35,645 nucleotides of DNA from a virus. The stretch lies in IMG/VR virus record IMGVR_UViG_3300029319_000192, positions 1-35,645 of that record; one strand, written 5' to 3'. The notes under the pieces were generated by a model. The model did no database searches and was not told the origin of the DNA. It saw only the letters and a program-made list of their open reading frames with translations. The translations under genes were made by a program, and so were the position numbers. Positions within the stretch are counted from its first letter, which is position 1, and every line of letters starts with the position of its first letter. Of the stretch, positions 1-35,645 are shown in pieces.

Positions 1-1046
1 CCCGCCCCTCTCTGGGCAAGCGCCGCGGAGCTAAGGCCTAGCTGACCCGATTGTTGTGCAGAGCGCGCTGCTAATTCTTCCGCAGACAGCCCAAGACCGC
101 CCGCCGCTTGCGCCGCCCGAAGCGCGGACTCTGCTCCCTGGGCACCAAGACCGCCGGTAAGTTGAGCCGCTCGCTGGGCTCGCGCCTGCTGGGCTTCAAA
201 AGCTTGCTGCGCTCGTTGTGAGGCAGATTCAAAACCTTGCTGCCGAAGCTGGGCTGCGGTCCGCGCTTGTTGCTCCAAAACATTCCGCTGATTTTCAGCC
301 GCCTGAATTGCTTGCCGCGCGCCCCCAAAGGCCCCCGCGCCTACTGCTTGGGCACGTTGCGATTGCGCAGTGATGTCTCCTTGCCGGCGAATATCAGATA
401 GCGCTTGGTCAATAACTTCTTGTTCAAAGGGGCTCATGAATTGAGAGACAGAGGTCGGATCGAAGGTCTGAGTCGTTCCAGCAAGCTGTGCAATACCTCG
501 CCGGGCCGTTCTTGCGCCCAGGCCCCCTGCGGCTCTGAGCTGACGAGCCGCTTCAGAGGTGATTCCGCGGGCACCGGAAACTGCTTGCAGAGCCCCTCTA
601 CGAGCACGGTCGGCAGCGGTTTCACCCCGCATAGAGGCCACTCCTAGGCCTCGTATAGCTTCGGCGGTCCGGGCATCTCCTTGGGCCAAAGCTGCCGCAA
701 TGTCCCCTTGGGTTGTTTGAACCTGCGGACCAATGGCGCCTAACGCTCCGCGAAACGCCCCCGCAGCTTCTTGCTGAAAGGGAGTTGCGCCGCTCATGAC
801 ACCGCTTAGTTGTTGCCCGGCCGCATTCAGGCTCTGCCCTGCGGCAGTAAGATAGGGCTCGAAACCACCAATCCCTGCGGCCGTCCTAGCAAGGGCTTGA
901 TCTTGGAGATCAGCAAAATCCGCCACCTCGTATTCTGGCAGAGACCCCTCGCGCAGGGAAAGTTGCCTCGCGCGCTCCATAAGTGCAAGGCGTTCGGCCT
1001 CAATTCGAGGGTCTTCACGATATATGGTTGTTTGAGTCTCAGACAT
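1..1046 (-). CDS. Large Ala/Gln-rich virion protein, C-terminus beyond window
   Basis: An open frame starts with ATG at 1046 and runs off the left edge without a stop (348 codons visible). The start overlaps the stop of the upstream gene by one base (TAATG), as at other junctions here. The first 60 residues are charged; the rest is Ala/Gln/Arg-rich, predicted long helix. Around residues 205-245 is FMSPFEQEVID followed by GAGAFGGARQA, a pattern I remember from large structural proteins of marine phages. Its place after the nozzle, fibre and a membrane-active protein suggests an internal virion (ejection) or tail component. No enzymatic domain is visible. The function is inferred from position and composition only. 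Confidence 0.75.
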   Translation of the reverse strand, partial: MSETQTTIYREDPRIEAERLALMERARQLSLREGSLPEYEVADFADLQDQALARTAAGIGGFEPYLTAAGQSLNAAGQQLSGVMSGATPFQQEAAGAFRGALGAIGPQVQTTQGDIAAALAQGDARTAEAIRGLGVASMRGETAADRARRGALQAVSGARGITSEAARQLRAAGGLGARTARRGIAQLAGTTQTFDPTSVSQFMSPFEQEVIDQALSDIRRQGDITAQSQRAQAVGAGAFGGARQAIQAAENQRNVLEQQARTAAQLRQQGFESASQRAQQAFEAQQARAQRAAQLTGGLGAQGAESALRAAQAAGGLGLSAEELAARSAQQSGQLGLSSAALAQRGA

Positions 1047-2986
1047 TAGGAAGCCCTACCTCGGCTCTCAAGATCACGCATCACGCTATACATGTTCTTG
1101 ATCCCCCGGTCCACGGAGCCGTTGCCTAAACCGCGCACGGCGTCCTTAGTCATAACGAATTCGCCCGGCATCAAAAGTGCTCGAACGCTGTCTTCATTCG
1201 GGATGCCCTCGTCGGGCATGATGCCGCCATTGCGGCGCGGATAAACTTCACCGCCATCAGCAGCGGTCATGTCAGGGATATTCGGCGGTCCAGTGTACGT
1301 TGGTGGCGTATATCCGCCAGGAAGCCCGTAATACTCAGGGTTCGCAGCAAGAAGATCGAACCCGGTGTAAGGGTAGCCAATAGTGATCTCTTCCGGCTCC
1401 GGGGTTTCAAAGAAACCACCGGCGTACAGGCCTGCTGCGCCAAGAGCGGCTAAAGGTGCATAACGTCTAATGAGGCCCGGTTGGAGCTGTCGGGTTGCAG
1501 AAGCTAAAGCTTCTGAGTAAGAAGCTCCTTTTTGAATTGCAGATGCAAACTCCGGCGAGTTCTGAAGCTGGGTTTCCGTAAGCACCCCACGACTCGGAGA
1601 GATGTAATCGCCGTAGAATTCCTCCACCGAATCGGGAATCAGGCGTCGTATAAGGCTTTGTTGTTGAGCTTGTGCCATAGTTTGCCCCGCGCCGCTTAAC
1701 GGCGCTGCGACGTCTAAAGGCATCCGAGCACCTACAGCGGCACTCGCGGGCGGACTAACGGGAGGTGACACCGCCCCAGGAGCCGCGGCCTGCGTTACGC
1801 CTGATGCTCCCGCGCCGCTGGTCGCGGTCGGGAAACTGATGGACCCCGCACCGGCAGCGCCTGCGCCTGCGGGCGCCGTGGTAAAGGGCTGAGAAGACGT
1901 AATCGTGCTGCGAATCGTGCTGGGTCCGCCACCGGCTCGGGCCAGGGCCTGCTGCACCGTCTCGCCCGGGCGCATAGCAATAGCGCGGGTCACGCCAGAG
2001 GGCGCTCCTGCGCCAACTCCAGGGGTGAAGGTAGTGGCTGCGCCGCCAGGGATGGAGCCTGCCCCGGCCAGGGGCTGAAGCTTCGCATCAAGGGCCGCAG
2101 AAATACCCTGATTAGCTTTTAAGCTTGATGCGAGATTTTCCGCGCCTCTAAGGGCTGCTTGGTCAGCGACGGAAAGAGCGTCAGTTACCGGGGGCAGGCC
2201 CGAAGCAACGCCACTAGCTTTAGCTGCGGCCGCTTCTTGAAACCCTTTGGCGGTAAGCTCGCCGCCAGTTACTGAGGGCACTGCGTCCGTTACGGGGACC
2301 GAGGGTGCTACTCCGGTGCCTCCAAGGCCCACAGCACTTCTGACGCCCTCGGTAAAAGTGCCGCCTCTTAGAACATTTCCAGCACCTGCCAAAACGCCCC
2401 CCGCAGCACCCGAAATGGCTGCCGCTTTGAAGGCGTCTTTTATGTTCCCGCCATTGATCAAGGTGGCAATCCCAGAGCCCAAAGCGGGACCGGCAACCGG
2501 TCCAAGAACAAAGGACAAGGCGACAGGTAGGATTACCGTCGAAGCCTTTTTGAGGAACTTACCGACCTTCTTAAACGCTTTCTTGACGCCCTTGAAGAGC
2601 TTTTTCAGGAAAAACTCAGGCAGACCGGTGTCGGGGTTGATGCTGTTTTCCGGCGACCCAACAACATAGCGCTCAGGGTCTTCAATCCCTCGGGCCCGTA
2701 GGTCGTCAAAAATGGATTCTTTAAGGGTGGGGTTGTCCGCAATCAGCGCCGCCGGGATGACAATTTCACCGGTTTGCACGTGGGCTACGGTATCGTCCCC
2801 AAAACGGCCATACTCGGCCATACGAGCCGCTACATCTTGAAAGTTGGCGATCCCAGCGCTACCAAAGGCGCGCTCAGCATCCTCGCGGTCCATTGCCTCA
2901 ATTTCTTCGTCCGATGCGATGAAATCAGCAATCCCGCCCGCGGGAACTTCGTATTCTTCAAGCTGTTCGTTAGCCGGTTCCGCCAT
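1046..2986 (-). CDS. Large virion protein with hydrophobic segment, candidate ejection/internal protein
   Basis: About 646 residues. I chose ATG 2986, which overlaps the upstream stop (TGATG), over the GTG at 2989. Near residues 55-80 lies GRFGDDTVAHVQTGEIVIP, and near the C-terminus LLMPGEFVMTKDAVRG; such 'GEFVMT' segments recur in phage tail-associated proteins. Residues about 130-150 are very Lys/Phe-rich, followed by an Ala/Gly/Val-rich hydrophobic stretch (about 150-210) that could insert in a membrane. The middle is low-complexity Ala/Gly/Pro. Together with the next gene it may form the internal or ejected protein set, by analogy with podoviruses. That role is inference; no family was confirmed. 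Confidence 0.75.
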   Translation of the reverse strand: MAEPANEQLEEYEVPAGGIADFIASDEEIEAMDREDAERAFGSAGIANFQDVAARMAEYGRFGDDTVAHVQTGEIVIPAALIADNPTLKESIFDDLRARGIEDPERYVVGSPENSINPDTGLPEFFLKKLFKGVKKAFKKVGKFLKKASTVILPVALSFVLGPVAGPALGSGIATLINGGNIKDAFKAAAISGAAGGVLAGAGNVLRGGTFTEGVRSAVGLGGTGVAPSVPVTDAVPSVTGGELTAKGFQEAAAAKASGVASGLPPVTDALSVADQAALRGAENLASSLKANQGISAALDAKLQPLAGAGSIPGGAATTFTPGVGAGAPSGVTRAIAMRPGETVQQALARAGGGPSTIRSTITSSQPFTTAPAGAGAAGAGSISFPTATSGAGASGVTQAAAPGAVSPPVSPPASAAVGARMPLDVAAPLSGAGQTMAQAQQQSLIRRLIPDSVEEFYGDYISPSRGVLTETQLQNSPEFASAIQKGASYSEALASATRQLQPGLIRRYAPLAALGAAGLYAGGFFETPEPEEITIGYPYTGFDLLAANPEYYGLPGGYTPPTYTGPPNIPDMTAADGGEVYPRRNGGIMPDEGIPNEDSVRALLMPGEFVMTKDAVRGLGNGSVDRGIKNMYSVMRDLESRGRAS

Positions 2987-3219
2987 CACGCCGCTCCGCC
3001 TGAAATGCCTTGTGGCATAGTGACTTGAATGAGTGTACTGCGCTTTTCAGAGCCCGTCCACGGGCTCCCACATTGCGGACAATTTCCGCTTGGATAGCTC
3101 AAAAGCTCTTCAGGGGTATCCACTTCATTACCACAGTTTGCACACTGAATTTTGTCAGTGCTGCTTGAAGGCAGCCACTGGCTGCCATCACGCATGGTAA
3201 TTACCGTTTGATTGCTCAT
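2986..3219 (-). CDS. Small zinc-ribbon protein
   Basis: 77 residues from ATG 3219, which overlaps the upstream stop (ATGA). Two CxxC knuckles, CANC near residues 26-29 and CPQC near 47-50, are about 17 residues apart and make a classic zinc-ribbon. The N-terminus reads MSNQTVITMRDGSQWLP. It lies between a small structural gene and the large virion protein and is translationally coupled to both. Zinc binding is well supported by the motif; the role in the virion or assembly is unknown. Confidence 0.75.
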   Translation of the reverse strand: MSNQTVITMRDGSQWLPSSSTDKIQCANCGNEVDTPEELLSYPSGNCPQCGSPWTGSEKRSTLIQVTMPQGISGGAA

Positions 3220-3512
3220 GGCGTAGACACCGTTACCGTGCCAACACTGCCCGTGCTACCGGACCCCACCACATGAGGAGTGTTGGCTTGCGTAATCTTT
3301 ACCGTGCCGTCAACTTGAAACAAAGCACCGGTTTCTAATTCAAAGTCATTACTTTGAAGGTCCGTCAAAGTAAGCTGCGTGGCCCGACCCGGGCCCGGAT
3401 TCTGAATCTGTTCCACAAATACAGAGAAAGACCGCACAATCTCCGAAAGATAGCGCTGATCATACTCCTGCGGGGCTACAGGAAACTGCGGTTTGACTAC
3501 TGGCTGAGCCAT
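3216..3512 (-). CDS. Conserved small phage structural-region protein
   Basis: 98 residues, ATG 3512 immediately abutting the nozzle-like gene and ending in an ATGA overlap with the zinc-ribbon gene. The first half has a helical segment (YLSEIVRSFSVFVEQIQNPG); the second half is beta-rich, ending in a Gly/Ser/Thr tail, which suggests a helix plus beta-sandwich. I recall similar proteins beside tail genes in marine phages. Probably a minor virion or tail component; function unknown. Confidence 0.7.
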   Translation of the reverse strand: MAQPVVKPQFPVAPQEYDQRYLSEIVRSFSVFVEQIQNPGPGRATQLTLTDLQSNDFELETGALFQVDGTVKITQANTPHVVGSGSTGSVGTVTVSTP

Positions 3513-5401
3513 TACCGGCGCCCGTCCCCGCGAATATCTATTCTCGGGCTACCAAGGCGCCATTGAACACCTGTAGTGCTGGACTGCAAGCGCAGCGCGA
3601 AGCTTCGACCCCGTAATCGCACATGAACCTGATCCGTAAATTGCTCCACTGGGACCGTGGCTGACCGAGATACGGCGGAGGTGTCCGTGGTCGAGTACGC
3701 CGCACCAGGGAAATTCCGTGTTTTTAGCACAAAGTCGGCTGAGGGCGTTCCCGTTTCCGAGCCGTCAAAAGTTACGTCGGGAATCAAGCGTCGTATAAAT
3801 GCAAAGTTTTCCCCGTCCCCAATATCTAACTGACTAGACTCAATAAAAGCTGTAATCGCAGAGGCGGGACTGGTTGTTCCGTCATCATTTCCGACTTCGT
3901 GCTCGTACAACCGTCCATCAGAGTTTGCAGCAATAGGCTTTTCCAAAATACCGCGATCAATCCACGCTGTTCTAGCTAAAGTCCCGTAAGTCCAGACGTT
4001 TTCAGAATAATTAAATGTTACATAACGGTCGATGTCATCTGAACTCGCAGAGGGATAGAACCACGTTATTTCATTGAAAGATGAATTAAGTCCTGCGGTT
4101 ACCTTCTTGGACTGAGAACTGTTGAAATCATTAAATACATAAGATTTGACGGAACAAGGCAGCTTCTGCACCTGACCCGTGTACACATAAAACTCTTCTT
4201 GTCCCATCCAGTAAACCGAATCGTCCACGGCTTTGGCAGCATTCGGCCCCATGATGGTCGTATTTTCAGAAATCTGGTTGATGCCAAAGGTAAAGGGCGG
4301 CCCAAGAAACTGCATGACATGAAGGCTGACGTCCGTAAACACAAGAATCTGCTGGCGCGTTTCAACCGCGCACACGATCTCAGACCCGGAGCCGATGCGA
4401 AGATCACCCGCCGTATTGGTAGCCGTCGCAGTCCAAGTAGTCGGACTTTCCTGATCTGAAAAACGAATCAAAAGCGGGTCTTGTACCCCAATGTTGTCCT
4501 GTGGATCGCATCCAAAAACAATAATGTGTCGGTCGTTGTCAGAAACCAGCACTTGTTTGGCAATGGTTGGGGTTGTCGAATCTGATCCTGCTAAGCTGGA
4601 AAGTTCTACACCGCGCGCAAAGGGAGCGCTGCTGGTGGACTTGTCCCAGTAATAAATGCTCGCATCTCGGGCGTTAAATATTAGGTCTTCACCAAAGTTA
4701 TCGGCAGACCACAAACGAAGGGTAGCGCCGGTGGCCAACAACGACGTACCCGAGCCCCATGTGCCGCGGCCCCAGGTTCCAGCACCCCAGCCGCCTCCAG
4801 TTACCGTCGTGTCCAACCCAACGTTGATCTGGTAGGCCCCGACCACGGAGGAGCCACCATTCCCTGTATCGCTAGAGTTCGCCGTGACCGTAGCGCCAGA
4901 GGTGTCTTTAGCCGTGATGGTGTAAGTATTGGCCGTAGGTACGTCAACTATTTGATATTCTTGGTTTAAAACATCTGCTGTTATCAGACCGCCCAGGGTC
5001 GCGGCTCCCGAAAAGGTCACAAAGTCGTTCGCAATCGCCCCATGGTTGGAATCAGTTACGGTCAGCGTCGAGCTGCCATTGGAAGCAGCAAAAGTCACAT
5101 CTCCTGCGGAGGTCGTGGAGCGAATCGGCGTGATGTCGTTATAACCACCACCCTGCTCAATGTAGTATTTCAAGTGGGTTCCAAGACCTATGTATTGGCT
5201 TCCGTCCAACGCCACAAAAGCGTGTAAGGCCCGGCATGTTCCCAAAAAAGTGTTAGTCGAGGTGGGCTCCCACCCGCCAATTTTTTCCGGCACTCCAAAT
5301 CGAAACCGCACCATATCGCCATCAAACCAACCGCCTTCGTTGGTATAAGACGTAGTTTCGCGATTTACGCCAGGGCTGAATTGGAGCTTTTGAAGTGGCA
5401 T
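3512..5401 (-). CDS. Tail nozzle / stabilisation protein candidate (P22 gp10-like)
   Basis: 629 residues from ATG 5401, directly after the preceding TAA. It begins MPLQKLQFSPGVNRETTSY and has GGWFDGDMVRFRFGVPEKIGGW near residues 23-45, the start I associate with large beta-propeller tail proteins of the P22 gp10 (packaged DNA stabilisation) type. A beta-rich Ser/Thr/Gly insert occupies about 95-175. Repeated aromatic/Asp blades follow (WSADNFGEDLIFNARDASIYYWD, IIVFGCDPQDN, DSVYWMGQEEFYVY). The length is larger than P22 gp10 (472), explained by the insert. It would close the tail channel below the adaptor. Family assignment is from memory. Confidence 0.75.
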   Translation of the reverse strand: MPLQKLQFSPGVNRETTSYTNEGGWFDGDMVRFRFGVPEKIGGWEPTSTNTFLGTCRALHAFVALDGSQYIGLGTHLKYYIEQGGGYNDITPIRSTTSAGDVTFAASNGSSTLTVTDSNHGAIANDFVTFSGAATLGGLITADVLNQEYQIVDVPTANTYTITAKDTSGATVTANSSDTGNGGSSVVGAYQINVGLDTTVTGGGWGAGTWGRGTWGSGTSLLATGATLRLWSADNFGEDLIFNARDASIYYWDKSTSSAPFARGVELSSLAGSDSTTPTIAKQVLVSDNDRHIIVFGCDPQDNIGVQDPLLIRFSDQESPTTWTATATNTAGDLRIGSGSEIVCAVETRQQILVFTDVSLHVMQFLGPPFTFGINQISENTTIMGPNAAKAVDDSVYWMGQEEFYVYTGQVQKLPCSVKSYVFNDFNSSQSKKVTAGLNSSFNEITWFYPSASSDDIDRYVTFNYSENVWTYGTLARTAWIDRGILEKPIAANSDGRLYEHEVGNDDGTTSPASAITAFIESSQLDIGDGENFAFIRRLIPDVTFDGSETGTPSADFVLKTRNFPGAAYSTTDTSAVSRSATVPVEQFTDQVHVRLRGRSFALRLQSSTTGVQWRLGSPRIDIRGDGRR

Positions 5402-5707
5402 TTACCACGGCACTCCGGTGCCAGAGGTGGGGGTCTTGTCGGCGTCAATGCTAGCTTGCAGCGCAGCCTGCGTCCCGTCTTTGTCAACATCACCCGCCCA
5501 GACCCAACCTAGCACCTGGGACTCAGTGAGGTCAGCATAAGGGGTGAAGTCCGAGCTAGAAGCGTCGTAAGTGAAGCCTTCCACGCCGTAAATGGAGGCA
5601 GCGAAGTCACCATCAGAGGCATTGCACCGCCAGTGCGCCCCGGTTACCCCGCCGTCTGCAAGATTGCGGTCAAGTGTGGAGACGGTCCATGTAAAAGTTG
5701 CTGCCAT
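5402..5707 (-). CDS. Small beta-rich conserved phage protein
   Basis: 101 residues starting at ATG 5707, preceded by AAGGAG eight bases upstream. A longer reading frame to 5806 overlaps the fibre gene and lacks a ribosome-binding site, so it was not used. The pattern TFTWTVSTLDR, HWRCNASDGD, YGVEGF, FTPYADLTESQVLGWVW resembles a small domain I remember from many marine phages next to tail fibre genes, usually unnamed. It follows the S74 fibre and precedes the nozzle candidate, suggesting a small tail accessory protein. Function unknown. Confidence 0.75.
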   Translation of the reverse strand: MAATFTWTVSTLDRNLADGGVTGAHWRCNASDGDFAASIYGVEGFTYDASSSDFTPYADLTESQVLGWVWAGDVDKDGTQAALQASIDADKTPTSGTGVPW

Positions 5708-5718
5708 AATTATGCTCC

Positions 5719-7836
5719 TTAAAGCGCTGCAATGATGAAGGCGAGAAGCTCGCTGTACCGTACACCCATGCGGCTCCGCTCTTCGCCAGTTTCTTCGTCG
5801 GTCCAAGTGCTATGAATGAACATAGCGTAGCGACCAGCGTCTAAGCCTTGAGCTTCAAAAGCTGCCTGCAGGTCTTGGGCAATGATGCCAAAGTGAATGC
5901 GGGCGTCGTCGCCTTTCTCGGCCACCGAGTCTTTCCATCGAAACTTACGCAAAAGGCCCTTAGCGGCTACGGCTACGCGACGCTCAGCTTCGTCAAGCTC
6001 CGCGATGTCTTGCTTCTCGTTAGCGTCGGAGGTCTGGATGGTGCCGTTGGTGGCAAAGATGTCGTCATAGCGTTTTGATGAAGTCCCCAAATCATACGAG
6101 TTGTCTGTGATGGGGAATAATGCAGTGGCGCCTAAAGATAATTTTTGTGTGCCATTCTCTGATAGCACTACGTTGTTACCGTCGATAACTAGCTCACCAC
6201 TAGATGACCCGATACTCCCGACCGTGGTGCCGTCACGTCGAAACTGTAAAATATCTCCATCGTCAGTGAGCCGGTCAAAGTGGGCAACAACCCCACTATC
6301 GCGCTTTTGAATAGACACGCCCGATGCAAGCTGCGTCAGCCCGCTAAAGGTAGAAGTGGTTACGTGAGCGACGCTAGTCCCCACCAGAAAGTTCCTATCG
6401 TGGTCGAGGCGCATACCTTCAACTGGATTGGCGCTTGTGGAGTTTGTTGCAAAAACCAGCCCCGTGTCATTCCTTGACGAGTTGAAGTTTGTTGCTTCAC
6501 AAACCGCCGAAATGGAGGCAGCAGGTTTGATTGCTTGCGTGCCGCTGCTTTCGCTGGGCGCTTGGAATTGTATTTTTCCAAGGATGTCGCTCGTTGCGCT
6601 TTGAATGGCGGTGTCAGATGTGGAAAGCGTAAGAACGCCGCCTGTCGAGGCTCTTGTGTCTAAAGTGGATAGTGGCGAATTTGTCCCAATCCCGACATCG
6701 CCTGACGCATCAATGCGGGCGCGTTCGGTGCCATCAGTTTCAAAAATAATATTGCTGCCGCTTGTTCCTGTCCCGGCGCCTTCATCACTGCGTATAAATA
6801 AACCACCAGCAGAAGTGTTATATACAATTTGGCCGTATGTATTATTGTCCGTGTCTTCAAGCCTAATAGCGGCGGCGGCGGAAGCGATATGCAAGTTGTT
6901 AGAAGGACTCGTCGTCCCAATCCCGAAGTTGCCGCTGGAGTCAATGCGGGCGCGTTCAGAGCCGCCGGTAGTAAAACCAATCACATCACTGCCCGGCAAG
7001 AACATCCCGGTGTCGGTGTCGTCAGAGTTTGAAAATGAAGGAGTAGCCGCAGCGGAAAGAGCAGCGCGAAGCCTTACACCGTTTGTACCTATGCCTTCTA
7101 TCACATTTGTGGAAGACGTAAACTTGTTCGCGGACGCACCGAAACTAATTTCCCCGGCAACATCTAACGTAACAGAAGGACTCGTCGTCCCAATACCGAC
7201 CCTGTTAGCACTCGCATCAACGAAGAGCGTCCCGCTGTCAAAATTTACATCGTCAGAGGCTGTCAGCGTGGTAAAGCTCCCCGCAGCCGCAGAAGCACCG
7301 CCGATGGTTGCGCCGTCAATGGTGCCGCCGTTGATGTCGGCGGTGGTGGCGGTTAGCGTTGCCGTAGTTAGAGCGGTGGGCTGAAGATCAGCGAAGACAT
7401 CGGTAACGGTAGCGCCCGAACCTCCACCATTAAACTTCAGAACAACGTCTTTGCCGTTGGGGATTTCAAAGTCGTTGCTAGCGTTGTAGGTGCCCTGGAA
7501 GATAATTACGCTTCGGCTACCTGATAAACTGTTTCGGACATGAACAATCTTTTCGGCGTCGTTGGGGGTTAATTGGACAAAAGCAGTGCCGCCCAAGTCG
7601 CCGCCATCGGCAAACTCAATAAACTTGTTCCTTCCGTTTGACGAAGCGCCATTGGTAACCACAAGGGAATTAGGCGACCCCGAAGAGCCCGCACTGGAAA
7701 GAGTGACCGTTATAACGCCGTTTACGGCTTCGTCAATCAGATCAAAGTTGGTATTGGTGGTTGTGCCCCAAGTACCGGACTGCTCTCCAGTCCCGATCTT
7801 CTCAATACCCAGGTTAACGGTATACGTGCTGGCCAT
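5719..7836 (-). CDS. Trimeric tail fibre with C-terminal S74 auto-cleaving chaperone domain
   Basis: 705 residues from ATG 7836 with GAGGA upstream. The N-terminal GTWGTTTNTNFDLIDEAVNG (21-40) is typical of fibre virion-anchoring ends in marine phages. Repeats of the type VGIGTTSPSxxLDV occur at about 213, 304 and 381, with ERARIDxSG linkers, as in triple-beta fibres. The C-terminal 103 residues match Peptidase_S74: SDANEK at 603-608 gives the Ser603/Lys608 pair with the spacing of the known K1F Ser-Lys dyad, followed by FRWKD, HFGIIAQDLQAAF and GVRYSELLAFIIAAL. S74 domains trimerise the fibre and then release themselves. The protein ends right after the last S74 helix, with no trailing coiled coil. 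Likely the receptor-binding fibre. Confidence 0.92.
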   Translation of the reverse strand: MASTYTVNLGIEKIGTGEQSGTWGTTTNTNFDLIDEAVNGVITVTLSSAGSSGSPNSLVVTNGASSNGRNKFIEFADGGDLGGTAFVQLTPNDAEKIVHVRNSLSGSRSVIIFQGTYNASNDFEIPNGKDVVLKFNGGGSGATVTDVFADLQPTALTTATLTATTADINGGTIDGATIGGASAAAGSFTTLTASDDVNFDSGTLFVDASANRVGIGTTSPSVTLDVAGEISFGASANKFTSSTNVIEGIGTNGVRLRAALSAAATPSFSNSDDTDTGMFLPGSDVIGFTTGGSERARIDSSGNFGIGTTSPSNNLHIASAAAAIRLEDTDNNTYGQIVYNTSAGGLFIRSDEGAGTGTSGSNIIFETDGTERARIDASGDVGIGTNSPLSTLDTRASTGGVLTLSTSDTAIQSATSDILGKIQFQAPSESSGTQAIKPAASISAVCEATNFNSSRNDTGLVFATNSTSANPVEGMRLDHDRNFLVGTSVAHVTTSTFSGLTQLASGVSIQKRDSGVVAHFDRLTDDGDILQFRRDGTTVGSIGSSSGELVIDGNNVVLSENGTQKLSLGATALFPITDNSYDLGTSSKRYDDIFATNGTIQTSDANEKQDIAELDEAERRVAVAAKGLLRKFRWKDSVAEKGDDARIHFGIIAQDLQAAFEAQGLDAGRYAMFIHSTWTDEETGEERSRMGVRYSELLAFIIAAL

Positions 7837-7847
7837 TTCTCAATCCT

Positions 7848-8618
7848 CTAAGCCGCAATTTCGGTCCAATCAGGCGTCTGAGCCGCTGTTTCTTGTGACC
7901 AAGACGGACTCTGACTCGGTGTTACCTCTGCCCAAACGGGCGTTTGACTAGCGGCGTCCTCTGCCCAAGACGGACTTTGTGATGGTACTATAGGACTATA
8001 GGACGGATTTTGGTCTGGAACAATTTTACCCCAAACTAAAACAGGGCCAACACTACCGGTAGCCGAGCTGCCTGTTACGTCCACATTGGTGACCGTGGTA
8101 GTGCTTACACTTCCGACACCGCCAGTCGCACTCAGGCCGGTTACCGCAATGGTTTGGCTTAATTGGACTGTGACACTGCCAACCGCGCTGGTGGCAGACA
8201 ATCCAGTAACAGAAACATTTGCTTTTGCTACGACAGTGACGCTGCCGGGGGAGCCGGTAGCCGCTAAACCGCTTACTGAAGCATTGGCGTCTGCGGTGAC
8301 GGTGGCGGAGCCCACCCCACCAGTGCCAGCAAGTCCGGTAACAGAAACATTTGCTTGACTGGTAATAGTGGCACTGCCGACCCCACCGGTTGCTTGAAGA
8401 CCGGAAGGCGAAATATTAGCGTCCGCGGTGACCGTAACGCTGCCCACCGAGCCGGTGGCTTGAAGACCCGTGGTGGGGACATTTGCTGCGGCATCTACCG
8501 TAACCGTGCCAACGGCACCGGTTAGGCCAGGGAGAGCTGCGTCTCCGCCCCAAGGGCCATCACCCCACCCTCCGGCGGAGGAGTTCCAACCTTGAAAGGC
8601 GGCGACTACATCAGCCAT
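7848..8618 (-). CDS. Repeat-containing beta structural protein (seven 22-residue repeats)
   Basis: 256 residues from ATG 8618 (TGATG overlap with the upstream gene). After a Gly/Trp-rich N-terminus (GWNSSAGGWGDGPWGG) come about seven repeats of 20-22 residues of the form GLxATGxVGSVTVxAxANVSVT, between residues 30 and 190. The tail has a second repeat, PSQSPSWxE alternating with AAxQTPxWxE. Alternating beta and Gly turns suggest an extended solenoid or fibre spike. It lies between a small structural protein and the fibre, so is probably an exposed tail or capsid appendage. Function not known. Confidence 0.75.
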   Translation of the reverse strand: MADVVAAFQGWNSSAGGWGDGPWGGDAALPGLTGAVGTVTVDAAANVPTTGLQATGSVGSVTVTADANISPSGLQATGGVGSATITSQANVSVTGLAGTGGVGSATVTADANASVSGLAATGSPGSVTVVAKANVSVTGLSATSAVGSVTVQLSQTIAVTGLSATGGVGSVSTTTVTNVDVTGSSATGSVGPVLVWGKIVPDQNPSYSPIVPSQSPSWAEDAASQTPVWAEVTPSQSPSWSQETAAQTPDWTEIAA

Positions 8619-9067
8619 CAGGCAATCCTGATGATGGCATTACTCGCGTCAGCCGTAGGGAAAACTACAGTGAAGTCGCCCGATGTAGAAGATTTATCTC
8701 CACCAAAATCCAAAACAACCACCGTCGGGTTCGTCACGGAAATGGAGGTGGTATTAGGCGTGGAGTTGTAGATCAAGGCGCCCCGTGCAGTGATCGTGCT
8801 ACTTGAAAAGGTCAGGTCTGAAAAATCCGTCAAAGCGGTGGTTCCGCTGGCAGATGGATCGACGTTGGTTAAAGACCCGCCTCCCGAAGAATACCCCGTC
8901 CCGCTCACCTCGTTGCTAGTCGTAAAAGCAGTCGTCGCTGCGTTAAAGCTAGCGGAGTTGGTGTATAGCGCGAGCTTGAACGTGTCCGCGCCGTTCGCGA
9001 AATCGTGAACACCGAACAAAAGTTCTTTTTTGAACGACGTACACATGAAATTGCCGCTGAAGGCCAT
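8618..9067 (-). CDS. Conserved beta-rich phage structural protein
   Basis: 149 residues from ATG 9067 with AAGGAGA upstream. It begins MAFSGNFMCTSFKKELLFG and has FKLALYTNSASF near residues 30-42, a pattern I recall as very common in marine phage structural modules. It is Ser/Thr/Gly-rich and predicted all beta, ending in a strand (FTVVFPTADASNAIIRIA). Co-located with the repeat protein and fibre; probably a tail or fibre-associated virion protein. The family has no assigned role that I know of. Confidence 0.75.
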   Translation of the reverse strand: MAFSGNFMCTSFKKELLFGVHDFANGADTFKLALYTNSASFNAATTAFTTSNEVSGTGYSSGGGSLTNVDPSASGTTALTDFSDLTFSSSTITARGALIYNSTPNTTSISVTNPTVVVLDFGGDKSSTSGDFTVVFPTADASNAIIRIA

Positions 9068-9068
9068 G

Positions 9069-9362
9069 TCACAGTCTCCTTATGAGTTCAGCCAAGTCTT
9101 TTTGGCCGGCATCAATCAACGCATTGTATACGGTAGTCCGGTCGCTGCGGATGGCTTGCCGCATATAATATTCTAATACTTTTACCATCCGACGGCGAAA
9201 GGCCTTAGCCTGATCGCGAATTACCGGATTTGCGTCGTCAGAGATGGAGATGATCTTTTCCGCACACAGCTCTGCCACTTCTTCTGGGGTAAGACCGCGG
9301 TTTTCCGTGGTTTTTACCTGTACCTGAAACTCAGGATCGAACTGTATGGGGTCTATTTTCAT
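9069..9362 (-). CDS. Conserved helical protein in adaptor/tail region
   Basis: 97 residues, ATG 9362 overlapping the upstream stop (ATGA). Mostly charged alpha-helical after a short N-terminal strand segment (MKIDPIQFDPEFQVQVKTTE). Recognisable blocks are NRGLTPEEVAELCAEKII and NPVIRDQAKAFRRRM. There are no membrane segments or zinc motifs. It is translationally coupled to an adaptor-like gene, suggesting head-tail assembly, but this is inference. Similar unnamed proteins occur in marine phages, from memory. Confidence 0.65.
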   Translation of the reverse strand: MKIDPIQFDPEFQVQVKTTENRGLTPEEVAELCAEKIISISDDANPVIRDQAKAFRRRMVKVLEYYMRQAIRSDRTTVYNALIDAGQKDLAELIRRL

Positions 9363-10009
9363 TGCTTGGGCCTGATGATTTTACCAGTCCGATACTCGTC
9401 TGTGACTTCCTTCGATTCGCCAAGCTGCTTGAGCGACCCAAGAGCTTGAGTGAAATTTTGGAAGTACATCTGCATCATGTCTTGCTCGCCTTTCATGAAG
9501 GTGTAAGCCTCCACCAGGGAGCCATAAAGCATTGCCACTGATGCGTTTTCACTAAGCCAAGTTGTACCCGATTCGGCGCCTGCCGTAAGGCTTGCCGGCC
9601 GGTAGTAATAATGCAGCTCAGAAGTGAATGAGCTATTCGGCGTTGGCCCCAGGATAAAATTGTCAATATCAAAAACAGCGTAATACCTGGGGAGACCCGT
9701 CGTTGCTGGGTTTGGGTTGAAAGTCTGCACGTAATCAACGTCTTTGAAATCGACAAAGACTTGTTCACTGCTCGCGTTTGTAAATGAAAGCGAAAACGGA
9801 GCCAAGAAATCCGTCGGCACTGCAAGGAACTTGTTGGAGGCCGTCATAGAACCGCTGACGTTTTTACGAAACAGGCTGAGCTGCACGTTTTTTAAAATGC
9901 GCTCTTCTGTATTTTTGATAAACGTCGGGAGATTATTGACGAACGTCGTTTCGTCGTTTTCGGCGTAGTCTTGGATGGCTTGTTTCAGCGAACTGTATGT
10001 AAAGCTCAT
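9359..10009 (-). CDS. Head-tail adaptor-like protein
   Basis: 216 residues from ATG 10009, overlapping the upstream gene by four bases. Helical ends flank a beta-sandwich core. Visible blocks are SSLKQAIQDYAEN (6-18), FIKNTEERILKNVQLSLFRKN (30-50), VPTDFLAPFSL, and ELHYYYRPASL around 125-136. This layout, with TFVNNLPTFIKNTEERI, matches what I know of podoviral adaptor proteins (SU10-type adaptor families) that bind under the portal. It follows the gp4-like gene, consistent with a connector role. Assignment moderately confident. Confidence 0.7.
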   Translation of the reverse strand: MSFTYSSLKQAIQDYAENDETTFVNNLPTFIKNTEERILKNVQLSLFRKNVSGSMTASNKFLAVPTDFLAPFSLSFTNASSEQVFVDFKDVDYVQTFNPNPATTGLPRYYAVFDIDNFILGPTPNSSFTSELHYYYRPASLTAGAESGTTWLSENASVAMLYGSLVEAYTFMKGEQDMMQMYFQNFTQALGSLKQLGESKEVTDEYRTGKIIRPKQ

Positions 10010-10308
10010 GTCGTCACCGTTACGCTACCGACCTTGCCATATACTACGGTGGGTCGAGGAGTCGGTTGCTCCACCGTGGGTACGCAAACAAACACTTTAA
10101 GTGGCTCAACACGGTCTGGTCGCGCGTTACGCAACGCTTCCGGGTCCACCACCCGCCGAAAGGGCCCTAGCTGCGGGTGCTTTGGCTCAAACTCGTCTTT
10201 TCCAACAAGAAGGCCGTTCCACTCCTTTCGCATATCTTTGTAGCGATAGCGCTGGCCTGACCGATCAGAGATCGCATAGGCCAATTTGCCGGAAGCAAAC
10301 TTGGCCAT
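10006..10308 (-). CDS. Conserved small head-tail region protein
   Basis: 100 residues from ATG 10308, overlapping neighbours at both ends. The signature blocks ISDRSGQRYRYKDMRKEWNG, EFEPKHPQLGPF and ALRNARPDRVEPLKV occur, from memory, in a family found between the two adaptor proteins of many marine and other podo-like phages. The C-terminus is a short beta-rich Val/Thr segment. Its order, always next to adaptors, implies a minor connector component. No enzyme motif; function unknown. Confidence 0.7.
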   Translation of the reverse strand: MAKFASGKLAYAISDRSGQRYRYKDMRKEWNGLLVGKDEFEPKHPQLGPFRRVVDPEALRNARPDRVEPLKVFVCVPTVEQPTPRPTVVYGKVGSVTVTT

Positions 10309-10976
10309 CAGGCTGTCCTCGAATAATTATTTTGCGGCACGACGTTGAAGGACGCTCGGTCCCGGTCTTCCTGCATGGCGCGCTCAAACTCTTCCTCGTA
10401 CACCGACTTCAAAAGCTGTATGCGGTTGGGAGCGCGCTTCATCGCAATGTAATAGGCTAAGCCGGCAGCAAGGCAAGGGTAAAAACGAAAGGGCATGTCT
10501 ACAGTATTAATGTAGGTGTCTGCATCGTCCATGCGCGTCAAGCAATCAAAGATCACAACGTCTGTGCTGTTCTCGGCCACTGGCCAAAGTTTCAGAACAG
10601 GCGTGGTTTGACGATCCAAGAAGAACTGATTCGGCCGACTCTGCGTGGTTTTGTTGGGGATGGATAAGTATTCATCCCGAGACAAACGCTCCAGGGCAAA
10701 ATCGGTGTTGTCGCGACGGACAACCACAGATAAGACGTCGATGACATCGGCATCTAGCGTGTAGTTGCCCGTCCCGGCAATCATCGTCACAGTGCGATTT
10801 TTGATAGTCCACTGATTGAGACCGCGGTTGGCCCACTCGGCCAGCATCAGGTTGAGCGAACGCTTTGCGGTCTTTTGGTCGTATCCGGTACGAACCTCTA
10901 GCCCACAACGCTCAAACGCCTCCTCAATATAATCGGAGACGTCTAGCTCAAAATCTTTGCTGCCCGAAGTAGCCAT
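10308..10976 (-). CDS. P22 gp4-like tail accessory / head-tail adaptor candidate
   Basis: 222 residues from ATG 10976. The N-terminal helical bundle (DVSDYIEEAFERCGLE, AKRSLNLMLAEWANRGLNQW) is followed by a beta region (GNYTLDADVIDVLSVVVRR, ERLSRDEYLSIPNK) and a C-terminal helix rich in Glu/Arg. This is the arrangement of P22 gp4-type tail accessory factors, which bind the portal ring. It sits next to a second adaptor-like gene and upstream of the gp10-like nozzle. Family recognition from memory; P22 gp4 is shorter (166). Confidence 0.72.
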   Translation of the reverse strand: MATSGSKDFELDVSDYIEEAFERCGLEVRTGYDQKTAKRSLNLMLAEWANRGLNQWTIKNRTVTMIAGTGNYTLDADVIDVLSVVVRRDNTDFALERLSRDEYLSIPNKTTQSRPNQFFLDRQTTPVLKLWPVAENSTDVVIFDCLTRMDDADTYINTVDMPFRFYPCLAAGLAYYIAMKRAPNRIQLLKSVYEEEFERAMQEDRDRASFNVVPQNNYSRTA

Positions 10977-10978
10977 CG

Positions 10979-11197
10979 TTAGTCAGACTTGACCAGCTTG
11001 TAGCCCTTGGCCTTAGCAGCTTTGCGAAGATCAGCAACGGTCATGCCGCCCTTTGCCATCATATCGGGCTTCATCATTTCGCGCTTCATTTGGGAACCCA
11101 TCGCCATACCGCCCCCGCGCATCTTTTTAGGAGCACCGCCCCCACGCATCTTCTTGGGAGCACCACCTCGCATCATCTTACGCGGCTTCATCGCCAT
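10979..11197 (-). CDS. Small Met/Lys/Gly-rich basic repeat protein
   Basis: 72 residues from ATG 11197, with GGAGA upstream; the first 20 bases overlap the upstream gene. The N-terminal half has APKKMRGGG-type repeats (about residues 10-32). The tail MTVADLRKAAKAKGYKLVK resembles the short helix-extended-helix of Rho-N/SAP-like modules. Very basic and without hydrophobic segments, so nucleic-acid contact is plausible. I recall similar proteins in marine phage genomes. Possibly a minor virion DNA-associated protein; this is inference. Confidence 0.65.
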   Translation of the reverse strand: MAMKPRKMMRGGAPKKMRGGGAPKKMRGGGMAMGSQMKREMMKPDMMAKGGMTVADLRKAAKAKGYKLVKSD

Positions 11198-11765
11198 GAT
11201 TCAGTCTCCTGTAAAGTTCTGCTCGTTTGGAAAAAAGGTCTTCAACATCATACTCATCAAAGTAAGTATCATAGTAGCCGTTCTTAGCTAGCTTGTCTGC
11301 GGCGTCGTGAACAGCCGAAAGACGCTGTAAAAAGATTATCGCATAAGGCTCGTCGATGACATGGGTAAAGGATTCGTCGTCCAAGTATTCGTTTGGCTCG
11401 TCGTCTGGGTGAAACCCCATTACCCAAAAGTCACGGTCTATGAAAAACCCGTTTGCGATAGCTTCGTTCAATGAATCAAGATATTCGTGAAAACGCTCGG
11501 CATCTGGATCATAGTTGCGATCAACAACTAAAAGTACGTCCAGCGTGTCTTCCCACTGAGATAGGCAGGCGTATAGCTCTTGGTAGCTGTTTTCATACTT
11601 GAATTTGAAGCCTACGCGCTCGTCTTGCCAAGCTTTCTTCGCGTAAGGACAGGGCGGTAGGTTGTTGAAGAACTCGTTCTCCACCTCCAGAACAGAGGCA
11701 GACCACTCGCGGATTTCTTCCGCAATCTTGCGCTCGTCGCCCGTAAGGAAGGCTGCCGCCCTCAT
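11178..11765 (-). CDS. Conserved acidic protein of unknown function
   Basis: 195 residues from ATG 11765, which overlaps the upstream stop (ATGA); a longer frame to 11822 runs into the neighbour and is less likely. Soluble and rich in Asp/Tyr/Phe. A PCPYAKKAW block near residues 37-45 is followed by LLVVDRNYDPDAERFHEYLD and GFFIDRDFWVMGFHPDDE. I recall this CPxAK...FHPDDE combination in a family carried by many marine phages, without known function. Its Cys, His and Asp residues might bind metal, but this is speculation. It lies among small basic proteins, away from replication genes. Confidence 0.7.
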   Translation of the reverse strand: MRAAAFLTGDERKIAEEIREWSASVLEVENEFFNNLPPCPYAKKAWQDERVGFKFKYENSYQELYACLSQWEDTLDVLLVVDRNYDPDAERFHEYLDSLNEAIANGFFIDRDFWVMGFHPDDEPNEYLDDESFTHVIDEPYAIIFLQRLSAVHDAADKLAKNGYYDTYFDEYDVEDLFSKRAELYRRLNHGDEAA

Positions 11766-12088
11766 ACCCGCGTGACCGAGCCTTTGGTAACTTTTCGACG
11801 GTCCTCCATGATAGCGCCGCATCCCCGGGCGACTACACCGCCCTTGCGCTTCCGAACTACCCGCGCTTTTGGAGTATTTGCCACAACCTGTTTCCCTTTA
11901 GCGCCTTCACGCTTCTTTTTGCGAGCTGTCGCAGCGCGCTCAGACTTGCTAAGACTTTGCGCCTTGCGGCGAGGCAGACATCTATCTGGGTTCTTCTTAT
12001 CCTTTGAAGTCCCACACGGACCCGCGATGTTGCCTGAGCTATCAATCCGTACCCATCCTTCATCTAGCCAGTCCTGTAGTTTGCCCAT
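11762..12088 (-). CDS. Small basic Cys-containing protein (DUF5872-like)
   Basis: 108 residues from ATG 12088, overlapping the upstream stop (TAATG). The start, LQDWLDEGWVRID followed by GPCGTSKDKKNPDRCLPRRKA, resembles the 'WF.EKWVDI ... CGR ... PKCVP..KA' pattern I associate with DUF5872. The rest is Arg/Lys-rich, with GGVVARGCGAIMEDRRKVTK near the end, an ending common in small marine phage proteins. Possibly nucleic-acid binding or a virion component; unknown. Confidence 0.65.
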   Translation of the reverse strand: MGKLQDWLDEGWVRIDSSGNIAGPCGTSKDKKNPDRCLPRRKAQSLSKSERAATARKKKREGAKGKQVVANTPKARVVRKRKGGVVARGCGAIMEDRRKVTKGSVTRV

Positions 12089-12324
12089 TAACGTCCCTTC
12101 CGCTTACCGCCCTTGGCTTTCTTGGCGTAGTTAGGGTCTTTGCAATACTTAGATGCTGCCAGATTAGCGTAGGCGCTGGGGTATGTGTCAAAGGTACGCT
12201 TTGCCCAGGCTTTGCCTTCAGGACAAATCTTACTACCTTTACTTTTCTTGGACGCAGCACCGCCTTTGCGAAAATAAGTGACGTCATTTTTCTTAGGCTT
12301 GGGACCAGTCCGCACAGCAGCCAT
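12088..12324 (-). CDS. Small basic protein of marine-phage type
   Basis: 78 residues from ATG 12324, which overlaps the upstream stop (TGATG); the longer frame to 12399 overlaps the upstream gene and lacks a ribosome-binding site. The C-terminal block WAKRTFDTYPSAYANLAAS, then KYCKDPNYAKK, is a pattern I recall in many marine phages. Lys-rich at both ends with two Cys. Coupled to similar basic proteins on both sides. Function unknown; a DNA- or RNA-binding role is only suggested by charge. Confidence 0.7.
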   Translation of the reverse strand: MAAVRTGPKPKKNDVTYFRKGGAASKKSKGSKICPEGKAWAKRTFDTYPSAYANLAASKYCKDPNYAKKAKGGKRKGR

Positions 12325-12626
12325 CAGAAACCTCCCATCACCTTGGTCAAGAAGACGGTAAAGATTGGTGCCAAAAACACCGCAAGCACGATAGCCCAAA
12401 GCCTGCCGTCAAACTTGTCGATTTTTTTGTCCATCTTCTCAATCGCATCACTGTTTTCGGCTAACTTTTCTTCAATGCGTTCATACCGCAAACTGCACTC
12501 CGCCTCATGCTTTTCAATTAGGGCGAGTAAATCTTTTGTGGTCAAGCGAGAAGGATCAGACACCTTCTTACTACCACGCTTGGCAGCTCCAGTAGCGCGC
12601 AGTGAACTTGTCTTTTGCTGAGGCAC
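12324..12626 (-). CDS. Coiled-coil protein with C-terminal transmembrane helix (XhlA/holin-like layout)
   Basis: 100 residues from a GTG start at 12626, overlapping the upstream gene by about 56 bases. A basic N-terminus is followed by a coiled coil (about 28-75; HEAECSLRYERIEEKLAEN) and one C-terminal membrane helix (LWAIVLAVFLAPIFTVFLTK, about 76-95). This is the layout of haemolysin XhlA-type and small holin-like phage proteins. It lies far from the lysozyme and 3-TM holin, so it could be a second lysis factor or an envelope-associated virion protein. The start codon is uncertain. Confidence 0.65.
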   Translation of the reverse strand: MPQQKTSSLRATGAAKRGSKKVSDPSRLTTKDLLALIEKHEAECSLRYERIEEKLAENSDAIEKMDKKIDKFDGRLWAIVLAVFLAPIFTVFLTKVMGGF

Positions 12627-12855
12627 AATTATGTCTCGCTCGGAAATTGCTTCGTCGGCCCGGCTGATTCTTTTTGATCTTCATGTTTGGGTCGCCAAAC
12701 CGGACCAGTTTGATCTCTGAGCCTTTCTTGGCAAGAACAGCGGACTTCTTTGACTTTCCTGGGGTGCGCTTTGGCTTATTGTATCCGGCAAAAGTCTCAC
12801 CCCTGTACTTGATTCGGCCTGAAGGCAGCTTCTTTACATCTTTGGTTGTCGCCAT
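12571..12855 (-). CDS. Conserved small basic protein with FRARHNC...YWSC motif
   Basis: 94 residues from ATG 12855 (a TTG precedes it directly). Key blocks are GETFAGYNKPKRTP, KLVRFGDPNMKIKKNQP and FRARHNC...ARYWSCQAW. I recall this arrangement as a frequent, unnamed marine phage gene. Two C-terminal Cys plus His may bind a metal. It is the first gene after a long stem-loop (12884-12954). Function unknown. Confidence 0.75.
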   Translation of the reverse strand: MATTKDVKKLPSGRIKYRGETFAGYNKPKRTPGKSKKSAVLAKKGSEIKLVRFGDPNMKIKKNQPGRRSNFRARHNCASAKDKFTARYWSCQAW

Positions 12856-12883
12856 CAATTCACACCCAACAGGAGGGCATCAC

Positions 12884-12954
12884 GGCCCGGTGAACCTGAA
12901 AACTCAAAAATCTGGCTGATTACGAGGCAAGTTTTTGAGCAAGATTCACGGGCC
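12884..12954 (-). promoter_or_regulatory. Long intergenic stem-loop
   Basis: Between two structural-region genes the transcript can fold into a two-part hairpin. The outer arms 12884-12894 and 12945-12954 (GGCCCGTGAA against TTCACCGGGCC, one bulge) enclose inner 8-bp arms at 12903-12910 and 12932-12939 (CTCAAAAA against TTTTTGAG). There is no classic U-run after the GC stem, so it is not a standard terminator; it may be a processing or stabilising element. Confidence 0.5.
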
Positions 12955-12966
12955 ATGGCCGAGTCC

Positions 12967-13371
12967 TTAATTGTACTTTTTGCGCAAGTACATGATTACC
13001 GTGTAGGTGTCCGCAGAAGACGCCCCGATAGTGGTGAAGTTGATGTCACCAGTCTTTCCAGAACCAGCATTGTTTGTAAGACCACCAAAAATCGTATAGT
13101 CGTGGTTGCCGCTTTGGTTTTCACCAAGCTCAATACAAAACTGATCGCTGGAAGCGTCAAAAAGTATTTGCACCTTCATGCCAATGCACTGCCACCACAA
13201 ACGCTCAATGACAACACCCGTGCAGGTGTCGCCATCAGCGCTTGCGCTAAGTGCAGACACATCAACCTTAGTGACCGCCGATTCACCAGTGCCATCGGAC
13301 ACATTTGTGAACTTCATGACAGCAGTTTGAGGGCCGTCAATAATGGTCTGAGTCGTTACGGCATCAGCCAT
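12967..13371 (-). CDS. Conserved beta-rich structural protein near capsid genes
   Basis: 134 residues from ATG 13371 with GGAGG upstream. Blocks: TQTIIDGPQTAVMKFTNVSDG, SAVTKVDVSAL, IGMKVQILFDASSDQ, NAGSGKTGDINFTT, and a C-terminal TYTVIMYLRKKYN strand. I remember this family as common in marine phages near major capsid genes. All-beta, 134 residues, no membrane segment; probably a capsid decoration or minor head protein. It lies downstream of the major capsid terminator, so is likely expressed at a lower level. Confidence 0.75.
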   Translation of the reverse strand: MADAVTTQTIIDGPQTAVMKFTNVSDGTGESAVTKVDVSALSASADGDTCTGVVIERLWWQCIGMKVQILFDASSDQFCIELGENQSGNHDYTIFGGLTNNAGSGKTGDINFTTIGASSADTYTVIMYLRKKYN

Positions 13372-13383
13372 GACCGCCTCCGT

Positions 13384-13890
13384 TTATTGATCGGCAAATG
13401 TCGGCGCGGTCGCACCCGTGACAGTGCCAAAAATCTGATAATTCGTGGTGTTGAGACCAACGATAGTCACATCAAAACCAGCAGGGACATTGATCTGGAT
13501 GCTGGAGTTTGAGTTTCCGTCAGAAAACACCGCGCTAACTTCGTTATCCGTATCAAGGAAAGTCACGCCACCAATGTAAAAGTTGGTGTTACCGGGGGTA
13601 ACAATCAAGGCATCGGTTGCATCAGCCGCACCGCCTGCATAAACAAAGCGGAAGATAGAACCAGCAATGGGAGCCGGCAGGGTGTAGGTGTTGTCTTGCC
13701 CACCGTCTGGGACAAGAAGAATCCGGCCGCTGTGCGTAGCATTTGTCAGCGTCACATTACCATCAGCCAAGCTGACGGGACCGTCGCCCAGGGTTGCAAC
13801 TTCCGTGATGGCGCCGGTGGTGCCGTTTTTGCTGACAGCTTTGAAGGTACTTTCAGAACGGACCGGACCGCTGAAGGTGGTGTTAGCCAT
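13384..13890 (-). CDS. Beta-rich capsid-associated (decoration-like) protein
   Basis: 168 residues from ATG 13890 with CAGGAGA upstream. The N-terminus MANTTFSGPVRSESTFKAVS, then ATHSGRILLVPDGGQDNTYTLP, resembles a marine phage protein seen beside major capsid genes, from memory. Gly/Thr-rich and beta-predicted throughout. It is the first gene after the capsid terminator. A decoration or cementing role is likely from position, but not shown by the sequence. Confidence 0.7.
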   Translation of the reverse strand: MANTTFSGPVRSESTFKAVSKNGTTGAITEVATLGDGPVSLADGNVTLTNATHSGRILLVPDGGQDNTYTLPAPIAGSIFRFVYAGGAADATDALIVTPGNTNFYIGGVTFLDTDNEVSAVFSDGNSNSSIQINVPAGFDVTIVGLNTTNYQIFGTVTGATAPTFADQ

Positions 13891-13981
13891 TGAGAATCTC
13901 CTGTCGTGGCTAGTGTCAGACTCAGGTGAGCCTGTCAGGGATCAAGCCCTTTTATACTCTTTCACAAAAACCAACGCAAAT

Positions 13982-14004
13982 AAAAAGGGGGCCCGAAGGC
14001 CCCC
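13982..14004 (-). terminator. UUCG-loop terminator after the major capsid gene
   Basis: On the minus strand GGGGGCC, loop TTCG, GGCCCCC is followed by TTTTTATTT. A 7-bp GC stem closed by the very stable C(UUCG)G tetraloop plus a U-run is a textbook intrinsic terminator, placed about 20 bases after the capsid stop codon. It probably steps down expression of the downstream tail genes. Confidence 0.9.
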
Positions 14005-14026
14005 TCCAAAACCATCCGAAGATGAT

Positions 14027-14935
14027 TTATGCAGCACCCGGGGTGCCAAACACGCAACGCCAATCGGACACGCCGAACGAGTAACGCTCGCGCGCTTTGA
14101 AGCGCATGTTACCGGTGTCAAAGTCCCCTTCCATTGCCGTCTTGATGGGCGAACGGTTGAAGTATTTGAAGCCGTTGGGCGCATCAGTCTTGATGAAGAA
14201 GGCATCCGTGTCGGTGAGGAAGTGGTTAACCACCGCACCTTCAGGAAGCATCCCCATGGACTTCATGGCGTTCAGATCGTTGTCTGCCGTGCCAGAGCGC
14301 AGGTTGGAGTTGATCACCCGCTCTGCAACGAATTGCAGCTCTTTCGGAATGATCAGCTTCGTGCCGCGAACAGCAATCTTCAGACCGCGCTCGTCCGTGA
14401 GCCCTGCAATGTCAATCAGCATCTGCTCAAGAGAAGTCTCGTTGAGGTCAGCAGCCGTGGACAGCAGGTTACGCTGATTGCCCGAAAGACTCGGGTGAGC
14501 AGCGGAGAAAAGCGCAGCGCCGTCGCCAATCGGAGAAGCGGTGCTGAAGCCATTGTTCAGAATCGCCGCCGCCTTGATTTGCTTGGTCTGTGCCATGGAA
14601 CGAGCCAGCGCTTTCGTATACCGAGATGCCAGACGATCATAAAGATTGTCTTCAATGGCCTCTTCCGTGATTGAGAAAGCGAGAGCAATCGTCTCATGCT
14701 GATAGCGGGCAGTGTAGGTCTCTTGGGCGTCGTCAAAGGTGATGGCCGTGCCTTCGCCTTTAACAGGTGCCGTAGAGAAGCCACCAAGCATCACTTCTTC
14801 TTCAAAGGCGCGGTCCGAAGACTCCTCCTCGAAGATTTCAGAGTGCTCGTTCTCGTACCGGTTGTACTCAAGGCCAAAAAGGGCGTTGAGTCCGGGCTCC
14901 AGCTCTTTAGCTAGTTGTGCGCGTGAAATCGCCAT
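14027..14935 (-). CDS. Major capsid protein (HK97-fold candidate)
   Basis: 302 residues from ATG 14935 with AAGGAGG upstream. Blocks such as HSEIFEEESSDRAFEEEVMLGG, TYTARYQHETIALAFSITEEAIEDNLY, AAILNNGF, LFSAAHPSLSG and NGFKYFNRSPIKT match the Mu gpT-like / HK97-fold capsid proteins as I know them. It lies after the scaffold and has its own strong terminator, as expected for the most abundant virion protein. No maturation protease is visible. Confidence is high from order and motifs. Confidence 0.9.
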   Translation of the reverse strand: MAISRAQLAKELEPGLNALFGLEYNRYENEHSEIFEEESSDRAFEEEVMLGGFSTAPVKGEGTAITFDDAQETYTARYQHETIALAFSITEEAIEDNLYDRLASRYTKALARSMAQTKQIKAAAILNNGFSTASPIGDGAALFSAAHPSLSGNQRNLLSTAADLNETSLEQMLIDIAGLTDERGLKIAVRGTKLIIPKELQFVAERVINSNLRSGTADNDLNAMKSMGMLPEGAVVNHFLTDTDAFFIKTDAPNGFKYFNRSPIKTAMEGDFDTGNMRFKARERYSFGVSDWRCVFGTPGAA

Positions 14936-14947
14936 TTGTCAGCCTCC

Positions 14948-15598
14948 TTAGATACCGGTCGAATCCGCAGTGGTCTGCGAATCAAATCGACGGGTGGCAG
15001 CGTTGAAATGGGCATTCAGACGCACGATCAACGGGATGCCCGCAGCGGTAAAGTCGCTGTTGGCCTCATCATCAAGGATGCCCACAATACGCAGCGGCAG
15101 GGTTGCCGTGGTATTGACGGTGGACACACCTAATGCGCCGCTAGAAGACCCCGTGCTAGTGGAGCCTGACCGAGCCGAAGTACCCAGCGAAGCGTTAGCA
15201 AAGACGGTTGCCAGGGCCGTAGCACGGTCCGTAAGGCTCGCATCGCTAGCGACTTTGAAGAGCTGGTTGGGGTTATCAGCAACGAAAGCTTTGACAGGGA
15301 AGTTCGTGTCAACGCTCACGGAGTTGGCCCCGGGCCAATAGTTAATGAAAACCGGCTTCTTTTGAACCGAGTCCTGATACTCAACGCCCATCAGCACACC
15401 AAGGGCTTGCGTAGTGCCGCCAGCCGTATCCCCAGCTTGGTCAATGACGCCCGCAGCAAGCGGAACGACAATGGCGTACTGGTAGATAGCATTAGTGTTG
15501 TCAGAAGCGATTTCGTACTGGGTAACCCCAGTCGAGTTCACGCCGCTGCCAGCGAGGCCGATAGGACGAAGACCAAAGGCAGTATTAGCATTTGCCAT
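14948..15598 (-). CDS. Capsid-region structural protein (decoration/cement-like)
   Basis: 216 residues from ATG 15598 with AGGAGA upstream. It begins MANANTAFGLRPIGLAGSG and contains TQYEIAS, ALGVLMGVEYQDS and KPVFINYWPG, a pattern I recall in proteins just upstream of marine phage capsid genes. Residues about 140-160 are a Ser/Gly/Thr linker. Mostly beta. Probably a head protein packed with the major capsid protein; role inferred from position. Confidence 0.72.
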   Translation of the reverse strand: MANANTAFGLRPIGLAGSGVNSTGVTQYEIASDNTNAIYQYAIVVPLAAGVIDQAGDTAGGTTQALGVLMGVEYQDSVQKKPVFINYWPGANSVSVDTNFPVKAFVADNPNQLFKVASDASLTDRATALATVFANASLGTSARSGSTSTGSSSGALGVSTVNTTATLPLRIVGILDDEANSDFTAAGIPLIVRLNAHFNAATRRFDSQTTADSTGI

Positions 15599-15620
15599 GA
15601 CTTAAGTCTCCTATGTGGTC

Positions 15621-16112
15621 CTATTTCCGAGAACCACCGAAAGTTACACGGGATTGACGATCAGGCTTGCTAATCGTCATCGTGGAGTGTGCGTTCTCGC
15701 GCATCATATCGTGATCCACAGCCGCCATTTGATCAGCGCTACGCTGATTGAAATAAGCGGTGCGTTCCGCGACGGTTTCATCGGGAATCCGCGCAAGAAG
15801 CAAACCACCAACCCCAAACACACCTTCGTATTTACCTGATTCAACCACAGGTGCCTCAAAATCCGGGTACTCGTCCTGACGGACTAGTTCCCATCCTTCG
15901 CGCATCTTGGCACTGACGTTTTTGCGATCATCAAAACCGCGCGTTTCCGCACGAATCCAACGATGCTTGAACCCGTCAGGGGCAGGCGGTGCATCCAGCA
16001 TTGATGGAGGAGCCCACGGCTTACGCCTAGCCGTTTTCTCCCGAGATTGTTTAGCGCGAGAAGTGCGCTTAACGGACCCGCTGAACTCCATATCGTTCGT
16101 TAACTCGTCCAT
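15621..16112 (-). CDS. Conserved head-region protein, unknown role
   Basis: 163 residues. I chose ATG 16112 because AAGGAG lies eight bases before it; a GTG at 16121 overlaps the scaffold stop (GTGA) and is the alternative. The basic N-terminus is followed by PWAPPSMLDAPPAPDGFKHR, WIRAETRG, REGWELVRQDEYPDF and GVFGVGGLLLARIPDETVAERTAYF. I remember this as a common marine phage gene between scaffold and capsid. No catalytic motif; perhaps an assembly or head protein. Confidence 0.7.
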   Translation of the reverse strand: MDELTNDMEFSGSVKRTSRAKQSREKTARRKPWAPPSMLDAPPAPDGFKHRWIRAETRGFDDRKNVSAKMREGWELVRQDEYPDFEAPVVESGKYEGVFGVGGLLLARIPDETVAERTAYFNQRSADQMAAVDHDMMRENAHSTMTISKPDRQSRVTFGGSRK

Positions 16113-16117
16113 TCCGC

Positions 16118-17026
16118 TCACTCCTTCACGTACTTAGCGTACTCTTCCAGTGGCACTCCCAGTTTCTTCGCTATAGCGACTTGGCTCGGGGAGAGACGAA
16201 CCGATTTCCCACTTCTGCGCCCAGTATTGCCCCTGCTAGCAGGAGCGACGGTCTGAGCGGGCCGTCGATTACTGTCGTTTTGCGTCGAAGCGCCCAACTT
16301 ATGGGGGAATTCCGACGCGATACGTTGATCCAATTCAGTATAGTAATCGTCCGATTGAGGGTCAAACCCTTCATCTTCAACCAGTTTTTTATGAATACCG
16401 AAAGCAGCATAGGTCATGGCCTCATCTTGGCCAAACCACGTATTACGAGCCGCCCAATTTTCGGCTTTAGGATCAGGCCGACGGGGCTGCTGCTGCGGCA
16501 TAGGCTGCTGCACTTGTTGCGCCTGCTGAGCTTCTATCTGCTGACGATAGCGCTCTTGCTGAATCTGAGCTTGGCGAGCACGGTCTGACTCAATAGCCAG
16601 AGCAGTAATCTTGCGCTGAGCCTCGACAACCGCGGCGGTGTCGCCCATTTCCATGGCGCGAGTCAGCTCTTTTTCAGCAGATTCAGTCTGGGATTGGACA
16701 CGATTGGTGTACTCAGACACATAGTTGGTGTCCAAAGCTTCCATCCGCTGGCGGATTTGCTGAGCTTCCGTCTGTACAGATTGCGCGTAGCGAAGGGCTT
16801 CTTCTCGCTGACGCTCTGCCTCACGCATACGCTTCGTAAGATTATTTATGCGCTTTTGCGTCGCCGTTTCAGCTTTTGAAAAGTTGTCTTCCTGATCAGT
16901 TTCAACCGACACAGGTTCCGCGGGAGCAGCTTCCTGACTGGGGCTCTGATCTTGCTCCGAAATATCGACTTCCGTCTCTTGAGCATCCCCAAAATCAAGG
17001 TCTACTTGATTGTCTACTTCAGACAT
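16118..17026 (-). CDS. Capsid scaffolding-like protein
   Basis: 302 residues from ATG 17026 with a strong TAGGAGG site. The N-terminus is acidic (Asp/Glu/Ser), the centre a long Gln/Arg/Glu-rich helix or coiled coil (about 55-190, with polyglutamine-like QAQQVQQPMPQQQ), and the C-terminus has NWAARNTWFGQDEAMTYAAF followed by a basic end with LSPSQVAIAKKLGVPLEEYAKY. An acidic-helical-basic design just before the capsid gene is typical of scaffolds, whose basic end binds the capsid. The C-terminal WF...A.AFG block is shared with scaffold-like proteins of marine phages. Confidence good on role. Confidence 0.8.
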   Translation of the reverse strand: MSEVDNQVDLDFGDAQETEVDISEQDQSPSQEAAPAEPVSVETDQEDNFSKAETATQKRINNLTKRMREAERQREEALRYAQSVQTEAQQIRQRMEALDTNYVSEYTNRVQSQTESAEKELTRAMEMGDTAAVVEAQRKITALAIESDRARQAQIQQERYRQQIEAQQAQQVQQPMPQQQPRRPDPKAENWAARNTWFGQDEAMTYAAFGIHKKLVEDEGFDPQSDDYYTELDQRIASEFPHKLGASTQNDSNRRPAQTVAPASRGNTGRRSGKSVRLSPSQVAIAKKLGVPLEEYAKYVKE

Positions 17027-17034
17027 ATCGCCTC

Positions 17035-17481
17035 CTAGTAATGCAGAACGTCTTCAGGGTCCATGATCCGGGCAAGTATTTCGTCATCGTTCAAGATGCG
17101 AACCTCACCCCCGTCAATGGCAAAGCGGCTACCGGCGTACCGGGCAAACATCACCCAGTCTTTCTCCTGGCACCAGGGCCCAGAGGGAAACTTCTCTGAA
17201 TCCTTGTAAGCCAGGGGGCCGACCTTGAGCACATAGCCGACTTGCGTGGATACCTTGTTTTTTTCCACCACATCGTCAGGTAGGTAAAGACCGCTTTCGG
17301 TCTTGCCTTTACCTTGGTAGGGGAGGATCAAGATTCGCCAACCCGTTGGGCTGGGCATACGATCTAGGAGGGATTTTCCGATAGCTTCGGGGTTCAAAAC
17401 CCGCTTCTCGGGCTCAACATAAGCCTCTTCGAGGCTCGCCACTTCTTCCGCCGCCTCGACGGCAGCCGCTGGTTCAGTCAT
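17035..17481 (-). CDS. GroES-like co-chaperonin
   Basis: 148 residues from ATG 17481, overlapping the preceding gene by eight bases. After a 45-residue acidic tail comes a Cpn10 domain: GWRILILPYQGKGKTESGLY (47-66), a mobile-loop-like GKTESGLYLPDDVVEKNK with the LYL tripeptide at 65-67 where GroES has IVL, VGYVLKVGPLAY, GDWV-like KDWVMFARYAGSRF and NDDEILARI at the end. Phage co-chaperonins such as T4 gp31 bind host GroEL so that the phage capsid protein can fold. It lies directly before scaffold and capsid genes, which supports this use. The long N-terminal tail is unusual for Cpn10. Confidence 0.88.
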   Translation of the reverse strand: MTEPAAAVEAAEEVASLEEAYVEPEKRVLNPEAIGKSLLDRMPSPTGWRILILPYQGKGKTESGLYLPDDVVEKNKVSTQVGYVLKVGPLAYKDSEKFPSGPWCQEKDWVMFARYAGSRFAIDGGEVRILNDDEILARIMDPEDVLHY

Positions 17482-17671
17482 CGCTGTGCTCCTGTTTTTC
17501 TAGCAGGCTCTTGAGTTCCTGTTCCACGTAGTTGAGGGCATCCAGATTGCCGGTCAACTCGCGGTAGTCTTCCATGTCTTTCACGTGCTTGTAGATCAAA
17601 AGATCGGTTACTGCTTGGCGCCGCTCGCGGATGATTCTAAACACCGCTTCAGCGAAATAAATTTCGTCCAT
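17474..17671 (-). CDS. Small helical protein upstream of the co-chaperonin
   Basis: 65 residues from ATG 17671 with GGTGGAG upstream. Entirely helical and charged (FAEAVFRIIRERRQAVTDLL, then LKSLLEKQEHSDD). I recall this short protein in marine phages next to co-chaperonin or lysozyme genes. No motif gives a function. It ends inside the start of the GroES-like gene, so the two are translationally coupled. Confidence 0.7.
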   Translation of the reverse strand: MDEIYFAEAVFRIIRERRQAVTDLLIYKHVKDMEDYRELTGNLDALNYVEQELKSLLEKQEHSDD

Positions 17672-17714
17672 ACTCCACCATGCAACGTAAGAAAGTAAGC
17701 GCAGACTAACATGG

Positions 17715-17720
17715 ATTATA
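17715..17720 (-). promoter_or_regulatory. Candidate -10 box before the co-chaperonin/capsid genes
   Basis: In the 75-base gap between the lysozyme and the 65-residue gene, the minus strand has a perfect TATAAT (17720-17715), about 45 bases before the start codon. No good -35 hexamer is found 16-18 bases upstream, so this is a weak call. A promoter here would boost co-chaperonin, scaffold and capsid expression. Confidence 0.35.
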
Positions 17721-17746
17721 TGGGACGGGCTATGATTATTCTCAGA

Positions 17747-18205
17747 TCAAACAACTTCTCGCCAATCTTTCCCTTCCCATAGAGCAGCCTCCGCTGCACG
17801 GCGCTTTACAAGGCCTTCTAAAACTTGGCCCCCGGCCTTGTTCCAGCGCTGAATCTGGAAGGGGACATCTGATATGGGGCCATAGTTGATACGGTTCAGA
17901 AGGGTAGACTCTTTAAAATTACCAGGGCCCAGGTTAAATACCCAAGCTACCAAAGCATCAAACTGAGCTTGGTTTATCGGCACTTTAACCATGTCATTGA
18001 CATAGCCTTCAAATTCTTCAAGGTCTTCAATCAAAAAGGCTTCGGCTGCTTCTTGGTCGATTACGTCAGTATCTCCAACATCACAAGTGTGGCCGTAACC
18101 AATAGTCCATACACTAGCAGGGCATAGATACGCTTCAAGACGGCAGCCTTCAAAGTGCTTGATAAGCTCAATCCCTTCATTGCTGGTCTTCATCCTATCC
18201 TTCAT
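17747..18205 (-). CDS. GH24 phage lysozyme (endolysin)
   Basis: 152 residues from ATG 18205; a second ATG at 18193 (after AAGGA) is an equally possible start. The GH24 core is clear: KHFEGCRLEAYLCPASVWTI, then GYGHT, and the late WNKAGGQVLEGLVKRRAAEAALW. Glu19 is the catalytic acid and Thr34 matches T4 lysozyme Thr26. The position of T4 Asp20 is Cys28, a natural variant I remember in many lambdoid-type GH24 enzymes. It cuts peptidoglycan at lysis. No signal peptide or membrane anchor is seen, so release should depend on the holin upstream. Confidence 0.92.
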   Translation of the reverse strand: MKDRMKTSNEGIELIKHFEGCRLEAYLCPASVWTIGYGHTCDVGDTDVIDQEAAEAFLIEDLEEFEGYVNDMVKVPINQAQFDALVAWVFNLGPGNFKESTLLNRINYGPISDVPFQIQRWNKAGGQVLEGLVKRRAAEAALWEGKDWREVV

Positions 18206-18206
18206 A

Positions 18207-18680
18207 TCAGTCCTGCCTCTGGCTTGATCCGAAGTAGAATGCGATCACTGTGCTGAATGACCCCGTGATGCTGCCCAGGATGAGGTTAATGATTGCATCC
18301 GTATTACGATCATGGGGAAGAATCGTGACCAATAGAATGTAGCCGGCAAACAGGAGGCAAAGAGACACTGCCAGAAAACGTGCTGTCCAGTCTTTCGCAA
18401 AGTGCTTACGCGCATCCGCGGTGTCGGCCGTTTGAAGCGCGTAGATGTCTACATCCAACTCTTTCATCCGAGCTTCAAAATCAAGCTCTGCTTTTTTAAT
18501 TTCGGTCAATTGCTGCGGTGTAGCCTGAGCTAACGCTTTCTGTAAGCTGCGCTCATCTGATTCACAACCAAGGACGCTTGCAATGGCTGATGCCGCTGCA
18601 CCACCAAGAGGGCCACCGAGGGCAGTCCCAAGCGTAGGCGCTACGGCCCCGACCAGATTCTTTATCGCATCAAAGCTCAT
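18207..18680 (-). CDS. 3-TM holin (GTA_holin_3TM type)
   Basis: 157 residues, ATG 18680 overlapping the upstream stop (ATGA). Three candidate membrane segments: the Gly/Ala-rich N-terminus (AVAPTLGTALGGPLGGAAAS), LAVSLCLLFAGYILLVTIL (about 103-121) and LGSITGSFSTVIAFYFGSS (about 134-152). The pattern QKALAQATPQQLTEIKKAEL...TADARKHFAKDW...FYFGSS fits the PF11351 holin family as I know it. It precedes the lysozyme, the usual order. It would permeabilise the inner membrane for the endolysin. Confidence 0.85.
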   Translation of the reverse strand: MSFDAIKNLVGAVAPTLGTALGGPLGGAAASAIASVLGCESDERSLQKALAQATPQQLTEIKKAELDFEARMKELDVDIYALQTADTADARKHFAKDWTARFLAVSLCLLFAGYILLVTILPHDRNTDAIINLILGSITGSFSTVIAFYFGSSQRQD

Positions 18681-19171
18681 TTTATGCCCTTGGCAGCTAA
18701 GAGAAATTTAATACTTACCCATATAAAGGCAGAGCCTACCGCAAAGGTGAACAAAATCGCAATTACAGCAACGCAACGCTCTTTGAATTTAGCGCGCCGG
18801 GCTGCCTGGGCTTTTATTTCGGCTGCTCGCTCCTGACGTATCTTGGCGCGCATTGCCAAGATTTCATTCCAAGCATTACCTCCATGAGTCCATTTGACGT
18901 ACTCACGAAGCTGATCTTCCATCTGCTTGGCTTTGGCTTTGGCCGCAAAAGCCTGCATGGCCTCTTGCTCGACAGAGGTCTTGTTTACGATGGAGCGGAA
19001 TAAAGGGGGGTTTTTTGCTTTCTTTTCGGCATCGTTCAGGTCTTGAACGGCGCCCATCCAACGACCAATGTCCATGGACATGGATTCAAGGTCTCTTCCT
19101 ACCTCGAAACCTTTTTTGATCGCTTGGAAGGCCGCAGAGGCAGCCGCCAACGCGGAGACTGGATCAACCAC
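18677..19171 (-). CDS. Membrane-anchored coiled-coil protein of the lysis group
   Basis: 164 residues from GTG 19171, with AAGGGGGG upstream. N-terminal Ala-rich amphipathic helix, DIGRWMGAVQDLNDAEKKAK (about 34-53), a charged helical stretch, and one C-terminal transmembrane helix (AVIAILFTFAVGSAFIWVSI, about 134-155). I recall the same protein in marine phages next to holin or lysozyme genes. With its single anchor and long helix it could be an i-spanin-like or holin-regulating protein, but this is inference. Confidence 0.72.
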   Translation of the reverse strand: MVDPVSALAAASAAFQAIKKGFEVGRDLESMSMDIGRWMGAVQDLNDAEKKAKNPPLFRSIVNKTSVEQEAMQAFAAKAKAKQMEDQLREYVKWTHGGNAWNEILAMRAKIRQERAAEIKAQAARRAKFKERCVAVIAILFTFAVGSAFIWVSIKFLLAAKGIK

Positions 19172-19267
19172 ATGCCGCCCCCCTTCACAAACCCATTGAG
19201 GAGGCGACTATATCAGAACAATTTTGCCCCTAAGCAACCCTTAGCTATTGATTTTTATAGGAATAAA
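19172..19267 (-). promoter_or_regulatory. Leader of the lysis group with hairpins and a weak promoter
   Basis: The 96-base gap holds two short stem-loops on the minus strand: TTGATTT against AAATCAA with a 10-base loop, and CTAAG GGTTG CTTAG. A TTGCTT followed after about 19 bases by TATAGT could be a weak sigma70 promoter. Purine-rich AAGGGGGG just before the GTG start is the ribosome-binding site. Confidence 0.35.
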
Positions 19268-20395
19268 TCAACCCCCGGCGAAGGGACCACTTCGTAAGTA
19301 CGGGTTCATAAAGGGGTTTGCGGCTTGTTCTTCCAATAAGATTTGGTCAACCATTTGCTGGCTTGCTGGAGTGTAGGTTGGCTGCATACCGCCCGGCACT
19401 CCCCCGAACCGCATCGACACTGGTTGAATGGTCGAGACAGGCGACGCCGGCTGATACGACAGTATTACGGGCTGATCGTCTGGGACTGATGATTGAACTG
19501 GCTGATACGGCAGTATCACGGGCTGATCATCCGAGACTGCTGACGGAACCGGCTGATACGGCAGTATCTCGGGCTGAGTTGCCTGCTCAGGGGCAGGGGC
19601 AGACTCTGTGTCCTCTGTGTCATCGACAACCGGGATTTCCGTATAATCTTCGGGCGGGGCTTCTATCGGCTCAGGGGCGGGAGCAACAGGCTCCGCCCTT
19701 TCTTGCGGCGCGGGTCGCTGCTGCGAATAAAAAGCTTCCTCTGCTAAACGATCCTCTTCTGTGAACCCGTCTCGGGGATCGTACTCTCCACCACCGCCCT
19801 GATAACCAATGGGCGGCGTCCCAACAAAGGCCGGGCCGGCTACGTCTGGCGGGGTATAGCCGTCATCCGCAGGGGGCGCTCCAGAAGCTTTTACGGGGTT
19901 CAAAGGATTGGCCGGATCAAAGCCCTCCAATCCAGGGATTCCTGAAGCAGCAAAGTCATCAGCAGTAAGCGCGCCGATACCTTGATCCACAACTGGGGCG
20001 GCGAAAGCAGGGGCCGGTGCCGGAGCCGGTACAGGAACGCGCGGTTCAACCGGAATGTTCTGACCAAAGCGCTCGTTTAACAGGAAAGCACCCACCCCCT
20101 CGCCAATGCTTGAGCGCTCGTCCATCGGCTCAGGGCTACCAGCAAAGGCCTGTACCGGGCTCTGAATAATTGTGGGGTCACTCGCTGGAGAAGCCACAGG
20201 GGGCAGCGGCACTGGAACGTCAGGTGGCGCAGGCACTGGCGGCAGTAGAACGTCAGGTGGCGCAGGCACTGGCGGTAGTAGAACGTCGGGTGGCGCAGGC
20301 ACTGGCGGCAAACCCTGAGCAGCCCGGGCAGCATCAATTTGCTCACGTGTCATGTTGAACTGAAAACCGGGCAAATTGACGTTGAAGCCACCCAT
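19268..20395 (-). CDS. Pro-rich repetitive protein of unknown function
   Basis: 375 residues from ATG 20395, overlapping the upstream gene. An initial [20 protein letters not shown] is followed by three 11-residue units of LPPVPAPPDVL (about 30-60), a long Pro/Ala/Glu-rich region, and three approximate 16-residue units of the type QPVILPYQPVxSxVxDD (about 285-330). The C-terminus MRFGGVPGGMQPTYTP...NPYLRSGPFAGG is more ordered. Predicted mostly disordered, perhaps a virion linker or an assembly protein. No homologous family recognised. Confidence 0.65.
   Translation of the reverse strand: MGGFNVNLPGFQFNMTREQIDAARAAQGLPPVPAPPDVLLPPVPAPPDVLLPPVPAPPDVPVPLPPVASPASDPTIIQSPVQAFAGSPEPMDERSSIGEGVGAFLLNERFGQNIPVEPRVPVPAPAPAPAFAAPVVDQGIGALTADDFAASGIPGLEGFDPANPLNPVKASGAPPADDGYTPPDVAGPAFVGTPPIGYQGGGGEYDPRDGFTEEDRLAEEAFYSQQRPAPQERAEPVAPAPEPIEAPPEDYTEIPVVDDTEDTESAPAPEQATQPEILPYQPVPSAVSDDQPVILPYQPVQSSVPDDQPVILSYQPASPVSTIQPVSMRFGGVPGGMQPTYTPASQQMVDQILLEEQAANPFMNPYLRSGPFAGG
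20216..20310 (-). repeat. 33-bp tandem repeat, about three copies
   Basis: Three head-to-tail units of 33 bases (starting at 20216, 20249 and 20282) encode the LPPVPAPPDVL repeats of the Pro-rich protein. The units differ by only a few bases, so the expansion is recent and copy number may vary between relatives. Confidence 0.85.
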
Positions 20396-20622
20396 CAGAA
20401 AACTCCCTTAAACCGCTGAGGACGAGCAATCGGGCTAAAACCTTTCACCACCCGACCCTTTGGCTTTCTTACCGCACCGCCCTTGGCTTTCCGCTGAGGC
20501 TTGGACCGACCAGCCGTGTTCAATGCAATAGCCACGGCTTGCTTCTGAGGATACCCCTCCCCCACAAGCTTGCTTATGTTTGCACTGACCGTCTTGTCAG
20601 AGCTGCCCTTTTTAAGCGGCAT
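20395..20622 (-). CDS. Small basic conserved phage protein (MPLKKGSS type)
   Basis: 75 residues from ATG 20622; the longer frame to 20760 overlaps the upstream gene and is rejected. It begins [20 protein letters not shown], then [20 protein letters not shown], a short helical domain I remember in very many marine phages, followed by a Lys/Arg/Gly-rich tail. Probably nucleic-acid binding or a minor virion protein; unproven. Coupled to the Pro-rich gene by a TGATG overlap. Confidence 0.75.
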
Positions 20623-20623
20623 G

Positions 20624-20818
20624 TTAGTAAGTGATATATTTCCCACCACGCTTCGCAGCACCCATGCCGCGAGCCGTAGCAGTTTTGATCGTATCACCCG
20701 CCATAGGCGCATCAGCAGTCTTGCCGTAAGGAATGCGACCTTGACCTTTGATGTCTGCAAACTCTACAGCCTTGGCCGCGGGCCCCGGCGTGTTGATGAC
20801 AATCTTTACCTTCGCCAT
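20624..20818 (-). CDS. Small conserved protein following the portal gene
   Basis: 64 residues from ATG 20818, with GAGGG upstream, 10 bases after the portal stop. Blocks [39 protein letters not shown] and [13 protein letters not shown] form a pattern I recall from marine phages beside portal genes. Basic, no hydrophobic segment. The complete gene is the tail part of a longer frame that overlaps the portal. Function unknown. Confidence 0.75.
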
Positions 20819-20828
20819 ATCAATACCC

Positions 20829-23273
20829 TCACTGTCGGTTCTGCAATTTGAGGATTTCCCTGTCCATCGCAGACTGAATCCGTGCCTGGGTTTGCCGCTC
20901 CTGAGCCGCCAAGCGCTCTTGGAACTGCTGAGCCCGCATCTGCTGATTTTGAGCATCAAGCTCCAGCTTAGCACGATCAAGCTCGGCATCCGATTGCTGA
21001 GCCTGTGCATCCAATTGAAGCTCCTGCTGCTTGAGCTGCACCAGCGGATCAGGCCCTTGCTGGCCTTCCCCAGAGATTTGCGCGGAAAGCTGCTTAACCT
21101 GCTGCATACCCTCGGCCATAAATTGCGCTTCCATCTGCGCAACCTGAAGCTCCATTTGCTCAGGAGGCATCTGCTGCATTTGAGCCACCTGCTGCGCCGC
21201 GCGTTCCTGAGCAGCAATCTTCACGTGCTGCATCACGTGCTTCTGAAGCGCAATCGCCACGTTCGGTAGCTGAGCCACCATGCCAGAAGACCCAAAAACC
21301 AAGTGCGCCATAATATGTGCCTGATGGTTCTGGCCCTCAAAGGCTTGCAACTGAATATTGTCCATGGCGTCGATGTTTTCTTGCGCGGGGTCCGTGGGCC
21401 GTGGTTCGTCCTCCGGCACCGCCTTCATCAAGCGATCAACGTCCGTGACTCCCAGAGCCTCATACATATCCCGAAACACTTCAGGCATGTTGTGCATGTC
21501 AGGAGCCTGGGCCGCGAGCTGCAACTTGGTCTGCGCGAGCAGAATGCGCTGGGACTGGCTAAAGGTGTTGGGATTGCTGACCGGGATCACATCTACCCGA
21601 TCATCAAAATCCTCAGCCATCACGGAGCCATCAGCACCGGCCACGGAATAGGGGTATTGCTGAGGCAGAGACTCGCTCATGACCCGCGCCAGAATCTTGA
21701 ACTCCTGCCGCATGGCATAGTGCAAGCGCTTATGCACCGCACTCATCACCCGGGTGCCCTGCTCAATCATGGCCATGGTGGTCCCAACAGCCGCCTGCTG
21801 GTTCCCATCACCGACCTTCAGGTCCGTAATCGTGGCAAACCTTTGACCGGCCTGCACCACAAAGCCCAAAAGGTTGAACAAAGTCTGGTCAGGGCCCTTG
21901 AAGGGCAACGGCATAAGGCTATCGCGGATGGCCCCTCCGGGCGCGTCCACATCACGGAACTCACCGGGCTGGAGCGGCTCATCATCGTCCCTGACCCGCA
22001 GCCCACGGGCTTTGAAACCCGCGGGAAGGTTAGAAAGGGTTCCTGCATCAATAAGTTGGCGAAGAGCTGCGGTCGCCGTGCGGGACAAACCACCAATGGT
22101 ATGGATCAAGCCCATACCGTAAAACCCAAAGCCCTGAAGGAATTTGTAATGCACGAAATAAGCGATCTTGCGCTTCAGCTCGTCGTCTTCGCGGTAATTC
22201 CGTCGTATGGACAAAACCTGACCGTTATCCAAAGACAACGTGACAATATAGGGAACCTTGATACCCGTAGGCTCCCCGTCATCATCTATGTCTTCGTAGC
22301 CGTCAAGGTCGAGGTCAACATGGCACTCAAGAATCGTGCAGTCGTAATCAATGTTGCTCGGCTCGGTGCCGTCAATCTTGTCAACGATTTCGTCAATGTC
22401 AGACAGGGCGCTCTGCCCAGGGATCACCTCAATGTCCCGATAGAATCCAGAAACTTGCCGCTTCCGCAAATCATTCATCGACATACGCAGAACTTGCGTA
22501 ATGTTTGGGCAAGTCTCTAAATCAGAGGTCTCATAGGGGACAATAAGGTGCTCAGCCGGAATAAATTTGGATACAGCCCGACCCAGCGCCTCATCGTAGT
22601 ACACCTTCTTAAAGGTCGATCCCGCCAAAGGCAGGTAAAACAGCATCTGATCCATGTCAGGAGTGTAGTCCTCCATGACATTGGTCAAATAATAATTCAT
22701 GAACTGTCCCACGCGCCGGGACTGCGCCACCTTTTGGGGCGTCTCATCACCCATCACCACGGTCCGTACAGGGCCCCCAGGAGGCAAAAGCTCATTGAAA
22801 GCTTGCGCCTGGAACTGAGTGGCGGCTTCCGCCAATAACGGGTGAGTTACGCCACTCGCGCCACGAAAGGGCTCGGTTCGTTCTTCGTAGGTAAAGCCCA
22901 GCAGCTCCAAGCCGTCAGCATAGGAATCTTCCCACTCCTGCCGCGACGCCTTGTTCGAGTCATACTCCGCCATAAGCTCCGAAGAAATCCGGCCAAGCTC
23001 CCGATCAGGAATCTCCTCGGCCAAATTGGCATAAAAATCTTCGGCCTCACCACGACGGTCCGAAGGCTCAAAATCAATCTCCACACCACCATCTTCCGTG
23101 GGCGAAATCTCAACCGAACCGACGCCATCAGCCGCCATCAAAGCCACTACACTTTCTTGCGAGCCAGGAAGCTCAATCTCTAGCTCGTCAGAAAGGTCTT
23201 GCTCATTAAGCTGCGACGGCACATTCCGGTCCATCAGACCGCCCATGCCTCTCGGAAACTCGGATTCAGCCAT
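20829..23273 (-). CDS. Portal protein (P22-like)
   Basis: 814 residues from ATG 23273 with AGAGGA upstream. An acidic N-terminal region leads into the portal core (about 90-620): EWEDSYADGLELLGF, EPFRGASGVTHPLLAEA, YYLTNVMEDYTPDMDQMLFYLPLAGSTFKKVYYDE, KFLQGFGFYGMGLIHTIGGL, TAALRQLIDAGTLSNLPAGF and MAMIEQGTRVMS. These match the P22-type portal family as I know it. The last 170 residues are Gln/Ala/Met-rich helix, resembling the long barrel of P22 portal. It forms the dodecameric DNA gate, docking terminase and the adaptors encoded downstream. Confidence 0.92.
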   Translation of the reverse strand: MAESEFPRGMGGLMDRNVPSQLNEQDLSDELEIELPGSQESVVALMAADGVGSVEISPTEDGGVEIDFEPSDRRGEAEDFYANLAEEIPDRELGRISSELMAEYDSNKASRQEWEDSYADGLELLGFTYEERTEPFRGASGVTHPLLAEAATQFQAQAFNELLPPGGPVRTVVMGDETPQKVAQSRRVGQFMNYYLTNVMEDYTPDMDQMLFYLPLAGSTFKKVYYDEALGRAVSKFIPAEHLIVPYETSDLETCPNITQVLRMSMNDLRKRQVSGFYRDIEVIPGQSALSDIDEIVDKIDGTEPSNIDYDCTILECHVDLDLDGYEDIDDDGEPTGIKVPYIVTLSLDNGQVLSIRRNYREDDELKRKIAYFVHYKFLQGFGFYGMGLIHTIGGLSRTATAALRQLIDAGTLSNLPAGFKARGLRVRDDDEPLQPGEFRDVDAPGGAIRDSLMPLPFKGPDQTLFNLLGFVVQAGQRFATITDLKVGDGNQQAAVGTTMAMIEQGTRVMSAVHKRLHYAMRQEFKILARVMSESLPQQYPYSVAGADGSVMAEDFDDRVDVIPVSNPNTFSQSQRILLAQTKLQLAAQAPDMHNMPEVFRDMYEALGVTDVDRLMKAVPEDEPRPTDPAQENIDAMDNIQLQAFEGQNHQAHIMAHLVFGSSGMVAQLPNVAIALQKHVMQHVKIAAQERAAQQVAQMQQMPPEQMELQVAQMEAQFMAEGMQQVKQLSAQISGEGQQGPDPLVQLKQQELQLDAQAQQSDAELDRAKLELDAQNQQMRAQQFQERLAAQERQTQARIQSAMDREILKLQNRQ
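21389..21405 (+). repeat. Copy 1 of dispersed 17-mer GGKCCGTGRKCCGTGRY-like
   Basis: GGTCCGTGGGCCGTGGT, inside the portal coding region, is one of four similar 17-base direct repeats in the window, all in this orientation (others at 23289, 31727 and 34735). Role unknown. Confidence 0.55.
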
Positions 23274-23288
23274 CTTGTCTGTCCTCTA

Positions 23289-23305
23289 GGGCCGTGAGCC
23301 GTGGG
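23289..23305 (+). repeat. Copy 2 of dispersed 17-mer
   Basis: GGGCCGTGAGCCGTGGG in the short gap between the ART-like gene and the portal start. It immediately precedes (on the minus strand) the portal ribosome-binding site. The gap also has a CTATG/CATAG hairpin. Confidence 0.6.
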
Positions 23306-23334
23306 CTATGGTTCAAGCATAGTCCGCTATTATC

Positions 23335-24798
23335 CTATCTCATTTGGTCCATGGTGCGCTGCACTTCTTGTCCTTCGGGGAGAGCGTCAATTCCACCCGT
23401 GCCCTGGTCCGCGGACCGAGGCTCTTGGGCGGCCATGGCATCTTCGAGAGTCATCTGATCCGCAACCACGGCACCGGCCAGAGGCAAAGCAATGCCGTAG
23501 CGGCGGGCAATCTCAATAATCTCAGGGTTGAAGACCACAAAATTAGACGTACCCTGCTCTTTCCCGCGAGAATAAGCGTCGCTGTAGCGGATACCCTTAA
23601 TGCCAGCCTCTTCTGCACGGCGCGTGATTTCTTTTTGAGCGCCCTCGCCTCTTAGCTCAAGGCCAAAGCCGTAGTAGGCGCGCCTGCCCGTGCTGTCAAA
23701 ATTTACAGGGTATCGGACATTGCTCCGGTTTTCCGCAAGCATCTGGGACAACTTATTTCTTGCCGCAGTTACTTTCTTGACCAAAGAACCGTAATTCTTG
23801 CTTCCCTGATCGGAAGCTTTTGCTAATTTTTCTTCGAGGGCTTTTGTTTTTTCGACGGCTTTCTTGTATCGCTGGAAACCCTTGTAGTCTAAAAGACCAG
23901 CCTCTCCAAGCTTCTTCTGTACGTACTCAGATTGATCTATTAGCCGCTTATCCCAATCCATTAGCTCTTCAGGAGCAGCATCAATCTCGACTTCATACAT
24001 AAAGCCCTTCTTGGGCCCCACGGAGCGGAAATCGTTGGTGTTCATGTCGTACTGGAGAAAGCTTCCGTCGCGAAGCTCATAGGTCATCGTTCGGTCGCGA
24101 AGATGGTGCTCCTTCCCAACGATGTCCCCCATAAACTCTTCCTCGAAAGCATCCTTATCAGTGGTTTCGGGATCCCAGTAGGCGTCGATGTAGTCCTGAG
24201 CAGCGTTGTTTTCTGGATCAGGGGGCTGCCGGCGAGCAAGAAGTTCGCGATAACTCTTTGCCGTATCCTCTGCTTCCGCGAAGTAATGCCCGGAACCGTA
24301 CACCTGGGCCCCTTCGCCGGACCCTAAAAACTCATCGCTGTACTTATCATGAGCAGTCGGGCCTCCTTGATAAGCTTTGATCTTTGGAGGAGGAACGCTT
24401 TCGGCTGCTTTTGCGGCTTTAGCCCCGCGACCAGCCCGTGCTACCGCACCAAATAAGGGAATCCCGCCAAGGGACTGAAGGGTGGCGTCAAGGTACTGCC
24501 CCTCGCGAATGTTCTTCGCAAGGCTGGGGCCAGGGGGCCCCTGGAGCATTTCAGAAACGGTGACGTCTTCCGCAGGCATCTGGGGGTACTGGCCAAGCAT
24601 GTCGGCATAACCACCCGCGCCGGTCATCGCACCAAGGAAATTCAGAGCTTGAGCTTCTGTAGGCCCCGCATCCGCCGCTGCCGCCGGCACAGGGCCTGCT
24701 TGCGTCATGACATAGTTGCCAGTCTCACGGGCCAAAAGAGCGCGCTGGACATCATTGGCAGCAGGAAGGGCGCCGATCCCGTCTGATCTTTGTGCCAT
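23335..24798 (-). CDS. ADP-ribosyltransferase-like protein (ART-PolyVal type)
   Basis: 487 residues from ATG 24798, between terminase and portal. Residues 138-190 (KIKAYQGGP, then GSGEGAQVYGSGHYFAEAED, then TAKSYRELLA) and 265-285 (GFMYEVEIDAAPEELMDWDK) match the ADP-ribosyltransferase domain known from phage polyvalent proteins, ending with GIKGIRYSDAYSR and TSNFVVFNPEIIEI (400-430). ART enzymes transfer ADP-ribose from NAD to a target. The usual His of the first strand (AYHGS) is Gln144 here, so activity is uncertain. Residues 300-355 form a charged helical insert. N- and C-termini share GIxALP...VQR. Possibly a virion protein delivered into the host; this is inference. Confidence 0.78.
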   Translation of the reverse strand: MAQRSDGIGALPAANDVQRALLARETGNYVMTQAGPVPAAAADAGPTEAQALNFLGAMTGAGGYADMLGQYPQMPAEDVTVSEMLQGPPGPSLAKNIREGQYLDATLQSLGGIPLFGAVARAGRGAKAAKAAESVPPPKIKAYQGGPTAHDKYSDEFLGSGEGAQVYGSGHYFAEAEDTAKSYRELLARRQPPDPENNAAQDYIDAYWDPETTDKDAFEEEFMGDIVGKEHHLRDRTMTYELRDGSFLQYDMNTNDFRSVGPKKGFMYEVEIDAAPEELMDWDKRLIDQSEYVQKKLGEAGLLDYKGFQRYKKAVEKTKALEEKLAKASDQGSKNYGSLVKKVTAARNKLSQMLAENRSNVRYPVNFDSTGRRAYYGFGLELRGEGAQKEITRRAEEAGIKGIRYSDAYSRGKEQGTSNFVVFNPEIIEIARRYGIALPLAGAVVADQMTLEDAMAAQEPRSADQGTGGIDALPEGQEVQRTMDQMR

Positions 24799-24815
24799 GC
24801 CGGCCTCGCATGGGG

Positions 24816-26267
24816 TCAGTAATAGACTGGAATCCTAACAGAGCTATTCTCGTCCTCCCAGTCATCCGTAGGTAGCTGCACAAAGTTGCCCTGCCGGTAA
24901 CGCATAAGCGCCTGGGTCATGCTATCAACCAAATCATCATGCTCGCCGTTCGGAAACGCCGCCACCTCCTCAATCAACTCATCCGCAAAGGTGGTGTCGG
25001 GGGCCCAAACCATCCCAGCTTCAAGAAGGGGCGAAATCGCATGGACCCGGCTCACCTTGTCATTCCCACGGCTCGGCGTGAAATTAACCACAGGAATGCC
25101 CACCTGACGAAGCTCATGGGTCAAAGGCATACCAGAAGCTTTCGCTTCTACAATTACCGTATCGGGCTCCCAATACTTGTACTCCTCAAGAGCAATCGCC
25201 TTCAATTCAGGGAAATCCCACCGGCCCTTCTTACTATCCAACAGGATAAGGTTCGGGGGGCCCCCATCATGCGGATAGAACACACCCCAGGTGGTAATGG
25301 CCGAATAGTCTGAAGTCTCCCGCCGACTAAACGCCGTATCATAAGACTGGATCACATACTGCAACTGTGGAATGGACTCCTTCTCCCACCGGTTCCACCA
25401 CTCCCGCTTGATAATGGCACTCTCTTCACCAGTAGGGTTTTGCTGATACTGCGCGTTCCACTTGCTGGGAGGTATTGATGCGCGGACCGCGGTCAGGTCT
25501 TCAATGCTCCAGAACTCAGGCCAGCACGGCGTCCCATCATCAAAAATGGCAGGAAGCTCCACCACCTCCCACTGATCCGCTAAGGGGTCTTTAGCCTGCG
25601 CCCTCAAAAGCTGGCCGGTTAAGTCCTTCTCCGACCACCGGGTCTGCACCAGAACAATCGCCCCACCGGGCTGAAGACGCTGCCGGGGGCCCCCGGTGTA
25701 CCAGTCATAGGCAAAATCAAAACCGTTTGCAGACATGGCCGTCTGCTCAGAGTGCGGGTCGTCAATAATACAAAGATCAGCACCACGCCCGGCGAGGTTT
25801 GAGCCAACGCCCACGGCGTAGTACATGCCCCCAGCAGCCGTGTCCCAGCGACCAGAAGCCTTGCTGTCCGCCGAGAGCTTCACCTGCGGGAAGACCTCCT
25901 TGTACTCGTCCGCGTCCAGAAGGTTCTTCGTCTTCCGACCAAAGTTAACCGCAAGCTCCGTCGTGTGCGTCGCTTGGATGATCTTCATCTTCGAGTTGCG
26001 GCCCATCATCCAGGCCGGGAACAGGTAACTGGCGAACTCGGACTTCGTATGGCGGGGCGCCATGTTGATGATCAGACGTTTCAGCTCGCCCCGCGCTACA
26101 CGCTCAAGCTTCTCCGCAATGATGTGATGGTGCCGCCCAGCAATGAACTCGGGCCACATAGCTTTTACAAAATCCAAAAAATTTTCTTGGCAGGCTTCGT
26201 TTCTTTCCAACTGAGCAAGGCGCAGTTGCAGCTTCAGAACGGTCTCGTCGCTTGCGTCTATCCGCAT
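24816..26267 (-). CDS. terL: Terminase large subunit
   Basis: 483 residues from ATG 26267, chosen because GGAGG lies five bases upstream; a longer frame to 26411 has no ribosome-binding site. ATPase domain: Walker A-like MAPRHTKSEF (69-78), Walker B DLCIIDD (164-170), coupling motif around QTRWSE (208-213). Nuclease domain: Asp310 (SYDTAFS), Glu374 (VIVEAKASG) and Asp444/445 (NGEHDDLVDS). It drives DNA into the prohead and cuts it. The small subunit lies 4.2 kb upstream beyond small cassettes rather than adjacent. The palindrome CCAGGGGCCCCTGG overlaps the ribosome-binding region. Confidence 0.95.
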   Translation of the reverse strand: MRIDASDETVLKLQLRLAQLERNEACQENFLDFVKAMWPEFIAGRHHHIIAEKLERVARGELKRLIINMAPRHTKSEFASYLFPAWMMGRNSKMKIIQATHTTELAVNFGRKTKNLLDADEYKEVFPQVKLSADSKASGRWDTAAGGMYYAVGVGSNLAGRGADLCIIDDPHSEQTAMSANGFDFAYDWYTGGPRQRLQPGGAIVLVQTRWSEKDLTGQLLRAQAKDPLADQWEVVELPAIFDDGTPCWPEFWSIEDLTAVRASIPPSKWNAQYQQNPTGEESAIIKREWWNRWEKESIPQLQYVIQSYDTAFSRRETSDYSAITTWGVFYPHDGGPPNLILLDSKKGRWDFPELKAIALEEYKYWEPDTVIVEAKASGMPLTHELRQVGIPVVNFTPSRGNDKVSRVHAISPLLEAGMVWAPDTTFADELIEEVAAFPNGEHDDLVDSMTQALMRYRQGNFVQLPTDDWEDENSSVRIPVYY

Positions 26268-26275
26268 GGAATCCT

Positions 26276-26289
26276 CCAGGGGCCCCTGG
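26276..26289 (-). promoter_or_regulatory. Palindrome overlapping the terL ribosome-binding site
   Basis: CCAGGGGCCCCTGG, a perfect 14-base palindrome, ends at the first two G of the terL Shine-Dalgarno (GGAGG). In RNA it folds as CCAGG GGCC CCTGG and could limit access to the ribosome-binding site. Confidence 0.5.
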
Positions 26290-26441
26290 CGCAATCTATG
26301 ACAGAAAGTCGCATAGATCAAGGTTGGCGAATCTGACCACCAGAGTGGCGAAATTTGCCACTTTCTAGCAAACCTGACGATCAGTAACGCGAATCGTTGA
26401 CTACGCTTCAATAGGCACTATCTATCAACTGTATGGATATA

Positions 26442-26477
26442 CATACTCATATCGTTTTTCTGCTGAATATTTGTCAA
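26442..26477 (-). promoter_or_regulatory. Candidate late promoter upstream of terL
   Basis: Minus strand TTGACA (26477-26472) is a perfect sigma70 -35 hexamer. Downstream, the nearest -10-like hexamers are GATATG (18-base spacing) or TATGAG (20-base spacing), both poor. It lies in an AT-rich patch inside a GC-rich region, about 180 bases before terL. It is the best host-type promoter candidate for the structural operon. Confidence 0.4.
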
Positions 26478-26814
26478 AAACATGGACCTTGCACCCGTCC
26501 CCCCGCGCGGCGGGCCGCGCGGCGCGATCCGCGGGTCAGTGTGCGCTCACTTCGGCGCATGACCCGATATGCCGGGGCCCCTGGGCGCGATAGTTGCGAA
26601 ATGCAATAGAGACCAGGACAACCGGACCAGGGACCACGGCCCGGGGACCACGGGACGGGGCAACCGGCGGCGAAAAACGGCCGGCGGCCGGCGCTGTTTC
26701 CGCGCGCAGCGGGGGCCAGGGACCACGGGCCAGGGGGCCTGGGCCACGGCCCGGGGCTCGCCGGTAGGTTTCAGAAAGGGAACGGGGCGCGGCCCGGGGC
26801 CGGTTTGCCTGAAC

Positions 26815-26839
26815 AAAAAAAGGCGCCCCGTGGGGCGCC
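26815..26839 (-). terminator. Intrinsic terminator ending cassette A
   Basis: The minus strand has an 18-base palindrome of GGCGCCCC and GGGGCGCC arms followed by TTTTTTT. It lies about 20 bases after the stop of the last small gene and separates the cassette block from the terL leader. Confidence 0.9.
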
Positions 26840-26860
26840 CTGGCCGTGCGAAGGAAAAGG

Positions 26861-27124
26861 CTAGGCCGCAGCGGCGGCCGTCAGTAGATCGTCCAGGCGC
26901 TCGTTAAACTCCGCGAGGGCGCGCTCCCGGCTGGCATGGTAGCCGCCATGATTCAAAGCATCGCGGACAATGCTGAACCGGTGGACGGCCCAGGGATGAT
27001 AGCCCGGGGCTAGGCATAGGGTAATGGCCGCCCCCATGGCCGGGACGGCGTGGATAGCTACCAGGGTAAAGCCCTGGCGCTCCGCTTCGGCGGTAGCGCG
27101 AGCGATGATTTCGGCGTGAGTCAT
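26861..27124 (-). CDS. Small protein of cassette A, unknown
   Basis: 87 residues from ATG 27124, overlapping the upstream stop (ATGA). N-terminal helix (MTHAEIIARATAEAERQGF), a central strand region with PAMGAAITLCLAPGYHPWAVH, and a C-terminal helix ending in five Ala. Soluble; the layout suggests a small alpha/beta fold. It is followed by a strong terminator. No family recognised. Confidence 0.65.
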   Translation of the reverse strand: MTHAEIIARATAEAERQGFTLVAIHAVPAMGAAITLCLAPGYHPWAVHRFSIVRDALNHGGYHASRERALAEFNERLDDLLTAAAAA

Positions 27125-27495
27125 TGGCAGCACTCCCCGTCCCCAAGGGACTCTAGGTATTCATGCAGGCCCATTTCATCCCAACGGTAGGAAGCTTCGG
27201 CCCGGTCCCCCCACCAAGCCCCGTCAACGCATTGCCGGGCGGTGTCGATCCAAATAGTAGGACCGCCGAAGGCCACAAGGATTAGCGCCCCGTGGAATTC
27301 CCTGTACTGATCCGAAAGGCGGCGGATTTCTAGGACGTCCTCTAGCCAGCACCAAGCCGGCATGATTTCATCGCCGGCGGCGCCGTCCTCCGGCTCCCGT
27401 TCGGCCTCGATCCAGGTCTGCCCCGTTTCAAGCTGGCGAGCGATGTTGTCCACCATGCTCTGCAATTCTGAGGTGCTATCTTTTGCGGTGCTCAT
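27121..27495 (-). CDS. Acidic conserved phage protein, cassette A
   Basis: 124 residues from ATG 27495, preceded by CTGGAG. Blocks WCWLEDVLEIRRLSDQYREF, ALILVAFGGPTIWIDT and VDGAWWGDRAEASYRWDE match a family I recall in phages of many hosts, without known function. Trp-rich, acidic, with strands (predicted). It is first in its cassette, downstream of a repeated promoter-hairpin unit. Possibly a host-takeover or regulatory protein, by position only. Confidence 0.7.
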   Translation of the reverse strand: MSTAKDSTSELQSMVDNIARQLETGQTWIEAEREPEDGAAGDEIMPAWCWLEDVLEIRRLSDQYREFHGALILVAFGGPTIWIDTARQCVDGAWWGDRAEASYRWDEMGLHEYLESLGDGECCQ

Positions 27496-27514
27496 TGTTA
27501 AGTGCTCCAGTAGC

Positions 27515-27550
27515 GGCCGCCCCGTGCGGCCATGCGCGCTTTATCCCATA
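27515..27550 (-). promoter_or_regulatory. Repeated promoter-like box and hairpin, unit A
   Basis: On the minus strand: TATGGGATAA (27550-27541), 9 bases, then GGCCGC ACGGG GCGGCC (27531-27515), then the ribosome-binding site CTGGAG before the 27495 start. The same box, spacing, hairpin geometry and loop are seen at four to five other places. It lies right after a terminator, so it must contain the start of the next transcript. Confidence 0.7.
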
Positions 27551-27560
27551 TCCTGGGGGC

Positions 27561-27590
27561 AAAAAAAAGCCCCGGCAAAAGCCAGGGCTT
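27561..27590 (-). terminator. Terminator ending cassette B
   Basis: Minus strand AGCCCTGGC, TTTT loop, GCCGGGGCT (9 bp with one G-U), followed by eight T. It lies about 25 bases after the stop codon at 27615. Confidence 0.92.
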
Positions 27591-27614
27591 CGGGGGAGCG
27601 GCGGCGATCAATCG

Positions 27615-27842
27615 TCACACATTGAAAGTACCCGATTGCCGGGCGGTCCAGCGGCCATAAAAGAGGGCTTGCCATTCCGCGTCAGTTATTGGATAGGCAC
27701 GGCCCGCGCTATCAATGCGTTCGGCGTCCACCAGTACGGCGGCGCTTTTAGTGTCTAGGGGATTTCCCGCCCACCACGCGCTGTAACGGCTTCGGCGGCC
27801 GGGGATAGTGATTTTATGGAAATAGTGCGTTGCGCTTTGCAT
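27615..27842 (-). CDS. Small protein of cassette B
   Basis: 75 residues from ATG 27842; the longer frame to 28016 overlaps the upstream gene and is rejected. The junction GGAGGAATACTGAAATG puts the ribosome-binding site inside the end of the upstream gene. Basic, aromatic-rich (HYFHKITIPGRRSRYSAWWAG), predicted beta. DUF-like but not recognised. The first residues MQSAT match MPSAT of cassette C at the DNA level, but the rest differs. Confidence 0.65.
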   Translation of the reverse strand: MQSATHYFHKITIPGRRSRYSAWWAGNPLDTKSAAVLVDAERIDSAGRAYPITDAEWQALFYGRWTARQSGTFNV

Positions 27843-27843
27843 T

Positions 27844-28041
27844 TCAGTATTCCTCCTGAATCCGGCGACGCGCCAGCGCCCGATAGTCCACCATTTCCTC
27901 AACCCAAAAGCCTCGCGCTTCTGGAAACTCCTGGCTAAGGCTCTCCATTTCGGCGTAAGCCCGGTCCTCGTCAGGATGTTGACGGCAGCTCGGCCGGAAT
28001 TCCTCATTGCACTCATCGCGAGCCATTACGATAAAAGCCAT
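27844..28041 (-). CDS. Small acidic/basic protein of cassette B
   Basis: 65 residues from ATG 28041 with GGGAG upstream. A short N-terminal strand (MAFIVMARDECN) then a helical, charged stretch ending RRRIQEEY. It contains Cys/His but no CxxC. First gene of its cassette, after the repeated promoter-hairpin unit. Function unknown. Confidence 0.65.
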   Translation of the reverse strand: MAFIVMARDECNEEFRPSCRQHPDEDRAYAEMESLSQEFPEARGFWVEEMVDYRALARRRIQEEY

Positions 28042-28059
28042 TTTATTTCTCCCATGGTC

Positions 28060-28096
28060 AGCCGCCCCGTGCGGCTATGTGGGAATGCTCCCATAA
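28060..28096 (-). promoter_or_regulatory. Repeated promoter-like box and hairpin, unit B
   Basis: Minus strand TTATGGGAGC (28096-28087), 10 bases, AGCCGC ACGGG GCGGCT (28076-28060), then TGGGAG before ATG 28041. Box less perfect than in units A and C, hairpin identical in layout. Confidence 0.65.
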
Positions 28097-28105
28097 CGCG
28101 GGCAC

Positions 28106-28136
28106 AAAAAAAAGCCCCGGCGACGGCCAGGGCTTT
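28106..28136 (-). terminator. Terminator ending cassette C
   Basis: Minus strand AGCCCTGGC, loop, GCCGGGGCT, followed by eight T. Nearly the same arms as the terminator at 27561-27590, showing that the two are copies. Confidence 0.92.
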
Positions 28137-28153
28137 CGGCGGAGCGGCGGCGA

Positions 28154-28396
28154 TCAATCGTCAGCATGAAGCCTGATCAATTCATCGGCGGCGGCGTCCA
28201 GAGTATCGAAGGGCCCGGTCCAATCCGTGCAGTCGAGAAACCCCGGAGCGGAGAGGCGCACGTAAATAGCGCCGTGCTCAACGTCCAGGCCTGACTCCAG
28301 CAGCATAAATTCGGTATCGGCATCACACCGAAAAGCTTCGGGCTTCAAAAAGGAATCCGCGAAAGCTTCGCCCATGCGTTCGGTTGCGCTCGGCAT
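28154..28396 (-). CDS. Small acidic protein of cassette C
   Basis: 80 residues from ATG 28396, junction GGAGGAATTCTGAAATG identical in layout to cassette B. Acidic, alpha/beta predicted: LLESGLDVEHGAIYVRLSAP and FDTLDAAADELIRLHADD at the end. No domain recognised. The stop is followed by bases shared with cassette B and a copied terminator. Confidence 0.65.
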   Translation of the reverse strand: MPSATERMGEAFADSFLKPEAFRCDADTEFMLLESGLDVEHGAIYVRLSAPGFLDCTDWTGPFDTLDAAADELIRLHADD

Positions 28397-28397
28397 T

Positions 28398-28589
28398 TCA
28401 GAATTCCTCCGACTCATCTAAGCCCTCTATCCAATCGCCGCAGTGCTCGCAAGGCTGCGAAAAGCTAATTTCCTTGCAGCCGTGCCAACCTTGATAATCG
28501 GCGCTTGTCTGAGCGCAATAATCGGAGCAGTAAATCTCGGCATCCAACATCTCGCCGTAATCGTTTTCGATCAAAACCATGTGTGCCAT
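28398..28589 (-). CDS. Small Cys-rich, probably zinc-binding protein
   Basis: 63 residues from ATG 28589 with TGGGAG upstream. Paired Cys: CSDYC (about 21-25) and CEHC (about 47-50), with WHGC between, suggest one zinc site. Acidic C-terminus ending DESEEF. First gene of cassette C, after the conserved promoter-hairpin unit. Might regulate host or phage transcription, but this is inference. Confidence 0.68.
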   Translation of the reverse strand: MAHMVLIENDYGEMLDAEIYCSDYCAQTSADYQGWHGCKEISFSQPCEHCGDWIEGLDESEEF

Positions 28590-28605
28590 TTCAATTCTCC
28601 CATGC

Positions 28606-28642
28606 GGCCGCCCCGTGCGGCCGTATACCCTTTATCCCATAA
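28606..28642 (-). promoter_or_regulatory. Repeated promoter-like box and hairpin, unit C
   Basis: Minus strand TTATGGGATAA (28642-28632), 9 bases, GGCCGC ACGGG GCGGCC (28622-28606), TGGGAG and ATG 28589. The best copy of the box-hairpin pattern. Confidence 0.72.
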
Positions 28643-28651
28643 CCTCGGCGC

Positions 28652-28680
28652 AAAAAAAAGCCCCGCACTGGCGGGGCTTG
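28652..28680 (-). terminator. Terminator ending cassette D
   Basis: Minus strand AAGCCCCGC CAGT GCGGGGCTT followed by a run of T. A 9-bp stem with 4-base loop; ideal intrinsic terminator shortly after the 28697 stop. Confidence 0.92.
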
Positions 28681-28696
28681 AGCGGAGCGGCGACGG

Positions 28697-29122
28697 TCAA
28701 TCAAAGCGGCCTGCTTTGAAAGCCCCCGTGCTACGGTCACGAAGGGCAGTAATCGCATATTGATAAATGAATAGTTCTAAGTTCCCGTGAGCAAAGCGCA
28801 CCAGGGGCGGCAAGGGCTCATCCCCCTCATGGGGCGAATGATAGACCCCCTCCGGCGATACCGCGCCCTCAAAAGGATAGCTGAACCCACCAAACCGGTA
28901 GGCGGCATCCATGCCTTCGCTGACATTCTCCAGGGTCGGGCCTTCGGCCTTTTCCGTGTTTTCCATCACGGCATTCAAGAAAAACTCAGGGATGATCCCG
29001 CAAGCTTCACGAAGCCTGTCATCCGGCACGGTGGCAAGGTTCTCATCGCCGGACGGGTTCAACTTGTTTTCAAGAAAAACCCAAGCGGGAAGAGGCAGAT
29101 TGTTTTCCGTTGCAGTCATCAT
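28697..29122 (-). CDS. Unknown protein of cassette D
   Basis: 141 residues from ATG 29122, chosen because GGGAG lies eight bases upstream; an in-frame ATG at 29137 is inside the ribosome-binding site. Helical-rich: NLPLPAWVFLENKL, DDRLREACGIIPEFFLNAVM, LENVSEGMDAAYRFGGFSY and LELFIYQYAITALRDRSTG. No cysteine cluster or membrane helix. Single-gene cassette. Not recognised. Confidence 0.68.
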   Translation of the reverse strand: MMTATENNLPLPAWVFLENKLNPSGDENLATVPDDRLREACGIIPEFFLNAVMENTEKAEGPTLENVSEGMDAAYRFGGFSYPFEGAVSPEGVYHSPHEGDEPLPPLVRFAHGNLELFIYQYAITALRDRSTGAFKAGRFD

Positions 29123-29140
29123 TGTCAGTTCTCCCATAAA

Positions 29141-29174
29141 GCCGGCCCCGTGCCGGCCTAGGTTTTATCGCATA
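29141..29174 (-). promoter_or_regulatory. Repeated promoter-like box and hairpin, unit D
   Basis: Minus strand TATGCGATAA (29174-29165), 7 bases, GCCGGC ACGGG GCCGGC (29157-29141), then TATGGGAGA before ATG 29122. The stem differs from units A-C in bases but keeps its pairing and the ACGGG loop. Confidence 0.7.
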
Positions 29175-29183
29175 CCTGTTCCC

Positions 29184-29212
29184 AAAAGAAAACCCCCGCG
29201 CTTGGCGGGGGC
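29184..29212 (-). terminator. Terminator ending cassette E
   Basis: Minus strand CCCCCGC CAAGC GCGGGGG followed by TTTTCTTTT. It starts a few bases after the stop of the 32-residue frame at 29219. Confidence 0.9.
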
Positions 29213-29218
29213 TTCGGG

Positions 29219-29317
29219 CTAGCGGCGCGTCCGGCGCCTGGGTTGTCTACGCTGCCGGGCCTTTTCCACGGCCTCGCGGCCGTAGAACAGTTCGGCAAGC
29301 CATTTCAATAAGAACAT
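29219..29317 (-). CDS. Very small basic protein at end of cassette E (32 residues)
   Basis: ATG 29317 to TAG 29219, with GGAGGAAG directly upstream and a 13-base overlap with the preceding gene. The protein starts MFLLKWLAELFYG, an amphipathic hydrophobic helix, and ends with an Arg-rich tail (RRQPRRRTRR). It lies before a strong terminator, and its junction resembles those of cassettes B and C, which supports translation. Could be membrane-active or RNA-binding; unknown. Confidence 0.5.
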   Translation of the reverse strand: MFLLKWLAELFYGREAVEKARQRRQPRRRTRR

Positions 29318-29988
29318 TCTTCCTCCCGTGGCATAAGCTCCCAAATTTCCGTCCGGTCGGCATGATCAGAAATCACTTCCTCCGGGCGGCCGTTGCTGAA
29401 AATCAACTCTACCCAGCCCAAGTTGTGCGCTCCGTCCCAGAAAATCAGAAGGGCTGAGTCAGTGTGGAACAAGTTCGCCCAGGCCTCGGCATAGTCGGAG
29501 CTGCGACTTACCACCCGCTCGCCGTCGCCCTCGATTGAGTCGATCACGGTCACCTGATACCCGCGATCCTCGGCGGCCGTCAGCATGTCGCGGATGACCT
29601 TGGCCTCGCCCTCGTCCATCCATTTCGGTTTGGGGAATTTTTCAGGGGTTTCTTTTCGGGCGGCCTCCTGGGGCAGAGCGTCAAAAATGACCGGAGTGGT
29701 CTGCAACTTCTCGACCACTATCACATAGTCAACGATAAACTCGCCGTTCTCGTCGGCCCAGGCGTTCTCGTCTTCAGTCCGGCAATAGTTCAGGCACCCG
29801 TCCTCGTCTTGCTCAAACTCAATGCCGGGGAAATGCTCTGGCAGCTCGGCCTTAACGTCCTCGACGTTTTGCCACCATCCCACATCGTAGCCGCACTTAC
29901 TGCAAACATACTCACCCTGGCCTTCCTCCTGACTCCAGCGATGCACCATCATGTCCAGCACTCGCACAACATAACTGGTCTTAGTCAT
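29305..29988 (-). CDS. Acidic protein with CxxC motif, cassette E
   Basis: 227 residues from ATG 29988 with GGGGGAG upstream; the longer frame to 30141 lies in the neighbour. N-terminal part has YVCSKCGYDVGWW (about 27-39), a CxxC half of a zinc ribbon with another Cys further on (LNYCRTED). The acidic centre is followed by YVIVVEKLQ. The second half has EDRGYQVTVIDSIEGD, EAWANLFHTD, LLIFWDGAHNLGWVELIFSN and WELMPREEE, likely a separate alpha/beta domain. No enzyme recognised. Confidence 0.65.
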   Translation of the reverse strand: MTKTSYVVRVLDMMVHRWSQEEGQGEYVCSKCGYDVGWWQNVEDVKAELPEHFPGIEFEQDEDGCLNYCRTEDENAWADENGEFIVDYVIVVEKLQTTPVIFDALPQEAARKETPEKFPKPKWMDEGEAKVIRDMLTAAEDRGYQVTVIDSIEGDGERVVSRSSDYAEAWANLFHTDSALLIFWDGAHNLGWVELIFSNGRPEEVISDHADRTEIWELMPREEECSY

Positions 29989-29998
29989 TTCACTCCCC

Positions 29999-30406
29999 CT
30001 AATACGCAGCGGCAGAAACATTATGGGCGCCCCACTCCGCCGCCACTTTTTCGCGCAGCGCGGAAGCCATGCTGACAAAAAGGCACTCCCCTTTGTGGTT
30101 ATAAGCGTAAGAGATGCCCACGAGGTAACGCATTTTTTCACTGCCCACTTCTTCGATGACTAAGACCTCACCCTCGCAAAGGTGACGCCCTATCTCTTCC
30201 TCACAATCGACCAACTGAACATACTCACCATATTCCTCCGAGTAACTGTGAGGCCCACCCCCGTCCCAAGGACCACAGACAAAACCCACGCGCCCATCCG
30301 TATCGCGGATCAGCTCGCAGTCAAAATCCTCAATGAAGTCCTTAAACGCTTGCTCATCCTTCACGCGCACATAATTGCTGCGGACGCTGCACACATAATT
30401 TGCCAT
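29999..30406 (-). CDS. Conserved protein (CSVRSNYVRVKD start), cassette E
   Basis: 135 residues from ATG 30406 with TGGGAG upstream. The start, ANYVCSVRSNYVRVKDEQAF, then FIEDFDCELIRDTDGRVGF and GPHSYSEEYGEYVQLVDCEEEIGRHLCEGEVLVIEEVGSEKMRYL, matches a family I have seen on plasmids and phages of varied bacteria, function unknown. Alpha/beta, acidic, no membrane segment. First gene of cassette E. Confidence 0.72.
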   Translation of the reverse strand: MANYVCSVRSNYVRVKDEQAFKDFIEDFDCELIRDTDGRVGFVCGPWDGGGPHSYSEEYGEYVQLVDCEEEIGRHLCEGEVLVIEEVGSEKMRYLVGISYAYNHKGECLFVSMASALREKVAAEWGAHNVSAAAY

Positions 30407-30420
30407 TTCACTTCTCCCAG

Positions 30421-30867
30421 TTAGGCCGCCCCGTGCGGCTCGTCTGCGACTCTATGCGAGTCTATGGGGCTAATCAACCCCCAGAGTTCCTCCCAATCGA
30501 ACGGGTAGCTCCAGTAAAGGGCCGGCTCGACATGGAGCCCATTCATTCGGACGTCCAGCGCCTGGGCGCCGCGATAAAGGAAAAGCTCTGACGTTTCCCG
30601 GTTCTCATGGGTGTGCAGCCGACGGACCAGCAGCCAAACGCTCGCCCGCCGGTGAGCCGTCAGAAAAGCCACCTGATGCGGTCGCAGCTCGACGATGGCC
30701 GTGCCAGTGTGCTTCAGCTCAATCAAATGGAAGTTCCCGGCCTCGTCACAAGCCATGACGTCCGGCACCCCGGGGGTCGCCCAGGTTTCAAGCCTCGTCA
30801 GACTGATCCCAGGCCTCGTCTTCTGCGTCCCATCCCTCAGATTCTTCCAGAGCTGCCTCTCCCTCAC
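30421..30867 (-). CDS. PD-(D/E)XK nuclease, VRR-NUC-like
   Basis: About 148 residues from GTG 30867 (AAGG upstream); a longer GTG start at 30996 with GGAGG is possible but would overlap the small terminase gene by 209 bases. The core reads RLETWATPGVPDVMACDEAG, then FHLIELKHTG and LRPHQVAFLTAH: GxPD, ELK and a later Gln/His fit VRR-NUC nucleases. Such enzymes cut branched or flap DNA. Location next to small terminase suggests processing DNA before packaging. The last codons (PHGAA) coincide with the repeated hairpin E. Confidence 0.72.
   Translation of the reverse strand: MRERQLWKNLRDGTQKTRPGISLTRLETWATPGVPDVMACDEAGNFHLIELKHTGTAIVELRPHQVAFLTAHRRASVWLLVRRLHTHENRETSELFLYRGAQALDVRMNGLHVEPALYWSYPFDWEELWGLISPIDSHRVADEPHGAA
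30424..30457 (-). promoter_or_regulatory. Repeated hairpin, unit E (degenerate box)
   Basis: Minus strand AGCCGC ACGGG GCGGCC (30440-30424) has the same loop and arms as units A-C, but lies inside the 3' end of the nuclease gene and has only a degenerate box (CTCGCATAGA) upstream. No terminator precedes it, so cassette E is probably reached also by read-through from terS. Confidence 0.55.
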
Positions 30868-31486
30868 CTGCACCTTCTGAGGGCTCACTCTCGTATCCAC
30901 CAGCGGGAGCGGCGAGTCTTCGGTCCGCTGCATCGTGTGACGGGCTGGCTTCTTCCGGGGCTTCCGGGGTGACGTCGATGATGTTTCCTTGGGCACGTTT
31001 GATTTCCTCCAGGGCTTTGAGTACGTCCTCTTTGCTCATGCTGTCGATACTGCCGTGGCGCACTTCAGACTTGCTGATGTAAATATCGCCATGCGCCTGC
31101 CCGCGCCGGTACTCCGCCTGCACAGCAGCAGAGTAAGCACCGTTTTCCAGGGCTCGATCACGGATGACTTGGAGGTCACGCAGGTGCCTCTCGTAGGTCA
31201 CACCGAATTTGGCGTCCAATTCGCTCCTGAGCGCGTTTATGCGCGCCACCACGTTCGGGTGCTTCCTAGGGTCTGTAAGCTCGTAAGCGCGCTGCGGGGC
31301 ACTCTCCGCGGCATATCCGGCATTCTCCGCCGCTTCCCGCTTCGTAATCATGCCGTCCTTCAGCACAAGCTCCCGCACAAAAGCCTCTTGACGGGGGGTC
31401 AGAGGGCTATCGACGGTCAATTTCTTACGTCCGCGAGTTTCTACCCGGGTAGAATTGCCCCGCTTGTCTGCGATTTGTCTCGCCAT
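30788..31486 (-). CDS. terS: Terminase small subunit
   Basis: 232 residues from ATG 31486 (GGAG nine bases upstream); an ATG at 31501 overlaps that site. After a basic N-terminus: LTPRQEAFVRELVLKDGMITK, KREAAENAGYAAESAPQRAYEL, then YERHLRDLQVIRDRALENG, AVQAEYRRGQAHGDIYISKS and SMSKEDVLKALEEI. This is the small terminase layout as I know it: a helix-turn-helix DNA-binding domain followed by an oligomerisation helix. The C-terminal 60 residues are acidic and disordered, and this part overlaps the nuclease gene in another frame. It recognises the packaging site and recruits terL, here 4.2 kb away. Confidence 0.82.
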   Translation of the reverse strand: MARQIADKRGNSTRVETRGRKKLTVDSPLTPRQEAFVRELVLKDGMITKREAAENAGYAAESAPQRAYELTDPRKHPNVVARINALRSELDAKFGVTYERHLRDLQVIRDRALENGAYSAAVQAEYRRGQAHGDIYISKSEVRHGSIDSMSKEDVLKALEEIKRAQGNIIDVTPEAPEEASPSHDAADRRLAAPAGGYESEPSEGAGEGEAALEESEGWDAEDEAWDQSDEA

Positions 31487-31780
31487 GGGATAAGTCTCCA
31501 TTTTATCGCGTGTAATAAAAACAGCAGCTTAGAGCAACTTCTTGAGTGGTTACCTTTTAGGTTTGGGTCAAGTAACCGAAAAAGTATCCCTCCGATCCCT
31601 TCTAAGTCCTTGTTTATTATATAGAAAGAAAACATAGTTACACGGTTACACCGGTTACGGCCATTTGACGCAAAATTATATTTTTTCTTTTTCTGTCTAT
31701 ATAAAGAGAAAGGCTTTTTGAACCAAGGGCCGTGATCCGTGGCTCCTGATGCGCGCCCCACCATCCCCGCCCCCAAACGC
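31487..31780 (-). promoter_or_regulatory. AT-rich leader of terS with GTTAC repeats and inverted repeat
   Basis: Gene-free. Five GTTAC/GTAAC cores occur (31548, 31572, 31637, 31645 and 31654), three of them closely spaced. They lie partly between inverted arms 31618-31632 and 31689-31703 (TATATAGAAAGAAAA, 14 of 15 matches). A perfect TATAAT on the minus strand (31621-31616) may be the terS promoter -10, with a poor -35. The layout resembles an operator or an AT-rich unwinding element. Confidence 0.5.
31727..31743 (+). repeat. Copy 3 of dispersed 17-mer
   Basis: GGGCCGTGATCCGTGGC in the non-coding region upstream of terS, same orientation as the copies at 21389, 23289 and 34735. Confidence 0.6.
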
Positions 31781-31807
31781 AAAAACCCCCGATCCGAAGA
31801 CCGGGGG
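31781..31807 (-). terminator. UUCG-loop terminator before terS
   Basis: Minus strand CCCCCGGTC TTCG GATCGGGGG followed by TTTTT: a 9-bp stem with one G-T pair and a UUCG tetraloop. It ends the transcript of the 97-residue gene and isolates terS. A near copy lies at 32168-32194. Confidence 0.92.
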
Positions 31808-31833
31808 CCGTGGTCATTGAAGATCAACGGATT

Positions 31834-32127
31834 TCACGCCCTCCCTTCCAACAGTTGGCGTGCGATTGCGCGGTAATTCACCTGCCGCAAAAAAGCTTCC
31901 GCGTACTCACGCGCATGCTCAGCGCCAAAGTCATTATCTGTAAGCAGATCAGATGCGTAATTTTCAAGCATTTCGGCAAGTTCTGAAATTTTAAAATCCT
32001 TGCTACCGGCGAAATCTGCGGGGTTGAAGTCGAGCACCAACGATCCAGCGCCTGAAAGCTCACGGCTCATAATTTCCGTAGAATATTTGCTGTATCTTGG
32101 TCTCGCTTTTTTGCTCAAATAGGTCAT
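31834..32127 (-). CDS. Small unknown protein upstream of terS
   Basis: 97 residues from ATG 32127 with GAGG upstream; the longer frame to 32301 has no support. N-terminal YLSKKARPRYSKYSTEIMSR is basic; the remainder is acidic and helical (ISELAEMLENYASDLL, AREYAEAFLRQVNYRAIARQLLEG). Single-gene unit between two similar UUCG terminators. Not recognised. Confidence 0.65.
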   Translation of the reverse strand: MTYLSKKARPRYSKYSTEIMSRELSGAGSLVLDFNPADFAGSKDFKISELAEMLENYASDLLTDNDFGAEHAREYAEAFLRQVNYRAIARQLLEGRA

Positions 32128-32167
32128 GGTCCCTCTCTTGGGCGACGTTAGCCGCCTATTAATTGGC

Positions 32168-32194
32168 AAAGACCCCCGCTCCGAAGAACGGGGG
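32168..32194 (-). terminator. UUCG-loop terminator, second copy
   Basis: Minus strand CCCCCGTTC TTCG GAGCGGGGG followed by TCTTTG; loop and arms match the terminator at 31781-31807. The U-run is weaker. It follows the stop at 32202. Confidence 0.8.
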
Positions 32195-32201
32195 CCGTGT
32201 C

Positions 32202-32639
32202 CTACGCTGACTCCTTCTCCTCCCTGGCCGCCTCCCTCTTCAGCCGGTCTTGATGGCGATTCTCTTGCCATTCGATATCCTGCTGAACCTCTTTCATCCA
32301 TCCTAGATGGTCGGCCTTATAGACTTGACTCAAAGCTGGGTCGGTTTCATCACATCCTGCGGGCTTGATGGACCGGCTGGTGACGATGAAGAGTCCGATG
32401 GGGGTGGGCGGGTTGCCGTGTTCCCATTGAAAGCCGCCCATGTTGGTGCAGTGCAGCTCTTTACTTTTCCCGTAGATCACCTGAACCAGTTCCCTGCCCT
32501 GGCCGCCTTCAGCTTTGTAAGCCTCTTTGATGGCGGTGATGGGGTCGTGGGCCTTGGCCCATGATCCGTAGTAACCGCTGGTGATGGCGAGGAAGGTGAA
32601 CCCGTTGGGCAGCACGTGATCGTTCGACTGATCGCTCAT
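32202..32639 (-). CDS. Unknown soluble protein
   Basis: 145 residues from ATG 32639, overlapping the upstream stop (ATGA). Begins MSDQSNDHVLPNGFTFLAIT, with YGSWAKAHDPITAIKEAY, and ends in a charged helix (QENRHQDRLKREAAREEKES). No conserved catalytic motif, membrane helix or zinc site. Coupled to the upstream gene. Function unknown. Confidence 0.65.
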   Translation of the reverse strand: MSDQSNDHVLPNGFTFLAITSGYYGSWAKAHDPITAIKEAYKAEGGQGRELVQVIYGKSKELHCTNMGGFQWEHGNPPTPIGLFIVTSRSIKPAGCDETDPALSQVYKADHLGWMKEVQQDIEWQENRHQDRLKREAAREEKESA

Positions 32640-33064
32640 GCTGCCACCTCCCAAGCTTCGCGGTTGTCCCAACCATCTTGAACGGCCTGTTGAAGCTCAG
32701 CCTCAAACTTCCGCTTGGTCCTCCAATGCAGGCCGGAGTAGCCGCCGCGTTTCATTGGAGGGAGCTTTGGAACGTCCACGGAGACGGAGTAGACCGGGGA
32801 AATTTTCACCGTCTCTTCCTTTCCCTGGGGAGTCCAATGGAGGAAGGGCCAAGAGAACTGGTCCAGGGGCCCGCCGTCGAACCCGACGGGGTTGAACAGG
32901 CAAAGCGAGAGTCGATGGTCGTCACGGTAATCGCTGATGACGTCTCGACGGACCAGTCTTTGGAGAGCCTCTTCCGGCGTCTCTGCCCAAGCCCAGACAA
33001 AGCCGAGCCCGGTGTAGCAAGCGCCGGCAAACCATTGAGGCGTGTCCGAATCATGATTGCTCAT
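32636..33064 (-). CDS. Unknown protein, first of a two-gene unit
   Basis: 142 residues from ATG 33064 with AAGGA upstream. Trp-rich: CYTGLGFVWAWAETPEEAL, FSWPFLHWTPQG, then SGLHWRTKRKFEAEL and WDNREAWEVAA. The first part looks like a small beta-alpha fold. Its leader carries a variant of the box-hairpin element. Not recognised. Confidence 0.65.
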   Translation of the reverse strand: MSNHDSDTPQWFAGACYTGLGFVWAWAETPEEALQRLVRRDVISDYRDDHRLSLCLFNPVGFDGGPLDQFSWPFLHWTPQGKEETVKISPVYSVSVDVPKLPPMKRGGYSGLHWRTKRKFEAELQQAVQDGWDNREAWEVAA

Positions 33065-33116
33065 GTCGTTTTCCTTTTGCAGCAGATTGTTAAAGAGCCC
33101 CGCGATAGCGGGTTGC

Positions 33117-33151
33117 GGCTGGTCCCCCCAGCCACTCTTATATTATCCCAT
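33117..33151 (-). promoter_or_regulatory. Variant box-hairpin element, unit F
   Basis: Minus strand ATGGGATAA (33151-33143), 9 bases, then GGCTGG GGGGA CCAGCC (33133-33117), another 6-5-6 hairpin at the same spacing but with changed bases. A second stem, CCCGC TATC GCGGG, follows before the ribosome-binding site. The compensated stem changes suggest selection for the hairpin shape. Confidence 0.65.
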
Positions 33152-33176
33152 GGATTGACTGAGAAAAGAAGCCCTT

Positions 33177-33219
33177 TCGACTTGCAAATCGCGCCAACTC
33201 GACTTGCAAATCGCGCCAA
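33177..33219. repeat. Two copies of a 21-bp direct repeat
   Basis: TCGACTTGCAAATCGCGCCAA occurs at 33177-33197 and 33199-33219 (period 22). The core GACTTGCAAATC is itself a near-palindrome. Two protein-binding sites on the same helix face (two turns apart) would fit. No coding capacity. Confidence 0.85.
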
Positions 33220-33225
33220 ACGGCT

Positions 33226-33278
33226 GTGGAACACCGGATGTTCCACGTAGAACGTGGTCGATTGTTCCACATGAAACA
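33226..33278. promoter_or_regulatory. parS-like palindrome cluster
   Basis: TGTTCCACGTAGAACG (33239-33254) and TGTTCCACATGAAACA (33263-33278) differ by one or two bases from bacterial parS consensus forms (TGTTCCACGTGGAACA, TGTTNCACGTGAAACA). A half-site GTGGAACA (33226-33233) forms an inverted repeat with the first site. Resemblance to ParB/Noc sites is clear by eye; binding is not shown. No parB gene is in the window. Confidence 0.6.
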
Positions 33279-33360
33279 TTTTCGATGGCCGCGTGTTAGA
33301 CTCGCCGGCGCCGCGCCCCGGGGTGGTTCCTGCCCGTTGCCCTCCGGGTGCGTTGGCACC
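33279..33360. other. Remainder of the 296-base gap
   Basis: Gene-free GC-rich stretch between the parS-like cluster and the stop codon at 33361. It has short imperfect hairpins (for example CGCCGGCGCCGCGC-like blocks) but no clear terminator or promoter. Nothing else is seen. Confidence 0.4.
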
Positions 33361-33576
33361 TCACTCAAAGTGGGTGGCTTTTTTGAGCAGGGCGTTGAGC
33401 GCGGCGTTGAGGTCCGTTTCTGTTTCGATGTGAAAGACGTCGCTAACCTGCCGCGTCCCTTCCTGAACCGTGAGCCGAAAGGCATGGGCTCCGTAGCCTG
33501 GGGCGTACACGACGTCGGCGCCGCAATAGCCGGCTGATCTTTTGAGCGTGTCGCCCATGCTGCCGTAGGAATTCAT
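33361..33576 (-). CDS. Small unknown protein
   Basis: 71 residues from ATG 33576 (CAGGAGA upstream). Begins MNSYGSMGDTLKRSAGYCGA, then DVVYAPGYGAHAFRLTVQEG, TRQVSDVFHIETETDLNAAL: a short alpha/beta layout. The leader has a long inverted repeat, like that of the next gene upstream. Not recognised. Confidence 0.65.
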   Translation of the reverse strand: MNSYGSMGDTLKRSAGYCGADVVYAPGYGAHAFRLTVQEGTRQVSDVFHIETETDLNAALNALLKKATHFE

Positions 33577-33587
33577 GCGTTTCTCCT

Positions 33588-33626
33588 GATAGAAATTGGG
33601 AAAGGGTGGCATTTGCGTTTTCTATC
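33588..33626 (-). promoter_or_regulatory. Leader inverted repeat H before the ribosome-binding site
   Basis: GATAGAAA and TTTCTATC arms (33588-33595 and 33619-33626) enclose about 23 bases, directly upstream of CAGGAGA. The same arrangement lies at 34043-34081. It could form an RNA stem next to the ribosome-binding site or an operator. Confidence 0.6.
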
Positions 33627-33637
33627 CCGTGTAGCGA

Positions 33638-33754
33638 TGTAGAGGTGTAGAGGTGTAGAGGTGTAGTGCCAACTTTTTCTTTTCTTAATCCTAGGCTTCG
33701 GCTTTGGAATTTTTGATTTTTTAAGAAAAGGTCTACACCTCTACACCTCTACAC
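33638..33754. repeat. 8-bp iteron-like repeats in a large inverted repeat
   Basis: TGTAGAGG is repeated 3.5 times (33638-33666). The reverse complement lies at 33733-33754, giving a perfect 22-bp inverted repeat, with a second inner 10-bp pair (33679-33688 with 33721-33730) and a 32-base AT-rich loop. The right arm includes the TAG stop of the 93-residue gene. Strong cruciform or hairpin; could be a replication origin, terminator or protein array. Confidence 0.85.
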
Positions 33755-34030
33755 AGCTTCTCCTTCTGCGATTGCTGCGTCGTCCTCCTTGAATTTTTCA
33801 AAGCCGGTGTCCACCCCTGCCATGATTGTTTTCCGTGCGACCTCCTCCGACGGAGCCATTGCAAAGCACAGGTGGGAAAAAATGCGGATGGCAGAAAACA
33901 CCACCTCGTAGGGCGGGACGCCGGCGTATGCCATCTCATCTATCCCTTCGAGAAGCTTATCTTCAAAATCATCAAGAGCCTTCCACTGATCCTCAAGCGC
34001 CTGATTTTCAATAACTTTTGCGTTTTTCAT
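33749..34030 (-). CDS. Small acidic helical protein
   Basis: 93 residues from ATG 34030 with AAGGAG upstream; the longer frame to 34057 includes the leader repeat. Acidic, helical: KNAKVIENQALEDQWKALDD, YEVVFSAIRIFSHLCFAM, then FEKFKEDDAAIAEGEAV. The amphipathic middle might dimerise. Its stop codon lies in the large inverted repeat. Not recognised. Confidence 0.68.
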   Translation of the reverse strand: MKNAKVIENQALEDQWKALDDFEDKLLEGIDEMAYAGVPPYEVVFSAIRIFSHLCFAMAPSEEVARKTIMAGVDTGFEKFKEDDAAIAEGEAV

Positions 34031-34042
34031 GAAATTCTCCTT

Positions 34043-34081
34043 GATAGAATTTTTCAAAGGGTTGCTTTTGCTTTTTCTATC
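34043..34081 (-). promoter_or_regulatory. Leader inverted repeat G before the ribosome-binding site
   Basis: GATAGAA and TTCTATC arms (34043-34049 and 34075-34081) flank 25 bases upstream of AAGGAG. The leader GGGATAGAAAA.GCAAA..C.ACCCTTT is shared with element H (33588-33626). Confidence 0.6.
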
Positions 34082-34268
34082 CCCGCATTTCCAAAACGTC
34101 TCGCGGCGTGATGTACATGGCCCGGGGCCAGTAGTAATGCCGTTCGGCCAAGGTGAGTTGGTCGTAACCGGGGCGGTCCTTGTCGAGCTGGGAGCGCTTC
34201 GGCGCGTTCTCCAGGTCGCTGGTCGCGAGGTGGGTTTGGATAGCTCTGGCGATTTCTGCGGGGCTCAT
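34077..34268 (-). CDS. Small unknown protein
   Basis: 63 residues from ATG 34268 with GAGGAGAGG upstream. MSPAEIARAIQTHLA, then RPGYDQLTLAERHYYWPRAMY and ITPRDVLEMRG. Helical, with Tyr/Trp cluster. It ends inside leader element G of the next gene. Unknown function. Confidence 0.68.
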   Translation of the reverse strand: MSPAEIARAIQTHLATSDLENAPKRSQLDKDRPGYDQLTLAERHYYWPRAMYITPRDVLEMRG

Positions 34269-34277
34269 GGCCTCTCC

Positions 34278-34490
34278 TCAAAGATAAACGGGCAAAATGT
34301 CCCAGGTAGCGGGAAGGACTGGCGCGTCGATGCGGATGTTGTAGGGGACGTCCTGCTTCCACTTAACGCGCTCCTCCATCTGGTTCTGGTAGGGCTCGCC
34401 GGTGGTGAGGTATCGAATCCGCTCAAGCCTGCGGTGCTGCAAGTCGATGCCCCGCGAAAGATAGCGGCGCAGCTCTGCTTCAAAGCTCAC
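34278..34490 (-). CDS. Small protein related to the 34672 gene
   Basis: 70 residues from GTG 34490, overlapping the upstream stop (GTGA). It begins SFEAELRRYLSRGIDLQHR, which resembles SFGQELLYFLRRGLHLQYQ of the gene at 34672-34848. The remainder diverges: EPYQNQMEERVKWKQDVPY, DIL PVYL end. Likely paralogues from a duplication. Function unknown. Confidence 0.62.
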   Translation of the reverse strand: MSFEAELRRYLSRGIDLQHRRLERIRYLTTGEPYQNQMEERVKWKQDVPYNIRIDAPVLPATWDILPVYL

Positions 34491-34675
34491 CGGTCCCAGT
34501 CCCCGGTCCACGGCTCGCCATCGAAGTGCCGCCGCTCGTTGCACTCGTAACAGAAGCAGTCCTCTGAAACGTCGCTGACGTACCAGCGCTGCTCGCCCTG
34601 GCGCCAGAAGACCACGGCGTTACAAGAGATGTTGTCGGAGCCGCACTCTTTGCAAATCATGTTCACCGTGCTCAT
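34487..34675 (-). CDS. Small zinc-ribbon protein
   Basis: 62 residues from ATG 34675, overlapping the upstream stop (ATGA). CKEC (about 8-11) and CYEC (about 42-45) make a zinc ribbon; two more Cys (SCNA, EDCF) lie between. Trp-rich C-terminus. Situated between two related short genes. Could bind DNA, RNA or protein; unknown. Confidence 0.75.
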   Translation of the reverse strand: MSTVNMICKECGSDNISCNAVVFWRQGEQRWYVSDVSEDCFCYECNERRHFDGEPWTGDWDR

Positions 34676-34848
34676 CGGCCGTCCTCAAAGCTGAACGAAT
34701 ACGCGCGCAGGACGTCGATGCCCTGCATGACGTCGGTCCGTGAGCCGTGAGTCCTTTTATAGTAAACGGGCGTTTCAATCCCTCCTTCTTGATACTGGAG
34801 GTGCAGCCCGCGGCGGAGGAAATACAGCAGCTCTTGACCAAAGCTCAT
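34672..34848 (-). CDS. Small protein, paralogue of the 34278 gene
   Basis: 58 residues from ATG 34848, which overlaps the stop of the 31-residue gene (ATGA); the frame to 34920 is that gene's shadow. SFGQELLYFLRRGLHLQYQ opens it and shares SFxxELxxxLxRGxxLQ with the 34278 gene. The rest is Tyr/Gly/Arg-rich. Contains a 17-mer repeat copy (34735). Unknown function. Confidence 0.62.
   Translation of the reverse strand: MSFGQELLYFLRRGLHLQYQEGGIETPVYYKRTHGSRTDVMQGIDVLRAYSFSFEDGR
34735..34751 (+). repeat. Copy 4 of dispersed 17-mer
   Basis: GGTCCGTGAGCCGTGAG within the coding region of the 58-residue gene; same orientation as the copies at 21389, 23289 and 31727. Confidence 0.55.
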
Positions 34849-34940
34849 GACAGCAAAATGCTTCCGAAAATGATCGGGAGCACCGCGCCCAGAATCATCA
34901 ACAGCACAACAACTTGCCATGAAAACCCGTCGTCACTCAT
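34845..34940 (-). CDS. 31-residue single-helix membrane protein
   Basis: ATG 34940 to TGA 34845, overlapping the upstream gene by eight bases and the next by four (ATGA). The protein starts MSDDGFSWQ and continues with one hydrophobic helix (VVVLLMILGAVLPIIFGSIL). Tight coupling on both sides and a clean transmembrane segment argue for translation despite its size. Could modify the host envelope or act as a small holin/antiholin; no family recognised. Confidence 0.65.
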   Translation of the reverse strand: MSDDGFSWQVVVLLMILGAVLPIIFGSILLS

Positions 34941-35187
34941 AAGATGTTTTCACCAAGCTCTGTTGCTCGTTCTCAGAAAGAACTAATCCTGACGACTGCG
35001 CGTCAGAGCCCAAATACTCCAATACTTTCAGTAGCTTATCCGCGGAGACGAGAATCTCCGCAGCCACCGACGAATCACATTTACCACGACTGACGTCATC
35101 GAAAAGCTCCAGCAGTCCGCTGTACTGCTCGCGCAGATAGCGGATGGTTATGTCCCGACAGAGATAGCTAGGAAGGGTAATCTGCAT
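34933..35187 (-). CDS. Small helical protein
   Basis: 84 residues from ATG 35187, overlapping the upstream gene by 20 bases; ribosome-binding site weak. ITLPSYLCRDITIRYLREQY, then LLELFDDVSRGK, VAAEILVSADKLLKVLEYLG. Helical and amphipathic, with acidic patches; might be a binding or regulatory protein. Not recognised. Confidence 0.6.
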   Translation of the reverse strand: MQITLPSYLCRDITIRYLREQYSGLLELFDDVSRGKCDSSVAAEILVSADKLLKVLEYLGSDAQSSGLVLSENEQQSLVKTSYE

Positions 35188-35359
35188 CGGCGTCTCTGAA
35201 CCCGTTCATTTCCGTGTCCGCGTCCCAGTAGCCGGCGAACCATTCGGTGCGCTGGCGCAGCTCGAAAGCTTTGCCGTAGGGGCACTTGTGGGCCGGGTCG
35301 CCCCATTGGAATGCAGCGTAGCCCTGCTGGTACGCCTTGGGCATCCGTTCGAGGATCAT
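35168..35359 (-). CDS. Ribosome modulation factor-like protein (RMF family)
   Basis: 63 residues from ATG 35359 (ATGA overlap). Residues 13-28 (GYAAFQWGDPAHKCPY) align without gaps with E. coli RMF (GYQAGIAGRSKEMCPY): Gly13, Tyr14, Ala16, Gly20 and Cys26-Pro-Tyr28 match. Then Arg37, Trp40, Gly43 and Ala47 correspond to RMF R..W..G...A after a 3-residue insertion. RMF binds ribosomes and makes inactive 100S dimers. A phage copy may hibernate or alter host ribosomes. Family call by eye; functional conservation not shown. Confidence 0.68.
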   Translation of the reverse strand: MILERMPKAYQQGYAAFQWGDPAHKCPYGKAFELRQRTEWFAGYWDADTEMNGFRDADADYPS

Positions 35360-35577
35360 AGGTCTCTCCTCATTTCGTAAACGGGAATGACGAAGCCAGT
35401 GTTTTGAAAAGTTTGATCAGCAAAGGTGCGGGCAATGTTGATGCTGTCGAAGGGCCCAAAGGTTTCGGCAGCCAAGGGGCTTCGGTCATCGTCACCTTCT
35501 GCTACGGGAACCATGTGGAGCCACCAGCCGGGCTCGTCGAATGATTCAAAGATCATGGCGTGGCGCGGCTCGCTCAT
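35356..35577 (-). CDS. Small unknown protein
   Basis: 73 residues from ATG 35577, overlapping both neighbours by four bases. MSEPRHAMIFESFDEPGWWL, HMVPVAEGDDDRSPLAAET, FGPFDSINIARTFADQTFQN, then GFVIPVYEMRRDL. Alpha/beta layout, acidic. Not recognised. Confidence 0.65.
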   Translation of the reverse strand: MSEPRHAMIFESFDEPGWWLHMVPVAEGDDDRSPLAAETFGPFDSINIARTFADQTFQNTGFVIPVYEMRRDL

Positions 35578-35645
35578 TGCGCGTCCTCCAAGGCATTGGA
35601 GGGGTCTTCCATTTGCTCTTTCAGCAAGCGGATACGCCGCGCATG
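35574..35645 (-). CDS. C-terminal end of an upstream gene, rest beyond the window
   Basis: 23 codons plus TGA at 35574-35576 form an open frame reaching the right edge, ending RRIRLLKEQMEDPSNALEDAQ-like (charged helix). It overlaps the next gene's ATG (CAATGAG), the usual coupling here. Too short to assign. Confidence 0.5.
   Translation of the reverse strand, partial: HARRIRLLKEQMEDPSNALEDAQ

What the first reader, a model, noticed from the sequence alone, without database searches (positions are those of the whole stretch)
23335..24798. ADP-ribosyltransferase-like protein between terminase and portal, with a His-to-Gln change
The ART-PolyVal domain is clear, but the first-strand motif reads AYQGG instead of the usual AYHGS. 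If that His contacts NAD, this copy may be inactive or use another residue. Its place among virion genes suggests it could be packaged and injected, like T4 Alt.
Basis: partly seen in the sequence, partly recalled or inferred. Interest (0 to 1): 0.62.

Follow-up and report, generated by a model that had tools for sequence, protein, structure and literature searches.

The report
Swappable phage head cargo: ADP-ribosyltransferase-like protein
Between its DNA-packaging motor gene and its portal gene this marine-type phage carries a swappable gene for a protein folded like an ADP-ribosylating enzyme, in which one usual active-site residue is changed; it is probably a payload made with the phage head, but neither its activity nor its presence in the virus particle is shown.

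Summary
The 487-aa ORF at 23335-24798 (-) lies 17 bp after the terminase and 61 bp before the portal gene and reads AYQGG at residues 142-146. Pfam's ART-PolyVal model does not find it, but relatives and an AlphaFold2 model do: all 50 best solved matches are ADP-ribosyltransferase folds, led by an ejection protein inside cyanophage A4 particles. Gln144 sits where PARP has its His; Tyr172 is kept; the PARP Glu position is Asn419, as in 200 of 201 relatives. Gln is rare (1 of 143 copies sampled without regard to this position, besides 3 Thr and 1 Ser) but recurs on several branches with the rest of the site intact, so it is not a private defect; whether it works is untested. The larger finding lies outside the motif: the terminase-portal gap is an exchange slot. 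In 59 related contigs it is empty in 11 and holds very different genes in most others; DNA homology stops near residue 113 and resumes about 30 bp before the portal gene. Best reading: an exchangeable, head-delivered effector with an altered ART site. Packaging of ARTs coded near terminase and portal was already proposed in print.

The parts
23335..24798 (-). ART-fold slot gene, 487 aa
   Evidence: homologs; fold
24460..24798 (-). conserved N-terminal leader, residues 1-113, shared with L002 and L003 whose following domains differ; predicted mostly disordered
   Evidence: blastn homology ends here; pLDDT under 50 over much of 1-120
23458..24387 (-). ART-fold domain, residues 138-447
24367..24369 (-). 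motif I residue Q144 (usually His), strand 1
24313..24315 (-). E162 of the family signature G-x-G-E-G-A-Q (E in 190 of 201 rows)
24283..24288 (-). motif II H171-Y172, strand 2 (Tyr in 201 of 201 rows; His at 171 in some lineages, Leu in most rows of the neutral sample)
23719..23886 (-). helical insert, residues 305-360, between the two halves of the ART fold
23542..23544 (-). motif III residue N419 at the PARP Glu position (Asn in 200 of 201 rows)
23304..24458 (-). exchanged payload cassette: region where DNA homology to L002 and L003 is lost between conserved flanks (only short patches remain with L002)
24816..26267 (-). terminase large subunit, upstream border of the slot
20829..23273 (-). 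portal protein, downstream border of the slot

Best explanation
It is an exchangeable effector ('cargo') gene of a podovirus related to Pelagibacter phages HTVC023P and HTVC027P. It is made with the head proteins from the terminase-portal gene cluster. Its disordered, conserved N-terminal leader most likely brings it into or onto the assembling head, and it leaves with the DNA at infection. Its C-terminal domain is an ADP-ribosyltransferase fold of the PARP/diphtheria-toxin type that most likely still binds NAD and modifies a host protein early in infection, with Gln144, Tyr172 and Asn419 in the places of the His-Tyr-Glu triad. Shown here: ORF, position, fold prediction, residue positions, exchange of the payload between conserved flanks. 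Inferred: packaging, ejection, NAD chemistry, host target.
For: ART fold: AlphaFold2 model with 84 sequences; 30 matches at E<=0.001 among predicted viral proteins, several named ART-PolyVal-like; all 50 rows of VIA-align 2 are ARTs, best Z 10.0 to 9k3a_B. That chain is the A-4L 'tail protein' A4L_27 of a pre-ejectosome (identity checked). The residue offsets at both ends of the PARP1 and tankyrase matches put Q144 on the catalytic His and N419 on the catalytic Glu (residue numbers of those sites recalled). Site otherwise kept: E162, Y172, Y183, D283, D407, R411, N419 all present. Head context; neighbours of related ARTs are portal and terminase proteins (phrog_156 portal in 15, phrog_1216 portal in 6, phrog_2 terminase in 6 of 75 neighbours scanned, taken from 106). 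Slot exchange: 11 of 59 contigs empty (18-58 bp), the other 48 hold 226-3369 bp; sharp DNA breakpoints. dN below dS against L002 in the leader (0.07/0.62) and in the ART halves (0.48/1.85 and 0.28/1.47; dS near saturation, so weak).
Against: No virion proteomics and no activity data. Foldseek against PDB gave nothing at E<=0.001; the ART matches come from the second-look aligner. The N-terminal leader has no known signal and low model confidence. Replacing this His lowers activity in PARP1 and diphtheria toxin, and PARP9, which has Gln here, is inactive alone (passages of PMC7955679). Gln is rare in neutral samples (1 of 143). The window protein has one recognisable domain, not the several of true polyvalent proteins.
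Confidence: 0.5

Rival explanations
1. Pseudo-enzyme: the domain has lost transferase activity with the His and now only binds a ligand (NAD, ADP-ribose or a partner protein), for example as a decoy or a head-assembly part.
For: Loss of the motif I His in PARP1 and diphtheria toxin cuts activity; PARP9 and PARP13, without the His, are inactive alone (passages of PMC7955679). The PARP Glu position is Asn. In proteins such as L026 a Gln copy sits in tandem with a His copy, which would allow the Gln copy to be a non-catalytic partner.
Against: All other site residues are kept in Gln rows, and the Gln rows fall on several branches (10 changes on the best tree, 2 forced by well supported branches). 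A dead site would be expected to drift; at motif I only His or Gln was seen in the 165 viral rows not chosen for motif I (77 His and 1 Gln's set, 72 His and 15 Gln's set). But Thr (3) and Ser (1) do occur among 65 copies from bacterial genomes.
Confidence: 0.3
2. Active ART that is not packaged: it is made late and acts inside the producing cell, or protects the packaging machinery, and merely shares the gene cluster.
For: Only gene position links it to the head; PMC9503650 itself names countering immunity against portal or terminase as an alternative.
Against: Nearest solved fold is part of an ejectosome; the slot also carries different payloads behind the same leader, which is easier to explain by delivery than by one intracellular task.
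Confidence: 0.15
3. Structural or morphogenesis protein (accessory head protein) with a borrowed ART fold and no NAD role.
For: Gene position; 11 of 59 contigs have nothing there, so it is accessory.
Against: Conservation is concentrated in ART signature residues; the slot is dispensable and its contents are unrelated between close phages.
Confidence: 0.05

Closest known systems
ART-PolyVal / N4-type ARTs of phage polyvalent proteins (PF18760; Iyer et al. 2017, PMC5512222; 2022, PMC9503650)
   Same: ART fold, Y-H-G-[ST] type motif I and G-x-G-x-Y-F motif II, place among late virion genes, proposed packaging and injection.
   Different: Gln for the motif I His; Asn at the PARP Glu position (the paper gives H, Y, D); below Pfam's detection; one recognisable domain rather than many.
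Cyanophage A-4L ejection protein A4L_27 (PDB 9k3a chain B)
   Same: Best structural match (Z 10.0 over 123 residues, its residues 1420-1603); an ART fold inside a pre-ejectosome.
   Different: C-terminal part of a 1717-aa protein; keeps the His (YHGT); no significant sequence match.
Sulfitobacter phage phiGT1 gp5 (QLB38217.1)
   Same: ART homolog of similar size, 35% identity over 160 residues, in the head gene cluster of a podovirus.
   Different: His kept; lies two genes after the portal, not before it.
T4 Alt
   Same: Phage ART; Alt is packaged and injected (PMC5512222 section 9).
   Different: R-S-E clade, different active site; no sequence link tested or seen here.
PARP9 (BAL1)
   Same: Gln at the motif I position (Q-Y-T, table in PMC7955679).
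   Different: Motif reads QQV rather than QGG; human protein, needs a partner for activity.

Membership tests
ART superfamily (fold) | split beta-sheet ART core with site residues on strands 1, 2 and 5 | tested here: met
   model; 50 of 50 rows are ARTs
Pfam ART-PolyVal PF18760 | reaches gathering score 31.2 bits | tested here: not met
   no match at E<=0.1; sister L002 28.5 bits
H-Y-[EDQ] clade / polyvalent-protein ARTs | His in strand 1 | tested here: not met
   Q144
H-Y-[EDQ] clade / polyvalent-protein ARTs | Tyr in strand 2 | tested here: met
   Y172
H-Y-[EDQ] clade / polyvalent-protein ARTs | Glu, Asp or Gln in strand 5 | tested here: inconclusive
   N419 at the PARP Glu position by range offsets; the paper's Asp could not be placed; D424 of most relatives is N in the window
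Polyvalent proteins | two or more different effector domains in one polypeptide | tested here: not met
   one recognisable domain in 487 aa; L002 has a longer C-terminus with a HExxH-like motif (motif reading only)
T4 Alt-type packaged ARTs | R-S-E site | tested here: not met
   Q-Y-N positions
T4 Alt-type packaged ARTs | present in the virion and injected | not testable with these tools
   no virion data for this phage; phiGT1 Table S3 not readable here

The most novel reading that the evidence does not exclude
Gln at motif I, with Asn at the Glu position, is a working alternative NAD site (Q-Y-N) that arose several times in head-borne phage ARTs, in the window together with Gly146 and a new His171 beside the catalytic Tyr, and it changes the chemistry or acceptor; and the terminase-portal gap of this phage lineage is a general payload bay in which a constant leader delivers interchangeable enzymes.
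Probability: 0.25. Interest if true: 0.68.

Novelty: new variant of a known kind. Interest (0 to 1): 0.42.

Why it matters
If the Gln variants are active, the His of the H-Y-E ADP-ribosyltransferases is less essential than mutagenesis of PARP1 and diphtheria toxin suggests, and nature supplies matched Gln and His pairs, even in one polypeptide, to test why. The terminase-portal slot gives a simple place to look for delivered phage effectors: related marine phages keep both borders and swap what lies between, so the leader can be tested as a head-targeting signal and the contents mined as host-directed enzymes.

Tried and rejected
His relocation from motif I to residue 171: suggested, where every Gln row also had His171; but much of that set had been gathered with a pattern that contains the His. 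A search by motif I alone gave Gln with Leu, Met, Ile or Ala at 171 in 18 of 21 full-length QGS copies, so there is no general coupling; it holds only for the QGG kind (8 of 8 full-length copies; 20 of 20 readable matches of 36) and for the window. The independent-pairs test had too few pairs.

'Only His or Gln are allowed at motif I': true of 165 viral rows not selected for it but broken by the bacterial-genome sample: 61 His, 3 Thr, 1 Ser of 65 (read by eye; the scripts' own tallies misparse several rows, for example FQSAYHGS counted as Q).

Pfam, NCBIfam and solved-structure sequence searches with the window protein or profile A5: no ART match. PDB Foldseek: nothing at E<=0.001; tankyrase at rank 49. 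The prototype ART of Roseovarius Plymouth podovirus 1 was read to place the strand-5 Asp; only motif I and a Phe-bearing motif II aligned, so the Asp stays unplaced.

A second structure job was not used, and no atomic coordinates were available, so no distances in the NAD pocket were measured. Papers: no hit for a Gln variant, one paper only for ART-PolyVal, none for cyanophage A4 ejectosome, none in the listing for a terminase-portal cargo slot; this is absence in these searches only.

Rows dropped before counts: seven loci with terminase and portal hits were left out (L001, the window itself, and L031, L046, L073, L082, L164, L165, distant); some near-copies and short ORFs of the slot list were left out before the scans, 75 of 106 neighbour proteins were kept, mainly the longer ones, 201 distinct full-length copies out of 260 domain pieces were aligned, 176 representatives were used.

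Full report
What was checked. The ORF at 23335-24798 on the minus strand is exactly as stated: 487 codons, ATG start, 17 bp downstream of the terminase stop and 61 bp upstream of the portal start. Residues 142-146 are AYQGG. The window is a whole IMG/VR record of 35,645 bases with no second copy of the gene, 55% G+C. Terminase, portal, capsid, tail and fibre genes are recognised in it; it may be a partial genome.

Is it an ART? Not by standard profiles: Pfam and NCBIfam find nothing above noise; PHROGs finds a weak C-terminal match to phrog_873 (E 3.4e-9). But the nearest protein, on contig L002 in the same terminase-portal slot, is 53% identical and matches ART-PolyVal at E 2.9e-6, just below the curated cut-off, as does phiGT1 gp5. 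An AlphaFold2 model from 84 sequences has mean pLDDT 76, with most of the domain above 85 and much of residues 1-120 below 50. Predicted viral structures named ART-PolyVal-like match it at probability 1.00. PDB Foldseek alone gave nothing at E<=0.001; the VIA-align 2 second look gave 50 of 50 rows of ARTs: 9k3a_B (Z 10.0, rmsd 3.3, 123 residues), diphtheria toxin and a homolog, tankyrases, PARP1 and PARP2, ParT and MbcT. Chain 9k3a_B is A4L_27 of Anabaena phage A-4L, 1717 residues, and its residues around 1424 read YHGT then GSGTYFS. So the closest solved fold is inside a phage pre-ejectosome.

The site. In one search model residue 139 pairs with tankyrase-2 1026 and PARP1 857, and residue 435 with 1154 and 1004. 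Counting from those ends without gaps puts Q144 on H1031 and H862, and N419 on E1138 and E988 (these catalytic residue numbers are recalled). Strand assignments agree: 140-146, 171-174, 418-422. In an alignment of 201 distinct full-length copies Tyr172 is invariant, Asn419 is 200 of 201, Glu162 is 190 of 201. The window keeps all of these.

How odd is Gln144? Two samples were drawn without regard to motif I. In the viral set, 77 of 78 full copies have His and 1 has Gln. In the bacterial-genome set, 61 of 65 have His, 3 Thr and 1 Ser (read by eye). So Gln is rare: 1 of 143. A set picked for His at 171 has 15 Gln and 72 His of 87. Targeted scans found many more Gln copies: 21 full-length QGS and 8 QGG. 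On a quick tree of 176 representatives, with column 144 left out, the label needs 10 changes; well supported branches alone force 2. The window pairs with L002, a His protein, at support 89, not with the other QGG proteins. Gln rows keep the rest of the site. In L026 and several kin a Gln copy and a His copy stand in tandem in one protein. This pattern argues that Gln is a tolerated, recurring state; it does not show activity. Published mutagenesis of the His in PARP1 and diphtheria toxin lowers activity, and PARP9 (Q-Y-T) is inactive alone (passages of PMC7955679).

The slot. With the terminase as query, 80 relatives were fetched. Of 59 loci holding both terminase and portal (seven others, the window's own L001 and six distant loci, were set aside), 11 have 18-58 bp between them and 48 have 226-3369 bp. 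Contents differ widely: of 50 slot proteins scanned, 16 match DUF6973, 2 ART-PolyVal, 1 GNAT at E<=0.01. Cultured relatives also differ: HTVC023P one ORF, HTVC027P and 023Pt_psg01 two, DSL-LC04 a PcfJ-like protein. Four records closest at the slot share the leader to different extents: window and L002 92%, L003 66% over about 115 residues, L087 41%. Blastn shows unbroken homology from the terminase to about residue 113 in L002 and L003, loss across the payload apart from short patches in L002, and resumption about 30 bp before the portal; in L087 it breaks at the slot gene's start codon. This is cassette exchange. L003's payload has a GNAT and a different ART (weak scores); L087's looks ART-like by motif only.

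Function. For ARTs of the wider family, immediate neighbours are often portal or terminase proteins, and two papers propose that such ARTs are packaged and injected, one naming terminase and portal neighbourhoods (PMC5512222 section 9 and passages; PMC9503650 sections 13 and 27 and passages). So the packaging idea is not new; it fits here. The direct test may exist: phiGT1 virion mass spectrometry is reported (PMC10386132, abstract, passages, sections 19 and 40 read), but the table is in a supplement I could not open.

Verdict. A real ART-fold slot gene, new variant of a known kind: it fails the formal tests for ART-PolyVal (score) and for the H-Y-[EDQ] clade (no His), yet folds like them and most likely works like them. 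My own estimates: ART fold, high; head-delivered, about 0.7; enzymatically active, about 0.55.

Noticed in passing
slot proteins of L002-L161; window residues 7-11 of the ORF at 23335-24798: A short motif G-[IL]-[GAM]-x-[LFIY] (GIGAL, GIASL, GLGSL, GIMSF) recurs in unrelated slot proteins: 29 of 60, shuffles 2.7; 6 of 17 homology clusters, shuffle mean 0.87, maximum 4 in 200 shuffles. In the window it opens the leader, and a degenerate copy (GIDALPEGQEVQR) closes the protein. Chosen after seeing the data; a candidate packaging tag.
   Followed up: partly
slot proteins of L089-L161: A second motif, an aromatic residue or Met, then two residues and G-G-x-V (FEDGGAV, MADGGVV), in 34 of 60 slot proteins against 15.9 in shuffles; 11 of 17 clusters against 4.2. 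Post hoc.
   Followed up: partly
L026, L183, L205, L342, L344: Tandem ART domains in one polypeptide, a Gln (QGG) copy followed by a His (HGS) copy.
   Followed up: partly
L322, L326, L341, L345: Proteins that begin with the ART motif I and GTGEG signature and then run into a different sequence, as if strand 2 onward had been replaced.
   Followed up: no
L407, L412, L414, L416: ARTs in bacterial genomes with Thr or Ser at the motif I position and the rest of the signature kept.
   Followed up: no
window 17035-17481 (-): GroES-like co-chaperonin (phrog_3188, E 5.4e-16) among the head genes.
   Followed up: no
window 10979-11197 (-): Small 72-aa protein with repeated MRGGAPKK-like units.
   Followed up: no
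L353 2645-5122 (-): Phage DSL-LC04 carries a PcfJ-like protein in the same terminase-portal slot.
   Followed up: partly

Follow-up and report, generated by a model that had tools for sequence, protein, structure and literature searches.

Between the genes for the two terminase subunits of this virus lies a row of short gene cassettes separated by copies of one unit, which raises the question of what the repeated unit does and whether it allows the genes that it encloses to be traded between related phages. We consider it quite probable, judging from the sequence, that the row is an array of recombining terminator-promoter-leader units, each self-contained, for small accessory proteins in a fixed cargo locus.

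Layout of the cargo locus

The window, by which we mean the whole virus record of 35,645 bases, carries on its minus strand, in this order, the genes for the small terminase subunit, a VRR-NUC-like nuclease, five cassettes of small genes and the large terminase subunit. The small subunit gene (30788–31501; phrog_51, E=1.8e-12) forms the left border of the locus. The large subunit gene (24816–26411), on the right border, was recognised by tblastn to annotated phage large terminases (≤64% identity), the closest being those of Pelagibacter phage HTVC027P, phage 023Pt_psg01 and Phage DSL-LC04. The nuclease gene (30421–30996) overlaps the small terminase gene by approximately 200 nt and encodes a small PD-(D/E)XK nuclease, VRR-NUC/Hjc-like by its conserved core (R.E..A.PG.PD...E(L)K...PHQ) and conserved synteny; VRR_NUC was matched by nine of 15 members of the nuclease family (best E=7e-4), and a Pfam search with the window protein itself gave no match.

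Four full separators and a first copy delimit the five cassettes. A full separator precedes each of cassettes 2–5 and runs from an intrinsic terminator through a predicted sigma70-like promoter and a hairpin with loop ACGGG to a Shine-Dalgarno (SD) sequence and the start codon. The first separator (30403–30465), in which the predicted promoter TTGATT-17-TAGAGT and the hairpin (loop 30434–30430) span the last codons of the nuclease gene and are followed by an SD, has no terminator before them; it was recognised by a covariance model match of 56.8 bits and by its promoter score. It leads into cassette 1 (29219–30406), with genes at 29999–30406 (135 aa) and 29305–29988 (227 aa) and a micro-ORF at 29219–29317 (32 aa). 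Separator A (29120–29215) comprises a terminator (29215–29189), the box TATGCGATAAA (29174–29164), a hairpin (29159–29139, loop 29151–29147), an SD (29136–29131) and the ATG at 29122 of cassette 2 (28697–29122), which is a single unknown gene of 141 aa with a 78% homologue in the relative IMGVR_UViG_3300033182_001112 and a related gene in contig L108. Separator B (28587–28679; terminator 28679–28658, box TTATGGGATAA 28642–28632, hairpin 28623–28605, SD 28602–28597, ATG 28589) opens cassette 3 (28154–28589), with genes at 28398–28589 (63 aa) and 28154–28396 (80 aa). Separator C (28039–28137; terminator 28137–28110, box TTATGGGAGCA 28096–28086, hairpin 28077–28059, SD, ATG 28041), the chimeric one discussed below, opens cassette 4 (27615–28041), with genes at 27844–28041 (65 aa) and 27615–27842 (75 aa). 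Finally, separator D (27493–27591; terminator 27591–27566, box ATATGGGATAA 27551–27541, hairpin 27532–27514, SD CTGGAG, ATG 27495) opens cassette 5 (26861–27495), with genes at 27121–27495 (124 aa) and 26861–27124 (87 aa), after which a last terminator (26820–26841) closes the array. All these features lie on the minus strand.

The preliminary description had placed a cassette array with repeated separators between the small and large terminase genes, which the sequence and a repeat search confirmed, although its limits were too narrow, as the array continues beyond 27496 through the last genes (27495–26861) to the final terminator. Its statement that every unit has a terminator holds for separators A–D and fails for the first, which is embedded in the 3' end of the nuclease gene that precedes the array. 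The claimed box is present in degenerate forms (TATGCGATAAA, TATGGGATAAA, TATGGGAGCAT), and the 6-5-6 hairpin does carry the loop ACGGG, on a stem of 5–8 bp rather than six throughout.

The separators are non-random and their hairpin covaries

The combination of an ACGGG-loop hairpin, an SD and a start codon occurs five times on the minus strand of the window, never on the plus strand and never in 150 dinucleotide shuffles of both strands. The exact core CCGCACGGGGCGG has four matches in the window, all within the array, and its reversed pattern none; the fifth hairpin, which does not contain this exact core, has the compensated stem GCCGGC/GCCGGC. The box TTATGGGATAA was found 13 times in the window at up to two mismatches, against 5.2 expected. 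Moreover, an independent terminator search recovered the terminators of separators B, C and D as well as the final one, and that of separator A was found in a further terminator analysis. A larger comparison set, 34 separator copies of which 25 are distinct, was drawn from the window and its relatives. In this material a T-tailed terminator is present in all 18 of the non-first separators examined, and copies of the first separator are without one, except for one weak match.

The box, TATGSGATAAA, is predicted to be the extended -10 element of a sigma70-like promoter. A score of the -10 alone was weak (86 of 2000 shuffles were equally good) and was replaced by a joint model of -35, spacer, -10 and extended -10, applied to the 62 nt upstream of each hairpin. 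The best site lay 5–10 nt upstream of the stem, mostly at 8 nt, in 25 of 26 distinct separators, as against 4.1 on average and 10 at most when separators were shuffled, and the mean promoter score exceeded those of all 400 shuffles, although p-values from such comparisons overstate independence because the separators share ancestry. Given this distance from the stem, the predicted transcription start falls at the base of the hairpin. The forms found at the promoter position include TGnGATAAA, which is the box of the preliminary description, with the terminator T-run serving as a poor -35; TTGCSC-17-TAGCAT, TAGGAT or TATGAT; and TTGATY with TAAAGT, TAGAGT or CATAAT. The window promoters of the GATAAA type, with the T-run as -35, are weak by E. 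coli standards, and a strict consensus scan of the window reported none of the separator promoters. The earlier reading of the box as a promoter is strengthened by the computed scores, and we infer that the separators would be active as promoters.

Four of the six pairs of the hairpin stem show two-sided compensatory changes among 20 distinct hairpins. Paired cells make up 96.7% of the stem, compared with 78% when shuffled, and in those copies where a pair is broken it is the outermost one only. The ACGGG loop is constant among these 20 hairpins, but the set had been chosen by its loop; a covariance model search without the loop requirement found more copies, one of them with loop GCGGG. Among the more remote terminase relatives that were searched, the same model produced two matches at E=0.6 and nothing convincing. 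A search of the window against Rfam found no curated model at the array, the sole match, Mu-gpT-DE, lying elsewhere, and blastn of the window against annotated phages gave no matches. The exact pattern of box, loop and SD was found in six stretches of viral contigs, at sites that all failed the hairpin test, and 13 times in organism genomes, scattered over unrelated organisms, so that no host was found.

The locus itself extends over a wider phage group. Small terminase, nuclease and large terminase genes follow one another in this order in approximately 33 of the first 80 relatives, the remaining contigs mostly being too short for the order to be seen, and where nuclease and large terminase were both seen the distance between them exceeds 1.5 kb in 50 of 61 contigs and is below 300 nt in the other 11. 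The inserts inspected in distant relatives hold small genes with terminators and putative promoters of their own, and hairpins that follow a -10-like site and precede an SD or start codon number 147 on the forward strand against 7 on the reverse strand, an imperfect control since that strand has few genes. A similar locus is present in the public phage record DSL-LC04, and more hairpin leaders were seen there by eye. One large clade has GGGCAA as its loop (20 loci), together with the predicted promoter CGCATATWAT and a covarying stem; a hairpin follows ten of ten CGCATATWAT sites, as against a background of 15%. A DUF932 gene present in both the ACGGG and the GGGCAA clades (approximately 58% identity) has different leader hairpins in the two, and therefore the hairpin goes with the genome and not with the gene. 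The larger genes of the GGGCAA clade stand in similar order, and for this reason shuffling is shown mainly in the clade of the window and is not claimed there.

The most likely role of the hairpin would be to stabilise the 5' end or to keep the SD open. An alternative that concerns this role, and is compatible with our explanation of the array, is a protein-binding RNA operator, whose loop would be read by a phage protein controlling translation or antitermination of all units. This is unlikely in our judgement, even though the loop hardly changes in the clade of the window (ACGGG, with a single GCGGG) against a stem that varies in a compensated way, a different loop dominates in another lineage, the shared DUF932 gene changes its leader hairpin between clades and the locus encodes a conserved Arg-rich micro-protein; a stable 5' hairpin would by itself explain the structure, the binding protein is putative and no lambda-like boxA motif was found. 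A more elaborate idea, which we hold to be quite doubtful, is that the leader loop of each lineage (ACGGG, GGGCAA or others) is a shared address read on every cassette by a lineage-matched phage factor, perhaps the conserved Arg-rich micro-protein whose gene ends the first cassette. Incoming cassettes would in that case be properly expressed only when they carry the matching loop, and the separators of a genome would be homogenised.

Gene content differs among relatives and some junctions are chimeric

The preliminary description had expected the separators to recur in relatives while the enclosed genes differ, and this is borne out. Ten other contigs carry them, all metagenomic, among them L011, the closest terminase relative of the window; L109–L112 are near-duplicates and L011 resembles L111. 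The window and L107 have cassettes 2 and 5 in common. In L107 a single cassette holds the 75-aa and 80-aa genes, which the window has in two different cassettes, together with a gene absent from the window's array, and a 202-aa gene forms a separate cassette there. The 65-aa gene, paired with the 75-aa gene in the window, stands alone in L108, which has an additional GP88-family cassette, and L111 contains both DUF932 and GP88 genes. The 87-aa gene follows different partners in the window and L107 than in L108 and L111, and L092 is without cassette 2, the neighbours of which are joined. Furthermore, the 227-aa protein of the window is an in-frame fusion, and relatives encode the two parts as separate proteins, with matches to the N-terminal part in L106 and to the C-terminal part in L107, L108 and L092. 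A constant gene content between the separators, which would have spoken against swapping, is thus not what the relatives show. As to the cargo, PADLOC found no defence match among ten proteins. The 87-aa protein has a predicted alpha-beta4-alpha fold (pLDDT 92) without a match to solved structures at E≤0.001, matching only uncharacterised small phage proteins (E about 0.002–0.05), and the structure model of a 112-aa protein was poor.

Separator halves tend to go with the neighbouring gene. In pairs of separators that share only the upstream gene, the left and right halves are 0.75 and 0.59 identical (10 pairs), and in pairs that share only the downstream gene 0.71 and 0.92 (4 pairs), against a background of 0.64 and 0.61 when neither gene is shared; in the downstream-only pairs it is the right halves that are alike, the effect on the left being smaller (0.71 against 0.64). 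Two separators are chimeric. Separator 6747 of L107 agrees on the left with separator C of the window (14:0 informative sites) and on the right with D (3:14; p=3.5e-6), and separator C agrees on the left with L107 6747 (19:0) and on the right with L108 3321 (4:12; p=2.2e-6); both switch across the hairpin, with p-values that are optimistic because the triples had been selected by eye beforehand. Separator 4335 of L092, whose gene neighbours are joined differently from those of L107, gave p of 0.06–0.18 as a chimera. In addition, terminators are more alike within contigs than between them (permutation p=0.0005). The separators thus look like exchange points.

We therefore favour a model in which a cargo locus fixed between the nuclease and large terminase genes would hold a row of accessory transcription units. 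In each separator the intrinsic terminator would close the upstream unit and the sigma70-type promoter open the next, while a short hairpin, from whose base the transcript starts, would cap the 5' leader, with a strong SD next. Separators of co-infecting relatives may then recombine, so that units are added, dropped or swapped with expression intact, since every unit has similar edges. Separator recombination would be the main route of cassette turnover, through a recombination enzyme whose existence we infer.

A rather unlikely alternative, though the most serious one, is that the separators are conserved only as regulatory units, and that illegitimate recombination anywhere, with selection for expressed units, reassorts the genes. 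Cassettes do differ internally as well, by reassorted second genes and the in-frame fusion, so some exchange occurs outside separators, and no homologues of the recombinases RecT, ERF or RecA were found in the few relatives searched, the records of which are possibly incomplete. Against this stand the two chimeric separators, in which the switch across the hairpin is clear, the fit of each separator half to the gene on its side and the likeness of terminators within a contig. An assembly artefact, in which metagenomic strains were joined at repeated separators, is very improbable: the array contigs are indeed all metagenomic and the separators are repeats, but the shared tracts of about 15–60 nt are short compared with common read lengths, the same order recurs in contigs of several metagenomes (L109–L112) and matching separator halves differ by several percent instead of being identical. 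We give similarly little credence to an integron-like or nuclease-driven process in which the hairpins are recombination sites, either attC-like or cut by the adjacent VRR-NUC-like nuclease. Cassettes with hairpins, and a Holliday-junction-resolvase-like nuclease next to them, would fit it; however, the RYYYAAC...GTTRRRY pair of integron attC sites occurs in none of the 34 separators, and about 11 relatives without cassettes also have the nuclease, which thus belongs to the terminase locus and is unlikely to be array-specific.

Relation to known modular systems

The preliminary description knew of no phage system of this form, yet precedents exist, the direct one in T4-like phages and further ones in cluster K mycobacteriophages and an archaeal virus. 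In PMC4503421, which cites Arbiol 2010 and Comeau 2014, the promoter early stem-loops (PeSLs) of T4-like phages are described as composite promoter-terminator motifs with a proposed role in modular shuffling. PeSLs as outlined there and the array both have reiterated promoter and stem-loop/terminator motifs between small variable genes; in the array, too, a putative composite motif is repeated between genes, and the flanking genes are shuffled between related genomes. PeSLs belong to T4-like myoviruses, whereas the window's terminase is not T4-like, and relative to that outline the array separator has in addition a conserved SD and, behind the promoter, a leader hairpin that covaries, and is restricted to one locus, from nuclease to large terminase. 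By analogy, the array may work like the PeSL system without being one by lineage. To our knowledge its separator sequence is unrelated to that of T4-like PeSLs, as judged without alignment.

The SAS/ESAS of cluster K mycobacteriophages have been suggested as sites of homologous recombination (PMC3203893, PMC11373665). They resemble the array in that many unrelated genes are preceded by a repeated, SD-like start-site element that comes with a SigA-like promoter and has an inverted repeat upstream of it, and in the array a predicted sigma70-like promoter likewise overlaps or adjoins an inverted repeat. They differ by genome-wide dispersal, by having no terminator described in the unit and by their sequence, the 13-bp SAS element GGGATAGGAGCCC having a single, chance-level match in the window, outside the separators. 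In the archaeal virus HGTV-1, TATA-box and inverted-repeat motifs stand before most ORFs of one genome half, with a proposed role in regulation and shuffling (PMC3950731). The promoter-like box, the inverted repeat and the proposed role are as in the array; promoter and host are archaeal.

Temperate phages carry morons, accessory genes with a promoter and terminator of their own. The term is used in PMC7067206, and in the array, similarly, genes with their own putative promoter and terminator are inserted between conserved genes. The array differs from morons in being several tandem units with shared edges.

The array is apparently an independent case of such a system, held at a fixed position in a phage group that has received little study. 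It offers an example beyond the T4-like phages in which accessory genes would move between genomes as whole transcription units by way of conserved separators, with evidence for exchange at the level of junctions. The fixed position beside the terminase genes and the lineage-specific loops make separator exchange and a hairpin expression code testable questions, and the separator profile provides a route to small accessory genes left nameless by ordinary annotation.

TATGSGA motif in the cargo interval

The motif TATGSGA, counted on either strand in the nuclease-to-large-terminase intervals of 20 loci, was about three times denser inside the cargo interval, where the small-gene cassettes lie, than outside it (0.50 and 0.39 per kb, as opposed to 0.17 and 0.15 per kb). 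Many -10 elements are overlapped by this motif, which is a possible operator.

A conserved arginine-rich micro-protein

The last gene of cassette 1 (29219-29317, minus strand) is the window copy of a micro-protein of approximately 30-41 amino acids which is kept across the phage group. Other loci gave over 50 matches to it, and its consensus resembles MFLFxWLxxLLYGxD...RRxxRRRR. The window copy has a pI of 11.9. Such a gene is readily overlooked in annotation.

Other repeats and an RNA motif

Immediately upstream of the large terminase gene lies a GC-rich non-coding stretch (26500-26815) that contains repeats resembling CGTGGTCCCTGG, and similar stretches were seen in relatives. Repeat searches also found tandem GTGTAGAG units together with a perfect inverted repeat of 22 nt (33629-33764), and two perfect copies of TCGACTTGCAAATCGCGCCAA separated by one base (33177-33219). 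A Mu-gpT-DE RNA motif was matched through Rfam at 13888-13940 on the minus strand.

Terminase and nuclease genes

The ORFs of the small terminase and the nuclease overlap by approximately 200 nt in different frames (30788-30996, minus strand), an arrangement retained among close relatives. In the related phage L054, the large terminase ORF (6834-9356 of L054) encodes 840 amino acids, versus 531 in the window, and its product carries an additional internal segment relative to the window protein, which, judged by eye, looks like an intein.
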